Program-made: the position numbers and the translations under genes
Shown here: in pieces, positions 1 through 64,000 of the stretch
Position numbering within the stretch: the first letter of the stretch is position 1
Layout of the letters: each line of letters begins with the position of its first letter
From: Candidatus Poribacteria bacterium
GTDB taxonomy: Bacteria > Poribacteria > WGA-4E > PCPOR2b
Assembly: GCA_022822785.1 (NCBI GenBank)
Contig: JAJEAL010000145.1
Coordinates: 1 to 64,000, forward strand
Direction of reading: 5' to 3'
DNA length: 64,000 bases
The notes under the pieces: model-generated
Databases searched by the model: none
The model's input: only the letters and a program-made list of their open reading frames with translations
Told to the model about the DNA's origin: nothing

Positions 1-160
1 CCTCAGCAGTCAACGTCACCGAACCACCGGGCGCGACGGTTGTGCCGGACAGAGGGCTTACCACGCTTATCGTCCAATCTGCGGAGGCATCCGCACACCA
101 CAAAACGGTGAACGCAATTAAGAGTAAAACTAAAGATAAAACGATCTTTGTTGTTTTCAT
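1..160 (-). CDS. Secreted protein, N-terminal part only (runs off the left edge)
   Basis: The ATG sits at 160 on the minus strand and is preceded by a good ribosome binding site (GGAAGGA, about 7 bases upstream). The first codons give Met-Lys-Thr-Thr-Lys followed by a leucine-rich hydrophobic stretch and an Ala-Asp-Ala-Ser-Ala-Asp junction, which is a classical Sec signal peptide. The remaining visible residues (Trp-Thr-Ile-Ser-Val-Val, then Gly/Pro/Thr-rich beta-type sequence) look like the start of an Ig-like or other beta-sandwich domain. The frame is open to the window edge, so function cannot be assigned. Confidence 0.7.
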   Translation of the reverse strand, partial: MKTTKIVLSLVLLLIAFTVLWCADASADWTISVVSPLSGTTVAPGGSVTLTAE

Positions 161-577
161 TTATCACTGTCCTTCCCGATTATTACTACAACCGCGACAA
201 TAACGAAAAGCGTGTAAAATCTTTTCATAGTTTGTAAGTTTCTTTTTAATAGAATACGTTGATATTCCCGTTGATATTCCGTTGGGAAATTCCCTACAAA
301 AACAGATATGCTATTCTACGGTGTTAATTTATAAGCGTCCCTTGTCGAAAACTCAGTGGTGGCTTGGGTTTCAGCCGTTGTGCCCAAAGTTTGTTGATTT
401 GATGCGTGATTTTTTACTAACAAGGACATTGAACCATTTTCCATTTGGGATGGACGGATGTAAATCCCGATTTTTCGGGACATCCCCGACGCTCTAGCCA
501 ATGTTTATCGGCGTTTGAGGAACAATGGTCTAGTTATCATCGCTTTCTTTTTCCAAAAAAATAATAATAAAAAAGCC
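161..577. other. Intergenic stretch without a supported gene
   Basis: No open frame here has a ribosome binding site or recognisable protein. It contains a copy of the interspersed palindrome TCCCGATTTTTCGGGA at 465-480 and is A/T-rich near 545-575, just before the promoter of the recombinase gene. Confidence 0.6.
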
Positions 578-607
578 TTGACAACACCTGTTTTAATTCG
601 ATAGAAT
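578..607 (+). promoter_or_regulatory. Sigma70-type promoter of the recombinase gene
   Basis: TTGACA at 578-583 and TAGAAT at 602-607 are separated by 18 bases. This leaves a leader of about 45 bases before the ATG at 658. The fit to consensus is good. Confidence 0.7.
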
Positions 608-657
608 AGCATTTCAGTAGAAATTTAGAATTACGGACTCAGAATGGAGGAAAGATC

Positions 658-1575
658 ATGAATGCATCAACTTGGAATCAAGTCATTATCAGCGATGAAA
701 CGGAGGAGTTAGTGAATGCTAGTATCGCGCCGAGTACCGTTGAGACGTATCGGTTCGCAATGGAACAGTTAGAAAAATGGTTGGATGGACGCACACTGAG
801 CGATAACCTACTTGCAACTTATATCACGGCGTTGTATCAAGACGGAAAGTCGCCGGCGACAATCGGTAAAATTGTCGCTGCGGTCAAATGGACGGTAAAA
901 AATCAAGGTGTGGGAGCAAAGAACCTCTCCTTTGAGATTACGGAAAAGGCACTCGCTGGCATTCGGCGTAAGGGCAAGGGCAGAGGACGGGGACAGGTGG
1001 ATGGCATAACCTGGGAGGAGGTCGATCAGATTTGCGCGCTTGCTGAAGCGGAGGGAACTATCGCTGGACTGAGAGATTCGGCGATGATTAGATTGATGAG
1101 CGATTGCCTGTTACGAATCAGTGAAGCAGTCGCGATAGATGTAGCGGATGTCAATAGTGGATTGAGGATTCGTCAGTCAAAGACCAACCCGGGTACGGCG
1201 GGCATCCCCGATGTGACACTGTATATCGGTGAGCCCACGCAGGAGGCGATAAAACGGTATTGTGAAGCGGGAAATATCACAGAAGGTCCACTCTTTCGGT
1301 GGGTTCGTCGTGGTGATCACATCGCTGATGGCAGGCTAACGATTGATGGCGTGAGAAAAATTATCAAGCGCAGGGCACGTGCAGCGGGTATCGAAGGCAA
1401 AATTTCCGGACACTCCCTGCGTATCGGCTCTGCGATATCGCTCGCCCAAGCGGGGGCGTCCGTTGTGAATATGCAGGTTGCGGGTCGATGGAAATCACCT
1501 CAAATGCCGGCGCATTATGCGCGTGCAGAATTAATAGAACAAGGCGCGATTGCCCGGTTCAAGTACGGGAAATGA
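658..1575 (+). CDS. Tyrosine recombinase (phage integrase family)
   Basis: 305 residues, normal for a simple tyrosine recombinase. Residues 20-105 form the SAM-like core-binding domain and 115-305 the catalytic domain. Visible active-site residues are Arg153 (LLRISEA), Lys175 (RQSKTN), His252 and Arg255 (HSLR), Trp278 (GRWKS, at the His/Trp position) and the nucleophile Tyr287 (PAHYAR). The start is set by GGAGG a few bases upstream of the ATG at 658. It would carry out site-specific DNA strand exchange through a 3'-phosphotyrosine intermediate. No phage or plasmid genes, excisionase or obvious att site are adjacent, so it is a lone integrase or the remnant of an element. Two palindromes follow directly. 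Confidence 0.93.
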   Translation: MNASTWNQVIISDETEELVNASIAPSTVETYRFAMEQLEKWLDGRTLSDNLLATYITALYQDGKSPATIGKIVAAVKWTVKNQGVGAKNLSFEITEKALAGIRRKGKGRGRGQVDGITWEEVDQICALAEAEGTIAGLRDSAMIRLMSDCLLRISEAVAIDVADVNSGLRIRQSKTNPGTAGIPDVTLYIGEPTQEAIKRYCEAGNITEGPLFRWVRRGDHIADGRLTIDGVRKIIKRRARAAGIEGKISGHSLRIGSAISLAQAGASVVNMQVAGRWKSPQMPAHYARAELIEQGAIARFKYGK

Positions 1576-1579
1576 CACT

Positions 1580-1607
1580 GTAGGGAACAACAATCGTTGT
1601 TCCCTAC
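1580..1607 (+). terminator. Strong hairpin just after the recombinase gene
   Basis: Arms GTAGGGAACAAC (1580-1591) and GTTGTTCCCTAC (1596-1607) pair perfectly over 12 bases around an AATC loop, five bases after the stop codon. There is no T-run, so it may be a transcript-end hairpin or a recombination-site or repeat hairpin. A second near-perfect palindrome lies at 1641-1660 (GGGACGGAGATCTCCGTTCC). Confidence 0.5.
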
Positions 1608-1666
1608 GAAGCAGGGCATCGAACCTCTTATATTTCGTAGGGGACGGAGATCTCCGTTCCATTTGT

Positions 1667-1686
1667 AAAATGTCAACACGCCCTAG
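1667..1686. repeat. Shared 20-mer repeat, copy 1
   Basis: AAAATGTCAACACGCCCTAG occurs identically at 30335-30354. A diverged inverted copy lies near 4027-4047 and a weaker one near 60837. It may be the end of a worn-out insertion element. Confidence 0.5.
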
Positions 1687-1729
1687 CAACTCGGGTGAAT
1701 ATAAGCCGTTGAGTGCACCGTTGTTACCT

Positions 1730-2827
1730 TTAGAGCCTATAGAACGCACGAGCGTTCTCCGCCATGATGTTCCGCTTCAACTTTGGAGGGAGATTCGTCG
1801 GTAGGGTATGATCCGGTGAATCGAAGTCCCAGTGAGGATAGTCGGTGGCAAACATCAACCTCTCATCCGCGTTGATATGTTGGAGTAGCTGTTGAAAGTA
1901 CTCCGGTTTGGGCGGTTCCTCGATCGGCTGTGTCGTCATCCAGAAATGGTCACGGATGTACTCTGACGGCAACCGTTTGAGATAAGGCACTTCATCGCGC
2001 AGCTTCTTCCACGCGCGGTCGAGCCGCCACATCAGCGGTGGGAGCCAGGCAAAGCCGCCCTCAATCAGAGCCACCTTGAGCGTGGGAAAATGCTCGAAAA
2101 CGCCCTCGCAAACCAGACTGGTCACCTGTGTCTGAAACGCCTGCGTCATGCCAGTGTGATCCTCGATGTAATGAGCGGGTTTACCGACAGCGGTAATCGG
2201 ACCGACGCCAACGCCGGTGAAGTGAATCCCAATCGGCAGGTCATGGCTCACGGCAGTCTCGTACATCTCCCAGTATTTGCGCCGTCCCAACGGCTCCATT
2301 GTGCGTGCGAGCAGCAATATTTGGACAAATCTTGAATCTTTGGCGAGCCGATTAATCTCTTGCGATGCGAACTTACTATCGTCACAGACGACGATCATCG
2401 ACGCACGAAGCCTCGGGTCTGGATCCAGCCACTCATCGACCTGCCAATCGTTGACCGCCCGTGCAAACGCCGCAGCGTACTCCAGATTGGGCATCTCGCA
2501 GACAGGGGTCAGACAGTTCAGGATGCCGTACTCAATGTCCCACAAATCGAGCAATTGTTCCTGAAGGAAGTTTAGATCCGAGCCCGGACGGTTACCGGAA
2601 GGGGTCCAGGCGTCGTAACGCGCGCCGTAGGGCATACCGCGCGGTACATACCCACCCACACGATCGGGCGCCCCCAGCATCTGATGATGCCGGCGCCAAC
2701 GCTCGGAGAGATACGGATACAATACCGTCTCTGAAGACAGGGTGTTATGTATATCACAATCGATAACAGGGAATTTCCGTCGGGTTCGTTCCTTCTCGTC
2801 TCCCTTAAATGTCTTCGTCTCTTCCAT
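1730..2827 (-). CDS. Amidohydrolase family (TIM-barrel, metal dependent) protein
   Basis: 365 residues resembling the amidohydrolase-2 / ACMS-decarboxylase-like group of metal-dependent hydrolases and decarboxylases. Visible ligands are Asp-X-His in VIDCDIH near the N terminus, a mid-barrel His in IGIHFTG, ALIEGGFAW on a late strand, and the catalytic Asp in FATDYPHWDFD. The start has AGGGAG 10 bases upstream. It lies 16 bases downstream of the Gfo/Idh oxidoreductase gene on the same strand, so the two are probably cotranscribed and act on a common, unknown small substrate. The reaction cannot be told from sequence. Confidence 0.87.
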   Translation of the reverse strand: MEETKTFKGDEKERTRRKFPVIDCDIHNTLSSETVLYPYLSERWRRHHQMLGAPDRVGGYVPRGMPYGARYDAWTPSGNRPGSDLNFLQEQLLDLWDIEYGILNCLTPVCEMPNLEYAAAFARAVNDWQVDEWLDPDPRLRASMIVVCDDSKFASQEINRLAKDSRFVQILLLARTMEPLGRRKYWEMYETAVSHDLPIGIHFTGVGVGPITAVGKPAHYIEDHTGMTQAFQTQVTSLVCEGVFEHFPTLKVALIEGGFAWLPPLMWRLDRAWKKLRDEVPYLKRLPSEYIRDHFWMTTQPIEEPPKPEYFQQLLQHINADERLMFATDYPHWDFDSPDHTLPTNLPPKLKRNIMAENARAFYRL

Positions 2828-2843
2828 TTTTATGCACTCCCTT

Positions 2844-3863
2844 TTACATCTCTACTGCCTTGCCCGTCGCCGCGGATTCGAAGATCGCATCAATCGTCCG
2901 CATCTGGTTGATGCTATTCTCCGGCGGTATTCGGTGCGGCTGCCCCGTCTCAAGGCAGTCACACAGATGCGCAAGCTGATTCGTGAATTGATGGATCGGT
3001 TCAAAGTTGATGAGCTCCGTTCCGTCCGGGGTACGGTGTTCCAGATCTACAGACCGATTCTCGTTGTTCCAAGCGATTTCTATTCGGAGCATTCCCCCGC
3101 TCCCACAGATCTCAACGTACTGTGCGGTCGCCGTATTGAACCCAACAGAAATCTGAGCCGTACGGTCGTTTGGAAAGACGAGCAGTATATACATAGCGTC
3201 ATCAACCTCTAAGCCCGGCTGTGAGGAAGCAAAGACTCGAATCGGATCCGCGCTAAACATAAACCGCGCCTGATGGATACAGTAACAGGCGAGGTCATAG
3301 ACGCTACCGCCGCCCTTTGCCTTGTTGAAGCGCCAATTGTTCTCCGGTTTCCGCGTTTCCGGACCGGCACCGCTGCCGCCCGAACAGAACGTACTGCGAA
3401 TGGTCAATACATCACCGATCGCGCCCGAATCCGCCAACTCCTTCGCTTTGAGGTGCATCGGGTGATGGCGGAATTTAAACGCTTCAGCAAGCAGGATACC
3501 GTTCTCTTCCGCCGCAGCGACCATCTGTCTTGCTTCAGCCGCATTGTTGGTGAACGGCTTTTCGCACAGGATGGCCCGCACTTTTCGGGATTTGGCAATC
3601 TGAATCCCCGTTTCAGCGTGGACTGCGCCCCAGTTACAGAGGATGGCGATATCCAAGTTTGCGTCCTCAAGCATATCGTCCAAGTCGAGGTATCGGTTAG
3701 GAACGCCAAACTGTTCGCCATAATTATCTAACGCGTCCTGCGAAACGTCGCAGATAGCGGAAAGGTCAGCACCGTCGAGTGCTTGACAGGCGGTGCCGTG
3801 CGCCCGCGCAATACCACCGCTCCCAACGAGCCCCACGCGGTAAGTCTTTGAATAATTCGACAT
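2844..3863 (-). CDS. Gfo/Idh/MocA family oxidoreductase
   Basis: 339 residues. The N-terminal Rossmann fold begins YRVGLVGSGGIA, the NAD(P)-binding glycine motif. The family EKP motif with its catalytic-region lysine is in LCEKPFTN near residue 100, followed by the alpha/beta dimerisation domain. Members oxidise or reduce hydroxyl groups of sugars, inositols and related compounds. It is the first gene of a two-gene unit with the amidohydrolase downstream, suggesting a small catabolic module. Two other members of the family occur in the window (42484 and 48362) and they are not close copies. Confidence 0.92.
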   Translation of the reverse strand: MSNYSKTYRVGLVGSGGIARAHGTACQALDGADLSAICDVSQDALDNYGEQFGVPNRYLDLDDMLEDANLDIAILCNWGAVHAETGIQIAKSRKVRAILCEKPFTNNAAEARQMVAAAEENGILLAEAFKFRHHPMHLKAKELADSGAIGDVLTIRSTFCSGGSGAGPETRKPENNWRFNKAKGGGSVYDLACYCIHQARFMFSADPIRVFASSQPGLEVDDAMYILLVFPNDRTAQISVGFNTATAQYVEICGSGGMLRIEIAWNNENRSVDLEHRTPDGTELINFEPIHQFTNQLAHLCDCLETGQPHRIPPENSINQMRTIDAIFESAATGKAVEM

Positions 3864-4146
3864 AGTTACACCTCAGTATGTTTAGTTTTGAATGTACACG
3901 AGAAATGTAGCGGAGATCCCTCCGTCGTTGTAAAATCAATTTGGGTTGTAGTTGCGATTTCGCAACCATGCATCCACTATGGAAGCTCCTCCACAATTTG
4001 AGCCGCCAAGGAAGCGGTAGCATTATCTTAGGGCGTGTTGATATTTTGATGTTAGCAATTCAGAAAACGGCCCCTCTATCTGCCACAATCTATTAAATAA
4101 CAATAGCACCTGTAGGTCGAGATTCACATCTCAAGAAAACACCTCA
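3864..4146. other. Intergenic stretch without a supported gene
   Basis: Open frames here have no binding site or recognisable product. A diverged inverted copy of the AAAATGTCAACACGCCCTA repeat lies at about 4027-4047. Confidence 0.5.
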
Positions 4147-4270
4147 GTTTGTAGTAGCGCAATTCATTGCGCGTCAGATACCAACGACGTTGCGCTAAGG
4201 TATCTGGCTCAATTCACCAAACACGACTGCGTGACACAACGGGTATTCGATAAATCGTCCTACTACAAAC
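4147..4270. repeat. MITE-like element with 11-bp terminal inverted repeats
   Basis: GTTTGTAGTAG at 4147-4157 and its exact inverse CTACTACAAAC at 4260-4270 bound a 124-bp non-coding element. Inside are GCGCAATTCATTGCGC, itself palindromic, and further short inverted repeats. A partial copy of the left end lies at 53757. Confidence 0.65.
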
Positions 4271-4383
4271 CTAAAGCTTGTTGTTGAAAAACGGAACCGC
4301 TATTGTGGTTGATAAGGATTTGCCTGTAACCGTTCAACCCAACCTATTGTCAAATGTCAACAGATCTTAGCGACTTAGAGTGG

Positions 4384-5256
4384 TTATTCGGAATCATGTA
4401 GTTCCACCTCTTCAAACTTTCCATCAGTAGATTTTCTGGTCAAGATACGAATCCCACCGAAGCCTAGTGTGCCTCCTGTGGCAAAACAATACTCGAAAAG
4501 CAGGATATCTTCAATACCATCGCCATTAAAGTCAGCCCGTACTGCTTCTACTAACTGTTGTCCCATCCCATGGGGTTCTACAATCGTCAAAAAGTTTTGC
4601 CGTACCATTTTCACCACGAGTACGTCCTTTATTACCTTACTTTGATATGTCGCATTCAACTCCATCCTTTCTAGTTCATCAACACTAGGAAAGAACGAGA
4701 AGGGAAGCAGCTCAAGGTCAATTACTCCCACTTTGGGATTCGAGATAAAACTTTCTTGTGAAACAGTTGCAGCTTGAAGCACCCTTAGTAATCCACAGTT
4801 ATGGTCAAACCGTATTGAACTTTTCACGTTGGAGTTTGGTAGGCTGGGGTAATAACCTCGTTCGAATGCAGCTTCGTACTCTCTACATGTACGTACAAAG
4901 ATTTGTTCGTCTTTTGCGTTAATTAGTGTTACCCCATCAATATAGTCGTTCTTTTCGCTATAAATAGGCAAGTCTCGCAATGCCTCAATATTGGCTTTGG
5001 TGATAGACTTTACTTCAGTGCCATCAGCGAACTTTATACTCTCGCTCAACTCAAAGGTGAGTTCTTCCGGCTTTACGGGGGATGCATTCACCGGCCCCGG
5101 AGGCTTTTCGGTTACAATCTCCTTGCTGTTCAGATCCGTTTCAGTCTGCTGTGATGACGACTTGATATTTTTCTCACAGCCCAAGACAAAAACTATAAAA
5201 AACATCATGAACAAGCAACCAATTTCCATACATAAGCATCTCTGTCTGAATCCCAC
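4384..5256 (-). CDS. Lipoprotein of unknown function, paralogue of the next gene
   Basis: 290 residues. An N-terminal hydrophobic segment ends in the lipobox Val-Leu-Gly-Cys, so it should be a lipid-anchored envelope protein. Near the C terminus ADFNGDGIEDILL matches the calcium-binding Asp-X-Asn-X-Asp-X-X-Asp loop of FG-GAP/dockerin-like repeats. The start is a GTG: the aligned paralogue at 6323 has ATG at the same place, and both have a purine-rich site 8-9 bases upstream. I do not recognise the family. The two genes are similar over their whole length, so one arose by tandem duplication. Confidence 0.8.
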   Translation of the reverse strand: MGFRQRCLCMEIGCLFMMFFIVFVLGCEKNIKSSSQQTETDLNSKEIVTEKPPGPVNASPVKPEELTFELSESIKFADGTEVKSITKANIEALRDLPIYSEKNDYIDGVTLINAKDEQIFVRTCREYEAAFERGYYPSLPNSNVKSSIRFDHNCGLLRVLQAATVSQESFISNPKVGVIDLELLPFSFFPSVDELERMELNATYQSKVIKDVLVVKMVRQNFLTIVEPHGMGQQLVEAVRADFNGDGIEDILLFEYCFATGGTLGFGGIRILTRKSTDGKFEEVELHDSE

Positions 5257-5468
5257 GATATATCCCCTTTTCCTTTATAATACTAATTCCAACAAAGAAT
5301 AACGCATTGTTGAAACGTGAAGAAAACTCACGCTTGTCAACTCATGAACGAATGAATCCTTGAACCGTTGGCCCCCTTGTCGAAACCCCTTGTTTTCTGT
5401 CGGAATCGTGTGACAAAATTATTTGGAAACGGTATTATGACCTTCAAATCCGCCTTAGTCCCAACCGG

Positions 5469-6323
5469 TCATTCCGAATCATCCGGTTCTACCTTTTCAA
5501 ACTTCTCATCCGTTGAATTTCGAGTCAAAATGATAAGATTGTAGGTGCGGTATGTACCCTGTGTGGCATGGACCGCCTCGGAGAGCAGGAGATCTTCAAT
5601 GCCGTCGCTATTAAAGTCAGCGCGCGCCACTTCAGTCAAATGTTGCCTCAGTCCGTCGTCCTCGCAGATGAGCCGGTTATCACCTCTGTCCGTCACCTTG
5701 AGTAGCCCCTGATTCGCCCGATCTTGATATGTCACATTCTCAATGTTATACCCGTATGTCTGCTCAAAATCGGTCAGGACAGGAAACAACGAAAGGGGGA
5801 GCAATTCTAAATCAAACACTTCCTCGTCAGAAGTTGGGAGGAAACTTTGTTGTGGGATTGTTGCTTTCTCAAGTAAGTTGAGGGTTCCACATGGATACTT
5901 GAACCACGATGCCATTGAGATGTCGTAAGTTGAGGAGGGGTAGTAGCCATCCTCAATCGCAGCATCATATTCTCTACACGTACGCACATGGATTTTTTTC
6001 TCGTGTCTGCTCTTTGTTTTTCTGCTCCTTGTCAGTGTTACGCCATCCGTTTTGTTCCCGCCCATATCAATAGGTCGATCTCTAAGGGCTTCAATATCCG
6101 CTTTGGTGATAGACTTTACTTCGGTGCCATCGGCGAATACTATACTCCTGACCAGTTCAAAGGTGAGTTCTCCCGGCTTTACGGAGGTCCCATCTGCCGG
6201 TGCCGGAGTCGTTTTCGCTTCCTCCGTCTCGCTACGTCCCTCACAACTCAGGACAAAAACTATACCAAACACCACAAACAAGAAGCCTATTCTCATACAT
6301 AAGCATCTTTGCCTAAGTCCCAT
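5469..6323 (-). CDS. Lipoprotein of unknown function, paralogue of the previous gene
   Basis: 284 residues. The ATG is preceded by AAAGGAG. Hydrophobic signal followed by lipobox Val-Leu-Ser-Cys at about residue 27, then the same segments as its neighbour: ELTFELVRSIVFADGTEVKS, VRTCREYDAAIEDGYYPS and the calcium-loop motif ADFNSDGIEDLLL near residue 240. The 212-base gap to the downstream copy contains no gene. Probably an outer-membrane or periplasm-facing lipoprotein; function unknown. Confidence 0.8.
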   Translation of the reverse strand: MGLRQRCLCMRIGFLFVVFGIVFVLSCEGRSETEEAKTTPAPADGTSVKPGELTFELVRSIVFADGTEVKSITKADIEALRDRPIDMGGNKTDGVTLTRSRKTKSRHEKKIHVRTCREYDAAIEDGYYPSSTYDISMASWFKYPCGTLNLLEKATIPQQSFLPTSDEEVFDLELLPLSLFPVLTDFEQTYGYNIENVTYQDRANQGLLKVTDRGDNRLICEDDGLRQHLTEVARADFNSDGIEDLLLSEAVHATQGTYRTYNLIILTRNSTDEKFEKVEPDDSE

Positions 6324-6379
6324 GATACTACTCCTTTTTCGTCTACAGTTGAAATCAACCTTAGGGTCATTTAATTCTC

Positions 6380-6478
6380 CTGTAGTTCGATCTCCCGGTT
6401 GAGGCTACGGCGGGGCAAGTCGCTTTGGATCCCGATTTATCGGGGATGCCCCGCCTACGGCTGGCTGCATAAGTCCTG
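6380..6478. repeat. Interspersed palindromic element with TCCCGATTTATCGGGGA core, copy 1
   Basis: A stretch reading TTCGATCTCCCGGTTGAGGC, then a GGCGGGGCAAGT segment, then ATCCCGATTTATCGGGGATG is repeated with few changes at 48040-48130. It ends in CTGCATAAGTCCT, which matches the terminal repeat of the 47632 element. Cores of the same palindrome also occur near 465, 47690 and 53805. Confidence 0.6.
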
Positions 6479-6490
6479 CTACAGTTGAAA

Positions 6491-7912
6491 TCAACCTCCA
6501 TCCATTGGACGATACGGATCGATAAAACGATTCTCCGCATCCTTGTGCCGCGGTGGGGGCAGGGCATCGACTTTACCGCGCAACCTTGCAAGTGCTTCAG
6601 CATAGGCGGGGGTGTCAATCAGATTGTTACATTCATCGGGATCGCTCGATAAATCGAACAACTGTTCGGGCCAACCGGCATCGTTATCGAATCGAAAATA
6701 CTTCAGGTCATCCTGCTTGACCATCACAGACGGACCATTATGAACACGCCAGAGTTCGCTGTAGACCGTGTTCTGCCAATCATCGGTACTCCCGTCGATG
6801 AGCGGCACCAACGAGCGGCCATCAAGTTCGTCGGGAGCAGGGATGTCAACTAAGTCGCATAGCGTCGGGAACAGGTCTACCAACGATACATTTTGTTCGA
6901 TAACCTGCGGCTCACGTCCGAACCGTTTCGGATTCCAGATAGAAAACGGCACACGCGCCGACGCATCAAAGAAACTCTGTTTCTCCCACACCCCTTTCGT
7001 GCCAAGCATCTCGCCGTGGTCCGAGAGAAATACAATGATGAAATCGTCGAGGACGTTGAGGTGTTCCAATTTCTCGATTACACGACCAAACTGCTGGTCC
7101 ATCCAGTCGATCATGCCGTAGTAGGCGGCGGTAGCACGGTGCGCCTGACGGTGCGTCACATCCTCACCAAAGCGGACTCTGAAGAAATCGCTGCACTCAA
7201 ATTTATCGTTCGGATCCTCAATGATTGGCTCGACACGCTGCATGTAATAGGTGAACAGGTCAAGCGGACACTGATACGGATAGTGTGGGCACCATAAGCT
7301 CACCGCCATGCACAACGGATTCGGTGTGTACCGGTCATAGGAGGCGTCCACAAAATACTCCTCAAGGAACAGTAGAGCACCATCTACAGCGTACTGATCG
7401 TGGAGCATCCAGTATCCCATTCCCGGTTGCGCATCCCGAATCTCTTGGATAACCTTGTTCTGTTTAGAACCGGCCCCCGGCTCTCGCTGAAATTGGGCGG
7501 TGTGTTCATCATTAACGGCTGGATAAGGGTAGCCGTTATCACCCACAATGTCCCGACCAACCCGTTCTCGCCAACCGTGCATGACATCCTTGCCGACAAA
7601 GTGCATCTTTCCCGCCGCACACGAGTAGTAGCCGTAGTTGCCCAGATGCCCCGGAATGGTTCGCACCTCGGTAGGCATCGGATCGCCGAAGTTGAGGCTG
7701 CCACAGTTCCGCGGATAGAGGCCGGAGATAAAGCTCTGCCGTGCCGGCACACAGATAGGCGAGGGCGTGTACGCATTCCGAAAGTAAGTCCCCTCGTTGA
7801 TAAAGCGATCCAACGTAGGCGTACGGACCTGTCGATCGCCTTCAATAGGCAAAACATCAGGACGATGTTCGTCGTTGATTAACAGCAGCACATGGGGTTT
7901 TTGCTGAGACAT
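6491..7912 (-). CDS. Type I sulfatase (formylglycine-dependent)
   Basis: 473 residues, alkaline-phosphatase superfamily fold. The sulfatase signature Cys-X-Pro-X-Arg is present as CVPARQS with Cys54 the residue converted to formylglycine, followed by FISGLYP. N-terminal metal-binding residues lie in LLLINDEHRPD and the later site in LSDHGEMLG. No signal peptide is visible, so either it is cytoplasmic or the substrate is imported. It hydrolyses sulfate esters; the substrate cannot be inferred. Maturation needs a formylglycine-generating or anaerobic maturase enzyme that is not in this window. Confidence 0.94.
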   Translation of the reverse strand: MSQQKPHVLLLINDEHRPDVLPIEGDRQVRTPTLDRFINEGTYFRNAYTPSPICVPARQSFISGLYPRNCGSLNFGDPMPTEVRTIPGHLGNYGYYSCAAGKMHFVGKDVMHGWRERVGRDIVGDNGYPYPAVNDEHTAQFQREPGAGSKQNKVIQEIRDAQPGMGYWMLHDQYAVDGALLFLEEYFVDASYDRYTPNPLCMAVSLWCPHYPYQCPLDLFTYYMQRVEPIIEDPNDKFECSDFFRVRFGEDVTHRQAHRATAAYYGMIDWMDQQFGRVIEKLEHLNVLDDFIIVFLSDHGEMLGTKGVWEKQSFFDASARVPFSIWNPKRFGREPQVIEQNVSLVDLFPTLCDLVDIPAPDELDGRSLVPLIDGSTDDWQNTVYSELWRVHNGPSVMVKQDDLKYFRFDNDAGWPEQLFDLSSDPDECNNLIDTPAYAEALARLRGKVDALPPPRHKDAENRFIDPYRPMDGG

Positions 7913-7934
7913 ATCGTTCCTTAATTAAAAGGTT

Positions 7935-8020
7935 TAGCTCATATTAGGAAATAGTTCAACAGAAACCGAGTTTTGAAAAAAAACTCGGTTTCTCTGTGTG
8001 CTTTGCACTTTCTTTTAACC
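7935..8020. repeat. Hairpin MITE family A, copy 1
   Basis: The core hairpin has arms AGAAACCGAGTTTT and AAAACTCGGTTTCT (7961-7994). It is flanked by the family left end (AGCTCATATTAGGAAATAG) and right end (TCTTTTAACC). It lies directly upstream of the sulfatase start, in the region where its promoter should be. Confidence 0.75.
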
Positions 8021-8040
8021 TAACGCAAGTTGCTAATTGT

Positions 8041-8228
8041 CACACCCGCTCGGCTTGGATAGACATATCCAAGTCTCGGACTCTCCCCAATAAGATCGGG
8101 ACAGGCGGAACGGAGCCATCTTTGTAAATATGCAGTGGATTTGTCAATCCACTGCGAGCAGTAAGTGATTCAATGTAGCTTGCATTCGTTCGGTTTGCTA
8201 CGTTTTCTATAACTCGCAACTTAGGTTA
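8041..8228. repeat. Composite palindromic repeat family C, copy 1
   Basis: Contains CTTGGATAGACATATCCAAG, a segment ending GGCGGAACGGAGCC, and the palindrome GCAGTGGATTTGTCAATCCACTGC-like core at 8132-8155, followed by GCTTGCATTCGTTCGGTTTG. The same blocks recur at 30355-30575, but there the first two are in reversed order with one inverted. No coding capacity. Confidence 0.65.
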
Positions 8229-8279
8229 ACATAAGCCAACGCTTTTGCCAGTTTAGGCGATAACCCGGGTTAAGCGCGT

Positions 8280-9491
8280 TTATGCTGCCAAAATTCGCTC
8301 GTATACCCGCATGCGTTCCCCTTCTGTCTCCTCCGGATCGACCAGCTTGAGCCACACCGCCTGATCCTTTCGTTCGCCACTGAGCTGATGCACTGGACCC
8401 GCTTGATCGGGACGTGAACCGCTCCAGATTACCTCTCCATCTTGCAGATAGATAAAAGAACCGGCGTGACGGCTGACTAACCGGTCTTGGTTCTCCTGAT
8501 AAAACAACGCCTGCTGAGACGCGGTTTGACGCAGGTTAGCGATTTTTTCGGTGGGATCCGTCTCCTCTGAATCAAACTCAGCGAGCGGTGGCTGTAACTC
8601 TCCCATATCAAAGTCGATCTCCTCCAGGTTCACAGTCCCAAATCCGTGCTCTGCAGCTACTGCAACGGGACTCCGATCACGACGGAAAGGCGGGTGGGGC
8701 CAATCGAGGCGGGGGTCGGTGCCCATCAGATAACTGCCGCAGGCATCCGTGGCAATCACATGATCACCGGCAATTAACGCATCGCAGATTCGGCCTTCTC
8801 CTCCCCATTCCCGTCTCGCTTGACCCGTCAAACCGTCAATGATGTTGAGACACGGTTGGGTAATCAGACCGAGGTCAGGCAGGACGTACGACAACCTGAT
8901 GACATGGTGAAAATAGGTTCTCACCCGCCCGTGCGGGGGTATGGGCGGCAGGCCAAAAAGGTTTTTGAGACACAACGTGATGCCCATAAAGGCGTGATTC
9001 TTCATTTTAGCGATGGAGATAAAGGCATCCGCTTCGCCAATGGAGGCAGAGAGTTGGTACTCGGAGAACATTATCCCGCCGCCGGGGACCTTGTATTGCG
9101 TAAAGGGTGGATCACCCGCTTCGACATAGGGAATATCGAACTCCTCGAAGATTGGGCGCATATTAAAATCGTCACCGGGACGCTGCCCTGCGGGCACCAT
9201 GCTCGTATCGAGTACGAAGATTTGTGCATCGGTACGTTCTCGCAATAGACGGAGCGATGCACGGAGCACATCGTCGTCAACCAATTCCTGCCGTCTGCCG
9301 CCAATCCGACGGATATTATCCGTACGCATCTGCATGTTCACCTTGATCCCGATTTTGCGGGCGTTTTCGATCTTCTCCCATGAGCGCGTCAGGGGAGCCG
9401 TAATCGTCTTGAGCCGTTCGTAAATCTCCTCCTGAGCGGCTTTGTGACTACAGTGAATCGCACGAACTTTGTACGCTTTCTCTTCGGACAT
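8280..9491 (-). CDS. DUF362-type protein
   Basis: 403 residues. The stretch AFISIAKMKNHAFMGITLCL, then KNLFG, IIDGL and ALIAGDHVIATDACG match the DUF362 family. The family's core is found alone or fused to 4Fe-4S ferredoxin domains; no ferredoxin Cys motif is present here. The biochemical role of the family is not established. The protein has no signal peptide. A single gene, with RadC downstream on the same strand after 53 bases. Confidence 0.8.
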   Translation of the reverse strand: MSEEKAYKVRAIHCSHKAAQEEIYERLKTITAPLTRSWEKIENARKIGIKVNMQMRTDNIRRIGGRRQELVDDDVLRASLRLLRERTDAQIFVLDTSMVPAGQRPGDDFNMRPIFEEFDIPYVEAGDPPFTQYKVPGGGIMFSEYQLSASIGEADAFISIAKMKNHAFMGITLCLKNLFGLPPIPPHGRVRTYFHHVIRLSYVLPDLGLITQPCLNIIDGLTGQARREWGGEGRICDALIAGDHVIATDACGSYLMGTDPRLDWPHPPFRRDRSPVAVAAEHGFGTVNLEEIDFDMGELQPPLAEFDSEETDPTEKIANLRQTASQQALFYQENQDRLVSRHAGSFIYLQDGEVIWSGSRPDQAGPVHQLSGERKDQAVWLKLVDPEETEGERMRVYERILAA

Positions 9492-9544
9492 ATTAAAATC
9501 TCCTTTTCAGTTGTGAATCGTAGATTTTGGTAATACAGCACTAC

Positions 9545-10264
9545 TTAAATTATCCGTTCTTCTTTCATACTGATATAGCATCCGTCCCCGATAATAACGT
9601 GATCTGTCACAGGGATATCGAGCAACTTCCCTGACTCGACTAGCCGCCGTGTCGCATGAATATCCTCCGGGCTGGGCGCGGGATCACCTGACGGATGGTT
9701 ATGCACGAGGACAATTGATGCCGCCGCTTCCTCTATTGCAAATCGAAAGACTTCGCGGGAGTGAATGATGCTCGCGTTTAAGCTCCCCTCGAAAATTCGG
9801 CGTTGCTTGGTCACATTGTTTTTTGTGTCGAGGCAGAGGACGTGGAGCTCCTCCTTTTGCAGATCTCGCATCGCGGGCATCACGATTCTGGCAACATCGG
9901 CGGGAGAGCCGATTTGCGCTTTCTCTTCGAGATATGCTGCCATCCGTCGTCCCAACTCAAAAGCTGCCATCAGTTGGCTTGCTTTTACTTTGCCCATCCC
10001 TTTGATACCTTCTGCGATCTGTATCTCGTTATCATCTGCCAATTGCTTCAAGTTGCCATCGTACTTCTGAAGCAGCTGTTCTGCAACCTGCACCGCAGTT
10101 GCGGTTCCCGTGCCCGTCCGAATAATAATTGCAATCAGTTCCGATGGTTTGAGTATCTGCGGACCGTATTTGTAAAGCCGTTCGAGCGGGCGTTCATCTT
10201 CGGGCAGGTCTTTTATCCGAAGCCGGTATCCTACTGTTTCCATTGTCTCATTCTTAGTAGCCAT
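9545..10264 (-). CDS. radC: RadC family protein (JAMM/MPN domain)
   Basis: 239 residues from the chosen ATG at 10264. The frame extends 24 codons further, but RadC proteins do not have that extension and GAGGATAGGA lies just upstream of 10264. The N-terminal helix-hairpin-helix region includes IAEGIKGMGKVKASQL, and the C-terminal metal-binding JAMM motif is VHNHPSGDPAPSPED with two His and the distal Asp. RadC was once linked to DNA repair, but its role is unsettled and many copies are tied to mobile elements. It diverges from the proteasome operon. Confidence 0.92.
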   Translation of the reverse strand: MATKNETMETVGYRLRIKDLPEDERPLERLYKYGPQILKPSELIAIIIRTGTGTATAVQVAEQLLQKYDGNLKQLADDNEIQIAEGIKGMGKVKASQLMAAFELGRRMAAYLEEKAQIGSPADVARIVMPAMRDLQKEELHVLCLDTKNNVTKQRRIFEGSLNASIIHSREVFRFAIEEAAASIVLVHNHPSGDPAPSPEDIHATRRLVESGKLLDIPVTDHVIIGDGCYISMKEERII

Positions 10265-10421
10265 CCGTGGTATCCTATCCTCATCAAAATAGAAAATTAT
10301 AGGGCAGATTATACCAAACTCAGGAACGGAAGGCAATAATTATGCGCTGTTGATTTCGCTTTTTTGATAGAAAGTTCGCCCCTGTAAGCGGTCACCTGAT
10401 GCGGAATCTTGACATTTTGTG

Positions 10422-10450
10422 TTGATGTTTGCTTACCGATGTGATAGAAT
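10422..10450 (+). promoter_or_regulatory. Likely promoter of the proteasome operon
   Basis: TTGATG at 10422-10427 and TAGAAT at 10445-10450 are separated by exactly 17 bases. The TAGAAT hexamer is the same as in the recombinase promoter. This would give a leader of about 270 bases before the ATPase gene. No supported gene lies in that leader. Confidence 0.55.
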
Positions 10451-10729
10451 ACAAACGCGCTTATCCGATGGAGTTATTTGATAAAAGCTATACCTTCGCT
10501 AGTTAACACTTTCTCAATTCGTCTTGGGCACCGAAGTACTAGTCAACCTGAGGCGACCGATTTTCCAGCTATAGATGAAACCTACTCGTTCAAGAGAATG
10601 TTAGCAACCGAAACCCGAAATACAATGGACGTGCTTTTGGGGAAATTTTCCCGCGCTGCGTTTACGGCGCAAACATTAACCTGCAATATAATCCAATACG
10701 ATTGACTATCCTGTTTAAGGAGGGGTTCA

Positions 10730-12481
10730 ATGCGTAACCAGAACGATAGAAATCGACCCAAGACGAGACCGGAAGACGATTTTCGACTATTCGACGACAT
10801 TGAGGAGGAGATTGAGGACGATGATGATCAGGTAGGAACCCCTCGTTCCCTGATGCTAGTGGATCGGCTTATTTATGCAACTCACGAGAACGATCGCCGC
10901 CGCCCGCTGCTATTTCAACTGCGCCGGGCGATTGTGGAAGACGAAATGACCTTCCAGGAAGCGCGGGAAGCCATCGTTGAGATGCAGGAAGCAATCGAAA
11001 AGTTGACCTCCCCTGCAAATCGGATTGGGACGCTGCTTGGAATGCCGAAAAAGGAAGTAGCCCATGTCATTCTGGGCGGATCTGAATACTATGCGAACAT
11101 CGATCCCCAGCTGGATCCTGCAGCCCTCAAGATTGGGTTTAGTGTCCTACTCAACGATGCTTATGTCATTGTCGGTGAGCTAGGATACAACACCTCTGGA
11201 TCGATTGCCAAGATCGTTGACCTGCTGCCCGACGGCCGGCTGCGCGTCGGGGGTGAACCCACTGGGTTGCAATCGATTATCCTACAACGCTCGACCGATT
11301 TAGCGAATGCGAAGCTAAAAGTCGGCGATGAGATTCGCATGGACCCAAACTCCAAAGTTGCCTTGGAATGCTTAGAAGTACAAGAAGCAAAGGATTACTA
11401 TCTCGAAGCGGTGCCGGACCTACCTTGGTCGAAAGTGGGTGGACTCGACGATACCATCCAGCTTATTAAGGATACCATCGAGCTACCGATTCTACATCCG
11501 GAGCTTTTCGACAAGTTCCAATACGCCCCTCCGAAAGGCTTTCTCCTACATGGCCCACCGGGGTGCGGAAAAACACTTATCGGCAAAGCAACCGCGCATA
11601 ACCTGACACAACGGTTGAGCGAAGAGGAAGGCGCTGACGTGGAAGGGTGCTTCCTACACATCAAAGGCCCCGAAATCTTGAATATGTGGCTCGGTGAGTC
11701 GGAACGCAAAGTCCGTGAAATCTTCCAGATAGCGCGTGAAAAAAGCAAAGAAGGCTATCTCCCCTTTGTGTTCATCGATGAGGCAGAATCAATTTTAGGG
11801 ACGCGCCGTTCATTTCGGTCTCATAACATCTCCAATACCGTAGTCCCAATGTTCTGCGCTGAAATGGATGGGATTGAATCACTGCAAGATGTTGTAATTA
11901 TCCTCGCAACGAACCGTCCCGATCTAATCGATCCGGCGATTTTACGTCCCGGACGAATTGATCGAAAGATTAAAGTCACCCGTCCTGACAAGGAGGCATC
12001 AAAATCAATCTTCCGTATTTACCTCACGCCAGATTTACCGCTCCATCCCACAATCCTTGATGCCCACAACGGTGATGTAGAGGCTTCAGTTTCGCACCTG
12101 ATTGATCAGGTCTCCGATGAACTGTTCCAACGAAATGAAGATAACAAGTTCTTAGAGGTCGCGCTACGAAGCGGTCGTCGGGATATTATGTATCGTGGCG
12201 ATCTCTGTAGCGGCGCTATCGTTGATTCCATTGTTCAACGCGCTAAAGAGTCGGCAATTAAACGTGCGATAGCAGGCATCGAAGACGAGGTAGGCATTCG
12301 GCTCGACGACCTGTTGGAGGGTGCATTGGCGGAATATCGCGAGAACGACATCTTCCCGCCGACAGATAGTGTCGAGGATTGGCTCAAACTCCTTGATTAC
12401 GATCCGGAGAATGTGGTCAAAGTCACTCCAGTCCGTCCGGAGAAATCAACGCGTAGAAAGCCGACGAGCACCGTGATTTAG
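10730..12481 (+). CDS. arc: Proteasome-activating AAA+ ATPase (ARC/Mpa type)
   Basis: 583 residues. It recognises modifier-tagged proteins, unfolds them and feeds them to the 20S core. In order: acidic disordered N terminus (1-38), helical coiled-coil region (about 40-95) that in Mpa binds Pup, double OB domain (about 95-225), and AAA+ domain with Walker A GPPGCGKT at 275-282, pore-loop region NMWLGESE near 319-326, and Walker B FVFIDE at 346-351. The C terminus ends Ser-Thr-Val-Ile and lacks both the Hb-Tyr-X tail of PAN and the Gln-Tyr-Leu tail of mycobacterial Mpa, so docking to the core may differ. First gene of the operon, 12 bases before dop; the ATG is preceded by AAGGAGG. Confidence 0.95.
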   Translation: MRNQNDRNRPKTRPEDDFRLFDDIEEEIEDDDDQVGTPRSLMLVDRLIYATHENDRRRPLLFQLRRAIVEDEMTFQEAREAIVEMQEAIEKLTSPANRIGTLLGMPKKEVAHVILGGSEYYANIDPQLDPAALKIGFSVLLNDAYVIVGELGYNTSGSIAKIVDLLPDGRLRVGGEPTGLQSIILQRSTDLANAKLKVGDEIRMDPNSKVALECLEVQEAKDYYLEAVPDLPWSKVGGLDDTIQLIKDTIELPILHPELFDKFQYAPPKGFLLHGPPGCGKTLIGKATAHNLTQRLSEEEGADVEGCFLHIKGPEILNMWLGESERKVREIFQIAREKSKEGYLPFVFIDEAESILGTRRSFRSHNISNTVVPMFCAEMDGIESLQDVVIILATNRPDLIDPAILRPGRIDRKIKVTRPDKEASKSIFRIYLTPDLPLHPTILDAHNGDVEASVSHLIDQVSDELFQRNEDNKFLEVALRSGRRDIMYRGDLCSGAIVDSIVQRAKESAIKRAIAGIEDEVGIRLDDLLEGALAEYRENDIFPPTDSVEDWLKLLDYDPENVVKVTPVRPEKSTRRKPTSTVI

Positions 12482-12493
12482 GGTCAAACGTTT

Positions 12494-14014
12494 ATGCAAA
12501 GACTTTTTGGAATCGAAACTGAATACGGAATTACGCTAGAGGCGGAAGAGCACGTCGATCCTGTCAACCAATCCGTCGAACTGATCAAGAGTTATCGGCA
12601 AGCGGATTTCCGGCCGATGTGGGACTATAGTGGTGAGGACCCGTTTCAGGATGAGCGCGGTTTCCGTGCAAAAACTTTACAGGAACACCCCGACGAGCAG
12701 GAACATCAGAAAGCGGACCGTCAGCGCAATCTGTCCTTCGTTGAAATCAAAAGCGATCTGATTCTGACTAACGGTGCCCGTTTATACAACGACCACGCCC
12801 ATCCCGAATACTCCACCCCGGAATGTTGTAGCCTTTTTCAATTGGTCGCTCACGATAAAGCGGGAGAGCGGATACTTCAGCAGTGCGCGGTCAGACGCAG
12901 CGAAAAATTGGGCAAACGTGTTTTGTTGTACAAGAACAACACCGACTTTCATGGACACAGTTACGGCTGCCACGACAACTACCTGATGTCGCGGGATATT
13001 CCTTTTGACGACCTCAAAGCGGGTATCATGCCGTTTTTTGTGACACGACAGATTTTTGCGGGCGCGGGGAAGGTAGGCATCGAAACTGAATCAGGATTGA
13101 CCTCCGCCGGTTTTTTTCAGATTGCCCAACGATCTGATTTCTTCCATGTCGAAGTTAGCGTGGATACCATGCACAACCGGCCGATTGTGAACACGCGTGA
13201 TGAACCGCACGCCGATCCGTCAAAATATCGGCGGCTACACGGCATTGTCGGCGATGCCAATATGTCAGAGTATGCGACCGCACTCAAGGTTGGCACAACT
13301 GCACTCGTCATAGATCTTATTGAGCAGAAACGTATCCCCGCACAGTTTGCCTTGCAGGACCCACTCTACGCGATTAAAGAAATCTCCCGCGACCAGACCT
13401 ATCAATGGCAGTTGAAACTGGCCAACGGTAAGACCATCTCCGCGATTGATTTGCAGCGAGAATATCTTGCATTAGCTCAAAAACACCTTGATGCGGAAAG
13501 CGGTGATACCGATTGGATACTTGTCGAATGGGAATCAACGCTTAATGCACTTGAAAAAGACCCGATGGACCTCACAGATAGGTTAGATTGGGTCGCTAAG
13601 AAATGGCTGTTGGAGACATTCATTGATGAGGAAGGACTGACCTGGGATGACCCGTGGTTACAGAGTCTCGACCTCGAATATCACAACATCGATCAAGAGG
13701 CGGGACTATACTATGAACTTGACGCGAGCAGCTTGGTGCGCCGCCTGGTTACCGATTGGCAGATAGAGGACGCCATCCACAATCCCCCCGCCGATACGCG
13801 CGCCTATTTTAGAGGCAAATCATTGGAGAAATTTGGCTCGCAAGTCAAATCGATTCAATGGGATAACGTTACCTTTAAGATAAAGGGCAAACGCGCCATT
13901 TCAGTGAGTATGAACCAACTCGCCGATCCAGAGATGGCAGAAAAGTACAATCGTATCCTCGACCAAGCAGAGACGGTTGAGGCGTTAGCTAAGAGCTTAA
14001 AGCTTCGTAAATAA
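12494..14014 (+). CDS. dop: Dop: deamidase/depupylase-type enzyme of the Pup/UBact system
   Basis: 506 residues, carboxylate-amine ligase fold. It begins MQRLFGIETEYG with the nucleotide/metal glutamates Glu8 and Glu10. The catalytic Asp100 lies in LYNDHAHPEYSTPE. The segment MWDYSGEDPFQDERGFR is the Dop-specific loop (actinobacterial Dop has WDYE..PLRDARGFD), which separates it from PafA. Because the modifier downstream already ends in Glu, deamidation is not needed and this enzyme most likely removes modifier from substrates. Twelve bases after the ATPase gene. Confidence 0.95.
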   Translation: MQRLFGIETEYGITLEAEEHVDPVNQSVELIKSYRQADFRPMWDYSGEDPFQDERGFRAKTLQEHPDEQEHQKADRQRNLSFVEIKSDLILTNGARLYNDHAHPEYSTPECCSLFQLVAHDKAGERILQQCAVRRSEKLGKRVLLYKNNTDFHGHSYGCHDNYLMSRDIPFDDLKAGIMPFFVTRQIFAGAGKVGIETESGLTSAGFFQIAQRSDFFHVEVSVDTMHNRPIVNTRDEPHADPSKYRRLHGIVGDANMSEYATALKVGTTALVIDLIEQKRIPAQFALQDPLYAIKEISRDQTYQWQLKLANGKTISAIDLQREYLALAQKHLDAESGDTDWILVEWESTLNALEKDPMDLTDRLDWVAKKWLLETFIDEEGLTWDDPWLQSLDLEYHNIDQEAGLYYELDASSLVRRLVTDWQIEDAIHNPPADTRAYFRGKSLEKFGSQVKSIQWDNVTFKIKGKRAISVSMNQLADPEMAEKYNRILDQAETVEALAKSLKLRK

Positions 14015-14050
14015 ATTACCAAATCTATTCTTTTACAGGAGGTCATTACC

Positions 14051-14248
14051 ATGACAGCACAGCATCTGATTTATCTACGCGATCGGATTCAAAGGCCGGT
14101 GAAACCGTCAGGCCCGGGCGACGGTGACGACGATGGTGGCCCCAAACGGCCAGATGTTACTAGACCGGATACGAGAAATCTGGTTAGGCGGATGCGGCGC
14201 GTCGATAAAGACCAATCCCGACGTTATCGCCAACGAACAGGTGAATAG
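14051..14248 (+). CDS. UBact/Pup-like protein modifier
   Basis: 65 residues, rich in Gly, Asp, Pro and Arg, with no hydrophobic core, as expected of an intrinsically disordered Pup-like tag. The C-terminal half contains NLVRRMRRVDKDQSRRYRQR and ends Thr-Gly-Glu, matching the conserved ends of UBact, the Pup relative reported in several Gram-negative phyla. The terminal Glu gamma-carboxylate would be joined to substrate lysines by PafA. A textbook AGGAGG stands 9 bases before the ATG. Its place between dop and prcB is the same as that of pup in actinobacteria. The gene is so short that it is easily missed. Confidence 0.93.
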   Translation: MTAQHLIYLRDRIQRPVKPSGPGDGDDDGGPKRPDVTRPDTRNLVRRMRRVDKDQSRRYRQRTGE

Positions 14249-14251
14249 CCA

Positions 14252-15064
14252 ATGACAAATTACAAGGGGGATTTCCTCGACCTCTTGAAAGCGCAAAATT
14301 GCCAGATCCAGTTGGATCTGCCCGCAACCCCCGCAGCCGGGGGGACCTTATCTTCCATCCAAGAGACAGAGGGGACGACCGTCCTCGCGGTGCGCTATAA
14401 AGATGGCGTTCTTATCGGTGGAGACCGGCGGGCGACGGCCGGGAACGTTGTGATGTACGATCGCGCGGAAAAGCTACTACAGATTGATGAGCACTCTGTT
14501 CTCGCTATTGCAGGTTCCCCTGCGACAGCCTATGAAATGGCGCGAGTCCTCGAACATTCGTTCCAATATTTCCGCCGAAGCCAGCTTCAGGAGTTAAGTC
14601 TGGAAGGGAAGCTACGGACCCTCTCCCGTCTCATCCGCGAGAATTTGCCCATGACACTGCAGGGCATCGGTGGCGTCATACCAATCTTTGCCATTTATGA
14701 TTTGCTGAGTGACGATGAAAACGGTGGCAAAATCTTCTTTTATGACGCACTAGGCGCCCATTTTGAGAGTGCCGATTTTGCGACCTCCGGATCCGGCTCG
14801 GTGTGGATCCGCGGGATTCTGTTCTATCAGAACCGTTGGGGCGATAAGCCACTTGCCGACATGGATGAGCAGGAAGCAACCATCACTGTTCTGAGGCTGC
14901 TCGATGCGGCGGCAGAATACGATTCAGCGACAAGCGGCTATAACCCAAAATCGAATATTTATCCAACCGTAAAAACGATTACGAAGGACGGCATTCATAA
15001 TCTCTCCGTCGAAAGGCTCAGAGAGGTTTATGCTGAATCGGTAGAGACAACTTATGCTAGATGA
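14252..15064 (+). CDS. prcB: 20S proteasome beta subunit
   Basis: 270 residues. A propeptide of about 41 residues is followed by Gly41-Thr42-Thr43; Thr42 becomes the N-terminal nucleophile after self-cleavage. Asp58 and Lys74 are at exactly the expected +16 and +32 positions. The fold-specific AGSPATA, GSGS and DSATSGY segments are present. It assembles in the two inner rings of the 28-subunit core with PrcA. The start lies three bases after the modifier stop, and the 3' end overlaps prcA by 11 bases, indicating translational coupling. Confidence 0.96.
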   Translation: MTNYKGDFLDLLKAQNCQIQLDLPATPAAGGTLSSIQETEGTTVLAVRYKDGVLIGGDRRATAGNVVMYDRAEKLLQIDEHSVLAIAGSPATAYEMARVLEHSFQYFRRSQLQELSLEGKLRTLSRLIRENLPMTLQGIGGVIPIFAIYDLLSDDENGGKIFFYDALGAHFESADFATSGSGSVWIRGILFYQNRWGDKPLADMDEQEATITVLRLLDAAAEYDSATSGYNPKSNIYPTVKTITKDGIHNLSVERLREVYAESVETTYAR

Positions 15065-15848
15065 ACCTTATCGGTGGCTTGAAGCCGTTAATAACCGCCG
15101 CGATTATATAGAAGACCAACTTCGCGGCGGGAGCCCTGTCGTCGGACTGAAATATGATGATGGACTTTTACTAGTAACCATTAGCAGGGGGCAACGCAAA
15201 ATCTTTGAGGTGCATGACCGGATTGCGCTCTCAGCTATCGGGCATAGCGCGGACGTCGAACGTCTACGCATGATGGCAACTGATACCGCCTCCGTGCAAG
15301 GGTTTCAGAGTTCGGTTGATGATGTAACCCTACATCGCCTGACACATTTCGTGCTTGGACCGACTATCAAACAATCTTTTGAAGCCATTTTCGGATCCGC
15401 CTATATCATTAAAATGCTGTTAGCAGAACTCGGTGTGCAGGGCGGGGGCGAAGGATTTATCTCCCTCAACTACGATGGCACTGTGCAAGCGAATCAGCAT
15501 AGCGAAGTTATCGGCGGCTCCCACGACGCTGAAATAGCGATGCAAAATTACCTATCCGCCGCTGAAACTTCCGAGCTTCCGCTTGACTCTGCCCTACAGT
15601 TAGCGCTAGAGACTTGGGTCGTTGGTTGGGAGCTAGGGGTGCAACAGACGGATGCCGATTCGGACGGGGAGGAGAACGCGCATTCGGAACCGGCGACGGA
15701 CAAAGCGCAACTGCACGAAGTTCTTCGGGAAGAATTGAAGTCGGGAGAGATTGAAGGTGCGGTCCTGGAAGCGTCACGTCGAAGCAATAATAAGTTTCGC
15801 CTGTTGGCTTCGGACGAAATTAGTGCAGCAGTCACAGATTGGCTTTAA
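15054..15848 (+). CDS. prcA: 20S proteasome alpha subunit
   Basis: 264 residues, non-catalytic outer-ring subunit that forms the gate and docking surface for the ATPase. The N-terminal helix region with RRDYIEDQLRGGSPVVGLKY and the following GQRKIFEVHDRIALSAIGHS match bacterial alpha subunits. There is no catalytic Thr. The C-terminal about 50 residues are acidic and probably flexible, as in actinobacterial PrcA. Overlaps prcB by 11 bases. Confidence 0.95.
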   Translation: MLDEPYRWLEAVNNRRDYIEDQLRGGSPVVGLKYDDGLLLVTISRGQRKIFEVHDRIALSAIGHSADVERLRMMATDTASVQGFQSSVDDVTLHRLTHFVLGPTIKQSFEAIFGSAYIIKMLLAELGVQGGGEGFISLNYDGTVQANQHSEVIGGSHDAEIAMQNYLSAAETSELPLDSALQLALETWVVGWELGVQQTDADSDGEENAHSEPATDKAQLHEVLREELKSGEIEGAVLEASRRSNNKFRLLASDEISAAVTDWL

Positions 15849-15890
15849 CTGAAGCGAAGGCAAACCGAGGTTTATCCCTGAGGCAAAATA

Positions 15891-17351
15891 GTGAGCAGAC
15901 GAATTTTCGGGATTGAAACTGAATTTGGCTGTATGGCAGACACGGATGGGGCGCTAGGTTCTTCCGAAGGGACCGCTGCACTCGTGAGGGACTATATCTT
16001 CCACGAGTTGAAGCTTGGGATGTCAGACATGCACTACCGAGATTGGGGAGAACCGCCCGGCAATGGCGGGTTTCTGTTCAACGGTGGTCGGCTTTACATC
16101 GACATGGGCCATCTTGAGTATGCGACGCCAGAGTGTATCAGTCTTTTCGATCTGATCGCCTACGACAGAGCCATCGAGCAGCTGATTATCACCATCCTTG
16201 ACGATGTTGGGTTGAAGGAAGATATCTCCTTCTTCAAGAACAATATCGATCATTTTACGGGAGCAACTTTTGGCTGCCATGAGAACTACCAACTCCGGCG
16301 CGATGTCCCCTTCTACAAGGTTGTTATCCCTACGCTGCTGCCGTTCTTCGTCACCCGTCAGATTTACGCGGGTGCAGGTCGTGTGGGTGGACACGAAGAA
16401 ATCCTCGAATTCGGGGATTCCCACCATCGGCGCGATGATTTTGTAGGCTACCAAATCTCTCAGCGTGCAGATCACATTGTCACGGAGATTTACGAGTGGA
16501 TCCAGTTCAGTCGAGCAATTATCAACACCCGGGATGAGCCACTTGGCGATTATACCAAATACCGACGGCTCCATCTGCTCGTCGGCGATTCAAACATGTC
16601 CGAATTTGCGGCAGCCTTGAAGGTCGGAACAACATCTTTGATACTAGACCTGCTTGAGGAAGGACACCGCCTACGCAACCTGAGTTTAATCAACCCCGTG
16701 CACGCTATCAAAGAGGTTTCGCGCGATCAGACCTTTCAGTGGATTGTCGAACTAGAATCGGGCGGCACTATCTCGGCGGTAGACCTGCAGCGCGAATATC
16801 TCAACCTCGCACAGAAGGTCCTAGCGGGCAGAGATGAAGATACCGATTGGGTATTGACCGAATGGGAATCGGTCTTGGACGACCTAGAAGCGGATCCGGA
16901 TCGGTTAATAGATCGCGTCGATTGGGTAACCAAGAAATGGCTGCTTGAGACTTTTATGGCAGAAGAGGGATTGGATTGGACGGACCCGTGGATAGAGAGC
17001 CTCGACCTTGAGTACCATCACCTCAACCGTGAGAAGGGGTTGTTTTACGAACTTGAAAACCAAGGGCATGTGAGACGGGTCACGACGGATGAACAGATTG
17101 AAGCCGCAATCCGGAATGCCCCTACAAATACAAGGGCAAAAGCTCGATCTTATATAATGCGTTTCCTGTCCCAACACCGCCTGCCGTGTATCATCGATTG
17201 GAATCAGATCTATTTTTCGCACGAAGAGCCCTTTGAGATGAAAGACCCCTTCCATACCTACGATGCGGAAGTGGAAGCATTGATGCATCGATTAAGCCAA
17301 CAACCGCGCCCGGTTTCCAGGCAGAAGCGCATCCGGTTGAGACGAGAGTGA
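15891..17351 (+). CDS. pafA: PafA: modifier (Pup/UBact) ligase
   Basis: 486 residues, starting with GTG (TGAGG 7 bases upstream). It activates the C-terminal Glu of the modifier with ATP and links it to substrate lysine. IFGIETEFG carries the nucleotide/metal glutamates, Asp71 in RLYIDMGHLEYATPE is the catalytic base, and FKNN, CHENY, INTRDEP and YRRLHLLVGDSNMSE are diagnostic. It lacks the Dop loop. About 40 percent of positions look shared with the dop product at 12494 by eye, so the pair are ancient paralogues. Last gene of the operon. Confidence 0.95.
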   Translation: MSRRIFGIETEFGCMADTDGALGSSEGTAALVRDYIFHELKLGMSDMHYRDWGEPPGNGGFLFNGGRLYIDMGHLEYATPECISLFDLIAYDRAIEQLIITILDDVGLKEDISFFKNNIDHFTGATFGCHENYQLRRDVPFYKVVIPTLLPFFVTRQIYAGAGRVGGHEEILEFGDSHHRRDDFVGYQISQRADHIVTEIYEWIQFSRAIINTRDEPLGDYTKYRRLHLLVGDSNMSEFAAALKVGTTSLILDLLEEGHRLRNLSLINPVHAIKEVSRDQTFQWIVELESGGTISAVDLQREYLNLAQKVLAGRDEDTDWVLTEWESVLDDLEADPDRLIDRVDWVTKKWLLETFMAEEGLDWTDPWIESLDLEYHHLNREKGLFYELENQGHVRRVTTDEQIEAAIRNAPTNTRAKARSYIMRFLSQHRLPCIIDWNQIYFSHEEPFEMKDPFHTYDAEVEALMHRLSQQPRPVSRQKRIRLRRE

Positions 17352-17406
17352 GATAACGGGGGTCAGAAACTTCACGATAACAAGGGAAATCGGAATCAAC
17401 CAAATG

Positions 17407-17432
17407 GCGATGTCAAAAACATCGCTTTTTTT
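17407..17432 (+). terminator. Rho-independent terminator of the proteasome operon
   Basis: Stem GCGATGT (17407-17413), loop CAAAA, stem ACATCGC (17419-17425), then seven T residues. It stands 55 bases after the pafA stop and before era. Confidence 0.85.
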
Positions 17433-17462
17433 GTTTCGTAAAACCAACTACGGAATCCTCAA

Positions 17463-18359
17463 ATGCAAGAACAAGCTTCATTCAAATCCGGTTACGTCAG
17501 CATCATCGGTGAGCCAAACGTCGGTAAATCCACGCTGCTGAATGCGATGATGGGGGAGAAACTCGCAATCGTCACGCCAAAACCGCAGACGACGCGTAAC
17601 CGTATCACAGGGATTCTCTCTGACGATTCGTATCAAATTATCTTCTTGGACACGCCCGGTGTGCTCACACCGAAATATCGCTTGCACGACGAGATGCTCA
17701 AAGCTGCGTATAACGCGATGACAGACGCAGACCTTGTGCTTTATATGGTCGATGCCAGTCGGCTCAACGCTAGTATTGAGGAAAAAATCCTTAACGAACT
17801 CAAAAAGGCAGCGCAGCAAGTCATACTTGTAATTAACAAAATCGACCTCATCCCCAACCCCGCACTTCTGCCTATTATTGCCAGCTATCAGGACAAATTT
17901 CCGTTCCTCGAACTCATTCCAATCTCCGCAACAGCGGAAGACGGTGTGTCCCAACTTCATGAGTTCATTATTAAACACCTTCCCGAAGGTCCCCCCTACT
18001 TCCCTCCCGACCAGCTAAGCGACCTACCGGAACGTTTTTTCGTCTCGGAAACGATACGCGAGAAAATTTTCCTGAGAACCAGTCAGGAGATTCCCTACGC
18101 CTCCGGGGTCGTCGTTGAAGAGTTCAAAGCACGCCCAAGCGGAAAAATCTATATTAGCGCGATGCTCTATGTTGAACGCCAATCTCAAAAAGGCATCCTC
18201 GTTGGGAAGGGCGGCAAAACAATTAAGAGAATCGGTCAACTCGCCCGCACAGAGATTGAGCAGTTCTTAGAGACAACTGTATTTCTGGACATGCGCGTGT
18301 CCGTCAAACCGGATTGGCGGCGTGATGAACGAAAATTGAGAGATATGGGTTACCTCTAA
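17463..18359 (+). CDS. era: GTPase Era
   Basis: 298 residues, the normal length for Era. G1 GEPNVGKST, G2 region PQTTRNR, G3 DTPGV, G4 NKID and a C-terminal KH RNA-binding domain (about 200-298, with GKGGKTIKRIG) are all present. Era binds the 3' end of 16S rRNA and helps small-subunit maturation. It is separated from the proteasome operon by a terminator, so it should have its own promoter; none is obvious in the 30 bases after that terminator. Confidence 0.96.
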   Translation: MQEQASFKSGYVSIIGEPNVGKSTLLNAMMGEKLAIVTPKPQTTRNRITGILSDDSYQIIFLDTPGVLTPKYRLHDEMLKAAYNAMTDADLVLYMVDASRLNASIEEKILNELKKAAQQVILVINKIDLIPNPALLPIIASYQDKFPFLELIPISATAEDGVSQLHEFIIKHLPEGPPYFPPDQLSDLPERFFVSETIREKIFLRTSQEIPYASGVVVEEFKARPSGKIYISAMLYVERQSQKGILVGKGGKTIKRIGQLARTEIEQFLETTVFLDMRVSVKPDWRRDERKLRDMGYL

Positions 18360-18395
18360 GCTGCGAAAATATTTGTCAAAAACCGAAAAAAGGGC

Positions 18396-18424
18396 TTGAT
18401 CTCACCTCAATTTTTTGATAAACT
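18396..18424 (+). promoter_or_regulatory. Possible promoter of the dnaA-like gene
   Basis: TTGATC (18396-18401) and TAAACT (18419-18424) are 17 bases apart in the A/T-rich gap after era. The match is moderate. Confidence 0.4.
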
Positions 18425-18604
18425 ATTGTCCTATTCAAACTACCTCCTCTTGTATCATACGGAGGACGACAAAATCCCGTACAACTCCTCAATCCTAACG
18501 CTACATATTACAAATAGAGTGGAGTTTCAGGCACTGAGGAATCTTTGTAATATGTGGATGCGGATGTAGTATTAGCACAGATCTCCAATCATAGGAATCC
18601 ATCG

Positions 18605-19741
18605 ATGAACCACTCGAATGGCGGCAACGATAATCGCCCTTTAGAACCCTCCGACTTACCAACCTGTATCCAAACTTCTGGGCAACGCGTACCCGCCAAC
18701 TCTGGATTGAATCCGGCGTTAACTTTTGATCGATTTGTTGTTGGACAAAGCAATCAAGCAGCGTATGACGCAGCGAAAAGCATGACCAACGGAGCTGTAA
18801 AGACAAAGGGGCCCTTAATCATACATGGCGGGGTTGGGTTAGGCAAAACTCATCTCTTGCACGCGATTGGGAATCAATTTCGTCAGCGGCATCTGAACCG
18901 CACAGCGCACTGCTCTTCAGCAGAGAAACTGATGCGCGAATGGCTTCGGTCGATTGCAGACCCTCGAAAGGCTGCCATATTGCGGGAACAGTATGAGAAT
19001 ATTGACCTGTTGCTAATTGACGACATTCAATTTTTATCGCCAGAGCAACAGATTCAGGAAGAGTTTTTCCATTTACTTGACCGCTTGAGTGAACGGGGCC
19101 AACGACTGGTATGCACCTGTGACCGCTTGCCACAGTTTCTACAGGATTTTTTAGAGTCGCCGGATAACCTCACGCAGGGATACATCGTTGAAATTTGTGC
19201 GCCGGAGTTTGATTTACGGGTTTCCATCCTGAAGCAGAAGTTACAAGAACGGGATTCCAAACCTGTCCCCTTGAAAGTGCTCCGTTACCTAGCAAAGCAT
19301 CTGACACAACACATCCGTCAACTCGAAGGGGCACTCAATCGATTGACAGCCGAGGTGCGTCTGGGGGTCCCCCTAACCCTCCAAGCTGTTCATCACGTGC
19401 TAGAGAATAAGACCCCGGATCGACCGCCAGCCGACACCATCACGCTAGAACAGATTCAGGAAGCCGTTGCGCGATATTTTCACCTCACCCTATCAGAGCT
19501 GTGCTCACGCAAGCGAGGCAGGCGGTTTGTACTCCCTCGACAAGTCGGGATGTACCTGACCCGTCAGTTGACCACCCTCTCGCTGAAAGAGATTCATCAA
19601 GGGTTTGGGCAAAGCCGAACAACAGTGGTGCGCAGCTGCCAACGAATCGAAGCACTACTCAAGGAAGATTTGGTACTACACCAGTCTATTGAAGCGTTAA
19701 CAGACGAACTGACACGTTCTCAATATTCCAATGAGGATTGA
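18605..19741 (+). CDS. DnaA-like AAA+ protein with altered DNA-binding signature
   Basis: 378 residues from the ATG at 18605 (AGGA 8 bases upstream); a GTG at 18554 would add 17 residues. Domain III has the DnaA-type NPALTFDRFVVGQSNQ entry, Walker A GGVGLGKTHL and Walker B LLLIDDIQFL. Domain IV carries VLPRQVGMYLTRQLTTLSLKE and FGQSRTTVVRSCQRIE. Canonical DnaA reads FGGRDHTTV here; the Asp and His that contact the DnaA box are replaced and one residue is missing. Domain I, which binds DnaB and other partners, is absent. It may be the diverged replication initiator of this lineage or a regulatory paralogue. No dnaN or cluster of TTATCCACA boxes is seen nearby. Confidence 0.85.
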   Translation: MNHSNGGNDNRPLEPSDLPTCIQTSGQRVPANSGLNPALTFDRFVVGQSNQAAYDAAKSMTNGAVKTKGPLIIHGGVGLGKTHLLHAIGNQFRQRHLNRTAHCSSAEKLMREWLRSIADPRKAAILREQYENIDLLLIDDIQFLSPEQQIQEEFFHLLDRLSERGQRLVCTCDRLPQFLQDFLESPDNLTQGYIVEICAPEFDLRVSILKQKLQERDSKPVPLKVLRYLAKHLTQHIRQLEGALNRLTAEVRLGVPLTLQAVHHVLENKTPDRPPADTITLEQIQEAVARYFHLTLSELCSRKRGRRFVLPRQVGMYLTRQLTTLSLKEIHQGFGQSRTTVVRSCQRIEALLKEDLVLHQSIEALTDELTRSQYSNED

Positions 19742-19828
19742 ACAGTAACCCAATTTATCATCAAAATCCCTACCTAAACCGTAGAATAGCCGTCCAAGTG
19801 GCACTATCTACAACAGCGCCACCGCTCC

Positions 19829-21586
19829 TCACCCACGTTTAATCACGGGCAACACGATATGGGATGGTCTCAATTCATCGTGCATAACCGTGTTAATTGC
19901 GACCTGTCCAGCAGCCTCGTTGTGAATCGATCCGCCGGTGTTGAGATTGCGGTCGAACCGAGGAAAGCAGCTACTTGTGACTGACACGCGAACCCGATGT
20001 CCTGGCAGGAAAACATTACTGGTCGCCCACAAATCAATCTCATATCTATACACCTTGCCAACCTCCAACAGCTCAGGCTGCTTGAAAGAATCTCTATATC
20101 GTGCTCGAAGGATGCCGTCGCATAACAATCGTGAATAGCCATCCGGGTGCACATCGGTGAGCCGGACAACCCAATCGGTATCCGGCGCAGAGGACAACCC
20201 GTATATCACCGCCTTCACGGGCCCGGTGACATCCAGCTCCTCCGTCAACGGCTCGCTGGTGAAGGTCAGGCCCAGCTGTTCAACCTCGCGCTGGTCATAA
20301 ACACCACCGGGTATATTTAATGTGTTACCCCCGTGAGTGGGAACGGGTTGGGCGGGATCGTATATAAAACTATCCGGATTCTCACTGCCTTCGGGAGGCG
20401 TAGTCGATAGGATTCCATCATTCAACGATTTGATAGAACCGCTCTGGCCACTGTGTAGATAGTAGTTTGTGTACTGGGTGTCAGGCAGGGGCCAATCCGA
20501 TTCATCGCGCCATTCGTTGCGACCCATCACGAAAATCCGTACCGGCGGCGTATCCATAATCCCTGTGTCAACTCCCTTGAGCCAGTAGTCGAACCAAGGG
20601 AGGCGCACTTCGTTGAAGTTCTGGGCAGCATCACCCCCAAAATCAAATTCACCGGCAGATTGGGTATTGATAGCTCCAGGACCGTGCACCCAAGGTCCAA
20701 TAATTAGTTTTTGGTTCTGACGCGCTTTTTCTGTGCGACCCCGTTGCTTGATGCCCATGTAGTGCTTGAGTGTGCCCGCCAGAAAGATGTCGAACCAACC
20801 CCCTAGGTGGTACATCGGCGTTTCCATCTGATCGTGGAAGTTATCCATATTAAAGGAATCCCAGTACCCATCGTCCGTTGGGTGTTGAAGCCAATCGTTA
20901 AACCAATCGCTCAACCCCTCAAAGAACGGGCACGGGTGCAGCGGCAGTCGTGCATACCAACTATCCATCTCTGCCTGAACCCTTTCGAGCCTCCCTTTCT
21001 GCAGATCAAACATCTCTCCCTCCGCGAGGTGTGCGAGATTGTTTAACGTTACCCCGTGTGCCCAAGCCATGTTAAACGCCAACTCAAATGCGCCGCCGCG
21101 ATACACCCATTCCTGATAATAGTCCGCGGAGGATTCGCGGATGAACATCGCTCGCAGATGAGGTGGACGACTCAGCGCGTTTCTATACTGCGTGGCACCG
21201 GAATAGGAACCGCCAATCGTTCCTACATTGCCGTTAGACCACGCTTGCGCTGCTGCCCACTCAACGGTATCATAGCCGTCACGGTTTATCCCCGCCCCAT
21301 CGTCCCGAAACGGATAGAAGTCCCCGTCAGAGGCGAACCTGCCGCGCACATCTTGGATAATGACGGCATATCCCCGCTGCGCGAAGAATTGGGGGGATCC
21401 CACCCCATTTTCGGAGCCAGCTTCCTTGTTATAGGGTGTGCGTTCTATGAGTACCGGAAACTTGCCTTCAACATTGGGACGGGTAATGTTAGCACGTAGA
21501 ATTGTGCCGTCCCGCATCGGGATCTCTAGATTCTTTTCATGAGTTGTCTGATACTCAGGTTTCGATAATACCGATTCTTTAATCAT
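19829..21586 (-). CDS. CocE/NonD family hydrolase (peptidase S15 type)
   Basis: 585 residues. The N-terminal alpha/beta hydrolase domain has MRDGTILRANITRP, YDTVEWAAAQAWSNGNVG and the nucleophile motif GGSYSGA (Ser about residue 134). The C-terminal third is the jelly-roll domain with LDVTGPVKAVIYGLSS and DTDWVVRLTDVHPDG. The family includes cocaine esterase, glutaryl-7-ACA acylases and X-Pro dipeptidyl peptidases; the natural substrate here is unknown. AAGGAG precedes the ATG. The short-chain dehydrogenase gene follows 18 bases upstream on the same strand, so they are likely cotranscribed. Confidence 0.92.
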   Translation of the reverse strand: MIKESVLSKPEYQTTHEKNLEIPMRDGTILRANITRPNVEGKFPVLIERTPYNKEAGSENGVGSPQFFAQRGYAVIIQDVRGRFASDGDFYPFRDDGAGINRDGYDTVEWAAAQAWSNGNVGTIGGSYSGATQYRNALSRPPHLRAMFIRESSADYYQEWVYRGGAFELAFNMAWAHGVTLNNLAHLAEGEMFDLQKGRLERVQAEMDSWYARLPLHPCPFFEGLSDWFNDWLQHPTDDGYWDSFNMDNFHDQMETPMYHLGGWFDIFLAGTLKHYMGIKQRGRTEKARQNQKLIIGPWVHGPGAINTQSAGEFDFGGDAAQNFNEVRLPWFDYWLKGVDTGIMDTPPVRIFVMGRNEWRDESDWPLPDTQYTNYYLHSGQSGSIKSLNDGILSTTPPEGSENPDSFIYDPAQPVPTHGGNTLNIPGGVYDQREVEQLGLTFTSEPLTEELDVTGPVKAVIYGLSSAPDTDWVVRLTDVHPDGYSRLLCDGILRARYRDSFKQPELLEVGKVYRYEIDLWATSNVFLPGHRVRVSVTSSCFPRFDRNLNTGGSIHNEAAGQVAINTVMHDELRPSHIVLPVIKRG

Positions 21587-21604
21587 AATATCTCCTTTGA
21601 ATCA

Positions 21605-22432
21605 TCACCGCGTTACCAATCCACCGGAAACGACAATCGTCTCACCTGTCATCTCAGCGGCATCTGGCCCCGCCAGAAAAGCCACAACGTTGGCGATGTC
21701 CTGTGGCTGCTGCAGCCGACCGAGGGGAATAGAATCCCGACGACGTTCCATAAACTCGCCGGGGGACAATCCCATCTGCTGCACCCCTATCAGGTCATCG
21801 AGCGTCCAGTTAAAAGCGGTCTCCACAATACCGGGAGCAACAGCGTTGACCGTAACCCCGTATTCTGCGAGGTTGGCGGCAGCGACTTTCGTGAGATTAA
21901 TAATCGCCGCCTTGCTCGCTGCGTAGGGAGGCGAGTAGGTCATTCCGCCAGCGATTCCGGCGACCGAGGCGATGTTGATGATTGTGCCGCTCTTTTGCGC
22001 CATCATCGGTTTCGCTGCTGCCTGCATGTAAAAATAGGGACCCTTGAGGTTCAGGTTGACCGTCCAGTCCCACGTTTCTTCCGTAACATCCGGGAAGGGC
22101 TGCGTCCGTATACCGCCCGCGTTGTTGACCATGATATCAAGGCGTCCATACCGCTCAACGACCGCCTGAACGAACAACGGAGCGTTCGTCGCTTTAGCGG
22201 CATCGAAGATACCTGTAGCGATGGTGGCGCCTTTCGCTTTGGCATCGTCCCTCAGCTTCTCTAGCAGATCTTCTCTGATGTCGCTAGCGAAGATCGACGC
22301 TCTCTCCCGCGCTAATCGCAAGACAGTTTCCCTACCGATTCCTTGACCCGCGCCGGTGACCGCTGCTACCTTGCCGGCGAGTCTGCCCGAAGATTCTGGT
22401 GTCAATTCAGACGATCGATTGTGTCCCTGCAT
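21605..22432 (-). CDS. Short-chain dehydrogenase/reductase
   Basis: 275 residues, classical SDR. TGAGQGIG (cofactor glycines), NNAGG, the catalytic Ser in INIASVAG and Tyr-X-X-X-Lys in YAASKAA are all visible, and the C-terminal MTGETIVVSGG is the usual ending. Asp in FASDI at the end of strand 2 suggests NAD preference. It oxidises or reduces an alcohol/ketone of unknown identity. It is upstream of and probably in one unit with the CocE-type hydrolase. Confidence 0.94.
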   Translation of the reverse strand: MQGHNRSSELTPESSGRLAGKVAAVTGAGQGIGRETVLRLARERASIFASDIREDLLEKLRDDAKAKGATIATGIFDAAKATNAPLFVQAVVERYGRLDIMVNNAGGIRTQPFPDVTEETWDWTVNLNLKGPYFYMQAAAKPMMAQKSGTIINIASVAGIAGGMTYSPPYAASKAAIINLTKVAAANLAEYGVTVNAVAPGIVETAFNWTLDDLIGVQQMGLSPGEFMERRRDSIPLGRLQQPQDIANVVAFLAGPDAAEMTGETIVVSGGLVTR

Positions 22433-22455
22433 CTTTTTTGTCCCCTCTATTGCTA

Positions 22456-22965
22456 TTATTCGAGATTCTCGCTGATGTGCTGCCGAATCCGTTCCTGCGT
22501 CTTTTTTCCCATCAGTTTGAACCCTTCGAGCCTATCTTCATCGAGCGCTTCGCCGAGAGCGGCAAGGCTATCAATACCCAGCTCATCGTACAACGCTTTA
22601 GCGGTCTTGATACCGACACCGGGAAGGGCGGTCAACTCGAGCACAGTTTTCGGGGTGTGCTCAGCGAATTCCTCTAACTTTGTGCATGTACCGGTCTCAA
22701 TGAACTCACCGATAATCTCGGCAATCGTATCACCGACACCGGAGATTGTCGACAAACGTCCTTCCCGGTGCAGCTCTGCTACCGATTCCGGGTGGCGGGA
22801 AATGGTGTAGGCTAATCTTGAATACCGTGTGGCATGCGATTCTTCATAGCCACCGATGACCAAGATTTCGTGGAGTTGCTGGAGTTTTTTTGCAATTTCG
22901 TCGTTACGCTGCCAACGGGTGCGCCCTTTCTGGTCGGTATATGATGTATCCCCTTTCGGGTCCAT
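22456..22965 (-). CDS. Stand-alone PolX-type N-terminal helix-hairpin-helix domain protein
   Basis: 169 residues, GGAGG before the ATG. Residues 20-100 resemble the 8-kDa lyase-like domain of family X DNA polymerases (NDEIAKKLQQLHEILVIGG, then RYSRLAYTISRHPESV, ISGVGDTIAEIIGEF) and 105-165 are a second HhH unit (LTALPGVGIKTAKALYDELG). The nucleotidyltransferase palm and the PHP exonuclease of bacterial PolX are absent: the frame ends cleanly. It should bind DNA ends or gaps. It could be a repair accessory protein or a reduced PolX relic that stays intact. Confidence 0.78.
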   Translation of the reverse strand: MDPKGDTSYTDQKGRTRWQRNDEIAKKLQQLHEILVIGGYEESHATRYSRLAYTISRHPESVAELHREGRLSTISGVGDTIAEIIGEFIETGTCTKLEEFAEHTPKTVLELTALPGVGIKTAKALYDELGIDSLAALGEALDEDRLEGFKLMGKKTQERIRQHISENLE

Positions 22966-23005
22966 AATAAATTTACCTCCAATTTACAAAAATTCTGAGA
23001 AAGTA

Positions 23006-24025
23006 CTAGAGATCGGATTTGAGCTCCCAGATTTGAACCGTCGCATCGAAAAGCCCAACTGCCATATATTTCCCGTCATGAGAAAGCGCAAGAGATTCAA
23101 TTCCGGTCTCGACTCTCAGTGCAAAGACCTCTCTATCTTCTTTGATATTCGAGAGTATGAGCACTCCCGACTCATCGCCCAGCGCAATGTATTTACCATC
23201 TAATGCAAACGTCACAGCACGTGCCCAATACGCCTCTAAGCTGTCTATACCAACTAGCTGCCTTCTTGTACTTCTCTCCCAGACGCGAATCCCAGCCTGC
23301 GCCTCTATCTGACTATCGACAGCCAGCATTGAGGCATCGGGAGAAAAGTATAGGTTCCAGACACCCAAGATGATACCCGTATCAATCAGGTCTGCCGGGG
23401 TGTCTCGCTCGATATCCCACACCTCAACCTTTGTGCGATGTCCCTCCCCATCCCTATAGGTGCCTTCAGCCGCCGCGACGTACTGTCCATCGTGGGAAAT
23501 GGCTAAACCGTTCCTCACCGGCTCAATCGTGCTCAGGCGTTTTCGTAGCTGTTTCTGGTCTACGTCCCAGATTTCTATCTCCCTATCCCCACGCGACAGT
23601 GCAACAAATTTCCCGTCTGCGGATAGACTGCCGTTCTCAAACTCACCATTGGTCAGAATTGTCTCCTGATTCGTGTCTAGAGCGATGAGCGTAACATCAT
23701 CGTTCTCTTTCCTGACCAAGAGCAGATTACGATTCGGTGAGTATCCGAATAGATCTTGGGTTGTAGTAATATATTTTTCGTTCCGGTTCTCTAAATCCCA
23801 CTGCACGACGTTCCCATCTTCCATTTTGGAGATGATTTTGGCATCATCCACACTGAAGACAATTTGTCGAGAAACGCGAGGCAGCATACGATCGCCCGGC
23901 GGAGGCTGGCTTAGGCCAAAGTGAAATGATAAACGGGGAGTTATCATTTCGTTCTGTTGTGCGCTGACGGGAGCAGCAACGAACCCAAGAGCAAGAAGCA
24001 GCAACAATAATCTCAATCCCTTCAC
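23006..24025 (-). CDS. Secreted WD40-repeat protein
   Basis: 339 residues, GTG start with GGAGG 6 bases upstream. A Leu-rich signal peptide ends Val-Ser-Ala-Gln. The rest is a beta-propeller with repeated units such as DGKFVALSRGDREIEIWDVD, DGQYVAAAEG, DGKYIALGDES and DGKYMAVGLFDATVQIWELK. It is likely a periplasmic interaction scaffold. It lies 32 bases downstream of the ankyrin-repeat gene on the same strand, so two repeat-scaffold proteins may be cotranscribed. Confidence 0.87.
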   Translation of the reverse strand: MKGLRLLLLLLALGFVAAPVSAQQNEMITPRLSFHFGLSQPPPGDRMLPRVSRQIVFSVDDAKIISKMEDGNVVQWDLENRNEKYITTTQDLFGYSPNRNLLLVRKENDDVTLIALDTNQETILTNGEFENGSLSADGKFVALSRGDREIEIWDVDQKQLRKRLSTIEPVRNGLAISHDGQYVAAAEGTYRDGEGHRTKVEVWDIERDTPADLIDTGIILGVWNLYFSPDASMLAVDSQIEAQAGIRVWERSTRRQLVGIDSLEAYWARAVTFALDGKYIALGDESGVLILSNIKEDREVFALRVETGIESLALSHDGKYMAVGLFDATVQIWELKSDL

Positions 24026-24057
24026 AGCGCACCTCCGGCTATAAAATCACAAAAGCC

Positions 24058-24678
24058 CTATCGAAGTAGTTGGAGAATCTCGTCGGGCCTCTTATGTCGT
24101 TCCGCTTGGTTAAGCGGTGTCTCGCCTTTCGCAGTTTTAGTGGTTTTATCCGCTCCCCCAGCAAGTAGGGTTTCAATCATCTCTTTATCGCCCCGCACCG
24201 CAGCGACATGCAGCGGTGTCTCTCCCCAGAACGTCCCAAAATTCAGTTCAGAAGGACCATCATGTTTTGTACGATGATTGACGTCGGCACCGTGTTGGAT
24301 GAGCAACTTGACCGCAGCCGTTTGACCGTTATCTGTAGCATGATGCAACGCCGTCTCACCGCCGCGCGGCATGGCGTGGTCAATCTCCGCACCCGCGTCA
24401 AGCAGATAGGGGATGAACGCCACATCTCCGGTGAAGGCAGCAAGTGTTAAAAGTGTCCCTTCACTAAAGTCATCGTGATTGACGTTTCCACCTTTGCTTA
24501 ACAAGTATTTCACAACATCTATGTGACCATCGAAGTATGCCCACAAAAACGGCGTGATATGATGCCCATCCACAGCATTGACATCGGCACCCCTTTCGAC
24601 AAGCTGCTGAACCCGATTAAGTTCTCCACTCTTAGCTGCCTCAAATAATGCGTCAGTGAGGTCTTGTGACTCATTCAT
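24058..24678 (-). CDS. Ankyrin-repeat protein
   Basis: 206 residues from the ATG at 24678, chosen because AGGGAGA lies 6 bases upstream; an earlier in-frame ATG at 24696 has none. Five to six ankyrin repeats are visible, for example SGELNRVQQLVERGADVNAV, GHIDVVKYLLSKGGNVN and RGDKEMIETLLAGGADKTT. No signal peptide is seen, so it is cytoplasmic and probably mediates protein-protein binding; function unknown. Confidence 0.88.
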   Translation of the reverse strand: MNESQDLTDALFEAAKSGELNRVQQLVERGADVNAVDGHHITPFLWAYFDGHIDVVKYLLSKGGNVNHDDFSEGTLLTLAAFTGDVAFIPYLLDAGAEIDHAMPRGGETALHHATDNGQTAAVKLLIQHGADVNHRTKHDGPSELNFGTFWGETPLHVAAVRGDKEMIETLLAGGADKTTKTAKGETPLNQAERHKRPDEILQLLR

Positions 24679-24847
24679 AATTGTCTCCCTTTTCATCGGT
24701 CGTTCCCATGAGAAATTCTCTGGCAGGAATCAACACCATTGATACGCCATCTCCACCGGTGGTATATTCTGGGAGCTCAACCTCTGCCATTTTTATTCGT
24801 TCTTTACTAAAGAACAACTGATATGTTACATTTATGGGCGATACATC

Positions 24848-26380
24848 GTGGTTTATGTTCCGACGTACAGTCTAAAAACCTTACCCATCATGTTAGACAA
24901 AATTCGACACATCGCGATTCAATACTATCGCCATCCAAGCGATTGTTTTGATCTTGCTATCTACGTAGGCTTTCTGCTTTTCGTCCTTATCCTTCCATTC
25001 GGTTACGCAACGGCGATTCTGAATGCAAGTCTACTGCTCGTACTGTTCGGGTGGGTCGGACGTATCTGCCACGAGCGTCGGTTTGAATGGAAACGAACAC
25101 CGCTAGACCTCCCGATTGCCCTCTTTCTGCTCCTTGCGTTGGTGGCTTCACTCCTTGCGCCCCACCGAACCACAAGTAGCCTAGGACATTTCTGGAAGCT
25201 GCTCCGCGCCGTTTTACTGTTTTATGCGGTCATTCATAGTCGACTAGGCGATCGTTGGCGACACCTTATCATCGCCTTTGTGTGTGCCGGTGGGCTCTCC
25301 GCCCTCCTCGGTCTATATTACTATGCAACCGGAACAGGCATGGGCACCGCGTATATGTTCGACATAGAATCGAGATTAGAACACCATTTCAGCGATGCAG
25401 TTCAGCGTACCGAAGGGGTTAAGGTCTCCGACGATCTGCGTCAAGTTTATCAGCAAAACAACAGGAAACTCGCTCAGGATGCGACTATTTTTCCCTCGAA
25501 AAAACATGGCGGCTGGCTGATAGTGGATAAAAGTAACGACCGCAACTACGCAGTCAGGAAAAGTGACGGGCAACTCAAAGTTTACATGATTGAACCACGA
25601 CTCGCGGGCACCTTCAAGATGCCTAACGACTTGGGCGCCTACCTCGTGATTGTCCTACCGGTAGCGATGGGCTATTTTGTTGCCGGTTGGCGTGCACCCC
25701 AAAACTGGAGGTATATCACTGGGTTAGGGGCCCTCCTATGCGGGCTGGCAGCTAACCTTGCCCTCACCCTCACGCGGGCCGCATGGGGTGGCGTGCTTAT
25801 CGCAACCGTTTATATCGCAATCTACTTTCAGCGGAAACTGCTCTGGGGATTGCTAGCTCTTGTGCTCCTATCTCCGTTCCTGATGCCCCAATCCGTCAAA
25901 GATCGATTTGAGACGATGCGCGAACGTCCGCCGGGCTTTATGAGCGAGCGTCCCCAATGGTGGAAAACCTCCGCTCAACTGATACAGAAATACCCGATCA
26001 CCGGTATCGGTTTGGGAAGGTTTCGCGCTGAATATCAACTACATGCGCCGGCAGGGGTCCACCATAAACCGTATCATGCCCATAACATCTACCTGCACAT
26101 CGCTGTTGAACAGGGCATCCCTTCGCTCATCCTGTTTTTAGGGATACTCTTTCTCATCTTCCGTCAGCTTTTCGCCCTACGCAGGAGAGATGATTTCTGG
26201 TGCACCGGCTTATTTATCGGTGGCAGTGGTTTCCTGATTTCTGCCCTCGTCTATGGGCTCGCAGATCAGATTCTCCATCAACGCCCTCTGTTAATCTTCT
26301 GGTTTCTGGTCGGGCTCGTTTTCTACGTAACAAATTTGACCAAGAGTGTGGAGAGATTCCCCGAACCATCATCTTACTGA
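24848..26380 (+). CDS. O-antigen ligase/polymerase (Wzy/WaaL) family membrane protein
   Basis: 510 residues, GTG start; an ATG at 24890 is the alternative. About ten or more hydrophobic segments, with a large periplasmic loop near residues 345-415 containing the Wzy_C-type ITGIGLGRFRAEYQ and the conserved PYHAHNIYLHIAVEQG. Members join or polymerise lipid-linked surface glycans in the inner membrane. A second soluble insert lies at about residues 175-250. No other glycan-assembly genes are adjacent. Confidence 0.85.
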   Translation: MVYVPTYSLKTLPIMLDKIRHIAIQYYRHPSDCFDLAIYVGFLLFVLILPFGYATAILNASLLLVLFGWVGRICHERRFEWKRTPLDLPIALFLLLALVASLLAPHRTTSSLGHFWKLLRAVLLFYAVIHSRLGDRWRHLIIAFVCAGGLSALLGLYYYATGTGMGTAYMFDIESRLEHHFSDAVQRTEGVKVSDDLRQVYQQNNRKLAQDATIFPSKKHGGWLIVDKSNDRNYAVRKSDGQLKVYMIEPRLAGTFKMPNDLGAYLVIVLPVAMGYFVAGWRAPQNWRYITGLGALLCGLAANLALTLTRAAWGGVLIATVYIAIYFQRKLLWGLLALVLLSPFLMPQSVKDRFETMRERPPGFMSERPQWWKTSAQLIQKYPITGIGLGRFRAEYQLHAPAGVHHKPYHAHNIYLHIAVEQGIPSLILFLGILFLIFRQLFALRRRDDFWCTGLFIGGSGFLISALVYGLADQILHQRPLLIFWFLVGLVFYVTNLTKSVERFPEPSSY

Positions 26381-26515
26381 GAAAAGGCATAGAGGCCCAA
26401 TTTTTGCCAAAAACTCAGTCCCTCTATTCTCTGCCCATGCCCGCCAACTTCCCCTATCGGGTTTGGCGTGGGCTATGTTATCACACATGGCAGGTAGGTG
26501 TATAGAAAAATTTGG

Positions 26516-26543
26516 TTGACACGGCAACGCACAGAGGTATAAT
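26516..26543 (+). promoter_or_regulatory. Sigma70-type promoter
   Basis: TTGACA (26516-26521) and TATAAT (26538-26543) are both perfect hexamers, 16 bases apart. It would start transcription about 45 bases before the ATG at 26595 and drive the three-gene run up to 29277. Confidence 0.75.
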
Positions 26544-26594
26544 GAGCGATACAATACGGGGCTATTGCGAAAACAGAAAACACGGGAGCAGCCG

Positions 26595-27407
26595 ATGATA
26601 ACGACCTTACTGAACGAGCCGATACAACCGCTAGGTTTGGCTGGCAATCCAAATATGGAGGAGGGTTGTGTTACCACAGCCTATGAGGCAGGGGTCAATT
26701 ACTTCTTCTTTTACAATCAGTCATACCCAATACTTATCAAGGAACTGGCACCGCTGCTAGCCGACAATCGGGAGTCACTTGTTGTCGCCACGGGGAGCGA
26801 GTCGCGTAATCTTAAAACGTTGCGCGTCTACCTCGACGAAATTCGTCGGCAACTGGGGGTAGACACAGTGGATATCTTCTACGCGGAGTACGTCTCTCCT
26901 GGGGATGATATGGAGACGCTGCTCGGCGCGGGGGGTGTGTTTGATGAATTTCACCGGTGGAAAACGGAGGGGCTTATCCGGTACGTCGGTGCCACAACCC
27001 ATAATCGACCAATGGGGGTAGAACTAGTCGAGAGCGGCTGCATTGATGTGCTCATGCACCGCTATAACATGGCGCATCGAGGCGCGGAAGAGCTGGTGCT
27101 TCCCGCAGCACTCAACGCTGAAATCCCGGTCGTTGCATTTACGTGCACACGGTGGGGGTCGTTGCTGAAGGGACATCAAGATTGGGACGGTCCTGTGCCA
27201 ACCGCGGCAGATTGCTATCAATATGTCCTGCACCACCCCGCCGTTCACATCGCACTAACCGCACCGGCAACCCGAGCAGAATTGGCAGAGAACCTAATCG
27301 CTCTGAAGGGCGCCGACCATCTATCACAAAATCTTCCGCTTTGGGAGGCGTACGGCAAACTGGTATACGGTGATGGAACAGATGCGTTTGAAACCCAGTG
27401 GCCCTAG
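26595..27407 (+). CDS. Aldo/keto-reductase-like protein with degenerate active site
   Basis: 270 residues. The ATG at 26595 has GGGAG upstream; an in-frame TTG at 26565 has no binding site. The AKR barrel is recognisable in PLGLAGNPNMEEG, GVNYFFFY, LGVDTVDIFYAEY, LIRYVGATTHN and ALTAPATRAELAENL. Usual AKR catalytic residues are altered: the Asp of the GVNFFDTA motif is Phe, and the Lys expected after LVVAT is Gly. It may not be a classical oxidoreductase. PhyH and alpha/beta hydrolase genes follow on the same strand. Confidence 0.8.
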   Translation: MITTLLNEPIQPLGLAGNPNMEEGCVTTAYEAGVNYFFFYNQSYPILIKELAPLLADNRESLVVATGSESRNLKTLRVYLDEIRRQLGVDTVDIFYAEYVSPGDDMETLLGAGGVFDEFHRWKTEGLIRYVGATTHNRPMGVELVESGCIDVLMHRYNMAHRGAEELVLPAALNAEIPVVAFTCTRWGSLLKGHQDWDGPVPTAADCYQYVLHHPAVHIALTAPATRAELAENLIALKGADHLSQNLPLWEAYGKLVYGDGTDAFETQWP

Positions 27408-27489
27408 CCTCCAGCGAAAAAATATAAGAGAATTGCCAAATTGAAACCAACTTTTGAACCACCCAACCAACCATTAAGGAGCAGGGACA

Positions 27490-28233
27490 GTGACAGACGA
27501 ACAAAAATATCTATTCGACCTACAAGGCTACATTGTCTTGGAAGACGTAGTGCCTCAATCTGTGGTGGAAGCGTGCAACAAGGCGTTAGATCCGTTTGAA
27601 GACATGCCACCAGAAAATTATCCGCCACCGCTCTGTCTCGGCACACCCAAGACGGAGCAGGAGCTCTATATCTCCAATATCCTCGAAGCCGATTCAGTCT
27701 TCAATCCGTTGATTGACCTTCCCGAGGTGTTGGATGTCGTCGAAGGTGTGACCGGCGGTCCGTACCGCCTCAACCATACCTACACAATCTACCGGTGGGG
27801 CGGTGGCTATACAGGGCTGCACATGCACGGCACCCCAATCATCCCCAAATGCCAGTATCATTGCCGTAACGGGCAGATGGTTTCAACGCTGACCAAAGCG
27901 GTATTTCCAATGCTAGATTGTGATGTTGAGGATGGATGCTTCGCCGTCATTCCGGGTGCGCACAAGAGCAACTTCCTCAGACCGTGGGGCAACCACCCCG
28001 ACGAAAACCCGGTCTTGACGCCTATCCCCGCCAAAGCGGGTGATGCCATCATCTTCACCGAAGCTTTGACACACGGCTCAGTGGTGAACACCTCGAAGCG
28101 TCCGCGCCGAACCATCTACTACTGCTACAGCATCGGCTACATGCCCGATTGGGGTGGTCAGAGCTTGGTATTTAGTGATAGCGTCATGGATAATCTGTCA
28201 GAGGCGCAGCGCGAAGTCCTCCGACTGAAGTAG
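27490..28233 (+). CDS. Phytanoyl-CoA dioxygenase (PhyH) family protein
   Basis: 247 residues, GTG start with AAGGAG upstream. A cupin-type Fe(II)/2-oxoglutarate oxygenase: GLHMHGTP holds the first iron His, VIPGAHKSNF is the family signature, and THGSV plus Arg-Arg in RPRRTIYYCY give the distal His and the 2-oxoglutarate-binding Arg. The Asp of the usual His-X-Asp triad is not evident (the motif reads His-Met-His-Gly), so iron binding may differ. Substrate unknown. Confidence 0.88.
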   Translation: MTDEQKYLFDLQGYIVLEDVVPQSVVEACNKALDPFEDMPPENYPPPLCLGTPKTEQELYISNILEADSVFNPLIDLPEVLDVVEGVTGGPYRLNHTYTIYRWGGGYTGLHMHGTPIIPKCQYHCRNGQMVSTLTKAVFPMLDCDVEDGCFAVIPGAHKSNFLRPWGNHPDENPVLTPIPAKAGDAIIFTEALTHGSVVNTSKRPRRTIYYCYSIGYMPDWGGQSLVFSDSVMDNLSEAQREVLRLK

Positions 28234-28269
28234 AGCATCACAGGCAGCGACCTTTGTAGGAGAAACTGA

Positions 28270-29277
28270 ATGTCTGACGTTATTCCAAAGGACATCCGAC
28301 CGACGTTCCCGGTAGATGTTCCCAAAGACAGGATACGCTCGAAACTGCTAGAGCTGCTGGGATTGGACGAGATTTCTGAAGCGGTTGACTTCAGGGAGGG
28401 AATAACGCAGGTCTCGGACGCTCGGCACGGAGAGGATGAGGGCATCCACGTCACCGAGTTGACCTACACGAACTCACTCGGCGAAACGGTTCCGGGGATT
28501 CTCACGATGCCGCGCAACACGTCGGGTCAGCAGCTACCGGGTGTCGTCTGCGTACCCGGAACGGGTGGCTCCGCGGAAATAATCGCAGCCGAGCAGTTTC
28601 ATATATCGGACGACCCACCCGGTATGTTGATCGGTTGGGCGCGTGAGCTAGCACGACGCGGTTTCGTGACGTTGGCGATTTCGCCCAAAGGGAGCGTCAC
28701 CCGACGGCCTGACATAGAGTATTGGAATCTTGAAGGCAAACTCCTCACACCCTACGGCCGCCCGCAGATGGGCATTCTCGTCGAAGAGACGTTGCGCGCA
28801 GCGCGTATCCTCGCAGCAAACGAAGGGGTCGTTTCCGATAGGATCGGGATCACCGGCATGTCGCTCGGCGGGAATGCGACTTGGTATGCGATGGCAGCGG
28901 CGCCGTGGATTCGGGTGGGTGCGCCAATCTGCGGCGGCTTGGGACGCATGAGGACCCTTATCCACGAAGGAAACATCCGACGCCACAGTGCCTACTTCTT
29001 CGTCCCCCACATGCTCCGCCACTTCGATCATCCGGAGGTTGTCGCTGCGTGTATCCCGCCACGTCCATTCATGATGGTGGCGCCCACCCAAGACGAGGAT
29101 ATGCCCCGTGAAGGAGTCGATGAACTGATTCAGGTTGTGGCGCCGGTCTACGCATCATTGGGACATCCGGAGCGATTCAAGGTCTACCAACCGGACGGCA
29201 ACCATCGTTTTCTCGTCGAATACTTTGAGTGGATGGTCAAATGGTTCAGCCGATTTCTGAGGGATAAGGCCACTTGA
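28270..29277 (+). CDS. Alpha/beta hydrolase (dienelactone hydrolase/acetyl-xylan-esterase-like)
   Basis: 335 residues, AGGAG before the ATG. The nucleophile elbow GMSLGG (Ser about residue 199), oxyanion-region VVCVPGTGGS, and the late acid/His segments TQDEDMP and PDGNHRF form a plausible triad. There is no signal peptide. Substrate is unknown. It is the last gene of the run from 26595 and starts 36 bases after the PhyH gene. Confidence 0.88.
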   Translation: MSDVIPKDIRPTFPVDVPKDRIRSKLLELLGLDEISEAVDFREGITQVSDARHGEDEGIHVTELTYTNSLGETVPGILTMPRNTSGQQLPGVVCVPGTGGSAEIIAAEQFHISDDPPGMLIGWARELARRGFVTLAISPKGSVTRRPDIEYWNLEGKLLTPYGRPQMGILVEETLRAARILAANEGVVSDRIGITGMSLGGNATWYAMAAAPWIRVGAPICGGLGRMRTLIHEGNIRRHSAYFFVPHMLRHFDHPEVVAACIPPRPFMMVAPTQDEDMPREGVDELIQVVAPVYASLGHPERFKVYQPDGNHRFLVEYFEWMVKWFSRFLRDKAT

Positions 29278-29303
29278 TCCGGATAGGCTCCACGCCCTTC
29301 AGT

Positions 29304-29485
29304 CGTGTAACAGCAACCGAGTTTTCAAGAAAAAACTCGGTTTATCTTCACGCTTTGCCTCTCTTTTTATATGAACCTTGATTTTTACCCCAACCCCCTT
29401 GAACCCCCCTGCGAAGGGGGAAAGACAAGGGGCCCCTTCGCTTCCCCCCTTGTCAGGGGGACTTATGAATGCGCTGCATAAGTCC
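29304..29485. repeat. Hairpin MITE family A copy 2, followed by C/G-run repeats
   Basis: The hairpin core AACCGAGTTTTCAAG...ACTCGGTT lies at 29315-29342, and the right end TTTTTATATGAACC closes the element at about 29376. Downstream are runs such as CCCCCTTG and CCCCCTGCGAAGGGGG that pair with one another, and the half-end GCTGCATAAGTCCT at 29469-29482. The same CCCCCTTGTCAGGGGGACTT motif occurs near 37437. The region separates two convergent transcripts. Confidence 0.65.
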
Positions 29486-30147
29486 TATTCTTCACAATCA
29501 CAGCACGCGGCTTTACCTTGTGCTTTTTCAAATGCCTCTCTTCCTTCCCTTGCTGCAAAATAGGCAATTCCCAAAGCAGCTACGCTATCTAAATAACCTA
29601 TGTGCGTCAGTTCGTAGATAAGGCTTGATGCCAACAGGACAAACGACATGTAGAGACATACCTTAGTGCATTTCGCATCAGCGATGATGGGTTGGGAATC
29701 TAACTGTTTTCCAACCTTCATCTTCAAAACAATTAGAATCCACATGGTAACGATCGAAATCGCTGAAATAACAATCCCCCAGAAGGTTGTCTCAGGTTGA
29801 TGGCCTTGAACCATATTGAGAACCGCAGTAATAGCAAGCCCCGCCGTCAGTAGATAAAAACAGGTTCCCGTAATACGCAGCGCAGTGATTTCAAATCTAT
29901 CCCTTGACACATCTGGAAAACGGCGGATTCGAGTAATCATGTGGGCGATACCGATTGCTGAAATCACCTCAATAAAGCTATCGACCCCGAAACCGAACAG
30001 TGCAAGCGTTTCGTCCTGAAACCCTAGTAAGGTTGAAACTGTCCCTTCTAGAAAATTATAGCCGATCGTAAATGCGGTCAGTCGTAACGCCCACCCATAC
30101 GCTTGCATTTCTATGTTTTCACTATCCATCTTCTGTGTTAGTAACAT
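29485..30147 (-). CDS. CDF-type cation transporter with Cys-X-X-X-Cys in place of His-X-X-X-Asp
   Basis: 220 residues, six predicted membrane helices, no C-terminal cytoplasmic domain of normal size. The helix-2 site reads GFGVDSFIEVISA (Asp...Glu for the usual Asp...Asp). In helix 5 canonical CDF proteins read ADxxHxxxD; here the segment is ADAKCTKVC, so both metal ligands are Cys. The C terminus is Cys-rich (KAACCDCEE). This suggests a thiophilic or soft metal instead of Zn/Mn, or a family not transporting divalent cations. Family assignment is by motif spacing and by LDSVAALGIAYFAAREG at the end. Confidence 0.75.
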   Translation of the reverse strand: MLLTQKMDSENIEMQAYGWALRLTAFTIGYNFLEGTVSTLLGFQDETLALFGFGVDSFIEVISAIGIAHMITRIRRFPDVSRDRFEITALRITGTCFYLLTAGLAITAVLNMVQGHQPETTFWGIVISAISIVTMWILIVLKMKVGKQLDSQPIIADAKCTKVCLYMSFVLLASSLIYELTHIGYLDSVAALGIAYFAAREGREAFEKAQGKAACCDCEE

Positions 30148-30255
30148 TTAGCGGTTTCTCCTATCAAACGCGAGTTGCTAGGTTCTGTTGACATTTCATT
30201 GTAACCAGATAATAGAAAGCCATAAATTGGTTCACTGAGGTAGAACCCTCAGACA

Positions 30256-30289
30256 AGAAACCGAGTTTTGAAGAAAAAACTCGGTTTCT
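30256..30289. repeat. Hairpin MITE family A, copy 3 (core hairpin)
   Basis: AGAAACCGAGTTTT and its inverse pair around a GAAGA-type loop. The outer ends are poorly preserved in this copy. Confidence 0.7.
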
Positions 30290-30334
30290 GGCAGCTTTTC
30301 CAGTGACTCGAGCGTTTCTCGCGATAGCAAAAGC

Positions 30335-30580
30335 AAAATGTCAACACGCCCTAGTAATCAAACCCGCTCGGCTCCGTTCCGAGAGTCCGAGACCTCGATA
30401 AATCGGGATTCAGAGCAACTTGGATAGACATATCCAAGCCATAAACACCAGACTCTAGCGTAATGTGCTAGGTATCCTATGCAGTGGATTTGTCAATCCA
30501 CTGCGAGCAGCGATTGATTAAATGTGGCTTGCATTCGCTCGGTTTGCAACGCTTTCTATAGCTAGCGACTTCGGTTATCA
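30335..30580. repeat. Shared 20-mer plus composite repeat family C, copy 2
   Basis: Begins with AAAATGTCAACACGCCCTAG (30335-30354, identical to 1667-1686) and continues with CCCGCTCGGCTCCGTTCCG, a CTCGATAAATCGGGAT palindrome half, CTTGGATAGACATATCCAAG, and the perfect palindromic GCAGTGGATTTGTCAATCC block at 30481. Relative to the copy at 8041 the first blocks are inverted and reordered. Confidence 0.6.
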
Positions 30581-30590
30581 ACCCTGCTTA

Positions 30591-32120
30591 TTACCATTCA
30601 TTTTGCCAATTCCCCGTCATCAGTAATCCAATTTTGGATAGGTCATCCCGAAACGCTGTCGCCTCAGTCAATCTGCCCCTATACATAACAAAGATTCGGT
30701 CGCTCAACGCCAAAACCTCATCGAGTTCCGTTGAGATTAGTAAGATCGCGCGCTGCTTTCGACGCTGCTCAAGAAACTGCTGATGTGTGTAGTCGGCGGC
30801 GCCGATGTCCAGGCCACGGGTCGGATTAACAGCCAACAGCAGCTGCGGCTCCTGTGAAAGCTCCCGTGCGATAACCACCTTCTGCTGATTGCCCCCGGAT
30901 AACGACCTCGCCGGTGCATGGGTGTGGGTGGTTCGTACATCATAACGTTGGATGAGTTCCGCGCTATCAGCGTCAATCCGTTTAAGATCCAGAAACGCCG
31001 CCCAACCTTTTAACAGTTTCGACCGATACCCTTTGAGTCGATGAACGTTGAGAACCAGATTCTCTGCAATCGTAAAGCTTAGGATGAGCCCTTCGGTCTG
31101 TCGGTCTTCGGGAATATAGCCATACCCCAGCTGGCGACTTTTGCTCGTGGGAAGATTGGTGATTGCTCTCCCGTTAAAACGGACGGTGCCACTCTGAGCC
31201 CTGTGGAGTCCAACAATCGTCTCAACAAGCTCAATCTGTCCATTGCCATCAATACCAGCGATCCCCACAATTTCGCCGGCACGAACATCAAACGAAGTGC
31301 CATCAACGATCCGACGGCCATCATGGTCTATAGCGATTAAATTTCGTATTTCAAGGATTGGGTCCCCGGGTGTTTGCTCGCTTCGCTGAATCTCTGGCAA
31401 CTGGTGTCCGACCATCTGTTGCGCCAAATGGGTGGGAGAGGTATCATCGACCGCTGTCGTCCCGACCCGCTTGCCACGCCGCAACACCGTAATCCGATCG
31501 CTAATTTCCATCGCCTCCTTCAGCTTATGGCTGATGAAAACAATGGCATGTCCATCCGACTTTAGACGACGGAGGATGGTGAATAGTTCCGTAATCTCTT
31601 GTGGCGACAGCACCGCGGTCGGCTCATCAAGGATAAGGATTCGCGCCTCCGCCGACAACGCTTTGAGAATCTCCACCCGTTGCTGAAGCCCGACCGACAG
31701 CTGCCCGACCTGCACCTGCGGTGAGATAGACAGTCCGTAACGGGTGGAAAGCTGCTGAACATTTTCTTCCGCTTCGGTCCGTCGAAACCGGAATTTTCCA
31801 CGTCCAGCATAGAGGGAAATATTTTCAGCGACACTCAGCGACGGCACGAGCATAAAGTGCTGATGCACCATACCCAATCCCAAGTCAATCGCCGTCTTTG
31901 GGGAATCAACAATTCTCGACTTTCCATCAATTAGCATCTCGCCGGCATCGGGCTGATATAAGCCGTAGATTAGGTTCATCAAGGTGGACTTACCCGCCCC
32001 GTTTTCACCGAGTAGGGCATGAATCTCTCCGCGTTCTAACGTGAAGTCCACGGTGTCCACGGCGAGGTTATTCCCGAAGGCTTTGCTGATGCCGTGCAGT
32101 TCAAGTGCGAGTGATGCCAA
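30591..32120 (-). CDS. ABC transporter ATPase, two-domain (sugar/nucleoside, BMP-type importer)
   Basis: 509 residues with tandem ATPase domains, the architecture of RbsA/NupO-type proteins. Domain 1 has Walker A GENGAGKST, Q-loop region MVHQHFMLVPSLSVAEN, signature LSVGLQQRVEI and Walker B ILILDEPTA. Domain 2 has the degenerate Walker A GIDGNGQ and LSGGNQQKVVIAREL, with LLLAVNPTRGLD. It should power uptake with two permeases, which are not in this window, and with a BMP-type binding protein such as that at 36263. A broken second copy of its 5' end is at 33363-33419. Confidence 0.93.
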   Translation of the reverse strand: MASLALELHGISKAFGNNLAVDTVDFTLERGEIHALLGENGAGKSTLMNLIYGLYQPDAGEMLIDGKSRIVDSPKTAIDLGLGMVHQHFMLVPSLSVAENISLYAGRGKFRFRRTEAEENVQQLSTRYGLSISPQVQVGQLSVGLQQRVEILKALSAEARILILDEPTAVLSPQEITELFTILRRLKSDGHAIVFISHKLKEAMEISDRITVLRRGKRVGTTAVDDTSPTHLAQQMVGHQLPEIQRSEQTPGDPILEIRNLIAIDHDGRRIVDGTSFDVRAGEIVGIAGIDGNGQIELVETIVGLHRAQSGTVRFNGRAITNLPTSKSRQLGYGYIPEDRQTEGLILSFTIAENLVLNVHRLKGYRSKLLKGWAAFLDLKRIDADSAELIQRYDVRTTHTHAPARSLSGGNQQKVVIARELSQEPQLLLAVNPTRGLDIGAADYTHQQFLEQRRKQRAILLISTELDEVLALSDRIFVMYRGRLTEATAFRDDLSKIGLLMTGNWQNEW

Positions 32121-32188
32121 TGGATGAATTTCCCTTTATTCAGCGCCCGAGTGCCGCTCGACCGAAATACCATTTCTGCCGCGATGCT

Positions 32189-33301
32189 CTAGTTCACACG
32201 ATACGCTTCCACAACCTGCGTATCCAATTCTACGCCTAGCCCCGGAGCATCCGTTAGGTGCAACTTCCCATCTTGGAAACGCATCCTGTGAGGCACCAGG
32301 TCTTGCGCCAGCGGAGACGGAGCACGCGTAAATTCCGTCATCGGCTTCTCGAAAGTGGCAGCCCATTGGGCAGAAGCGGCGAGTAGGATACCGGTCCCAA
32401 AGGCATGAGGGACCGTCCATGCCCCGGTATCTTGTGCCGAAGCCGCAATCTGCGTGCCCCCGGTGATACCCCCAACTCGGCCCAGATCGGGCTGAACCAC
32501 CTGTATCCGCCCACCGTTGAGCAAGTTCTCGTACTCTTCGACTAACGTCAGCGCCTCGCCGGCGGCAATCGGTATCGACGACGATTCGGAGAGCGTCCTG
32601 TAGCCTATCGTGTCGTAGGGACTCAACGGCTCTTCAAGCCAAGAGACATCGTATTTCTGAAACCGCTCGACGCGCTCCAGTGCCGTCTCTACATCCCAAG
32701 CGCGACCGGCATCTACCATCAGATCTATTTCAGATCCTAGGGCATCACGAGCGGCGGCAACCAACGCCTCGTCGAGGTCCGGGTCCGGTCCCATCGGCGC
32801 CCAACCGTATTTCACTGCCCGATACCCTTGTTCCAAAAATCCCCGCGCAGACTCTGCCGTCAACTCTGGACGTTGGGGCCAGAGAACACTCGCATAACAC
32901 GGCACAGCGTCAACTGGAGTCTCGCTGAGTAAAGCACGGACAGGCACCCCCATCGCCTTACCGCGGAGATCCCATAGCGCCATATCAATCCCGCTCATCG
33001 CCTGTCGGGTAACGCCACCGGGACCGTACCACGCTGTGCCCTCGATCATTGCCCGTGAAATGCCATCTATATCGTCGGCCTCCATGCCCTTCACAATGGA
33101 GGCCAGCCCGTGCCGAAAAGGCGCAGAACGCGGAGCATCAATCACCGCACGGGCGACATACGAGCAGGAGACTACCTCTCCTAATCCGGTGAGGCCGGCA
33201 TCGGTGTGCACCCGCACAACGAGACAGTCTTGGGTGCCATCAGCAACCTCTTGAACAACAGGCAAGCGTAGATGCAAGGTTTCAACTTCGGTAATTTTCA
33301 T
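32189..33301 (-). CDS. Mandelate racemase/muconate lactonizing enzyme family protein
   Basis: 370 residues from the ATG at 33301 (MKITEVETLHLRLP, the typical family start); the frame extends 32 codons upstream without homology. Enolase superfamily: YRAVKYGW lysine, metal ligands in LMVDAGRAWD, WLEEPLSP and IAAGEAL, and the Asp/His dyad in QPDLGRVGG and VPHAFGTG place it in the mandelate racemase subgroup, probably a sugar-acid dehydratase or racemase. It sits between an ATPase-gene remnant and the intact ATPase gene, flanked by a 17-bp direct repeat. Confidence 0.9.
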   Translation of the reverse strand: MKITEVETLHLRLPVVQEVADGTQDCLVVRVHTDAGLTGLGEVVSCSYVARAVIDAPRSAPFRHGLASIVKGMEADDIDGISRAMIEGTAWYGPGGVTRQAMSGIDMALWDLRGKAMGVPVRALLSETPVDAVPCYASVLWPQRPELTAESARGFLEQGYRAVKYGWAPMGPDPDLDEALVAAARDALGSEIDLMVDAGRAWDVETALERVERFQKYDVSWLEEPLSPYDTIGYRTLSESSSIPIAAGEALTLVEEYENLLNGGRIQVVQPDLGRVGGITGGTQIAASAQDTGAWTVPHAFGTGILLAASAQWAATFEKPMTEFTRAPSPLAQDLVPHRMRFQDGKLHLTDAPGLGVELDTQVVEAYRVN

Positions 33302-33362
33302 AGACAAAAGCTGTTTATTCCCACTGCACTCCTGACGCGTAAGGATGTCCCAAATATAAACC

Positions 33363-33419
33363 TTATGATTTGGTAATACCGTGCAGTTCAAGTGCAAAGG
33401 ACGATCTAGTAGAGTCCAT
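33363..33419 (-). pseudogene. Remnant of an ABC ATPase gene start
   Basis: Eighteen codons starting ATG at 33419 and ending in TAA read Met-Asp-Ser-Thr-Arg-Ser-Ser-Phe-Ala-Leu-Glu-Leu-His-Gly-Ile-Thr-Lys-Ser. Residues 9-17 match the start of the intact ATPase at 32120 (Ala-Leu-Glu-Leu-His-Gly-Ile-Ser-Lys). At DNA level 17 bases, CCGTGCAGTTCAAGTGC, are identical. It is the broken 5' end of a second copy. Confidence 0.65.
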
Positions 33420-33436
33420 CAGCCGGTTAAGACCCC

Positions 33437-34597
33437 TCACGAACGAAAAAAACGCTCATCCGTCTCCTCAAAAAATAACTCTTCACTTTGAATCGCCATC
33501 TCAACAGCAATTCGATCTTTTAAGATATGCGGACTGAAATTTTTGCGAACTTCTTCATCAATTCGATTTAGTAAAAATGGGATTTCGTGACCAGGATTGT
33601 TTATTTGACAATCAGCTGCCATGATGCGTAGCATATCCTCTAAATGATCTTTGTGTACTTCAAAACCGAATGTCTTGTTCCGGGGCTTAAAGACACCTCT
33701 GAATATATCATGGGTAATGTCACTCTTAATAAACTCCTCCGATACATAACGGTTACGGGTTGTGTTACTCCGATTTAAGTGATCTGCTAAAGTTTCAATT
33801 ACATAAATCTCACCGGATTTAAGGGCACGAGCGAATTTGGTAAATACAGGATTCGCTATATTTTTGATAACACCCAGAATTTGCTTTTTTTCACTTGCAA
33901 ACAACCTGTTATACAATTGCACTCCTGCTTGATTTGATATAAGGTATTCATCAACCAAAGGACCATCCAAGAACAGATACGACTCATCAATTTCAAGACA
34001 GTGTTCAACTTCATAGTATCGTAAGTAACCTGTCGGATATATACCGAAAAGACCTCGTTTTTCGCGTGCAATGAACTCATCCGTATCGACTGTATCAGAA
34101 AGCAAAACTTTGCTTGACCAATAGTGTAACGAGTCTTGCATTGGCCGACCATGTGAGAGGCTACCAATGCCAACACAAATCGCTTGCCCTGCTGAATACT
34201 TTTGCATCGGAAGGGCGAAGGTGCCGTCTATAGCGGCAACCTCCCCTTTCTCTAATTCTTTCGCCTTACTGAATAAACCAAACTCCACCTTACGCAATGG
34301 GGGTAAATAGGAATCGGCCGAATCATCTTCCATAGTCTTGCGCGCTTCCTGTATTGCCTGATTTACCTGATCGCTATTGAGCATTTCTACAATATCTTCA
34401 GCGATCTCACCGAAATTAGAGGCGAACTCATTTCTCGATACACGTCTTGATCTATTGAGGAGTTCGTGGAACATCTCATCGGAATTAGCGGAATTAGCGG
34501 TAGATCCATCTCTCGATTCATTGAAAGGTTCGTGAACCGTTTCAACCTGTCGCTTGGGTTTCGATGGGTTGAAGAATTCCCAAATCCTTTTGAACAT
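33437..34597 (-). CDS. nurA: NurA-domain nuclease, partner of HerA
   Basis: 386 residues. The N-terminal about 95 residues are polar and variable. The RNase-H-like NurA domain follows: VAAIDGTFALP with metal-binding Asp124, YLFLDGPLVDE with Asp211, and a distal FGFEVHKDHLEDMLR with acidic/basic residues. NurA works with HerA to resect DNA 5' ends in archaea, and bacterial HerA-NurA pairs have been linked to phage defence. It starts 10 bases after the HerA stop, clearly cotranscribed. The assignment rests on motifs and on the HerA neighbour. Confidence 0.82.
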   Translation of the reverse strand: MFKRIWEFFNPSKPKRQVETVHEPFNESRDGSTANSANSDEMFHELLNRSRRVSRNEFASNFGEIAEDIVEMLNSDQVNQAIQEARKTMEDDSADSYLPPLRKVEFGLFSKAKELEKGEVAAIDGTFALPMQKYSAGQAICVGIGSLSHGRPMQDSLHYWSSKVLLSDTVDTDEFIAREKRGLFGIYPTGYLRYYEVEHCLEIDESYLFLDGPLVDEYLISNQAGVQLYNRLFASEKKQILGVIKNIANPVFTKFARALKSGEIYVIETLADHLNRSNTTRNRYVSEEFIKSDITHDIFRGVFKPRNKTFGFEVHKDHLEDMLRIMAADCQINNPGHEIPFLLNRIDEEVRKNFSPHILKDRIAVEMAIQSEELFFEETDERFFRS

Positions 34598-34607
34598 TTG
34601 AAATTTC

Positions 34608-36248
34608 TCACTTCTTATTAGCTTCTATGTTATCGGTACGCATGAGGTCAAACGGAGATGGTGCCATCTGCACCAGAACAACATTGCGCGATTCAAACAT
34701 CTTAACAAGGGCATGGCCGGTACCAAGTCTTAACGCCTCCACTGAAAAATCTCTTCCCATCGTCTGCGTTGCAGAGTCCGATTCGTCCTTGCTATTCTGA
34801 TGCATTACCATGTGCGTGTTGAGATTATTCATCACAAGTTGAGGAATTTGCGAAGCGTTTTGAAGACTAAGAACAATTGAATGATCACGCGTTCGCCCTT
34901 CTCGCATAATGCGATTGAATGAACCAGCGAGTGTATCACTGTAACGGGACTCATTATCAAAAATGCGATGTGCTTCATCTACCATGTGAATAATACCTAC
35001 TCCTTCTTGATTTTTGCGCTTCTCTTGGCAATACTGCAAAACGTAGGACAAAAGTAAAGCATAAGATGAATCGTCCATCTGTGAATAATCAATGACCAAA
35101 ATCCGTCCTTCGTTTACATTAAAATTAAATGGGTGAACTTTCCTGCTGCTAGCAGCATCAGACCGAGGCATATCTTCTATTGGGGCTCGATATTGACGAG
35201 GTGATTGACCTTGAGTCTTGTCGTCAATAGCATCAAGCCACGGCATTTCTTCCCTGCGAGCTTCGACTTTCCCCAATATAGTGTTCCCTGTGGAAGCGTG
35301 AATCCGTTCTTCCGGATCTATGTTTGGCCCCATGCGTCTTTTTACATCGTTCAAGATGTCGTCAAGCGAATAAGGCTTGGAAAGGGAATTGGCGGCACTC
35401 ACAAACCTTTCAAATTGCAGTTCTTCCTCTGTTCTAGGAAAGAAGAAACCCGCTAGCATAGCCGGTGATAAATCTGATGCCCTACATCCAGCAACAATAT
35501 CCACACGTTTTGGAACGCACTTACCGTGGAATCCCACACGAGTTACGCGATTAGCTGAACGAGGTTTTAATCCATATTTGTCAAAGTCCTTCCAAATAGT
35601 TTTTACATTCACATTTGGGTCGCTATTTTTGGAGGTAATCCGCCCATAGTCAGGCTTTGCGTCATGAACTAAAACGCATTTGTTAAATTTCATTGCCTGA
35701 TTGATCAAATTCGCGGCAATGTTTGATTTTCCCGAACCTGTCCCACCTGCAATCATAATATGATGATTAAACGCTCGTCCATCAACGCAGAGCGGCACAT
35801 CATCTGCATTGAGAAGTTCACCGATAACATTAAAACTTCCATCTGCATGTCTTGCTTTTTGAGGGAGTCCAATAACTCGACTTATCGTTTCTATATCCAG
35901 CCGAGTTACAGGTGCACCCGGTAAGGGGCGTGTCCGCGGTGTGAGCATTTGACTCCCGTTGTATTCTCCTAACATTAATATATCAAATACCTGTACCGAT
36001 TCTACGGATTGTACATCGGGGTTTGACTGCATAAGTTTGAGTCCATGAAGAATTGTTGGATTAAGGGGGTTACCCACGGTCGAGATATTGCGGTTAGGTT
36101 GGACAATCTGTCCAATCCAAGATTTACCCTCTTGCTCTATACGAACATAATCAAATAAAGCAAACTCTTCCTTCATTCCCGCCATAGCCTGAATATTCGA
36201 TAAGTCGCTGTTTGGATTGTCGTGTAATATGATCACTTTTATCTCCAA
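34608..36248 (-). CDS. herA: HerA-type hexameric DNA-translocating ATPase
   Basis: 546 residues with the TTG start; a GTG at 36236, with GGAG 6 bases upstream, is an attractive alternative. The N-terminal HAS-barrel region is at about 25-115. The FtsK/HerA-type ATPase has Walker A GGTGSGKS at 168-175, VLVHDAKPDYG, Walker B IIHMVDEAHRIF, the sensor region VLSLQNASQIPQLV and arginine-rich REGRTRDHS. It pumps or unwinds DNA with its nuclease partner NurA. It begins only 14-26 bases after the BMP protein stop, so it is probably expressed from that gene's strong promoter. Confidence 0.9.
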   Translation of the reverse strand: MEIKVIILHDNPNSDLSNIQAMAGMKEEFALFDYVRIEQEGKSWIGQIVQPNRNISTVGNPLNPTILHGLKLMQSNPDVQSVESVQVFDILMLGEYNGSQMLTPRTRPLPGAPVTRLDIETISRVIGLPQKARHADGSFNVIGELLNADDVPLCVDGRAFNHHIMIAGGTGSGKSNIAANLINQAMKFNKCVLVHDAKPDYGRITSKNSDPNVNVKTIWKDFDKYGLKPRSANRVTRVGFHGKCVPKRVDIVAGCRASDLSPAMLAGFFFPRTEEELQFERFVSAANSLSKPYSLDDILNDVKRRMGPNIDPEERIHASTGNTILGKVEARREEMPWLDAIDDKTQGQSPRQYRAPIEDMPRSDAASSRKVHPFNFNVNEGRILVIDYSQMDDSSYALLLSYVLQYCQEKRKNQEGVGIIHMVDEAHRIFDNESRYSDTLAGSFNRIMREGRTRDHSIVLSLQNASQIPQLVMNNLNTHMVMHQNSKDESDSATQTMGRDFSVEALRLGTGHALVKMFESRNVVLVQMAPSPFDLMRTDNIEANKK

Positions 36249-36262
36249 ATTCCCCTTATTTT

Positions 36263-37252
36263 CTAAAATTTCACGCGGGGAGCCTTAAACTTACCGGCGA
36301 GAATATCCTGACGAATTGTCTCAATTTTGGCGCGGAGGTCTTCAGGGATGCGATCCTTCAGCTTCGGGTTGTAAACCAACTTCACCGTCTCATTCAGCGA
36401 CATCCCCATCCACATCACGCGAGGCTCGAATTTGCCGGTTTGCACCAACTCAGCGATGTATACAAAAGCTTTGGTGTCAATGGCGGCACTGGCCAATATG
36501 GCATCGGGAGCAATGTCGTTCTGATCCAAATTTGAACCGAAAGCGTAAACGTTCTTACCCGCTTTGCGAGTCTCTTCGACAGCATGAAAAACCCCACGTC
36601 CAGCGGCATCTGCGTTATGGAAGATGAAGTCAACGCCTTCCGTAATTTGGGACAACGCTAACTCCTTCGCTTTTCCGATGTTCTCCCAATCTCCGACGTA
36701 GGACGTGGAGATTTTGATATCTGGATTGACAGATTTCGCCCCTTCTTCAAGGGCGTGAAAGGTGCTGTTAATCGGTGGGATATTCATACCGCCGATAAGC
36801 CCAATCTTACCTGTTTGGGTCATCGTACCGGCAATAACCCCTAGCAGATAGGTGACCTCCTCAAGCTCAAACACAATTGAGGCAACATTATCTTCAACCG
36901 TGTTCCCGGAGGTCGTGATAAACACGGTATCCGGAAAATCGGGCGCGACCGATTTTGCTGCCTCCTGATACTCGAACCCGTGTCCAAAGATTAGGCCGTA
37001 TCCCTTAGCTGCATAGAATCGAAAATGTTCCTCCCACTGCGATGGGGCTTTGCTCTCGACATGGCTGACCTCAAACCCGAGCTCTTTTTCAATCCGCTTG
37101 AGCCCCTCATAAGCCAGCGCATTCCATCCGGCATCGCTGATTGAGCCGGGTGTCAGCAGGGCAACTTTGAACTTGGCGGCATCGGCTGTGCCGATAGTAA
37201 ACCCAAACAACAACACCAGTAAACTACAAATAACCCAACTTCTTTTATGCAT
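36263..37252 (-). CDS. BMP family ABC transporter substrate-binding protein
   Basis: 329 residues. A signal peptide ends Thr-Ala-Asp-Ala-Ala with no lipobox Cys, so it is a soluble periplasmic protein. KVALLTPGSISDAGWNALAYEG is the PnrA/BMP family start, and GKIGLIGG and IFHNADAAGRG line the ligand cleft. BMP proteins usually bind nucleosides or purine derivatives. The cognate ATPase is probably at 30591; permeases are missing. HerA and NurA follow directly in the same direction. Confidence 0.93.
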   Translation of the reverse strand: MHKRSWVICSLLVLLFGFTIGTADAAKFKVALLTPGSISDAGWNALAYEGLKRIEKELGFEVSHVESKAPSQWEEHFRFYAAKGYGLIFGHGFEYQEAAKSVAPDFPDTVFITTSGNTVEDNVASIVFELEEVTYLLGVIAGTMTQTGKIGLIGGMNIPPINSTFHALEEGAKSVNPDIKISTSYVGDWENIGKAKELALSQITEGVDFIFHNADAAGRGVFHAVEETRKAGKNVYAFGSNLDQNDIAPDAILASAAIDTKAFVYIAELVQTGKFEPRVMWMGMSLNETVKLVYNPKLKDRIPEDLRAKIETIRQDILAGKFKAPRVKF

Positions 37253-37337
37253 AAAAACACCTCAATATAGAATTCACGAAAATCGTCTGTGTACAGGACA
37301 ACATTCATTGTCCGCCGTTCAATCTAAACAGGTTGAA

Positions 37338-37366
37338 ATTATATGGACAACCGAATGGCCTGTCAA
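37338..37366 (-). promoter_or_regulatory. Consensus sigma70 promoter of the BMP-herA-nurA unit
   Basis: On the minus strand TTGACA (37366-37361) and TATAAT (37343-37338) are separated by 17 bases, a perfect consensus. It leaves a leader of about 80 bases before the BMP gene. Confidence 0.85.
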
Positions 37367-37627
37367 CCCTATTCTAAACTATGGTAGATTTCAGAATTAC
37401 TTAAACACACCCAATTCACAGCCAACCCCCTAAATCCCCCTTGTCAGGGGGACTTGGGAAACTTCGCGAAGGTCGGAAAGTGAAACGCGTCGGCTTCTAT
37501 ACACATGCCGCACCTCTGGTGCTAAATGCACGGTTGAACTGTGGATCGCATGACCTACCCATCATTTAGCCATCACATTTCACGCTTCCCGCCTTAACAA
37601 TGTTGAGACCTTTTGCCGGAGCCATCA
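37367..37627. other. Intergenic stretch without a supported gene
   Basis: Holds the CCCCCTTGTCAGGGGGACTT motif (37437-37456) also seen near 29450, and a stretch AACTATGGTAGATTTCAG resembling 40310-40327. No gene is recognised. Confidence 0.5.
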
Positions 37628-38821
37628 TCAATTCTGTGTATTCAAGGCCTCTTTTGCATATTCCCGGAGTTGATCGGAATCGACGACTTTTATCTCTCCG
37701 TTGTTTTGCTTCACGAGATCAGTAAGGAGCGAGGCACCGGGCGAATGTTCTAGATCTATCTCAAGCGCTACAAGATAGATGCTTGCATTATTGACATTTT
37801 TCGCCTTGACCGCTTCCAGAATTTTTGTCGGATCATCTTCACCTGCTGTGGGTAAACCGTCGGTGACCAACACAATAATCGATGGGTCAACCTCAAATGC
37901 CGTTTCAATGGCTTCAAGGAGGTTCGTTTCTTGATATCCTGCGATTCGCTCAGGCGTGAACCGATCGAGATACTTCGACACCGTTTCGATATTCTTCTCC
38001 GTTACCGGCGCCAGCTGACGCCTCCCCAACCTCGCAAACGCATGGAAGGTGATGATATTGAAAGTGTCATCCTCTTCAAGCGAAGCTAACGCTTCCTTGA
38101 TCGCCTCAATCGCTAATTCCAGTTTTCTGAGTCCAGCTGCCTGCATACTCGCGGAGATATCAAGGCAGAAGATAACCCGTTGGGGACCTTCAGCCTCCTC
38201 AATGAACTCAATGATGCCCAATTTGTCCTTGATTTTCGGTAATCTCTTTAATTTTTTTGCGTTGCCCGGGGCTCCGCCTCCACCAATTAGCCCATCCTTT
38301 GATTTCCCCAGCGAGTCAACCATATCGAGACCGCTGCGTTGTCCACGCACCCGCATCCGTCCCGTCACTTTGCCCTGACCGTCCGCCCGAAGTGACACCG
38401 GCCGTCCAATATCCGACCGTTCCGATTCGCGCAAGTCCGCATCTGTCATGACGTCCGGCAGCTCCTCAGTGAGCGGTGCCGTGGTCACGTCGAGATTGTC
38501 GCGCACAATCCGTTGACTGAGACGAGCGACCTCTGTCAGCTTGTTGCGTGAAGATTCAAGGAGTTTGTCTTTCGATCGACGAGCCAGATTTTGGTCAGGC
38601 TTACGCACCTCCATCTTCAGTGGCGGCTTCGTCTTAATTGTTTTCACTTCAGGTCTCGGCGGTTCTTTTACCCATTCCACGGTGATGCGGTCTCTCGCCT
38701 CGACTATGTCCTTCTGAGGAATTAGGACGTAAACAATGCCGATAATCATGTGTAGAATCAAAGCAACTAGTATCGCAGATCGCCGCCGAATTTTGTTAAA
38801 GTCCGCGTATCGTTGAAGCAT
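37628..38821 (-). CDS. Membrane-anchored von Willebrand factor A domain protein
   Basis: 397 residues. A single membrane segment at about 16-36 is followed by a Pro/Lys-rich TonB-like linker (PPRPEVKTIKTKPPLK), a low-complexity middle and a VWA domain at about 205-390. The metal-ion-dependent adhesion site is complete: Asp-Ile-Ser-Ala-Ser in FCLDISASM, Thr in QETNLLEA, and Asp in VTDGLPT. The topology (short inside, long outside) and linker are like those of envelope-spanning TonB-type proteins. Partner and function are unknown. Confidence 0.87.
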   Translation of the reverse strand: MLQRYADFNKIRRRSAILVALILHMIIGIVYVLIPQKDIVEARDRITVEWVKEPPRPEVKTIKTKPPLKMEVRKPDQNLARRSKDKLLESSRNKLTEVARLSQRIVRDNLDVTTAPLTEELPDVMTDADLRESERSDIGRPVSLRADGQGKVTGRMRVRGQRSGLDMVDSLGKSKDGLIGGGGAPGNAKKLKRLPKIKDKLGIIEFIEEAEGPQRVIFCLDISASMQAAGLRKLELAIEAIKEALASLEEDDTFNIITFHAFARLGRRQLAPVTEKNIETVSKYLDRFTPERIAGYQETNLLEAIETAFEVDPSIIVLVTDGLPTAGEDDPTKILEAVKAKNVNNASIYLVALEIDLEHSPGASLLTDLVKQNNGEIKVVDSDQLREYAKEALNTQN

Positions 38822-38855
38822 CTGTCCAGCCCTCCTAGGGAGTTAAGATCAACCA

Positions 38856-40226
38856 TTAGATCTGAATCTGTTCCCATCGGTTGCTCCGAAAACGGAGGAA
38901 ATAGGTCACCCCCGCCAAGATGATATAGATTGTTGCGCTACACCAGGCACCGGAAACGCCATACCCCAACCAAATGCCTAGAATGTATGTCAACGGCAGG
39001 AAGAGCAGCCACGCATAACCAATCCCAACATACATTGTGAAAAAGGTATCGCCAGCCCCTTTGAGCGCACCCGCCGCGCAGATACCGAACCCGTCAGACA
39101 GTTGGAAAAGCGCTGCGAAAAACAGAACCCCCGCTCCGAGACTAATAACCTCTGCATCTGGTGTAATTAACGAGATCAGAAATTCCGGCACAGCAAAAAA
39201 CACAATCGCAATAAAAAAGGTATATACAACGCCCAACTTTATCGTCGTATAGCCGCTCCTACGAGCATAACGGAGTTGACCGGATCCGATATAGTGCCCC
39301 ACCAGCGTCGTTGCCGCCATCGAAATCCCATACAACGGCATGAACGATGTGGACGTTAAAGTAATCGCAGCGTTATTCGCCGCAAGTGCGACATCGCCTA
39401 ACCGTCCAATCAGAGCGGTGAACACCGTAAAGCTTCCCAAATCCATGAAAAAGTGAACACCCATCGGCAAGCCTATCCGCAGAATGCGACGGATGTCACG
39501 AAAATCGATCTGGAAATGGGATCGGGTCTGGAACTCTTGATTCAACCGCCGCGACAGGAACACAGTGAGATAGCCAATTGATGCGACGGCCCCTGCGATC
39601 ATCGTGGCAAGCGCAGCACCGACCACCTCAAGCCGCGGACAGCCAAACTTTCCAAAAATCAACAGATAGTCAAGGAGCACGTTGACTAGGTTAGCGACAA
39701 TCTCAATCCGCATCGGTGTCTTCGTATCGCCGATGCCCCGCAGAAAACCGCCCAGTCCAAAAGAGATGAAAACCGTAATCCCGCCATATAGCCGAATCTG
39801 CGTGTAGATCCCCCCCAGACGTTGTACCTCTGGAGACGGTTTCATCAGGCTGAATATAGGGCCTGTGAATTGGCTAATCACTAGTATGGCGAGGTAAGAT
39901 CCGAGTGCGAGGTAGATCCCCTGCCACGCCGCGACGGTGACACCTCGTCGATCTCCCGCGCCGTAACGTTGCGCGACAAAGGTGTTGATGCTAGCAAGAA
40001 ACCCGTCAAAAAAGGATAATAACGTCCATGTCAATATCCCCGCTAATCCGACAGCGGCTAATTCTGTCGCGCCCAAACGTCCGACCATCGCCGAATCCAC
40101 AAACATCATCGCTGTCCGCGATAACATCGTGATGACAATCGGATATGCTAACAGCCAGACCTCTCGGTAACCGCCGGGCCCCTTTATCCCTCCCTTTACA
40201 CCCCGAACTTCTATGTTTTGTTGCAA
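38856..40226 (-). CDS. MATE family multidrug/metabolite efflux transporter
   Basis: 456 residues with 12 predicted helices. REVWLLAYPIVITMLSRTAMMFVDSAMVGRLGATELAAVGLAG is the characteristic first-helix region in overall pattern, and the second half repeats it (GLPMGVHFFMDLGSFTVFTALIGRLGDVALAANNAA in pattern). FGLGGFLRGIGDTKTPM and AAGALKGAGDTFFTM are the paired family motifs. Exchanges Na+ or H+ for an exported organic compound. Confidence 0.94.
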   Translation of the reverse strand: MQQNIEVRGVKGGIKGPGGYREVWLLAYPIVITMLSRTAMMFVDSAMVGRLGATELAAVGLAGILTWTLLSFFDGFLASINTFVAQRYGAGDRRGVTVAAWQGIYLALGSYLAILVISQFTGPIFSLMKPSPEVQRLGGIYTQIRLYGGITVFISFGLGGFLRGIGDTKTPMRIEIVANLVNVLLDYLLIFGKFGCPRLEVVGAALATMIAGAVASIGYLTVFLSRRLNQEFQTRSHFQIDFRDIRRILRIGLPMGVHFFMDLGSFTVFTALIGRLGDVALAANNAAITLTSTSFMPLYGISMAATTLVGHYIGSGQLRYARRSGYTTIKLGVVYTFFIAIVFFAVPEFLISLITPDAEVISLGAGVLFFAALFQLSDGFGICAAGALKGAGDTFFTMYVGIGYAWLLFLPLTYILGIWLGYGVSGAWCSATIYIILAGVTYFLRFRSNRWEQIQI

Positions 40227-40252
40227 TCCATTCTCCTAGACTATTTCGTTTA

Positions 40253-40417
40253 GGCTCACGTTAAGAGATGGTGCAACAGAAACCGTAGGTTCTCCATTCC
40301 GAGAGTTTTCAACTATAGTAGATTTTAGCATTAATGAGACATCCCAACCCGGTGCGGTTGGAAACCGCACCTACCGGGGGGCGAAAGTGTCTATTTATTT
40401 TTAGAATCCACCATAAA
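40253..40417. repeat. Degenerate family A element plus family B hairpin
   Basis: 40253-40285 matches the left end of family A (GGCTCACGTTAAGAGATGG...) but the core hairpin is scrambled. 40351-40371 is the perfect palindrome GGTGCGGTT-GGA-AACCGCACC of family B with its tail GTCTATTTATTTTT and ATCCACCATAAA, matched at 48147-48254. Confidence 0.6.
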
Positions 40418-40434
40418 CTAACGGTTTTTACGTT

Positions 40435-40980
40435 TCACACACCACATTTCACGCTCTGATTCTGCGATGCAACTGTCTCCGTCTTTGCCTCAAATGCGCG
40501 TACCCACCGATCCCCTTTGGGGGTCAATTCGTAGTAGGTATGGTTACGATGTTTAATCCACTTCCCCTTGACAATATTCTTGCGATACTGAATTATCCGC
40601 TGCTCGACACGCTTCAAGCCGCCCAGTTCCCGCAACTGCCGATGGCGTTTGTGGATCTCCTCAAGCGGCAGACCGAGCATCTCCGAGACAACAATCGAAT
40701 AGTCCAGTCCAAATTCCTGATGGTGTTTCAGGATAAGGTAATCTACTTCATCAAGTTGATCAAATGCCGGATCTTCCGTTTCTATATCGCCCGGTTTTTC
40801 TGCTGCGCGGATCTCATCCCATGTCACGTCAAGCAGCCGCTCGGGGCGTAGATTCCGGACGGAGGCACACTCGGATCGGTGGATCGTAACCGTACCATCC
40901 TCCTTGAAGTACCCAACGATGCCGTCACCTGTTTCGGGTGAACAACATTGAGCGAGCTTGTAGGTGAGTTCTTGGTGCAT
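40435..40980 (-). CDS. RelA/SpoT-type zinc-finger (CC) domain fused to a winged-helix domain
   Basis: 181 residues. The first about 55 residues, LAQCCSPETGDGIVGYFKED and then GTVTIHRSECASVRNL, match the conserved-cysteine domain near the C terminus of RelA/SpoT enzymes, with the paired Cys, a later His and Cys in the usual places. Residues 75-165 form a winged helix (DYLILKHHQEFGLDYSIVVSEMLG-like pattern, then LRELGGLKRVEQRIIQYRKN). No synthetase or hydrolase domain is present. A similar arrangement occurs in archaeal-type DUF2250 proteins as far as I recall. It may be a transcription regulator that senses a ribosome- or ligand-related cue. Confidence 0.72.
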   Translation of the reverse strand: MHQELTYKLAQCCSPETGDGIVGYFKEDGTVTIHRSECASVRNLRPERLLDVTWDEIRAAEKPGDIETEDPAFDQLDEVDYLILKHHQEFGLDYSIVVSEMLGLPLEEIHKRHRQLRELGGLKRVEQRIIQYRKNIVKGKWIKHRNHTYYELTPKGDRWVRAFEAKTETVASQNQSVKCGV

Positions 40981-41013
40981 TGCCCGTCTCTTGCCTCCGC
41001 CAATCGCACGGTT

Positions 41014-42216
41014 TTACGCTTTCAATTCGCCCACATACCGACGAATTTTTGTCGCTGCCGTGACAATATCCGCCATATCTTCCTCAGTTCCCATCAGCAC
41101 ACTCTGACCGAGTGCCAAGCCGTTTTGACACAGCTGTTCCACCTCCGGACAGGAGACGTTTGAATAGTCAGGCTTCGCGCTCAGGAGGCCCGATTCCATA
41201 AACCGTTCTCGGTACATCGGCGTCGTGTACCAATGTCCCAGTGGCACTCCTTCCGCACGCATCGCCTTGAGGAACGTTTCACGCGAGATGCCTTCAAACT
41301 CCTCCGAATCGAAAATCGCTTTATAGCCGTGACAACCGCCGCGAGTTGCACGCGAATCGAGCGGCACCACCTTGATACCGGGAATCTCGCCCAACCCGGC
41401 ATCCAGAGTTCGCATATTCGCATTGCGGAGGTCAACTTCGTCATTCAATCGCTTAACGCGTGAGAGGAGCAACGCACCTTGCCATTCTGTCATCCGGAAA
41501 TTCCCGCCGAACGGTTCGGCCTCAAACTCGGATTCGGACGGCGCGCGGCCACAGTTATGAATCGCCCATGCACGTTCATACAGCTGCCGATCGTTGGTCA
41601 GGACAATACCACCTTCGCCAGCACACAGGTTCTTGGAGGACTGAAAGCTAAAGCAGCCGAGATGTCCCCAACCGCCGACCCCTCTGTCCCGCCACTCGGC
41701 ACCGTGCGCTTGGGCACAGTCCTCGACTACAACGAGATTGTTCCGCTCAGCGACCGCCAACACGCCATCCATATCGGCGGGATAGCCCGCAATATGCACC
41801 GGCAGGACAACCTTTGTCTTTGGCGTTATTGCCGCCTCGATTTTTGATGGGTCGATGTTAAAACCGTCGGGGAGCGTATCCACAAACACCGGCGTCCCAT
41901 TGGCCATCAGAATAGAGACGACTGTCGCTTGAAAGGTGTACGGTGTTGTGATGACCTCGTCGCCAAGCCCGACGCCTGCAGCCTTGAGCGCGACGAACAG
42001 CGCTGCCGTGCCGCTATTCACGCAGACGCCATACTTCGTGCCTTGAAACTGAGCGAAACGCTCCTCAAACTCAGGGACCCTTTCGCCACCGGTGCCCCAT
42101 TTCCCGCTCCGATAGACCGCTTCAAAACTTTTGAGATCGTTATCGTCGAAGGTGGGCCACGACGGATACGGTTCGGTCCGAACAGGTGCGCCGCCGTTAA
42201 TCGCTAAATTTGCCAT
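41014..42216 (-). CDS. DegT/DnrJ/EryC1/StrS family aminotransferase
   Basis: 400 residues, PLP-dependent fold type I. VVEDCAQAHGAEW supplies the cofactor-binding Asp, and the Schiff-base Lys is in FSFQSSKNLCAGEGG. GTKYGVCVNSGTAALFVAL is the usual N-terminal phosphate-binding region. These enzymes transaminate keto-sugars in nucleotide-sugar or antibiotic pathways, though many family members act on other substrates or have lost activity. An intact Gfo/Idh oxidoreductase gene lies 267 bases upstream on the same strand, a common pairing for amino-sugar formation. Confidence 0.93.
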   Translation of the reverse strand: MANLAINGGAPVRTEPYPSWPTFDDNDLKSFEAVYRSGKWGTGGERVPEFEERFAQFQGTKYGVCVNSGTAALFVALKAAGVGLGDEVITTPYTFQATVVSILMANGTPVFVDTLPDGFNIDPSKIEAAITPKTKVVLPVHIAGYPADMDGVLAVAERNNLVVVEDCAQAHGAEWRDRGVGGWGHLGCFSFQSSKNLCAGEGGIVLTNDRQLYERAWAIHNCGRAPSESEFEAEPFGGNFRMTEWQGALLLSRVKRLNDEVDLRNANMRTLDAGLGEIPGIKVVPLDSRATRGGCHGYKAIFDSEEFEGISRETFLKAMRAEGVPLGHWYTTPMYRERFMESGLLSAKPDYSNVSCPEVEQLCQNGLALGQSVLMGTEEDMADIVTAATKIRRYVGELKA

Positions 42217-42363
42217 GTTTGTTCTCCTTAGTCATTTGATAGCTGTTACCATATGGTTTTTTGCGCTTTTCCATTTCTTTTTCTTTTTAGCGCAAGATGT
42301 CAGTCAGTGTGAACCTTGAATCGTGTGGGTTTTTAAGAATTGATTTTGCGCTATTTTGCGCTG

Positions 42364-42400
42364 TTCGGTTTCTCTTTGCGTTTTCGTTTTACATGACCCA
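42364..42400. repeat. Right half of a family A element
   Basis: TTCGGTTTCTCTTTGCG and TTTTACATGACCC match the right half of the family A repeat; the left half is missing. Confidence 0.5.
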
Positions 42401-42483
42401 GAACTTTTTGAAGTGTAGGCGATCATCCCAAAATCGTCGTTTCAGGGGAAGGACAGAAACCTCCTCACGTTTCATTTTATGAA

Positions 42484-43524
42484 TCAAAGATTCAGGCCGC
42501 TCAAATAGTCCGCAATCCGTTTCGGTTGACCGTCAACAGTTGTCTCCATCGCTGCAATCACCAAGGCGAAGCTCTTGATATTATCCTCAATTCGCGTGGC
42601 AGAGGGTTGACCGCCCTCCAACCAGTTGAGAAATTCATCGAACAGATGCTCATGACCGAAGCGAGATATCTCCGGCGCTTCGTATATCTCCGGCTCCTGA
42701 CCCACCCGATGAACCGTGACCTGATCTCCGCCGGCAATTTCGACACACCCGTCCTCAAATTCTGCGCGATAATGTTCGCTATGCCAACAGTTGACGATGC
42801 CCGCAGCGGAGCTGTTCCCCTCGTAACAGGTATGCACCCCATTGTCCATCTGCATCAGGTATAGTCCACTCGAAAAGTGCTTAAAACTGGACCACTCCGG
42901 ATTCCAACCGAACCCCACCAGCGTCTCGCAATCGCCGCCGGAGAGGAAGCGCAGCATGTCGAAATGGTGGACAGAGCCCTCAAAGAGCAGACTGAAATCC
43001 ATATCGTGCCGCCACGCCTTGCCCCACGACTGATACCGGCGATAGTCACAGGCGTACCGCCCCACAATATGCTGGAGCCGTCCCAGCCGTCCCTCGTCCC
43101 GAATCCGAACCAACTCCTGCTTGTTCCTCGCATAACGATAGTTCTGGATGATGGCACACGGTAGCCCGGTTTTCTGGGAGGTATCGACCATCGCCTTTGC
43201 CGCTTCGAGCGTGTCCGCGATCGGCTTTTCGCAGATCACCGGCATTCCGTTCTCCATCGCAGCGATCACTGCGGGACTGTGGAACGGCGGAGGTGTCGCA
43301 ACACCACAGAAGTCCGCCTTGACCGTCGCGCACGCCTCGTTAAAGTCTGAGAATAGCTGATTTTCGCTGAGACCGAGTGCCGCGCCCTGCTCCTTTAGTA
43401 CGTCCGGCAGCACATCCGCCAATCCAATAATTTTGATCCGATCGCTGAAGTTATCAACAAAGTTTCGGATCCAACCGCCTGCCATGCCGCTGCCACCGAT
43501 CATTAAACATGTTTTTTCTTCCAT
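42484..43524 (-). CDS. Gfo/Idh/MocA family oxidoreductase
   Basis: 346 residues. The cofactor-binding start is CLMIGGSGMAGGW, the EKP motif lies in VICEKPIADTLEAA near residue 97, and the C-terminal substrate domain ends with the usual short helix. It probably acts on a sugar or cyclitol. In the same direction as, and upstream of, the DegT-type aminotransferase gene. Confidence 0.92.
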   Translation of the reverse strand: MEEKTCLMIGGSGMAGGWIRNFVDNFSDRIKIIGLADVLPDVLKEQGAALGLSENQLFSDFNEACATVKADFCGVATPPPFHSPAVIAAMENGMPVICEKPIADTLEAAKAMVDTSQKTGLPCAIIQNYRYARNKQELVRIRDEGRLGRLQHIVGRYACDYRRYQSWGKAWRHDMDFSLLFEGSVHHFDMLRFLSGGDCETLVGFGWNPEWSSFKHFSSGLYLMQMDNGVHTCYEGNSSAAGIVNCWHSEHYRAEFEDGCVEIAGGDQVTVHRVGQEPEIYEAPEISRFGHEHLFDEFLNWLEGGQPSATRIEDNIKSFALVIAAMETTVDGQPKRIADYLSGLNL

Positions 43525-43600
43525 CTAATACCTCCGTAATAAGATATGATACTTTATACCTTCCTTAACGAGTGAATAATAAATTCTTCTTCTAAATCAA

Positions 43601-45805
43601 TTATCTATGCTCGATTAGTTTATTAACCGCGTCTAAAAGCTTTCGAGCAGGCTGATAATTCCTATCAATGTTTAAGGCTGCTTGTGCTGCGTTTTTTGCC
43701 TCTTGAAGGGAACCTCTCCTAAACTGAGTAAGGGCAAGATTGTAGTGCGCTTCTTTAAAATTGGAATTAAGAATTACTGCCTCTTGAAGATAATCTCTGG
43801 CCTTGATATACTCCCTCATCACTAAGTAAGTGGAACCAAGGTTGTAGCGGACTACCGAAGATGTCAAATCATTCTCTTTAGCGTCTTGGAAAAGAGCAAT
43901 TGCTTCGCTGTACTCGTTTCTGTTAAAAGCATCGCATCCTAGATTATTTTTAGAAATTGCGGCTAATTTTACTCGGGGGGTGCTGTTATAATAAATCTTT
44001 TGGAGAGGGGCCTCACGAAGTGACCAAGGAACGACTGAAGTCTCTCCCCGGTTGCGTAATCGCTCCCGCAATGTTGTGTTTTCGTGCTCCAATCTTTGCT
44101 TTTGACTACGAAGCGTCTCGTTCTCGCTTCGCAATTGCCGGGCTATAGCAATCTGATTTTTAGTTTCCTTGTCCTGTTCAGTTAGATGCCAGCGTAACTG
44201 CCGATTGTCACGAAGAAGCCGCGTATTTTCGCTTGAAAGCGTTTGAATTGAAGAAGTTATAGATTCATCTTTTGCAGCCATCTGCATTACGAGTGCTACA
44301 ATGCAAACCAATAGGGTAAAAGCTAAAGCGCCGGTAGTATACTGCCAACCTTTTGTAGAAGCCGGTGCTGGTTTTTTCTGCGGTGGCGGAGGCTTGAAGG
44401 ATTTTATAACATCTAAAAGTTGACGAGCAGGTCGATAGTGCGGATCAATCCTTAAAGCTGCTTCCGCTGCCCTTTTCGCCTCTCCCGGATTGTTCATCTT
44501 TAAGTGTGCAAGACCAAGCCCACGGTGCGCCTCTTTATAGTTAGGATTAAGACCTATTGCCTTTTCAAACTCGACAACCGCTTCATTATATCGGTTCTTA
44601 TTAAGATAGGCGATTCCTTGATTGTAGGCAACTTGACCGGGCGATTCTTTTCGCAACACTGCATCTAAAAGTTGACGAGCAGGTTGATAGTGCGGATCAA
44701 TCCTTAAAGCTGCTTCCGCTGCCCTTTTCGCCTCTCCCGGATTGTTCATCTTTAAGTGTGCAAGACCAAGCCCATGGTGTGCTTCTTTATAGTTACGATC
44801 AAGGCCTATCGCCTTTTCAAACTCGACAACCGCTTCACCGTATCGGTTATTATTAAGATGGGCGATTCCTTGATTGTAGGCAACTTGACCGGGCGAGGTT
44901 TTTGGCAATATCGCTTCTAGCGGTTCTAATTGGTCAACCGATCGCTTGCAGAATTCTTTTAATTTTGAAGCCAAGCGTTTCACATCTGGCGACAGATTTT
45001 CAAGCTCTCGGAAGACATCAGATTGGTCTGGATCTGTGAAATCCTCGGCTATGAACAATAACCTTCTTTCAGTTGGAGCTCCAAACTGGCTCCAGAGATC
45101 GGGTTTTTCTGCAAGGCTCAACAAGGAGAGATAGATTACCAACTCCGAGAAATAGTCCATCTTTTCGGCAGTACTTACACCACACGCTATTCTTTGGGGG
45201 TGTTGGTATGCAGGGACTCCAACAATAGTATCGGGTTGTCCACGGAGTGCAGGAACAAACACACTGTCGTAGTCTATCAACTTGATTTCGACATCGGTGC
45301 CGCTTCGCTTGATCAGGATATTTCCATCTTGAAGGTCTCCGTGTGAAATTTGGTGAGTATGGAGGGCTGCAACCATCTTTTGGAATTCTGCCGCAGCAGT
45401 TTTCAAGCACCTAGCCTCCTGTAAATTATGCTCAATAAAATCACAAAGCGTGTTCCCTTCTGCCCATTCCATGCGCGTGATGGGATATCTGATGCCATTC
45501 ACTAGAATGCCTTCGGGAACATAAGCAAAATCAACAAAGTAGGGCAAACGGTATTGTTTCAGATAGTCTGATATCTCTTTATACCGAGTTTCGGCATCCC
45601 CGATGTCTCTAGTCCAACACCGCAACGCGTAAGTATTTGATAACACTTCAATCGGAAAAACACCTGAAAAGCCGCCGGAGTAAACCATCAAATAGTTGTT
45701 AGAACTCCTCTGAGGATTTCCACCTCTGAGTTCTGGATCTAATATGCTGATATGAGGAAAATCGCGTATCGCCTCTGTGTAATCACGCAGACCTGGCCAA
45801 AGCAT
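43601..45805 (-). CDS. TerY-P-type protein kinase with TPR, membrane helix and coiled coil
   Basis: 734 residues from the ATG at 45805 (GGAG 7 bases upstream, 14 bases after the phosphatase stop); the frame extends further but inside the phosphatase gene. Kinase domain 1-300: Gly-rich YSGGFSGVF, Arg in the usual Lys position (YALRCW), catalytic loop SHGDLQDGNILI, metal loop IKLIDYDSVFVP. Then two nearly identical 84-residue TPR blocks (about 305-472), one membrane helix (about 486-507), a long coiled coil (510-590) and more TPRs to the end. HGD/DYD and the Arg are, as I recall, normal for kinases of the TerY-P triad. Likely a membrane-tethered signalling kinase. Confidence 0.87.
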   Translation of the reverse strand: MLWPGLRDYTEAIRDFPHISILDPELRGGNPQRSSNNYLMVYSGGFSGVFPIEVLSNTYALRCWTRDIGDAETRYKEISDYLKQYRLPYFVDFAYVPEGILVNGIRYPITRMEWAEGNTLCDFIEHNLQEARCLKTAAAEFQKMVAALHTHQISHGDLQDGNILIKRSGTDVEIKLIDYDSVFVPALRGQPDTIVGVPAYQHPQRIACGVSTAEKMDYFSELVIYLSLLSLAEKPDLWSQFGAPTERRLLFIAEDFTDPDQSDVFRELENLSPDVKRLASKLKEFCKRSVDQLEPLEAILPKTSPGQVAYNQGIAHLNNNRYGEAVVEFEKAIGLDRNYKEAHHGLGLAHLKMNNPGEAKRAAEAALRIDPHYQPARQLLDAVLRKESPGQVAYNQGIAYLNKNRYNEAVVEFEKAIGLNPNYKEAHRGLGLAHLKMNNPGEAKRAAEAALRIDPHYRPARQLLDVIKSFKPPPPQKKPAPASTKGWQYTTGALAFTLLVCIVALVMQMAAKDESITSSIQTLSSENTRLLRDNRQLRWHLTEQDKETKNQIAIARQLRSENETLRSQKQRLEHENTTLRERLRNRGETSVVPWSLREAPLQKIYYNSTPRVKLAAISKNNLGCDAFNRNEYSEAIALFQDAKENDLTSSVVRYNLGSTYLVMREYIKARDYLQEAVILNSNFKEAHYNLALTQFRRGSLQEAKNAAQAALNIDRNYQPARKLLDAVNKLIEHR
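44390..44893. repeat. Tandem 252-bp duplication inside the kinase gene
   Basis: Two consecutive 252-base units are almost identical. Matching landmarks such as GCAACTTGACCGGGCGA are exactly 252 bases apart. Each encodes 84 residues (two TPR units). Confidence 0.85.
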
Positions 45806-45819
45806 GATTGGCTCCAATT

Positions 45820-46725
45820 CTATAATAATTTCAAGAGAAGAAACCCAGCAAAAAACATAAGAACACTTGCGAAAATCCCCCAAAAAAGAACAGACGACAG
45901 GATGTCCTGTTGCTGTTGATTTGGTTCTTGAGTTTGTGTCTCCGACGGTGTTTCCAGTTCAGGCTCTTCGGACTTTTGAACTTCTTCAACCGAAATTAGC
46001 ATAAGTGTTACGTCGTCATTAACGAGGCGGATGGCTTCGTCATGACGCACTTCATGGACAAATTGGCAGAATTGTTCATCCGTTTTCACCGCTTTAAGTC
46101 TGTCAAGTACCGCATCTAACTTCCCAGCTTCCTCATGTTCGAGAATCCATTGCGCCAACGCATCCGTTGCCAAGATAAAGGTATCACCGGGATTGGCTTG
46201 ACCAGATCTAAATGTTGGCTCAGAGTGATTGTCTTTCGCAAAACTAGCGAAAAATTCGGGATGATTTGTAAAATCTGCCGAATTCTCTATCAGGTAACTT
46301 TTAAACCCAGTATTGCTCTTATGAAAGAGGCAACTATCACCTATAATCATAGCCTCCCACACACCGCTATCTTTATTGAATTCGATGCCAATAAAAGTAG
46401 AGGCCGCGGGTTCTCTCGTGTTGAATGAATTTGTAAGATAGAATAGGTTTCTCTCGTTTACCTTTTCTTCTACCTGCTCATACCATTTTTGTTGGCTAGG
46501 AGCTATCCAAGCACGCCAACTTGTTTTTGCTACAGACAGATCGGTATTGTCGCAGAAGTGCTTAACGAGCAGGGTTGCCCACTCCTTTGGAAAAAAGGAG
46601 TGGGTCACACCATCTGCAATCGCATAGCGTCGCTTCTCATCATTCTGGGCACACGCGTCCTGACAATCCTCTGAAGTTTCCGCTTCTTTATGGGTAATGA
46701 AGGAACTCGCTGTTAATCTAATCAT
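45820..46725 (-). CDS. PP2C-type protein phosphatase of a TerY-P triad
   Basis: 301 residues. PP2C metal-site motifs are present in order: SEDCQDA, YAIADGVTHSFFPKEWA, IIGDSCLF, ILATDALAQW and NDDVTLML. The C terminus (about 278-301) is a single membrane helix, which places the catalytic domain in the cytoplasm at the membrane, like the kinase downstream. It starts 4 bases after the VWA stop and ends 14 bases before the kinase start, so all three genes are translationally linked. Confidence 0.88.
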   Translation of the reverse strand: MIRLTASSFITHKEAETSEDCQDACAQNDEKRRYAIADGVTHSFFPKEWATLLVKHFCDNTDLSVAKTSWRAWIAPSQQKWYEQVEEKVNERNLFYLTNSFNTREPAASTFIGIEFNKDSGVWEAMIIGDSCLFHKSNTGFKSYLIENSADFTNHPEFFASFAKDNHSEPTFRSGQANPGDTFILATDALAQWILEHEEAGKLDAVLDRLKAVKTDEQFCQFVHEVRHDEAIRLVNDDVTLMLISVEEVQKSEEPELETPSETQTQEPNQQQQDILSSVLFWGIFASVLMFFAGFLLLKLL

Positions 46726-46729
46726 ATCC

Positions 46730-47551
46730 TCAAACAGGAACTAGTTGTCCTGCTGCTGTAGATCCAAAATTCAAGATCCGAATCATCGTGGCTTCACCAG
46801 CATTATACCCAAAACATCGTGTATCAGGTTCTGCTGGAAGCCCGCGTTCTTTTGCCGCTTCGCGCAAGGGTTCTGGCAAAACGCTAGAGATATTGAAGAG
46901 AAATTCCGCAAAAAAGTCATTAGGCAGTAATTGAGTCGTACTGTGTGGGAAAATCACCTCATATTTATTATTAGCGATGTGGATGTTGAAGACCAAGACG
47001 TTGCCATCTGTAGTGTGAAGATTCATGACCTTTCTTGCGGCCTCTGCTGTCAAATCAAGGTAAGCTGCCTCCCCATCTGTGATATTGATAACAGTTGGTG
47101 GAAAACCATCAGGCTTATCGTTGCACCAGCGTTGGACAATTTCAGCGGCGCGTTCAAACGCCTCGTGCATTGGGGTGCCATTATTCGCCTTCGGTTGCAC
47201 CCAGATAGGCAGTTCTACCTCAACTTCAACAAGTCCACCCGCCCCATTAGGGATGGACTTGTTGAGTTTCTTGACTTCAACAAGTGATGAGGAAACCTCT
47301 GATATCATACCGTCAACAACGCATTCAACTCGCTCACCATAGCCAATAACAGAGACGTGACACCGATCCCTTATCACCTCTCCAGCCCGGCAAGCGAGAA
47401 CGAGTTCCTCAAGGATATGATTTACGGCAAGAGAGGCCACTTCTGCCTTTGCTCCAGTTCCCCAATCTTCGTTCATGGACCAAGATTGATCAACTAAAAT
47501 GACAATACAAGCTGGATTAGATGTTCCGATAGGAACGTTACTGTAAGCCAT
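46730..47551 (-). CDS. TerY-like von Willebrand factor A domain protein
   Basis: 273 residues from the ATG at 47551 (AGGAG 9 bases upstream); the longer frame adds 15 unlikely residues. The VWA metal site is complete: Asp-Gln-Ser-Trp-Ser in VILVDQSWSM, Thr in NNGTPMHEAF and Asp in INITDGEAAY. With the phosphatase and kinase that follow it forms the VWA-PP2C-kinase triad defined by Anantharaman, Iyer and Aravind as TerY-P, predicted to take part in stress or metal-linked signalling. It is first in the operon. Confidence 0.9.
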   Translation of the reverse strand: MAYSNVPIGTSNPACIVILVDQSWSMNEDWGTGAKAEVASLAVNHILEELVLACRAGEVIRDRCHVSVIGYGERVECVVDGMISEVSSSLVEVKKLNKSIPNGAGGLVEVEVELPIWVQPKANNGTPMHEAFERAAEIVQRWCNDKPDGFPPTVINITDGEAAYLDLTAEAARKVMNLHTTDGNVLVFNIHIANNKYEVIFPHSTTQLLPNDFFAEFLFNISSVLPEPLREAAKERGLPAEPDTRCFGYNAGEATMIRILNFGSTAAGQLVPV

Positions 47552-47631
47552 TCCAAATCTCCTATTTCTGTTAATATAGTTCCAACTTATACACAAATTT
47601 ACAACATTAGCAAGTAAATCTATTTCAGGTA

Positions 47632-47787
47632 GGACTTACGCAGCTAAACGGTTAAAGCCCTGTAGTTCGGCGATTCATCGCCGCCCCGATAAATCGGGAT
47701 TCAAGGCAACTGGACACCGTTCCCAATCCTGGTCTCGGAACGGACGCCCGATGAATCGGGCAACTACAATCGAAGTGCGTAAGTCCT
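47632..47787. repeat. MITE-like element with 12-bp perfect terminal inverted repeats
   Basis: AGGACTTACGCA (47632-47643) and TGCGTAAGTCCT (47776-47787) bound 156 bp that include CGATTCATCG, CCCCGATAAATCGGGAT and CCCGATGAATCGGGC palindromes. Solo ends of the same sequence occur near 6467 and 29470. Confidence 0.7.
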
Positions 47788-47793
47788 GTCAGG

Positions 47794-48003
47794 TTAGGTT
47801 GATGAACCCGGCGTAGGAATTTCATCCCCATGTGCCTTTGCCGTCTCTATCCAACATCGCACAGCATCCCTGCCGTTTTCTATCGCTTCTTGGATTGTTT
47901 CCCCATCGGACATACAACCCGGTAGATCAGGATATTCAATCAAATATCCGCCGCCCTCTGCTTCTGGCAATATGCTTGTAATAAATGGATATTCAAGTGC
48001 CAT
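47794..48003 (-). CDS. HicB-like antitoxin domain protein
   Basis: 69 residues, AAGGGATG before the ATG. EGGGYLIEYPDLPGCMSDGE followed by TIQEAIENGRDAVRCWIETA is the HicB partial RNase-H fold. The C-terminal DNA-binding helix seen in full-length HicB is absent. No HicA-type toxin is beside it: the flanks are repeat DNA. It may be an orphan antitoxin or a solo domain. Confidence 0.82.
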   Translation of the reverse strand: MALEYPFITSILPEAEGGGYLIEYPDLPGCMSDGETIQEAIENGRDAVRCWIETAKAHGDEIPTPGSST

Positions 48004-48039
48004 TATGCTTCATCCCTTATTAGGGGTATTTAATTTTTC

Positions 48040-48254
48040 CCGTAGCTTCGATCTCCCGGTCAAGGATACGGCGGGGCAAGTTGAAAATCCCGATTTATCG
48101 GGGATGCCCCGCTCCGATAAATCGGGATGCTCGACGAGTCGGCACCGGTGCGGTTGGAAACCGCACCTACCGGGTTGGAGTGAATGCGGTGCGGTCAGAA
48201 ACCGCATCTATCGGGGATCGGAAGCGTCTATTTATTTTTTGGATTCACCATAAA
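48040..48254. repeat. Cluster of palindromic elements (families F and B)
   Basis: 48040-48130 repeats the element at 6380 with its TCCCGATTTATCGGGGA core. 48147-48167 is GGTGCGGTT-GGA-AACCGCACC, and 48186-48208 is a diverged second copy. The tail GTCTATTTATTTTTT plus GATTCACCATAAA (48227-48254) matches 40389-40417. An open frame through this block is only repeat sequence. Confidence 0.65.
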
Positions 48255-48361
48255 TAACCCTATAGAGTATAACGACCATTATTCCCTACGATGAATCTTT
48301 TACAGGTGTCGCCTACGGGTAGGCACAAGACCTACCCCTACTGACCGGAAGGAAGTTGACT

Positions 48362-49402
48362 TCACAGCAGCAACTCTTTGAGCGACTCAATCAACCCATC
48401 AGGCGGGTCAAACGGCAGCTCAACAGGCTCGTGCGTCAAGGCACTGTGATAGATCCCCAAAATCGCATTGAACTCCGCAAGCGACTGTTCCAAGTGGGTC
48501 GGATGTACCTTCTCGTCATCATCAAGCCAATCGAGCATCGCGTTGGTTAGTCCCGCTTGACCTAAGAGATCCTGCTCGCCGTACTCGTGTTCCCCACGAC
48601 TATAGCCGTCTCCCGGTGTGTTGCGCTCCCAGCCGTACATCCACCAATGGACAAACCCGCGCTTCCCGAAAACACGGACCCGTTTGTGCTGGAACACCGA
48701 TTCATGGTCGCTAATTTCGGGCGAGCCTTTGGTGCCGAATGTGACCAACGCCCGAACCCCGTTGGCATACGTAATCGAAGCCGTGGCATGGTCGGGTGAC
48801 GGTTGGGCGGTATCCAGATGTTCCCCGCCTGCAACCTGACCGAAAACCTTGACCGGACGCGAATTGTCGATGTACGAGGAGACCAGTTGAAGCACATGGG
48901 GTCCCTGATCGATCGGCGTTGAACGGGCACTGGCATCGATAAAGTCGAGGTCCCCAATCGCTCCGGCGGAGACATCCGCTTTTAATTTTAGGTTCGGCGG
49001 ATGGAAATTGAGCTGCGTATTCACGGCGAACTTGGTCTTTGTATTCGCGCACAAGTCGCTGAGTTGACGCCAATCCTCGCCCATGACCGCAATTGGCTTT
49101 TCGACTATTGCAGCCGGCACCTCATGTTCCGATGCGATATTCATCAGCGGGTAGCGGATCAACTCGTTCGTTCCCCGCAGCACCGGCGCGGTCACGATAT
49201 GAAGCAGGTCAGGACGTTCTTTATCCAACATCTCATGGATGTCCGTGTACCGCTTTTCGATTCCAAAATCATCGCCGAAACTATTTAACAGTTCCTCATT
49301 CATATCGCACAACGCGACAATTTCACCACGTTGGATATGTTCGTACGCGTGAGCATGGGCACGCGCCCGTCCGCCACAACCCAAGAATGCACATTTATAC
49401 AT
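48362..49402 (-). CDS. Gfo/Idh/MocA family oxidoreductase
   Basis: 346 residues. It begins YKCAFLGCGGRARAHAHAY, the dinucleotide-binding motif, with VEKPIAVMGEDW carrying the EKP element and VNTQLNFHPPNLKLK in the substrate domain. It is separated by 164 bases, which contain a family A hairpin, from the PhyH gene upstream on the same strand. Confidence 0.9.
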   Translation of the reverse strand: MYKCAFLGCGGRARAHAHAYEHIQRGEIVALCDMNEELLNSFGDDFGIEKRYTDIHEMLDKERPDLLHIVTAPVLRGTNELIRYPLMNIASEHEVPAAIVEKPIAVMGEDWRQLSDLCANTKTKFAVNTQLNFHPPNLKLKADVSAGAIGDLDFIDASARSTPIDQGPHVLQLVSSYIDNSRPVKVFGQVAGGEHLDTAQPSPDHATASITYANGVRALVTFGTKGSPEISDHESVFQHKRVRVFGKRGFVHWWMYGWERNTPGDGYSRGEHEYGEQDLLGQAGLTNAMLDWLDDDEKVHPTHLEQSLAEFNAILGIYHSALTHEPVELPFDPPDGLIESLKELLL

Positions 49403-49499
49403 GATGATTCTCCATAAATTATGATTTGAAATAGGATACCTAATGGTGTTAATTCACAAGTCGCTGGTTCATGCCACAAGAAAGTGCAGAGCAGCTTGG

Positions 49500-49557
49500 A
49501 GAAACCGAGTTTTTTCGGAAAAACTCGGTTTCTTTGCATCACTTTTTAACATGAACG
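49500..49557. repeat. Hairpin MITE family A, copy 4
   Basis: Hairpin AGAAACCGAGTTTTTTC... at 49500-49533 and right end TTTTTAACATGAAC at 49544-49557. It abuts the end of the PhyH gene. Confidence 0.75.
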
Positions 49558-49566
49558 TCCGGACTT

Positions 49567-50388
49567 TCAATCTGCCCAAGAATCCAGCCCCAACAGCTTT
49601 CTGCCTAGCGGGGTCAGTTCTGCTGTCTTGCCTTGGAAGTGTTCCTTCTCTTTCGCATCTTTGCCCAGCCCGGTCAGCCGTTCCTGCCATCCGGTGATTC
49701 GTTTCTGACGCCCTTCTTCATTATCCGTCGGCGCCGGTGACATGGTGATGTACTGCACGATTCGAGGGCGATCGCCGCTGTTCGGACTGCTCCCGTGTGG
49801 TAGGGCACTGTGCCAGATAACTAAATCTCCCGCTTTCCCCGAAACTGGCACGGCATCGGCATCTCTTTCCTTGATGAGCTGCCGTGGATCCGCATCTTCG
49901 GGCAGATCGTTGAGCCAGTCTTCGAGTTTATGGTGGAATCCCGGTATGCAGGTGAATGCCCCCTGATTGCCGGGGGTATCAGTCAGGTATAACACCCCTT
50001 GCACCTTGAGCCGAACCGGCATATCTAACGACATGTCCCAGTGCAGGTAGGGCCCTGGAAACTTATAATCGTCCCGTTCCGGTGGGTTCAGGCTGCCACG
50101 ATCAAAGCTGACCCACAGTTTCTCTGTGTCCCAAATCTCAGAGAAGGCTTGGTGGATTCGAGGATACTGTCGATTGTCCCACAACGCTTGATGCTGATAA
50201 ATCTCGACCATGATGCCGCGCCGCGGCGGGTCTGGATACCAAGTCTCTGGGTCGTCTGTATCCATTTCGAGGAAATCCCAGATGGCCCGTTCGGCTGCTT
50301 CACAGTTTTCTGGAGGTACAGCGTCGTGGACAACGACGTAGCCGTGCTCTTCCCAAAAATCTCTATCTGCTGCGCTTAAAACTGGCAT
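49567..50388 (-). CDS. Phytanoyl-CoA dioxygenase (PhyH) family protein
   Basis: 273 residues. Here the iron triad is complete: His-Trp-Asp in YLHWDMSLD, distal His in SALPHGSSPN, and the 2-oxoglutarate Arg in GDRPRIVQY. FTCIPGFHHKLEDW is the family signature. It should be a genuine Fe(II)/2-oxoglutarate oxygenase, in contrast to the PhyH-type protein at 27490 with its altered first motif. Substrate unknown. Confidence 0.92.
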   Translation of the reverse strand: MPVLSAADRDFWEEHGYVVVHDAVPPENCEAAERAIWDFLEMDTDDPETWYPDPPRRGIMVEIYQHQALWDNRQYPRIHQAFSEIWDTEKLWVSFDRGSLNPPERDDYKFPGPYLHWDMSLDMPVRLKVQGVLYLTDTPGNQGAFTCIPGFHHKLEDWLNDLPEDADPRQLIKERDADAVPVSGKAGDLVIWHSALPHGSSPNSGDRPRIVQYITMSPAPTDNEEGRQKRITGWQERLTGLGKDAKEKEHFQGKTAELTPLGRKLLGLDSWAD

Positions 50389-50674
50389 GTTTCTCTCCTT
50401 TTTTAGTTCATTAGTTTACTCGTTCATCGGTTCATTAATTACCCAATGTACTAATGAACCAATGAACAAACTGTTTTCACGTTTCACGTCCCGGTATCAT
50501 TGAAGCCTACGTCCTTCGGATCTGATCGCCTTCAGGTCTCGGAATGTGCTGCCAATAGCCCTCGCTATCACGGCCACGACAGATGATACCCAATCCGTGC
50601 TGTGGGTCTCTGCCACGCACAAGCGATAAAATCAGATTCGCGCATCTGTTCCACCTCTTCTGTTTTGCCTCCTG
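50389..50674. other. Intergenic stretch with a short duplicated gene fragment
   Basis: About 40 bases near 50625-50667 (GCGCATCTGTTCCACCTCTT and flanks) repeat part of the Rpn-like gene at about 50880-50920, so this is a broken duplicate. The left part has repeated ATGAACCAATGAAC-type words. No gene is recognised. Confidence 0.5.
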
Positions 50675-51538
50675 TCAACGAGACTGCCCGCCATTTAGGT
50701 CCATCTCTTCAAGACTGTTTGCCGTCAAGAGACGGATACCTAGTTGATCCAGCTCTTCGTCCGCGGTCATCCCGTTAATTTGTTCTGTTACGGATTGAGG
50801 AAGTTCCCCGAATTTGGTGGCGAGTTGCTGGATTAGGATTAACCGTTTCCCTTGCTGTATGCCATCCTCAATCCAGTCAGTGATAAAACCGGATTCACGC
50901 ATCTGTTCCACCTCCTCTCCAAAAAATTCCCATAACCAATCAAGTTCAAAATAGCGGGAAGCAATCATCACCGCTGTCGCCAATGAATCCGCCCGTTTCT
51001 GCGGATGGGTTTCCTGTAAAATGAGTTCCCTCTCCTGATGCAGCACCGCCTCCGTCTTCTCCTGTTCCAACATAATCAGTAACGGCGCAAACTCTCTCAA
51101 CTCTCCAGAACGGATCCGGTCTGTATAATCCCACAACTTGATAATCGGATAGGTGAACCGGTGGATGACCCATTCCCCAATTTGAACGACATATTCGCTA
51201 GGCGGGTCTGATTCCCGCCGCTCCAGATACAAAACAATGGTGATTGTCGGCTTCTGATGCTGATCCGTTAGTCCACCAGAGAAAGTAAACACATTGCGGG
51301 GATAATCAGCCCTATGTTGAAGTTGAAATTCAAAGTGCAGTAAATATTCCTCACCTTCAACCTGAATTCTGTGCAGAAAGTCAGCGCGTCGATCTGGCAG
51401 GGTGATTTCGACATTCTCCAGTGTCCCGACCAGTTGGAAAGCAGTATCGGGAAAAGCGAGTTTCAGAAACGATTCGGCGTAATGCCGCCCCAAGATTTTC
51501 ATGACGCGATCGAAAAGATTAATCCGTCTTGGTGCCAC
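50675..51538 (-). CDS. Rpn/DUF4351-like nuclease-family protein
   Basis: About 287 residues from a GTG at 51538; an ATG at 51502 is also possible. The open frame continues upstream through a family A hairpin element, which cannot be coding by origin. INLFDRVMKILGRHYAESFL, then TAFQLVGTLENVEITLPDRRADFLHRI and EYLLHFEFQLQHRADYP fit the PD-(D/E)XK fold of recombination-promoting (Rpn) and related transposase-like proteins (Asp...Glu-X-Gln core). The C terminus (RLILIQQLATKFGELPQSV) is DUF4351-like. These are typically multicopy accessory proteins. Confidence 0.75.
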   Translation of the reverse strand: MAPRRINLFDRVMKILGRHYAESFLKLAFPDTAFQLVGTLENVEITLPDRRADFLHRIQVEGEEYLLHFEFQLQHRADYPRNVFTFSGGLTDQHQKPTITIVLYLERRESDPPSEYVVQIGEWVIHRFTYPIIKLWDYTDRIRSGELREFAPLLIMLEQEKTEAVLHQERELILQETHPQKRADSLATAVMIASRYFELDWLWEFFGEEVEQMRESGFITDWIEDGIQQGKRLILIQQLATKFGELPQSVTEQINGMTADEELDQLGIRLLTANSLEEMDLNGGQSR

Positions 51539-51540
51539 TA

Positions 51541-51613
51541 TAAGAGACTCCTCAACAGAAACCGAGTTTTTGCCAAAAACTCGGTTTCTCTTAACATTTG
51601 CACTTAACTTTTC
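51541..51613. repeat. Hairpin MITE family A, copy 5
   Basis: Core hairpin AGAAACCGAGTTTTTGCC... at 51557-51589. It lies between the Rpn-like gene start and the GlmL stop codon, and it appears to have replaced the native upstream region of the Rpn-like gene. Confidence 0.7.
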
Positions 51614-53420
51614 ACACAAATCTTTCAGGATATACCGCCAACGCTTCAAACCACTTCTTGAGCAGCGCGACACGCTCGGTGGAGGCATTGGAAGCTTCGA
51701 GGGGACGTCCACGCGTGTCCACCACTAAACCGACCACGCCACCTTCGACTTCCGCTTCAACCGACTGACCGTGTCCAGCCCCCATGTCAAGACGACGCTG
51801 AGGTTGGATTGTTACACGCGCTTTCTCTCCGACTCCCAACGGATAGAGACGCAATTCGCCAAACGGCACGGTTTCTGTCAAATCGCCGGTGATTGTAATA
51901 CCCAAATCGCCGGGGTTAGTAACTCCAACCGGCGCAATGCAAGTCCCCAGGTGGATGAGACAATCACGCTCAAAGACCTGCGTCGCCGCTGCTTCGTTGA
52001 CCTGAGCAAGCACACCGAGTTGGGGCATCATAAAAATGCTATCTACAGCGAGGTGGGTCACCCCTTCCGGCTGGAATGCATCAATCATCATCAACATCGC
52101 CTGATTCCGCCGTGGAGCGTGGGAAAGCACCCCCCCACTTCCGACAATCAGGTCCAGCGAGAGCATATCCACAAGTGTTGCGCCGGTCTCGGATTGGGCA
52201 AACGCTTCGGAGATGGTACGTTGCTGCTGCACCCCACGCAGTTCGACCGCAAGCTGCTTGTGCTGATCAAACGCCAATCGCAACGCTTCACGCGCGATGG
52301 CCCCCTCAATAATCAGTTCCTCCAACGCCTGCGGAATCGTAGTCGGTCTTATCATCTTGTTCTTGATCCGATTCCCAAGATCACTGACATCAATATCAAA
52401 GGGTACCCACCGCAACACGTTCTCCATCCCCGCCTCTGCAAGGACGTTGGAGATACTGTAGCTCATCCCCAGATTCGCGCTCACCGTGCGATTAAAAACC
52501 GCGTCGCCCTCCTGATTTTTGAAGACAGAAAATACATCCGTCGTTGCGCCCCCGATGTCCACACCGACCACCTCGATGTTCTGCTGCGCGGCGATTGTTT
52601 GCATAATTGCGCCGACAGCACCGGGCGTTGGCATAATCGGCGCATCGGTCCACGAGATTAATTTTCGGTAGCCGGGGGCGTGTGCCATAACATGCTCGAG
52701 AAATTGATTTTGGATTTTCAGACGGGTCGGCATCAGATTTTCGCGCTCAAGCACGGGACGCAGGTTATCAACCACCTCTAGCGCCATTGTATCGCCAAGT
52801 CGTTCACCGACAATCTCGCGTGCCTCCTTGTTTCCGGCATAGATCACCGGTAACTCATAAGTCACGCCCAAACGGGGTCTGGGATTTGCTGCCTCAATAA
52901 TTTCTGCCAATTCCGCAACGTGCGAGGTTGTCCCGCCATCAATCCCGCCGGAGAGCAGGACCATATCCGGGCGAAGATGTCGGATCCGCTCAATCTTCTC
53001 GTGTGGAAGCCGCTTGTCGTTAGAGGCGATAACATCCATGACAATCGCTCCTGCGCCCAGCGCGGCACGTTCTGCGCTCTCAGCGGTGAGGTTGCGCACG
53101 ACACCGGCAACCATCATCTGTAGACCGCCGCCGGCACTACTCGTCGAGATATACAGATCTGCGCCTTCATTCCCCCGTTGTGGCTTGAGAATCTGCCCGT
53201 CCTTCAACAGCTTGCGCCCGGCAAGTTCCTCGACCTCTGTAATCGCGTTGATTACCCCAGCGGTAACATCCTCCACCGGCGCTTCAACCGTCGTCGGTGC
53301 CTCCCCACGAACCACCAGGTGGTATTCCTCCCCTCGTTTCTCGATCAGGATGGCTTTCGTGGTAGTACTGCCACAATCTGTCGCAAGGATCGAGCGTATC
53401 TCCTGTGCCTGATCCGACAT
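51612..53420 (-). CDS. GlmL/MutL family protein (ASKHA ATPase, glutamate-mutase accessory type)
   Basis: 602 residues from the ATG at 53420 (AGGAG 10 bases upstream). Actin-like ATPase motifs: SILATDCGSTTTKAIL phosphate loop and VVGVDIGGATTDVFSV second phosphate loop, with LLSGGIDGG between. GlmL is the accessory protein beside glutamate mutase S and E, where it may reactivate the B12 enzyme. Neither mutase subunit is here, and the family is widespread without them. The gene follows the 100-residue protein at 53422 after one base. Confidence 0.85.
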   Translation of the reverse strand: MSDQAQEIRSILATDCGSTTTKAILIEKRGEEYHLVVRGEAPTTVEAPVEDVTAGVINAITEVEELAGRKLLKDGQILKPQRGNEGADLYISTSSAGGGLQMMVAGVVRNLTAESAERAALGAGAIVMDVIASNDKRLPHEKIERIRHLRPDMVLLSGGIDGGTTSHVAELAEIIEAANPRPRLGVTYELPVIYAGNKEAREIVGERLGDTMALEVVDNLRPVLERENLMPTRLKIQNQFLEHVMAHAPGYRKLISWTDAPIMPTPGAVGAIMQTIAAQQNIEVVGVDIGGATTDVFSVFKNQEGDAVFNRTVSANLGMSYSISNVLAEAGMENVLRWVPFDIDVSDLGNRIKNKMIRPTTIPQALEELIIEGAIAREALRLAFDQHKQLAVELRGVQQQRTISEAFAQSETGATLVDMLSLDLIVGSGGVLSHAPRRNQAMLMMIDAFQPEGVTHLAVDSIFMMPQLGVLAQVNEAAATQVFERDCLIHLGTCIAPVGVTNPGDLGITITGDLTETVPFGELRLYPLGVGEKARVTIQPQRRLDMGAGHGQSVEAEVEGGVVGLVVDTRGRPLEASNASTERVALLKKWFEALAVYPERFV

Positions 53421-53421
53421 A

Positions 53422-53724
53422 TTATTTTTTCTCCTCTGCATCTAATTTTTCAATAAGTTGAGTCAACAGCTCAACGTTTGCATCCTTTTCGATTATCAAG
53501 GCAAATTTCTGATATTCAGCGGTGTTAAAAATTGAACTCACAAAAGGGTTGAGCGCAATAAGTATTTGACTCCCGATAAAGTTGAGCGGTTTACACGTTT
53601 CAAGGAATAAAATCGCGGGCACGGTCAGGCGTCGTCTCACAATCTCGGTCGCAACCTTTGTCAGTAGCGCTTCCTGTTCATCGTCAGGAATTTCATCAAG
53701 GGTCAGTGGTTGGGATATCTGCAT
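53422..53724 (-). CDS. Small protein of unknown function upstream of the GlmL-type gene
   Basis: 100 residues, no signal peptide or membrane helix of full length. I do not recognise the family. The middle region FLETCKPLNFIGSQILIALNPF is moderately hydrophobic, and the C terminus is a charged helix. Its stop codon lies one base from the GlmL-type start, so the two are translationally coupled and probably work together. Confidence 0.7.
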   Translation of the reverse strand: MQISQPLTLDEIPDDEQEALLTKVATEIVRRRLTVPAILFLETCKPLNFIGSQILIALNPFVSSIFNTAEYQKFALIIEKDANVELLTQLIEKLDAEEKK

Positions 53725-53756
53725 CTTTTTGTCAATATATTGAAGGAATTACGCAC

Positions 53757-53830
53757 TTCAGTTTATAGTAGCGCATTTCTTAATCCCCATTCCACGAGGT
53801 CCGGCTCGATTTATCGGGGATTCATCCGCG
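53757..53830. repeat. Partial copy of the 4147 element plus a TCGATTTATCGGGGA palindrome
   Basis: TTTATAGTAGCGCATTTC at 53758 resembles the left end at 4148 (TTTGTAGTAGCGCAATTC). It is followed by CTCGATTTATCGGGGATTC, a family F core. The right terminal repeat is not present. Confidence 0.45.
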
Positions 53831-53952
53831 TCGTGACAAGCAATAAATCGCTCTATTGTTAGACCAAGAACATGGCGCAACCATTTCTGGTGTTGGTTAT
53901 GAACGTATAGCAGAGCGATAGATTAACAAAAACTCAACTGCCCACCCCGTTT

Positions 53953-54924
53953 TCAGTTCTGAACGAATGGAAGAAGCACCTGATCAACACCTACATTGCC
54001 GTGCACAATCTGGTTCACAATCTCGCAAACCCGCAACCGAATACCCAATTGGGCTGCCAACTCCGATACGGCGTCGGACGATGCGACCCCTTCGGCAACA
54101 CTCCTACGCTCACGCAAAATCCCCTCCAACGTCTCACCCTGTCCCAACGCGTAACCGAGCGACATATTGCGTGAAGTGTGGCTGTTACAGGTCAGGATTA
54201 GGTCGCCAAGGCCGCATAGCGCCATCGCTGTTTCAGGCTTACCGCCTTTGGCAACGCACAGTTGGCTTATCTCCGCCAAACCTTCAACGATTAATGCGGC
54301 TTTCGCCCCTTCTCCTAGCGCTCTGCCTTCGACAATACCGCAAGCGATAGCAATAACATTTTTCATCGTGCCACAAATCTGGGGGCCTATCACATCGTCG
54401 GAATGGTGGACGACGAATTTCGGGTGTGCGAGCAAGCGCGCTAATTTCGGTCCAAGCGCTAAATCTTCACACGCAAGCGTCACCGAAACGGGCAATCCCT
54501 TCGCCACTTCAATCGCAAAGGTTGGTCCGCTGAGTATCGCTGCTGGATTGGAGAAATACTCCGCCACAACTTCGCTCATCAGCTTTAAGCTGCCCTGTTC
54601 TATCCCCTTACTGCAGATAACTATAGGGAGAGAAGCAGCCAAACCGGCTGATACCAGCTGCTCACAGGTGCCCCGTACATATTGGGCGGGTGCCACCATC
54701 AACAGGGCGTCCTGTGCCGACATCGCGCTTAAATCGTTGACCGCCTGAACAGTGTCAGGCAGCTCGACGCCGGAGAGAAACATCTCGTTGACTCCGCGTT
54801 GGTTGATAGATGTAACAACCTCCGGCTCCCGCGCCCATAGGGTAACGTCGCAGCCAGCGCGCGCCGCCGTAACTGCAAGCGCGGTCCCCCACGCACCAGC
54901 CCCCACAATTCCAACCCTTTTCAT
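53953..54924 (-). CDS. gpsA: Glycerol-3-phosphate dehydrogenase [NAD(P)+]
   Basis: 323 residues, normal length for GpsA. VGIVGAGAWGTALA is the NAD(P) fold, SGPTFAIEVAKGLPVSV the substrate-site signature, LKNVIAIACGIVEG-type segment with catalytic Lys (MKNVIAIACGI), and GLGDLILTC follow in order. It makes sn-glycerol-3-phosphate from dihydroxyacetone phosphate for membrane lipids. GAAGG precedes the ATG. Confidence 0.96.
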   Translation of the reverse strand: MKRVGIVGAGAWGTALAVTAARAGCDVTLWAREPEVVTSINQRGVNEMFLSGVELPDTVQAVNDLSAMSAQDALLMVAPAQYVRGTCEQLVSAGLAASLPIVICSKGIEQGSLKLMSEVVAEYFSNPAAILSGPTFAIEVAKGLPVSVTLACEDLALGPKLARLLAHPKFVVHHSDDVIGPQICGTMKNVIAIACGIVEGRALGEGAKAALIVEGLAEISQLCVAKGGKPETAMALCGLGDLILTCNSHTSRNMSLGYALGQGETLEGILRERRSVAEGVASSDAVSELAAQLGIRLRVCEIVNQIVHGNVGVDQVLLPFVQN

Positions 54925-54979
54925 AGTTACCTTCGCCTTCCTTTTTCCGCAGTAGCTCGGTCCCTGCTACGCTGAAAGT

Positions 54980-55930
54980 TTACCCCAAATCTTGTAGCAA
55001 ACATTCCCAACTCTGACGCTCACGCTCAGGGTCGAAAGTCGGCTTTAGTCGCTCGCACCACGTTTTGAGCGCTTCATAAAACGCGGCATCCGTCTCAACC
55101 CGTAAAAGCAGATCCGTCAACGCCTGTGTATCGCCTACCGGAAAGTAGCCGGGATAATCCTCCCCCAATAGACCGATTGAGCCAGATATCCGTGACGAAA
55201 TGACAGGCACAGCACACGCAATCGCTTCCGAAACGGCATTCGCCCCTCCCTCCATCTGCGAGGTCAGCACGAGAACCCGACTCCGTGCGAGGACTCGAAG
55301 CGCCCGCCAGCGTGGGAGTTCCCCTAACCAGCGGTAACGCGGATTGCTAGACGCTTCGGCGTCTGCCTCCGCTTTCATATCGTCGGTGAGTGCTCCCCCA
55401 ACATGTACCACCTGAATTCGGGAAGACGGAGGCAATTGTCGGGCTGCCATTGCGGCCCGGAATGGGTCTTTTACGGGACGCAGATGTCCCAGCACACACA
55501 ATTCAAAAACGTTCTTTTTCGGAGAAAACACCCCCGGCGGTGCTGTCACCGATTGATAAATCACCCGCGCTTTAGCCCGGAGATGTTCTGAGAGTTCTTC
55601 AATGCCCGCCGGTTGCAATAGCACGAAACGATCCGCCATCTCCAAGGATTCTTGGGCTGAGGTGTCCGTATGGATATCGCCGTAAAGGTCTGTTCCGGTC
55701 AGCGCGAGGATGAGCGGCAGTTCCGGGTATTCGTGACGGAAACGCACCATAGCGGCGTGGCTGCGACGCGCATGGAGCGCGACTAGCACATCACATCGTT
55801 CCCCGTGATACTCTTCCGCGATAACGACACGGTGACCGAGTTCCCGTAAGAGACGCGCCCACCGAAGCGCAGTCACACGGTTACCTTTTCGAGAGTATGT
55901 TGGGGCAGGCGTAATTAGACAGATTTTCAT
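54980..55930 (-). CDS. senB: SenB-type selenosugar synthase (glycosyltransferase, TIGR04348 family)
   Basis: 316 residues, GT-B fold. MKICLITPAPTYSRKGNRVT and ALRWARLLRELGHRV are the distinctive start of the TIGR04348 family, now known as SenB: it joins selenophosphate to a UDP-sugar to make a selenosugar in selenoneine synthesis. LVALHARRSH, ALTGTDLY and the C-terminal nucleotide-sugar site LTSQMEGGANAVSEAIACAVPVI-like region are present. It lies next to selD, which makes selenophosphate, as in sen clusters. The third gene of that pathway, senA (selenoneine synthase), is not in the window. Confidence 0.88.
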   Translation of the reverse strand: MKICLITPAPTYSRKGNRVTALRWARLLRELGHRVVIAEEYHGERCDVLVALHARRSHAAMVRFRHEYPELPLILALTGTDLYGDIHTDTSAQESLEMADRFVLLQPAGIEELSEHLRAKARVIYQSVTAPPGVFSPKKNVFELCVLGHLRPVKDPFRAAMAARQLPPSSRIQVVHVGGALTDDMKAEADAEASSNPRYRWLGELPRWRALRVLARSRVLVLTSQMEGGANAVSEAIACAVPVISSRISGSIGLLGEDYPGYFPVGDTQALTDLLLRVETDAAFYEALKTWCERLKPTFDPERERQSWECLLQDLG

Positions 55931-55944
55931 AATTTATACAAACG

Positions 55945-56033
55945 CCCATGTTAAGAAATAGTACAACAGAAACCGAGTTTTTTCTTCAAAACTCGGTTTC
56001 TCTTCGTGCTTTCCATTTTCTTTTTACATGAAC
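55945..56033. repeat. Hairpin MITE family A, copy 6 (type copy)
   Basis: Complete copy. Left end CCCATGTTAAGAAATAG, hairpin arms AGAAACCGAGTTTT and AAAACTCGGTTTCT (55968-56001), right end TTCTTTTTACATGAACC. The ends are imperfect inverted repeats of one another (about 16 bp). It lies between selD and senB. Confidence 0.8.
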
Positions 56034-57095
56034 CTATCTAAAAACAAGATAGTTCGGTTCGGCAAAAGACTTCACGTCCCCGATGACTTGCGCTTCTGTC
56101 ACACCACCATTGTGCAAAGCCCTCAACAGCGATTCGCTTTGAGAGGCGGGCACAGACATCAGGAGCCCGCCGCTAGTCTGCGGATCAACAAAGATTTCTT
56201 CATGCCACTCAGGGAGCGATTTCTCAAAATGCGCGGAATCCTCAATCAACGCGCGATTGGCAGCATTAACCCCTGTCCGCATCCCTCTTTCGTACATCTC
56301 CAGCGCCTCGCTCATCGTCGGCACCTCGTCGGTGCGAATTTCTAAAGTCACGCCTGACCCTTCAGCCATTTCTAAAGCATGACCGCCTAACCCGAATCCG
56401 GTGATGTCCGTCACCGCATGGATGTCAAAATCAACCATAACCGCTGCCGCCCCCTTGTTGAGCGTCGTGATAGCCCCTATGCACTCCGCTAGTGCTTGGT
56501 CTGACACCCAGTTTTTCAGATTGGCGTTAAAAAGTACGCCGCTACCAATCGGTTTCGTCAAGATTAGGACATCTCCCGGTTCGGCACCGACATTTCGCCA
56601 ATACTTTTCCGGATGCACAATTCCAGTGACCGATAACCCAAACTTGGGTTCCTCATCATCGGTCGTATGCCCGCCCGCTAGGACCGCGCCGGATTCGGTG
56701 ATTTTACTCAGTGCCCCTTCGACAATACCGTGCAGGATTTCTGGACCCAATTTGTCCGCGGGAAACCCCACCAAATTCAGACAGGTCACCGGTCTGCCGC
56801 CCATCGCATAAATGTCGCTGATGGAATTTGCTGCGGCGATTTGACCGAACAGATACGGATCATCCACCGGCGGTGTGATAAAGTCGGCGGTTGTAACCAA
56901 TGCCATCTCGTCGTTCAGGCGGTAGATACCCGCATCATCGCTCGTCTCAAACCCAACGAGCAGATTTGGGTCGTTCTTCTTCGGCAATTTAGCGAGAAGT
57001 TCCCCCAGTCCAACTGGACTGACTTTCGCCGCTCACCCGCACGTTTTTGCAAGGCTTGTGAGTGTATGTTTTCGTGACAACCTATTTAGGTTCAT
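56034..57095 (-). CDS. selD: Selenide, water dikinase (selenophosphate synthetase), itself a selenoprotein
   Basis: 353 residues with one in-frame TGA at 57033-57035. Without recoding, translation could only begin after that codon, losing the active site. The ATG at 57095 has GGGAG upstream. Residues 19-24 read Cys-Gly-Sec-Ala-Ala-Lys: the TGA falls exactly at the catalytic Cys/Sec position of SelD (family motif G-[CU]-A-A-K), followed by Lys24. Later motifs agree with the family: TADFITPPVDDPYLFGQIAA, DIYAMGG, GGHTTDDEEPKFGLSVTG and DPQTSGG. It makes selenophosphate from selenide and ATP, for selenocysteine tRNA and for SenB. A SECIS-like hairpin follows the TGA. Confidence 0.92.
57006..57021 (-). 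promoter_or_regulatory. Bacterial SECIS-like hairpin in selD
   Basis: On the coding strand, 11 bases after the TGA, CAGTCC pairs perfectly with GGACTG around the loop AGTT. The loop contains G-U, and it begins 17 bases after the TGA; known bacterial SECIS loops lie about 16-37 bases downstream and carry a conserved G. It would bind the SelB elongation factor. Confidence 0.65.
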
Positions 57096-57129
57096 CCTAT
57101 CGCTCCCAACCTTTCTAATCTTCTACCAA

Positions 57130-57216
57130 GACATCAGAAACCGAGTTTTCAAGAAAAAACTCGGTTTCTCTTTATGCTTCGCACTTTCCTTTTACATGAG
57201 CCAACTCGGTTTCTCT
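57130..57216. repeat. Hairpin MITE family A, copy 7
   Basis: Hairpin at 57136-57169 and right end CCTTTTACATGAGCC, followed by an extra piece CAACTCGGTTTCTCT. It separates selD from the small gene at 57234. Confidence 0.75.
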
Positions 57217-57233
57217 AATCTCGTGTAATACAA

Positions 57234-57440
57234 TTATGCCATAGCGGCTTTTGCCTGCGCTAACGCCTCAGATTCCGCATCAGCGCGGGTCTCAGCCGTA
57301 GACCGAGAAATGACAGCACCGGGGCTTACATTGTCTACAGTACAGATATACGCATCACCGAGTTGGTAGGATCTAATCCGAACCGTCCATTTTCCAATAG
57401 CTTCGGTTCGGGTTTGATGGTTTTTAGGGGTTTGCGCCAT
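57234..57440 (-). CDS. Small conserved-looking protein of unknown function
   Basis: 68 residues, AAGGAG 10 bases before the ATG. GKWTVRIRSYQLGDAYICTV is beta-rich and is followed by an Ala/Glu-rich helix (ETRADAESEALAQAKAAMA); this resembles a small single-domain fold. No signal peptide. It begins 29 bases after the stop of the MetE-like gene, so the two are in one transcript; function unknown. Confidence 0.75.
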   Translation of the reverse strand: MAQTPKNHQTRTEAIGKWTVRIRSYQLGDAYICTVDNVSPGAVISRSTAETRADAESEALAQAKAAMA

Positions 57441-57469
57441 ACTTTTTCTCCTTCAAAAATTCACCCGAT

Positions 57470-58585
57470 TCAGTTCCACATCTTTCTAGCGGTCTCGACA
57501 ACTACCGATAGCTTATGTCGCTGATCTTCTTCGGTTATGTGATTGCCGAGGACCGAAGTTGCGAAGCCGCACTGTGGACTCAACGCGAGTCGTTCTAGCG
57601 GCATAAATTGATTGGCTTCCTTGATACGCATCGCAAGTTCCTCCGGCGTTTCCCGACGCCCTGTTTTTGTCGTGACCAACCCTAAAACGGCAATCTTGTC
57701 ATCGGGAATGAACCGCAACGGTTCAAAGGAGCCGGAGCGTTCATCGTCGTATTCGAGCAGCAGCCGCTGGGCACGGATGCCCTCGAAAATCGGTTTAGCA
57801 ATCAGCTCGTAATCCCCTTCGACCAACCACCGGCTGCCCTGATTACCGCGTCAGAGGTGAAACCCAAATGTCACCTCCGGAAAATCGCCAATCACAGCAT
57901 TGTCCATCTCAATGCCTCGATCCAGCCACCGATTGAGCCCCCAACCTTGCTTTTCGTAGAAGGTTCTGGTCTTCGGATCAAGCAGCAACGGATAGTGAGG
58001 GGCATCAAGCTGAATGTAGGTTGCGCCGAGTCGAACCAACTCGGCGACCTCATTCCGGAGAATATCAACGACATCCGCAAGAAAGCTGTCGAGCGTCGGA
58101 TACGCTAACAGAGAGTGTTCTGACGACCAGAAGTTTGTCCATAGACTCGGACTTGGCAACGTAACCTTCGGGATGCGAGTCGTCCGCGCCCGTAGATAGG
58201 TGAACTCCTCCGTTGACAGGTGACGTTTACGTTTGAGTTTGCTTACAACACCCAAATTCTTGGGACGTTCTAAACTCAAGTTGCCCGCGTCTCCATCACC
58301 ACGCCAATCACCCCAGAGGAAGGCGTTGAGATCGTATTCACCGAAACCGGCGACCGCCTCCGTCATCTGGCTCTGGAAGGATAACCTACGCATTTCACCA
58401 TCGGTAACAACATCCAAGCCCACCGCTTCCTGCAGCGCAACCGCCTCGTCAACCGCTTGGTCCTCGACAGCTTTGAACGCCGCTTGCGTCATTTTGCCCG
58501 CAGCGACTTCGCTTCTCGCTTTGAGGAGTTCAGGCGGACGGAGCAGACTTCCAACGACATCGGTATGCGCCGCAGTCATGGGCAT
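57470..58585 (-). CDS. MetE-like (COG0620) zinc methyltransferase with a selenocysteine codon at the zinc ligand
   Basis: 371 residues if the single in-frame TGA at 57851-57853 (codon 245) is read as selenocysteine; the halves on both sides are in the same frame. The N-terminal half has ADVVGSLLRPPEL-type start (HTDVVGSLLRPPEL), VGLDVVTDGEMRRLSF and YIQLDAPHYPLLLD. The junction reads His243-Leu-TGA-Arg-Gly-Asn; relatives such as YxjG/YxjH read His-X-Cys-Arg-Gly-Asn, where Cys binds the catalytic zinc. The second half has LLLEYDDERSG (Glu278) and LSPQCGFAT (Cys339); the 61-residue Glu-Cys spacing equals that of E. coli MetE. Members move methyl or alkyl groups to thiols. selD lies downstream, supporting recoding; a nonsense mutation is the alternative. 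Confidence 0.85.
57824..57836 (-). promoter_or_regulatory. Bacterial SECIS-like hairpin in the MetE-like gene
   Basis: Fourteen bases after the TGA, CAGCC pairs with GGTTG (one G-U pair) around the loop GGT. The loop begins 19 bases after the TGA and contains G-U, as in known bacterial SECIS elements. The stem is shorter than in selD. Confidence 0.5.
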
Positions 58586-58639
58586 TCCTCGTAATAATAG
58601 TTAGGATGATGTCGCACAGTTCTAAGTTCCGGCACCGTT

Positions 58640-59668
58640 TTACGCCCCCGCGGCAAGTTTGACGCCAATCTCATCCTGACTCAGTTTTTCCCGATGGATG
58701 GGGAGATCAATCCCATACAGACCGGCGACGTTTTCGCCTAAGATCTTGCGCTTGGCTTCTGGCGTAATGTCAACCCCATACTCCTCTTTAATATCGTCCG
58801 GCAGCTCAAGCGCCATAAATTTCTCAATTAACCACTTCGGCGTCCAGATCGCATAATCGCTGCCGAAAATCATCTTATCCTCACCCAACCAAAACAGCAG
58901 GTTGGCAACTATCTCGGCGAAATATCTCGGACGCGAATGGATGAACGCCATCGCCACCGACATGCCGGCATAGACATTCTTTTCCTGTGTGGCAATCCAG
59001 CAGAAGTCGTCTAATCGTGGTAGTCCGATGTGCTCAATGATAAAGTTGAGATTGGGGAAATCGGTTGCGGCATAATCCACATCGGCGACATCAAAGGCAT
59101 CGCGATTGAGAGGATAAACCGTCGGTCCCTTGTGAACATGGATATTTTTAACCCCAACTTCCTCGGCGAGTTCAAAATACTTGTAAGCCCACGGATCATT
59201 CAGCCGCCAGCCTTTCGAGCCGTCTCGCCATTCGGCGGTGTAAAGCTTGAGCCCCTGAATCGGGTAATCCTCCATCATCTGTCGGAACGCATCCAGTCCT
59301 GCCTCCTCCGCTCTGGGATCGAAAGAACCGCAGAGAATAAAACGGTCAGGATATTTTGCTTTGATTGCGTTATTCTGTTGATGCGTATTAAATCCATTTT
59401 TGTAAAATTCGTAAAGATACGTTGAGTTGAGGATGGCAACATCGACGTATCCTTCCGCGAAGAGATCGTTAATCAGTGTATCTTCACCGTATTTGCAATA
59501 CTTTTCAAAGGGCCAGACATATTCCTCCGGACTGAGGGCGGTATGAAAATCGTAGAAACATCGAATCCAGCCTTCACCATACTCGTTACGCCAGTTTTCC
59601 GGGTTGGCATCCCAAAAGTGCATATGTCCGTCAACAACAAAAATCTCTTGCCCATTTTCTTTATACAT
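58640..59668 (-). CDS. Amidohydrolase family (TIM-barrel) protein
   Basis: 342 residues. IFVVDGHMHFWDANPENW gives the His-X-His metal motif, NIHVHKGPTVYP a mid-barrel His, FIIEHIGLPRLDDF the next, and FGSDYAIW the catalytic Asp. It fits the amidohydrolase-2 family of hydrolases and decarboxylases. The gene set amidohydrolase, DUF59 protein and alcohol dehydrogenase is found beside binuclear-iron propane/acetone (Prm/Mim) monooxygenases as I recall, which suggests its origin. No monooxygenase is present here. Confidence 0.86.
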   Translation of the reverse strand: MYKENGQEIFVVDGHMHFWDANPENWRNEYGEGWIRCFYDFHTALSPEEYVWPFEKYCKYGEDTLINDLFAEGYVDVAILNSTYLYEFYKNGFNTHQQNNAIKAKYPDRFILCGSFDPRAEEAGLDAFRQMMEDYPIQGLKLYTAEWRDGSKGWRLNDPWAYKYFELAEEVGVKNIHVHKGPTVYPLNRDAFDVADVDYAATDFPNLNFIIEHIGLPRLDDFCWIATQEKNVYAGMSVAMAFIHSRPRYFAEIVANLLFWLGEDKMIFGSDYAIWTPKWLIEKFMALELPDDIKEEYGVDITPEAKRKILGENVAGLYGIDLPIHREKLSQDEIGVKLAAGA

Positions 59669-59698
59669 TGTGAGGCTCCTTGTCTATTTAACGGCATC

Positions 59699-59772
59699 GC
59701 TCATGTTAAGAAATAGTACAACAGAAACCGAGTTTTGAGGAAAAAACTCGGTTTCTCTCCGTGTTCCGCGTA
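59699..59772. repeat. Hairpin MITE family A, copy 8
   Basis: Left end GCTCATGTTAAGAAATAG and hairpin at 59723-59756. The right end is less conserved and reaches the stop codon of the DUF59 gene. Confidence 0.75.
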
Positions 59773-59774
59773 GC

Positions 59775-60536
59775 TTAGTTTTTGCCTTTCCGTGCTGCCA
59801 ACACAGCGGTACAGAATGACCCGTTGGCTTGCAGAGCAACACGCACGGTGCGCGCACGTATCAGGTACTCCTCTAACCCCTCAGCAGTTACCTCGTTACC
59901 ACGCAGATCGATTATCAAAGGCGCGGTAGGCGAGCAATCAAGATTTATTTCCGCTCGACGCTGGAAGTATTGACGAGCGACTTCGGCATCCCCAACATCA
60001 CAAATCCGACCATTGTTACGCCGGATCCGGCAAGATTCGTTCTCAAAATAGAGGTCGCCAATGCGTAGGAGGGCAATCTCCTCGAATGATAGCCCCGCAT
60101 TTTTTAAGTTCTGTAACAAGCGTTCTTGACGCCGGATATACCCTTTGCGGAGAAAAAGATCGCTGAGTTGACACAGGTTTTCAGATGTTTCATCCGGGAA
60201 AGCCTCCGAGAACGATTTACCGGCGTTCACACTCGCCTCAATTGTCTGCGCAGCGAAATGGTCTTTCAAACGAACTGTGACATCGTGAAGCCCTTCAACC
60301 GTCAAAAGTTCACGGCGGGTATCCTCAGCCATCATATAGGAGAAGTTGGGCGCACACCAGTAGGTTGGAAGGTGCAGTTCGATTGTCAGATGCCCGCTTT
60401 CGGCTTCAATCGACTTGACGAAGCCAAGTTTGAGGATGGACTCATCCAGTTCGGGATCAAGCACCTTTTCTAACCGCTTGAAGATGATTTCTCGATCCAA
60501 AGTATCAGGAAGCGATAACCGCACATCATCGTACAT
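59775..60536 (-). CDS. DUF59/MIP18-type iron-sulfur assembly domain protein
   Basis: 253 residues from the ATG at 60536, which has GGAGGGAG upstream; the longer frame only adds four codons. Residues 10-95 are a DUF59 domain (LEKVLDPELDESILKLGFVKSIEAESGHLTIEL-type pattern, THR/Cys in LPTYWCAPNFSYMMAED). The rest is a long helical C-terminal region with scattered Cys, unlike short SufT/PaaD proteins. DUF59 proteins help mature iron-sulfur or di-iron enzymes. It follows directly on a truncated alcohol dehydrogenase gene. Confidence 0.8.
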   Translation of the reverse strand: MYDDVRLSLPDTLDREIIFKRLEKVLDPELDESILKLGFVKSIEAESGHLTIELHLPTYWCAPNFSYMMAEDTRRELLTVEGLHDVTVRLKDHFAAQTIEASVNAGKSFSEAFPDETSENLCQLSDLFLRKGYIRRQERLLQNLKNAGLSFEEIALLRIGDLYFENESCRIRRNNGRICDVGDAEVARQYFQRRAEINLDCSPTAPLIIDLRGNEVTAEGLEEYLIRARTVRVALQANGSFCTAVLAARKGKN

Positions 60537-60574
60537 TTCTCCCTCCACTTACGCCGGGCTGGATTCCCATCAAT

Positions 60575-60805
60575 AACCCAACCGGCGTTTTCATGTCCCA
60601 TGATGTAGGGCAACAACGCGCCCTCCGCATCCATCACATCCCGCCATACCCCTTCGATGATGTGCAGATCAGTCCGGCACAAGCCTGCAGCGCCGACACG
60701 AACAATCACGTCTTCAGGGTCACTGATGGTTGGCTCAGGTACGGTTTCAATTTTAAGATCGACGTTCATCTCTTTGTCGTACGCATACAGTTGAGCGGCT
60801 TTCAT
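60575..60805 (-). pseudogene. Truncated zinc-dependent alcohol dehydrogenase
   Basis: The first 77 codons encode the N terminus of a medium-chain dehydrogenase: DVIVRVGAAGLCRTDLHIIEG with the catalytic zinc Cys and its His, and LPYIMGHENAGWV with the His-Glu pair. Homology then stops and the frame runs into the leader of the DUF59 gene. About three quarters of the normal protein (about 340 residues) is missing, so this is a deletion remnant. Confidence 0.85.
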
Positions 60806-61059
60806 GGTGATGCCTCCTTTCCGGACTCCGAATTAGGGCGTATTGCTATTTGACAACACCATGCCGTCTTTTAAGAAAAATAAAGGCCTAATGCATCAAT
60901 GCAGACCTTGTAATAGATATAAGTAGAGCAGCAGCAAGAACTCTATGGGATTCGGCGCATGAGTTCTTTTGGTAAGAAACACGATTCGGGAAGAAGTCAA
61001 TCCGAACCGCGTTTCCTTTTGATAGCTGTTACGGCTGCTAGCCCTCCACCAAGTTCTTT
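60806..61059. other. Intergenic stretch without a supported gene
   Basis: Contains a diverged TTAGGGCGTATTGCTATTTG copy of the shared 20-mer repeat (about 60835) and an imperfect inverted repeat around GAAACACGATTCGG and CCGAACCGCGTTTC (about 60977-61015). Open frames here lack binding sites. Confidence 0.5.
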
Positions 61060-61359
61060 CTAACTGCCATTCGCATCGACATGCGATCGCAGCACTGCGT
61101 TGATTTGCGCTTCGTAATCTGGAGTATGGGCTTTGAACCATTCCAACAAATCTGCATCAACGATGACCATGTTTTCTGGCATGACCATTGTTGCATCTTT
61201 CCAAAAGTCTGCATCCGTGGGCGGATCGTCCGGATCAGATAAGGCTGCTCTTTCTATGTCTTCATCAGTTAGTGCATCCACGCACTCCCAATCAGTTTCA
61301 TCAGGGAGGGTGTCTATTTCAGAACGGGTGTATTTGACGTAGGTATTCTGCTCTTTCAT
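61060..61359 (-). CDS. brnA: BrnA-type antitoxin
   Basis: 99 residues from the ATG at 61359. YTRSEIDTLPDETDWECVDAL, then DEDIERAALSDPDDPPTD, FWKDATMVMP, DADLLEWFKA and INAVLRSHV follow the BrnA pattern: N-terminal toxin-binding part and C-terminal ribbon-helix-helix DNA-binding part. BrnA neutralises the RNase BrnT and represses its own operon. Only a 3' remnant of brnT lies upstream, so this is now an orphan antitoxin. Confidence 0.85.
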   Translation of the reverse strand: MKEQNTYVKYTRSEIDTLPDETDWECVDALTDEDIERAALSDPDDPPTDADFWKDATMVMPENMVIVDADLLEWFKAHTPDYEAQINAVLRSHVDANGS

Positions 61360-61426
61360 CTCTGTTTGCCTTTCTTGCTGAAATGATTCGGATGACCGAA
61401 TTGCGCCGTATATAAACAACGTATCC
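61319..61426 (-). pseudogene. 3' remnant of a brnT toxin gene
   Basis: In a frame different from brnA, the minus strand from about 61426 to the TGA at 61319 reads Gly-Tyr-Val-Val-Tyr-Ile, then Ile-Arg-Ile-Ile-Ser-Ala-Arg-Lys-Ala-Asn-Arg-Asp-Glu-Arg, the typical BrnT C terminus. The frame closes within 15 codons upstream of that and the rest of the toxin is gone. It overlaps the brnA start by about 40 bases, as intact brnT/brnA pairs do. Confidence 0.75.
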
Positions 61427-61481
61427 GTTTTTTTCTAAAAAAGTTAGAAAAGTCCGACATGAATTTTAGCAGATATTTCCA

Positions 61482-62165
61482 TCAAAAAAACTTGGGGGTA
61501 GTGGACGAAGGAATTTCAAGTCCGGTCAAATTTTTAAGAATAGAACGAGCAGCCATATTTACCAATTCATCAACAGCCTGTTTGTAGGTCCATTGATCCT
61601 CTGTTTGTACAAAAATTTCACCTGTTCCCTCCCAGACGGCATCACCTATTGTACACGACCAGACTTGCCCAAATATATTCATTTTGATTTCTTTTACTAT
61701 TACTGGGCCTTTGCTCAAGATCTTTGGTGCCCGTCCCTCTGCTTGTGATTGCTCTAAGAGTTCGACGTACAATAGATATTCGACCCCTATCACTGTCCCA
61801 ATTTTTATCAGACTGTCTTTGTTCAAGATAGCTGAATGATTATAGTCGTTCAGCAGTCGTGAATAATCTTCCGTCAACCCCGCATTGCTGATTAAGGCTA
61901 TCGTTTCAAGGTCCCCTATAAACTTACCTTCAGGAAGTTTATCGCTAAGATCTTTATTCAACTTATTTCCAAACGGTCTTCGTAATCCTTCCTGACCGGC
62001 ATTGGCAACAATAGGCAGTAAGCCCAATCCTCCTGCAGCGAGTCCCCCCTGTTTAGACACTGTGGCAAAATAATCGAATTGGACATTCTGTGTAATAGGT
62101 GCTGCGCAACCGAAAACAAACAATAACAAAAAAGATAAAAGTTTTTGGAGTATTGATCGTTTCAT
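61482..62165 (-). CDS. Lipoprotein of unknown function
   Basis: 227 residues from the ATG at 62165 (GGAGG 6 bases upstream). The hydrophobic signal ends in the lipobox Val-Phe-Gly-Cys. The mature part includes GGLGLLPIVANAGQEGLRRP and IKIGTVIGVEYLLYVELLEQ, with later beta strands VVKEIKMNIFGQVW-like (VIVKEIKMNIFGQVWSC) and a final helix. The alternation resembles envelope-assembly lipoproteins that detect a partner through a TolB-like N-terminal fold, but I cannot name the family. Confidence 0.78.
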   Translation of the reverse strand: MKRSILQKLLSFLLLFVFGCAAPITQNVQFDYFATVSKQGGLAAGGLGLLPIVANAGQEGLRRPFGNKLNKDLSDKLPEGKFIGDLETIALISNAGLTEDYSRLLNDYNHSAILNKDSLIKIGTVIGVEYLLYVELLEQSQAEGRAPKILSKGPVIVKEIKMNIFGQVWSCTIGDAVWEGTGEIFVQTEDQWTYKQAVDELVNMAARSILKNLTGLEIPSSTTPKFF

Positions 62166-62341
62166 AGGTTCCTCCTCGTGATTTTGTAATTCACATCTTG
62201 AATTTGCCTTCATAGGCTTTCTAGGTAAAGTTTCTCATCTCAGATTCCTCTAAAAGATAGTTGAATCTCCTAACTCATCTCTTGAAGTTTCGCCACAAGG
62301 GAGGCGTGGGGAGGTATACTTGCCTTGTGACTTTTATCCCT

Positions 62342-62391
62342 TCACGAATCGTGGCGCGTCAGGTGGTCGATGTGGTTCTGGTTCAGCTTGC
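62342..62391 (-). pseudogene. 3' remnant of a second coiled-coil gene
   Basis: Directly after the stop of the gene at 62392, in frame +2, the minus strand reads Ser-Lys-Leu-Asn-Gln-Asn-His-Ile-Asp-His-Leu-Thr-Arg-His then stop. This copies the end of that gene (Leu-Asn-Gln-Asn-Tyr-Ile-Asp-His-Leu-Ala-His-His). It is the tail of a tandem duplicate. Confidence 0.6.
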
Positions 62392-62661
62392 TCATTTCTC
62401 GATATGGTGTGCTAGGTGATCAATATAGTTCTGGTTGAGTGCATCAAGCCGGGTTTCAATGAGATTAAACCGCTTGTCAAAGCGGGTCTCAAGTTCAGTG
62501 AATCGCTTATCAAAGCGGGTCTCAAGATGTGTTAGCCGTTGGTCCACGCTATTGATTCGGTCATTGATAGTTGTAACTGTGAAAATGATGTAAACTTGAG
62601 CAAAGGCGAAGATTGCCACTATTAAGGTGGCTATGGCTATCAAAAGGGGTTTTTGGTTCAT
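62392..62661 (-). CDS. Small membrane protein with coiled coil
   Basis: 89 residues. One N-terminal membrane helix (about 6-29) is followed by a heptad-patterned coiled coil containing LETRFDKRF twice in tandem and a diverged third unit. The short His-rich end is IDHLAHHIEK. The inside-out topology suggests a membrane-tethered oligomer. Function unknown; similar small proteins often come as multigene sets, and a broken second copy follows. Confidence 0.78.
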   Translation of the reverse strand: MNQKPLLIAIATLIVAIFAFAQVYIIFTVTTINDRINSVDQRLTHLETRFDKRFTELETRFDKRFNLIETRLDALNQNYIDHLAHHIEK

Positions 62662-62720
62662 GGTCTATCCCTTCTTTCTGTTGTTATGCCAAAAGCGCGG
62701 CATCCCGGCTACGGTGTCTT

Positions 62721-62834
62721 TCACTCTGTATCATCAAACTCATCATCGTTTCCTGCTATCCATTGATTGAGCTTGGCTGCTAGGGGCAGCAATAACATGA
62801 GCAATACGACCAGTCCAATAAGCACCATCCACAT
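62721..62834 (-). CDS. Very small membrane protein (37 residues)
   Basis: ATG at 62834 to TGA at 62721. Residues 1-20 are a single hydrophobic helix rich in Leu, Val and Met, and the tail is acidic (Asn-Asp-Asp-Glu-Phe-Asp-Asp-Thr-Glu). The binding site is weak, but the gene starts 14 bases after the stop of the 53-residue gene upstream and could be translationally coupled. Too small for homology; support is hydrophobicity and position. Confidence 0.5.
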   Translation of the reverse strand: MWMVLIGLVVLLMLLLPLAAKLNQWIAGNDDEFDDTE

Positions 62835-62848
62835 AAAGGCACTTATTA

Positions 62849-63010
62849 TTATCCCCAAACAGCATGTGCCATTGTAAAGTGTTCAAACACGCCAGCAACC
62901 GATACGAAAATGATCGCAGCCAAAGGCACCACCAGAACAGTTGCTCGAATATAAGTTGCTATAAACCCCTTTTCTAATTTAGATAAAGGTAAGCGGTTCA
63001 CTATTTTCAT
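62849..63010 (-). CDS. Small membrane protein (53 residues)
   Basis: ATG at 63010 is preceded by AAGGAG with 8-base spacing, a strong translation signal. The protein has a basic N terminus (Met-Lys-Ile-Val-Asn-Arg) and one long hydrophobic helix at about 22-41 (Ala-Thr-Val-Leu-Val-Val-Pro...), with a His-containing end. It is followed by another tiny membrane-protein frame. A Fur-box-like palindrome lies 113 bases upstream. Function unknown. Confidence 0.65.
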   Translation of the reverse strand: MKIVNRLPLSKLEKGFIATYIRATVLVVPLAAIIFVSVAGVFEHFTMAHAVWG

Positions 63011-63122
63011 TGGATTATCTCCTTATCAGAAGAGTCCGATAAGAAAACTTATCAACCGTTCTATGTTAATGAAGTTTGATATTTCTTTTTTACCGGGAAA
63101 AGGCGAAAACAGGGTTTACCTC

Positions 63123-63137
63123 TGATAACCATTATCA
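63123..63137. promoter_or_regulatory. Fur-family-like operator palindrome
   Basis: TGATAACCATTATCA is a 7-1-7 inverted repeat with one mismatch to TGATAAT-N-ATTATCA. It lies between the small membrane-protein gene (start 63010, minus) and the lipoprotein gene at 63626 (plus), closer to the first. Confidence 0.45.
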
Positions 63138-63625
63138 ACGCTTAAGGATCTTCAGTTTCATCATAAATCCTGCTAGTTTTGAGTCCTGTAAAGCCAATCC
63201 GAGAACGCCTTTCAATGAGATGTATGTGACCGTATCTGTATGAATTCTTCGCCGAAAATAGTGCGTTCATGTTAGCATACCCACCATTTGAAATGCAAGC
63301 AAAAAGGCGGACGCTACAAATCCCCCAACGCTCCTATTCAGACAGAATGACTAGGCTATTTTTAATTCAGCAAATTTTGGTATAGGGTTTAGAATACGAC
63401 TGTGTTATACTTTAACAACGGGATTGGATAGAAACGGATCGGTCACTTCAACATTTAGGGCATTGTTACGTCCAAAGAATCAAGAATTTTGGGAAGCGTT
63501 TTCGCTATCGTTCTTCGTCCATTTATTGAGTTGAGAGCGGTCCATAGACGATTTGGAACGGCACCGGGTTTCAGGCTTTCCGAGTTTCTAAGGGTATTAC
63601 GACATTTTAAGGAGAGAAAAATCAG
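63138..63625. other. Intergenic stretch without a supported gene
   Basis: Holds A/T-rich DNA with a possible -10 hexamer TATACT near 63405. No -35 partner with correct spacing is clear, and no gene is recognised. The last 10-20 bases contain the AAGGAGAG site of the next gene. Confidence 0.5.
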
Positions 63626-64000
63626 ATGAAAGGTACATACCAACATATATTCCGAGCGACAATACTCGTCTTTGCATTCATAACCTTACTCATCGGTTGT
63701 AGGCAAGAGGTGACCCGCAAGGCGGATTGGGAAGTCAATTTCACAGATTTGCACTTCGCAGATGCCGACCATGGATGGATCGTCGGTGAAAAGGGAACAA
63801 TCGTCCATACAAACGACGGTGGGAAAACGTGGGAACGCCAAGAGGTCGGGACAGAAGGTGATTTTAAGGCGGTCTATTTCACCAACGCTCGTTACGGTTG
63901 GGCGGTCGGCGATAGGGGTTTAATTGCGACCACCGATGACGGCCGTCGCTGGCACCTCCAAGATAGTGGCACCTTAGCAATGCTCAGGGATGTCTACTTC
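63626..64000 (+). CDS. YCF48/BNR-repeat lipoprotein (continues past the right edge)
   Basis: 125 codons visible. AAGGAGAG lies 10 bases before the ATG. A hydrophobic signal ends in the lipobox Leu-Ile-Gly-Cys. Then come repeated beta-propeller blades: DADHGWIVGEKGTIVHTNDG, GKTWERQ, NARYGWAVGDRGLIATTDDG and RRWHLQDSG, the Asp-Gly-Gly-X-X-Trp motif of YCF48/HCF136-type and BNR propellers. In plants and cyanobacteria this family aids photosystem II assembly, but in other bacteria it is a general extracytoplasmic scaffold. Confidence 0.87.
   Translation, partial: MKGTYQHIFRATILVFAFITLLIGCRQEVTRKADWEVNFTDLHFADADHGWIVGEKGTIVHTNDGGKTWERQEVGTEGDFKAVYFTNARYGWAVGDRGLIATTDDGRRWHLQDSGTLAMLRDVYF

Follow-up and report, generated by a model that had tools for sequence, protein, structure and literature searches.

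The selD gene in the stretch of DNA analysed here (the window, 64,000 nucleotides from a Candidatus Poribacteria bacterium) almost certainly encodes a Sec-containing selenophosphate synthetase, with Sec inserted at codon 21 by way of a hairpin and SelB. The gene next to it probably represents a new selenoprotein family, a MetE-like methyltransferase with Sec among the ligands of its catalytic zinc (both genes within 56034-58585). Sec-containing SelD is a known arrangement; the Sec form of a MetE-like protein is absent from the published inventory that was checked. For selD we observe the reading frame, the aligned residues, their conservation, the pairing of the hairpin and the Sec gene set of the genome directly, and its features are the following.

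56034-57095, minus strand: selD, selenide, water dikinase (selenophosphate synthetase), 353 codons with the TGA read as Sec
57033-57035, minus strand: Sec21, the in-frame TGA of selD, aligned with Cys17 of E. coli SelD
57103-57107, minus strand: GGGAG, resembling a ribosome-binding site, 7 nt before the selD ATG at 57093-57095
57005-57022, minus strand: SECIS-type hairpin TCAGTCC-AGTT-GGACTGG, whose loop begins 17 nt past the TGA and has G in second place

The original prediction placed the true start of selD 36 codons upstream of the apparent ORF, and the frames bear this out: the mechanical ORF list gives an ordinary ORF of 317 aa with a TTG start at 56987, whereas the frame read through the TGA has 353 codons. 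The GGGAG-led ATG and the Gly-Sec-Ala-Ala-Lys at residues 20-24 that it described are both present in the sequence, the latter as the motif G20-U21-A22-A23-K24 of the 353-residue product, and the GGAG and ATG are shared by all six genus genomes and by genome G017. This product reaches 373.7 bits with TIGR00476, the SelD equivalog (cut-off 125), contains the AIRS domains PF00586 and PF02769, both above cut-off, and is 92-93% identical to the SelD of the nearest named contigs, which are Candidatus Poribacteria MAGs. Compared by phmmer, it is homologous over ~310 residues to two solved Cys-type SelD proteins, 3u0o (E 4e-65) and 2yye (E 3.5e-61), both of which have Cys where the window's SelD has Sec21. 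In the phmmer alignment Sec21 falls on Cys17 and Lys24 on Lys20 of 3u0o, which we take to be E. coli SelD, with Cys17 and Lys20 presumably essential residues of its catalytic loop. Alignment with SelD proteins of either kind had been proposed as a check, and it places the TGA on Cys in 3u0o and 2yye and on Sec in relatives.

Sec-containing SelD has been described as widespread (PMC9312934; PMC12013277; PMC2398784), and the claim that it is known in other bacteria is in agreement with Table 1 of PMC13188914, where it is listed as experimentally verified with a UxxK motif. The selD of the window and the Sec-SelD known under TIGR00476 are alike in their full-length match, Sec-x-x-Lys, the SECIS-type hairpin and the Sec machinery of the genome, with no difference in kind between them. 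Single-domain Sec-SelD has been put at ~5.6% in ocean samples (PMC2398784), and the possibility that SelD maintains Sec decoding has been discussed (PMC1794560).

The Sec codon of selD was followed through a phylum set of 84 genomes (G000-G083), 75 of which match SelD at E up to 1e-30, with one TGA in every one of the 75 rows. The codon was confirmed in the DNA of 74 of them by a script that took the Sec reading where present, and by eye in the 75th (L130), which reads HGAGUACK and was missed by the pattern. Among the 74 script-read sequences the motifs are CAGUASK (61), TCGUAAK (nine) and GAGUACK, SAGUAAK, KSGUACK and YAGUASK (one each). No SelD match at E up to 1e-30 was obtained in nine of the 84 genomes (G003, G004, G010, G013, G031, G037, G054, G064 and G067). 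A selB gene is likewise found in 75 of the 84; both genes occur together in 70, SelD with its TGA but no selB match in five (80-83% complete), selB but no SelD match in another five (84-96% complete) and neither in four. Genomes with one gene only may be due to assembly gaps or losses and are incompletely explained. Outside the phylum, 48 genomes picked for carrying a relative of the MetE-like gene were sampled, and SelD was matched in 42, of which 25 show a TGA in that row. Thirty of the outside-phylum SelD loci were fetched; 22 were readable by pattern (18 Sec and four Cys) and eight were unreadable by it. Homologues that code for Cys at the position of the selD UGA exist, namely 3u0o, 2yye and the four Cys loci among these 22.

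Two types of SelD are mixed within families: the genera g1, g4 and g7 have the window's type (76-93% identity), and g2, g3 and g6, from the same families, have the other (43-51% identity). CAGU, a CxxU motif, is carried by 61 of the 74 script-read phylum sequences, and the window's own SelD has CGU. The window's type was also detected beyond the phylum, in a Gemmatimonadetes genome (72%, G102) and a SAR324 genome (65%, G106), and its spread across genera and phyla suggests horizontal transfer. This SelD type and a Cys-form MetE-like gene (L148, L221) apparently lie on one Gemmatimonadetes contig of 8352 bp, as their contigs agree in length.

The Sec machinery stands on contig C141 of the same assembly, where selA, selB and tRNA-Sec follow one another in this order on one strand, in one operon.

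C141, 29620-30717: selA, 518 bits
C141, 30826-32718: selB, 366.6 bits against a cut-off of 242.25
C141, 32776-32865: tRNA-Sec, 74.6 bits (gathering score 47)

A search of the genome for selA, selB and selC (tRNA-Sec) had been suggested together with the claim on selD, and all three are thus in the assembly. Among 14 control genomes, selA was matched in E. coli and M. jannaschii only, as was selB at E up to 1e-70. The tRNA-Sec family rises above its cut-off in five of the 14 controls, so the weight of the match comes chiefly from its score and from its location within the sel operon; the next-best place in the genome itself reaches 42.6 bits. The original prediction also held that the selD TGA shows that this genome decodes UGA as Sec, and it should be noted that such decoding is shown by the machinery but that the TGA alone is insufficient to establish it. 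Two more genes with an in-frame TGA came from searches with single families.

G000, contig C23, 3298-3510: SelW-like gene with CSAU and an in-frame TGA (L217), the one match of its search
G000, contig C8, 8709-8957: CMD/AhpD-like gene with CRYU and an in-frame TGA (L219), one of three matches with a TGA

Together with selD and the MetE-like gene, these make at least four likely selenoprotein genes in the genome. A selenouridine synthase (TIGR03167) was not found in the genome. Within the window, ARAGORN detected no tRNA and Rfam at E up to 10 gave four matches, all below their gathering scores.

A perfect 6-bp hairpin with loop AGTT had been claimed 11 bases past the TGA of selD, and CAGTCC-AGTT-GGACTG does start there, its stem being extended by an outer T-G pair. 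The bSECIS model describes a loop of 3-9 nt on a stem of 4-16 bp, with G in the first two loop bases, and for most a distance of 16-37 nt between loop and UGA (PMC13188914). The selD hairpin falls within this model (loop of 4 nt, AGTT; stem of 7 bp; 17 nt), and a hairpin that fits it is found in all 74 script-read phylum SelD sequences, a set that does not include L130. The loop starts 16-17 nt after the TGA in 64 of the 74, at 20 nt in five and elsewhere in five. Against 300 synonymous recodings the window's hairpin reaches p ~0.09, and p is up to 0.05 in six of the 74 sequences. This test is weak for single sequences, because random synonymous recodings often contain such a hairpin too (null means of -1.3 to -5.7 kcal/mol). 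Single-sequence folding after the selD TGA gave z -2.2 over 51 nt and z -0.3 over 46 nt, the latter without excess stability; as proof of a SECIS it was rejected as weak, and comparison of relatives was used instead.

For this comparison the sequences were divided into pairing groups, which differ in stem and register and were picked from the data, and L119, L124 and L128, fitting none, were left out. In the group of the window's type (nine sequences), 53 of 54 cells are paired over six pairs; sliding the 3' arm by up to 3 leaves no more than 29 of 54. A second group of 57 sequences has 270 of 342 cells paired (at most 223 when slid), with pairs 19-25 to 16-28 present in 57 of 57, and a third group of five sequences has 30 of 30 (at most 15 when slid). 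When G102 and G106 are added to the nine, 97.4% of the hairpin cells pair in the resulting 11 sequences, among which double-sided changes occur at 18-27 (U-A to C-G) and at 15-30 (C-G to G-C or G-U). Positions 18, 27, 15 and 30 are third codon bases. The hairpin changes in G102 are all synonymous; in G106 a first-base change also makes codon 5 Leu instead of Val. In a shuffle control, five of 500 reached the observed pairing and three of 500 the covariation score, values that kinship can inflate, and 144 of 500 had at least as many doubly changed pairs. Taken alone, the putative SECIS of selD is weakly above chance, and by comparison across relatives it is convincing.

From known biology we infer SelB binding, Sec insertion and catalysis for selD in the following way. 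SelB on the hairpin just past the UGA would deliver Sec-tRNA-Sec to codon 21, where the ribosome would insert Sec rather than stopping. Sec21 and Lys24, in a flexible N-terminal loop, would make selenophosphate from ATP and selenide, and SelA would make Sec-tRNA-Sec using this selenophosphate. Because SelA requires selenophosphate for Sec-tRNA-Sec, SelD would need its own product, a loop of self-dependence that established SelD biochemistry leads one to expect. The same machinery probably also serves the SelW-like, CMD/AhpD-like and MetE-like genes.

Other readings of the selD TGA can be imagined. The assembly is a draft and the codon is one base away from Cys and Trp codons, which would allow a sequencing error or a nonsense mutation in a gene that is Cys-type or broken. 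However, a sequencing error is excluded because the TGA is there in 75 of 75 phylum genomes with a match; it is also there in 25 of the 42 matched genomes outside the phylum, and the frame is conserved on either side of it, which leaves error or nonsense with practically no probability. A start downstream of the TGA, at the TTG given by the mechanical ORF list, would yield a SelD of 317 aa without its catalytic loop. This is very improbable considering that residues 1-20 are conserved in the genus, that residues 12-20 align with solved SelD and that the GGAG and ATG are kept in the six genus genomes. Several genes with an in-frame TGA would also be seen if TGA were a general sense codon here (table 4 or 25), but the use of stops in the window refutes this: among the 47 open frames with at least 230 codons, 22 end in TGA, and in 21 of the 22 the frame stays open for no more than 55 codons past that TGA, the exception being the MetE-like gene with 126. 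With tRNA-Sec, selA and selB present as well, the chance that TGA is a general sense codon is negligible, and TGA is otherwise a normal stop in this genome. With selD read as a Sec-containing SelD, the phylum gains such a protein in 75 of 84 genomes, in which ORF callers that stop at TGA truncate the gene.

The larger value of selD is the support that it gives to UGA being read as Sec, through which its neighbour becomes testable as a new selenoprotein. The features of this neighbour, and of the small ORF that separates the two genes, are as follows.

57470-58585, minus strand: MetE-like gene (PF01717), 371 aa, one in-frame TGA, proposed new selenoprotein family
57851-57853, minus strand: Sec245, the in-frame TGA of the MetE-like gene, aligned with Cys643 of E. 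coli MetE
57824-57836, minus strand: hairpin CAGCC-GGT-GGTTG in the MetE-like gene, SECIS-type, whose loop begins with G 19 nt past the TGA
57234-57440, minus strand: 68-aa ORF separating the two Sec genes, without a Pfam match

The TGA of the MetE-like gene lies within HLURGN. The protein reaches 57.3 bits with PF01717 (cut-off 21), but stays below the cut-off of the nearest NCBIfam model, PRK06520 (241.1 against 313 bits), and far below that of canonical tandem-repeat MetE (TIGR01371, 40.1 against 929.95 bits); with 371 aa it is also short of the ~750 aa of the two-domain canonical enzyme. It is 85-87% identical to its counterparts on the nearest named contigs, again Candidatus Poribacteria MAGs. 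A putative B12-independent methionine synthase, 1ypx, matches it over the full length (E 3.8e-47) and has HICRGN, that is Cys, at the site where the MetE-like protein has Sec. In an hhalign comparison of the family with E. coli MetE (99.4% probability), H243, U245, E278 and C339 fall on His641, Cys643, Glu665 and Cys726, which we take to be the zinc ligand positions of that enzyme. As U245 aligns with Cys643, Sec would replace one zinc-ligand Cys at this predicted site. In tandem-repeat MetE the zinc ligands are one His, two Cys and one Glu (PMC7005905). The MetE-like protein resembles MetE and core-MetE (PF01717; PMC7005905) in that the four zinc ligand positions align, and is unlike them in being a single domain of 371 aa with Sec at one predicted ligand.

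Within the phylum, the TGA form of the MetE-like gene occurs in seven genomes, six of the genus and G015, and the other MetE-like matches are 33-37% identical and have no internal stop. The gene adjoins selD in all six genus genomes, at a distance of 304-591 bp. A scan of genome contigs with the alignment of the seven sequences gave at least 510 loci encoding relatives, the best 80 of which were taken further. The site is readable in 79 of these best 80 (15 Sec, 64 Cys), and the remaining one, L192, ends at the site. Three of the 15 Sec loci are from Poribacteria, apparently G018, G020 and G021, and the other 12 are from Deltaproteobacteria/Myxococcota (five), NC10/Methylomirabilota (two), Acidobacteria (two), Chloroflexi, Planctomycetota and Tectomicrobia (one each). 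Altogether, at least 19 genomes in seven phyla have a Sec-coding MetE-like gene. A tree of the 80 rows, in which Sec was written as Cys and the site column was kept in, needs seven changes between Sec and Cys, and its well-supported branches force at least three.

The hairpin of the MetE-like gene was compared in the same manner. Its five-pair stem (CAGCC with GGYTG in most) has 94 of 95 cells paired in 19 Sec forms, and no more than 72 of 95 after sliding; 17 of these forms have the loop GGT and two have GTT. The decisive base of the loop falls on the third position of an Arg codon, which is CGG or CGT in all 15 Sec forms but in only seven of 35 Cys forms (Fisher p 8e-8, uncorrected for kinship), Cys forms mostly using CGC; the 35 are those of the 64 Cys forms with SRW, GRW or NRW at the loop site. 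The outer pair 18-30, of which both members are third codon positions, occurs as four pair types in the Sec forms and is present in 18 of the 19, as against 18 of the 35 Cys forms (p 0.002). The four inner pairs do not discriminate, because nearly as large a share of the Cys forms has them (33 to 35 of 35).

The alternative for this gene is that its TGA is a nonsense mutation and that the two halves are made separately or not at all. The gene is indeed listed as two ORF pieces, of 244 and 118 aa, and single-sequence folds after the TGA have no excess stability (z -0.1 and +0.5). Furthermore, selB fails to separate the genomes with the two forms, being present in nine of 12 with the Sec form and 23 of 36 with the Cys form (Fisher p 0.73; 36 of the 64 near-subfamily Cys-form loci were taken in). 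Three Sec-form genomes are without selB; two of them, G090 and G091, also gave no match for SelD, possibly owing to incomplete assemblies, and the third, G085, has a SelD with a TGA. In G095, a Sec-form MetE-like gene occurs with a SelD row that has no TGA. Nevertheless, a nonsense mutation would have to fall on the same codon in at least 19 genomes of seven phyla, at a site where relatives have Cys, and the SECIS-type loop (15 of 15 Sec forms, seven of 35 Cys forms) and pair 18-30 (18 of 19, 18 of 35) follow the Sec forms; we therefore regard it as quite unlikely. The support that the original prediction drew from selD for a Sec-containing MetE-like protein is matched by what was found: a TGA conserved at one codon, relatives with Cys and a SECIS-type loop.

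If the MetE-like gene does encode a selenoprotein, the enzyme would use Sec to tune zinc-centred methyl transfer and not for redox chemistry; most characterized selenoproteins combine a thioredoxin-like fold and a redox motif (PMC13188914). With its gene next to selD in the six genus genomes, it might serve to handle methylated compounds of selenium or sulfur, which we offer as a proposal. It would not be the first Sec enzyme of methyl transfer, because others are listed, among them arsenite methyltransferase, methylated-DNA-cysteine methyltransferase and MduS (PMC13188914); these share methyl transfer with Sec but belong to other families by their domain identifiers. No MetE or PF01717 entry stands among the 119 prokaryotic selenoprotein families and subfamilies in Table 1 of this 2026 inventory (PMC13188914). 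Likewise, a MetE-type selenoprotein was not found in print within the titles, the beginnings of abstracts, PMC10418091 and PMC10298544, a scope outside which most subscription papers lie.

Two minor features accompany the pair of genes. The 68-aa ORF between them has counterparts in three named relatives, with 87-94% identity over 52 aa. A palindromic repeat, GAGAAACCGAGTTTT...AAAACTCGGTTTC, is found at 55967-56002, at 57135-57170 and at further places in the window, with one copy on either side of selD; 18 half-site matches with up to two mismatches were counted, as against 0.25 expected by chance. These repeats could be terminators or a small mobile repeat.

Follow-up and report, generated by a model that had tools for sequence, protein, structure and literature searches.

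Can a methyltransferase of the MetE type hold its zinc with selenocysteine (Sec)? The question is raised by a gene in a 64,000-nucleotide (nt) stretch of DNA (the window) on contig C25 of a Candidatus Poribacteria genome (G000; 5.6 Mb, 96% complete). From the ATG at 58585, or possibly the ATG at 58579, to 57470 on the minus strand, one reading frame runs through 371 amino acids plus a stop, interrupted only at codon 245, a TGA (57851 to 57853, minus strand). The first-pass annotation had described a protein split by one TGA with both halves in the same frame, and this description is correct. The codon stands in the context EVTFGFHL-U-RGNQGSRWL, and a second TGA terminates the gene.

With the TGA translated as Cys, a domain search gave only one match, to PF01717 (Meth_synt_2; E = 2e-15, residues 8 to 345). 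The NCBIfam models PRK06520 and PRK06233 cover the protein end to end at scores below their cut-offs (241 versus 313 and 223 versus 576, respectively), in keeping with the end-to-end match to the COG0620 family claimed earlier. The protein is a Meth_synt_2 barrel without the N-terminal folate barrel. The zinc ligands of Thermotoga maritima MetE are His618, Cys620, Glu642, and Cys704 (PMC539065). The HxC pair of MetE corresponds to H243-L-U245, and the TGA falls on the second zinc ligand, Cys620. In an alignment of 13 diverse orthologs H243, U/C245, E278, and C339 are invariant except for the Cys-to-Sec exchange, which agrees with the proposal that the TGA is the codon of a zinc-ligand Cys. Also invariant in this alignment are S13, E76, and D194, which are aligned to the residues that bind homocysteine in MesD (3RPD). 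A structural model made by AlphaFold (AF2) from an alignment had a pLDDT of 88 and a pTM of 0.89, and its closest folds were MetE (1t7l and 1xpg) and 1ypx; UROD and MtaA-type folds scored far lower. (A model made without an alignment had a pLDDT of 34 and was discarded.) The closest solved structure is 1YPX, a YxjG-like putative B12-independent methionine synthase of Listeria, which matched over the full length (E = 1e-69; 25% identity in the fold alignment) and has the motif HICRGN, with Cys at the ligand position.

A chance nonsense mutation at precisely this codon had been considered unlikely, and a search for relatives with Cys or TGA there had been suggested. For the Poribacteria, 85 genomes were searched at a threshold of E = 1e-60, and orthologs were found in seven (75 to 100% identity), each with one stop only, the TGA at codon 245. 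The same TGA is present in one genome from a different group (L036; 69%) and in three Chloroflexota genomes (G285, G365, and G516; 65%), which brings to 11 the number of genomes with TGA at exactly this position. In the rest of the relatives inspected, codon 245 is TGC or TGT and no stops occur elsewhere; neither a different stop nor a frameshift was seen in close relatives. One further TGA, in G407, was rejected as a Sec codon because it is the terminal stop. The TGA at codon 245 also recurs across genomes that were assembled independently, among them a one-contig chromosome of 5.16 Mb (L031/G001). On a tree computed with the TGA codon masked, at least three changes between the Sec and Cys states are needed, and the Chloroflexota Sec species neighbor a Cys species that is 91% identical.

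Purifying selection acts on the segment 3' of the TGA, where dN/dS is 0.04 to 0.18 within Poribacteria and 0.09 to 0.16 among the Chloroflexota copies. These values bear on the rival readings of a pseudogene, a fault of assembly, or two halves translated as separate proteins, the second of which could start from a TTG at 57826. However, dN/dS is low on both sides of the TGA, and the seven residues from the TGA to this next possible start, RGNQGSR, are conserved, their codons varying only synonymously, which argues against separate translation from the TTG. With an identical TGA in 11 genomes and no further disruption in any of them, we rejected a nonsense mutation, a sequencing error, and a split gene, and we consider the probability of these readings to be very low.

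The selA, selB, and selC genes, whose absence from the genome had been named as a ground for doubt, are present: SelA, SelB, and tRNA-Sec are encoded next to each other, in a row, on contig C141, and ARAGORN and Rfam agree on the tRNA-Sec, which has the anticodon UCA. SelB was found in 8 of 8 TGA genomes examined (the seven of the Poribacteria and L036), and the two ortholog-holding genomes without SelB both have the Cys form. Cys stands at position 245 in each of the other relatives inspected, as would be expected if an unusual tRNA read UGA as Cys, or as some other residue, and the protein had an ordinary Cys zinc site. But the genome has a canonical tRNA-Sec (UCA) gene alongside selA and selB, the selD gene near the MetE-like gene bears a classical Sec codon, and the one low-scoring extra tRNA candidate examined, a tRNA-Sec-like sequence on contig C42, proved to be a tRNA-Trp and was rejected. 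Such a decoding is very improbable.

A small hairpin had also been reported to start 14 nt after the TGA. It does so (CAGCC-GGT-GGTTG; 57824 to 57836, minus strand), with a stem of 5 bp and a loop that contains a G and starts at nt 23 (counting from the U of the UGA), and it has the same position in the TGA copies. The corresponding loop is at nt 21 in the SECIS-like hairpin of selD (57005 to 57022, minus strand; 7 bp), which served as a positive control, at nt 24 in the hairpin of SenB discussed below, and at nt 22 in what we take to be the Escherichia coli fdhF hairpin. As an argument, though, the hairpin carries less weight than had been given to it. It did not beat synonymous-codon shuffles (P = 0.04 to 0.44), the conserved GSRWL largely imposes the stem, and some Cys relatives have the hairpin as well (e.g., G158, G264, and G423). 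Thus, it is compatible with a SECIS element, and we rejected it as independent proof of one; a CGG codon as a feature specific to the TGA copies was also rejected. An Rfam scan of the window gave no matches.

The exchange of TGA and Cys at one codon, the Sec machinery of the host, and relatives free of other disruptions support the original candidate, and the gene very probably encodes a selenoprotein with Sec at its zinc site. Known selenoproteins are mostly redox enzymes, and we know of no natural alkyltransferase with a zinc-bound Sec. Neither the MetE-like family nor SenB is among the 119 prokaryotic selenoprotein families of a May 2026 review (PMC13188914). Other selenoproteome papers and full-text searches yielded no MetE-like selenoprotein, most subscription papers being outside our reach. 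The MetE-like protein has the UGA/Cys exchange and the Sec machinery in common with SelD, FdhA, and the NiFeSe hydrogenase. In the latter two, Sec is a metal ligand, a role known for it in Mo/W and Ni enzymes (PMC13188914), whereas Sec in the MetE-like protein would bind zinc at a site of alkyl transfer. Sec as a first-shell ligand of zinc in a site for methyl transfer, with at least three gains or losses of that state, would widen the roles of selenium in proteins, and the natural Sec/Cys pairs, such as the sister species at 91% identity, allow a direct test.

With MetE and the core methionine synthases MesA to MesD (COG0620), the protein shares the barrel, all four zinc-ligand positions, and the three homocysteine-binding residues. 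The Mes enzymes likewise have no N-terminal folate domain, and they use methyl-corrinoids or other methyl donors (PMC7857596). The MetE-like protein differs in that its second zinc ligand would be Sec and not Cys (MesC has mostly His at this position [PMC7857596]), and its family was not placed in any Mes group. A link between zinc-type methyltransferases and selenium has been described for the Mlp proteins of type 1 gene clusters, one of which moves a methyl group from methylcobalamin to selenide; the SCMT homologs occur in anaerobes, and Sec has not been reported in them (PMC10418091). Mlp and SCMT are of the UROD type, whereas the MetE-like protein has no UROD-family domain.

Homology with MetE suggests how the enzyme might work. 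SelB and Sec-tRNA(Sec) would decode UGA 245 as Sec, and the product would be a single-barrel MetE-type (COG0620) zinc methyltransferase with zinc on His243, Sec245, Glu278, and Cys339. Glu278 would yield once zinc is bound by the thiolate (or selenolate) of a homocysteine-like amino acid, which, as the zinc-bound nucleophile, would then accept a methyl or alkyl group. Because the N-terminal folate barrel is missing, plain methyl-folate is an improbable donor, and a corrinoid or a different methyl donor would be likelier. With Sec as a ligand, the zinc site would probably be a stronger electron donor and could be oxidized reversibly. A Zn-Se bond is feasible at such a site, for MetE can bind Se-homocysteine through one (PMC539065). 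We infer the Zn-selenolate chemistry from homology, and by inference the Zn(His, Sec, Glu, Cys) site would activate an amino-acid-like thiol or selenol. That the methyl group goes to a homocysteine-like acceptor has, in our judgment, slightly less than an even chance. Our best reading of the sequences is a selenoprotein, a putative zinc methyltransferase that would work without folate, hold its metal in part by a selenolate, and be linked to the metabolism of small selenium molecules.

The last part of this reading comes from the locus. The selD gene had been placed two genes downstream, which is right; we add that one small conserved open reading frame of 68 amino acids lies between (57237 to 57440, minus strand; 84 to 93% identical in L031 to L034) and that selD is itself a Sec form. 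It encodes selenophosphate synthetase (56034 to 57092, minus strand, start codon provisional; TIGR00476, 373.7 bits) with an in-frame TGA at 57033 to 57035 (minus strand; CGUAAK) that is kept in 6 of 6 relatives. The open reading frame caller starts selD after this TGA, and the gene would be annotated as truncated. Next is senB, for selenosugar synthase (54980 to 55930, minus strand; TIGR04348, 407.9 bits versus a cut-off of 300), here in the Cys form. The order MetE-like gene, selD, senB is kept in the genus, with the MetE-like gene upstream. On its other side the conserved neighbors are genes for an amidohydrolase (PF04909; 58640 to 59668, minus strand), whose position is conserved in the genus, and an FeS_assembly_P protein (PF01883; 59775 to 60548, minus strand). 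The host genome also has senA elsewhere, followed by an egtD homolog. The locus thus has selD and senB in common with the Sen cluster (SenA/SenB/SenC-SelD) for selenoneine, whose described pathway has no MetE-like member. Linkage to sen genes is found in independent lineages, with selD-senB in Poribacteria and senA (519 bits) adjoining the gene in the TGA relative L036; in the Cys relative L067 the neighbor is egtD. Among the neighbors of most Cys copies we found no common function.

The association extends to gene content. SenA is present in 19 of 21 ortholog-holding genomes versus 9 of 59 nonholders (P of about 1e-9, the genomes not being independent samples), and SenB is present in 18/21 versus 10/59. 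Outside the Poribacteria the values for SenA are 12/14 and 2/37. Among the Chloroflexota, from which 400 genomes were drawn evenly, SenA is found in 3 of 14 holders of a close ortholog and in 3 of 386 others. Since 11 of the 14 close Chloroflexota orthologs are in genomes without SenA, selenoneine is no obligate partner, and a strict dependence on SenA was rejected. The association with SenA and SenB is real but not obligate, and gene order and co-occurrence point to a loose connection of the enzyme with the metabolism of small selenium molecules (selenoneine).

Two narrower explanations of its function were weighed. The enzyme may be dedicated to selenium, methylating or demethylating a selenol (selenohomocysteine, selenoneine, or the selenosugar of SenB) in selenoneine metabolism. 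The gene order in Poribacteria, L036, and L067 and the co-occurrence with SenA favor this, as does the binding of Se-homocysteine by the MetE zinc site (PMC539065); furthermore, G207 and G208 lack SelB yet have SenA, SenB, and the Cys form. Against it are the scarcity of SenA among the genomes with close Chloroflexota orthologs and the several Poribacteria that have SenA and SenB without the MetE-like gene. We regard this as the better of the narrow explanations but a doubtful one, and a natural zinc-selenolate alkyltransferase that performs a dedicated step of a selenium pathway, its Sec-held zinc activating a selenol or the matching thiol that is produced or consumed close to selenoneine biosynthesis, is put forward only tentatively. 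Alternatively, the protein could serve as the acceptor component in demethylation of the corrinoid or quaternary-amine kind: an MttB-type enzyme would take off a methyl group, which the MetE-like enzyme would hand to a thiol. In the Chloroflexota genome G526 the ortholog (73% identical, Cys form) and an MttB-family gene (PF06253) overlap by 8 nt, with a second gene of that family upstream (L155:2221-3756 and 6326-7873, the latter being the overlapping one). This overlap suggests a methyl-transfer partner, and the core MetE homologs do use methyl-corrinoids (PMC7857596). However, the arrangement is found in one genome only, with no MttB gene identified beside the other orthologs, and such a system is unlikely.

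For the preferred reading, a putative zinc methyltransferase linked to selenium metabolism, the tie to senA, senB, and selD offers a concrete approach to an uncharacterized group of enzymes and to the selenometabolome of sponge symbionts. The host is a sponge-associated bacterium, and the gene lies beside genes for the synthesis of a selenium-containing antioxidant. SenB appears to be a second case of Sec/Cys exchange. Five Poribacteria (L076, L077, L088, L090, and L092, from genomes G008, G007, G006, G011, and G014, respectively) have an in-frame TGA in senB at the position of codon 145 of the window gene, which is Cys in the window's genus. The context is FEV-U-V[LI]GHLRPVKDP, dN/dS 3' of the TGA is about 0.07 to 0.10 where estimable, and a hairpin with GU in the loop follows. 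The Sec form of SenB is thus a candidate for a second unlisted selenoprotein family. In contrast to these conserved codons, the single in-frame TGAs in SenB of L087 (codon 130) and L075 (codon 171) are at non-Cys positions and are probably mutations or errors. If the MetE-like enzyme is indeed dedicated to a selenium pathway, as put forward tentatively above, Poribacteria as a group would rely on genetically encoded selenium for three enzymes of that pathway: SelD, SenB, and the MetE-like protein itself. Under the standard code, the genes for all three would be annotated as shortened or divided.

Two minor features of the region were also observed. At 60470 to 60805 an alcohol dehydrogenase gene is cut to 111 amino acids; the gene in L032 and L033 has 347, and the match to the window is limited to the first 77 of these. 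A 52-nt repeat at 57131 to 57182 and 59718 to 59769 (85% identical) flanks the gene pair, and each copy is a palindrome (GAAACCGAGTTTT...AAAACTCGGTTTC), perhaps a REP-like element.
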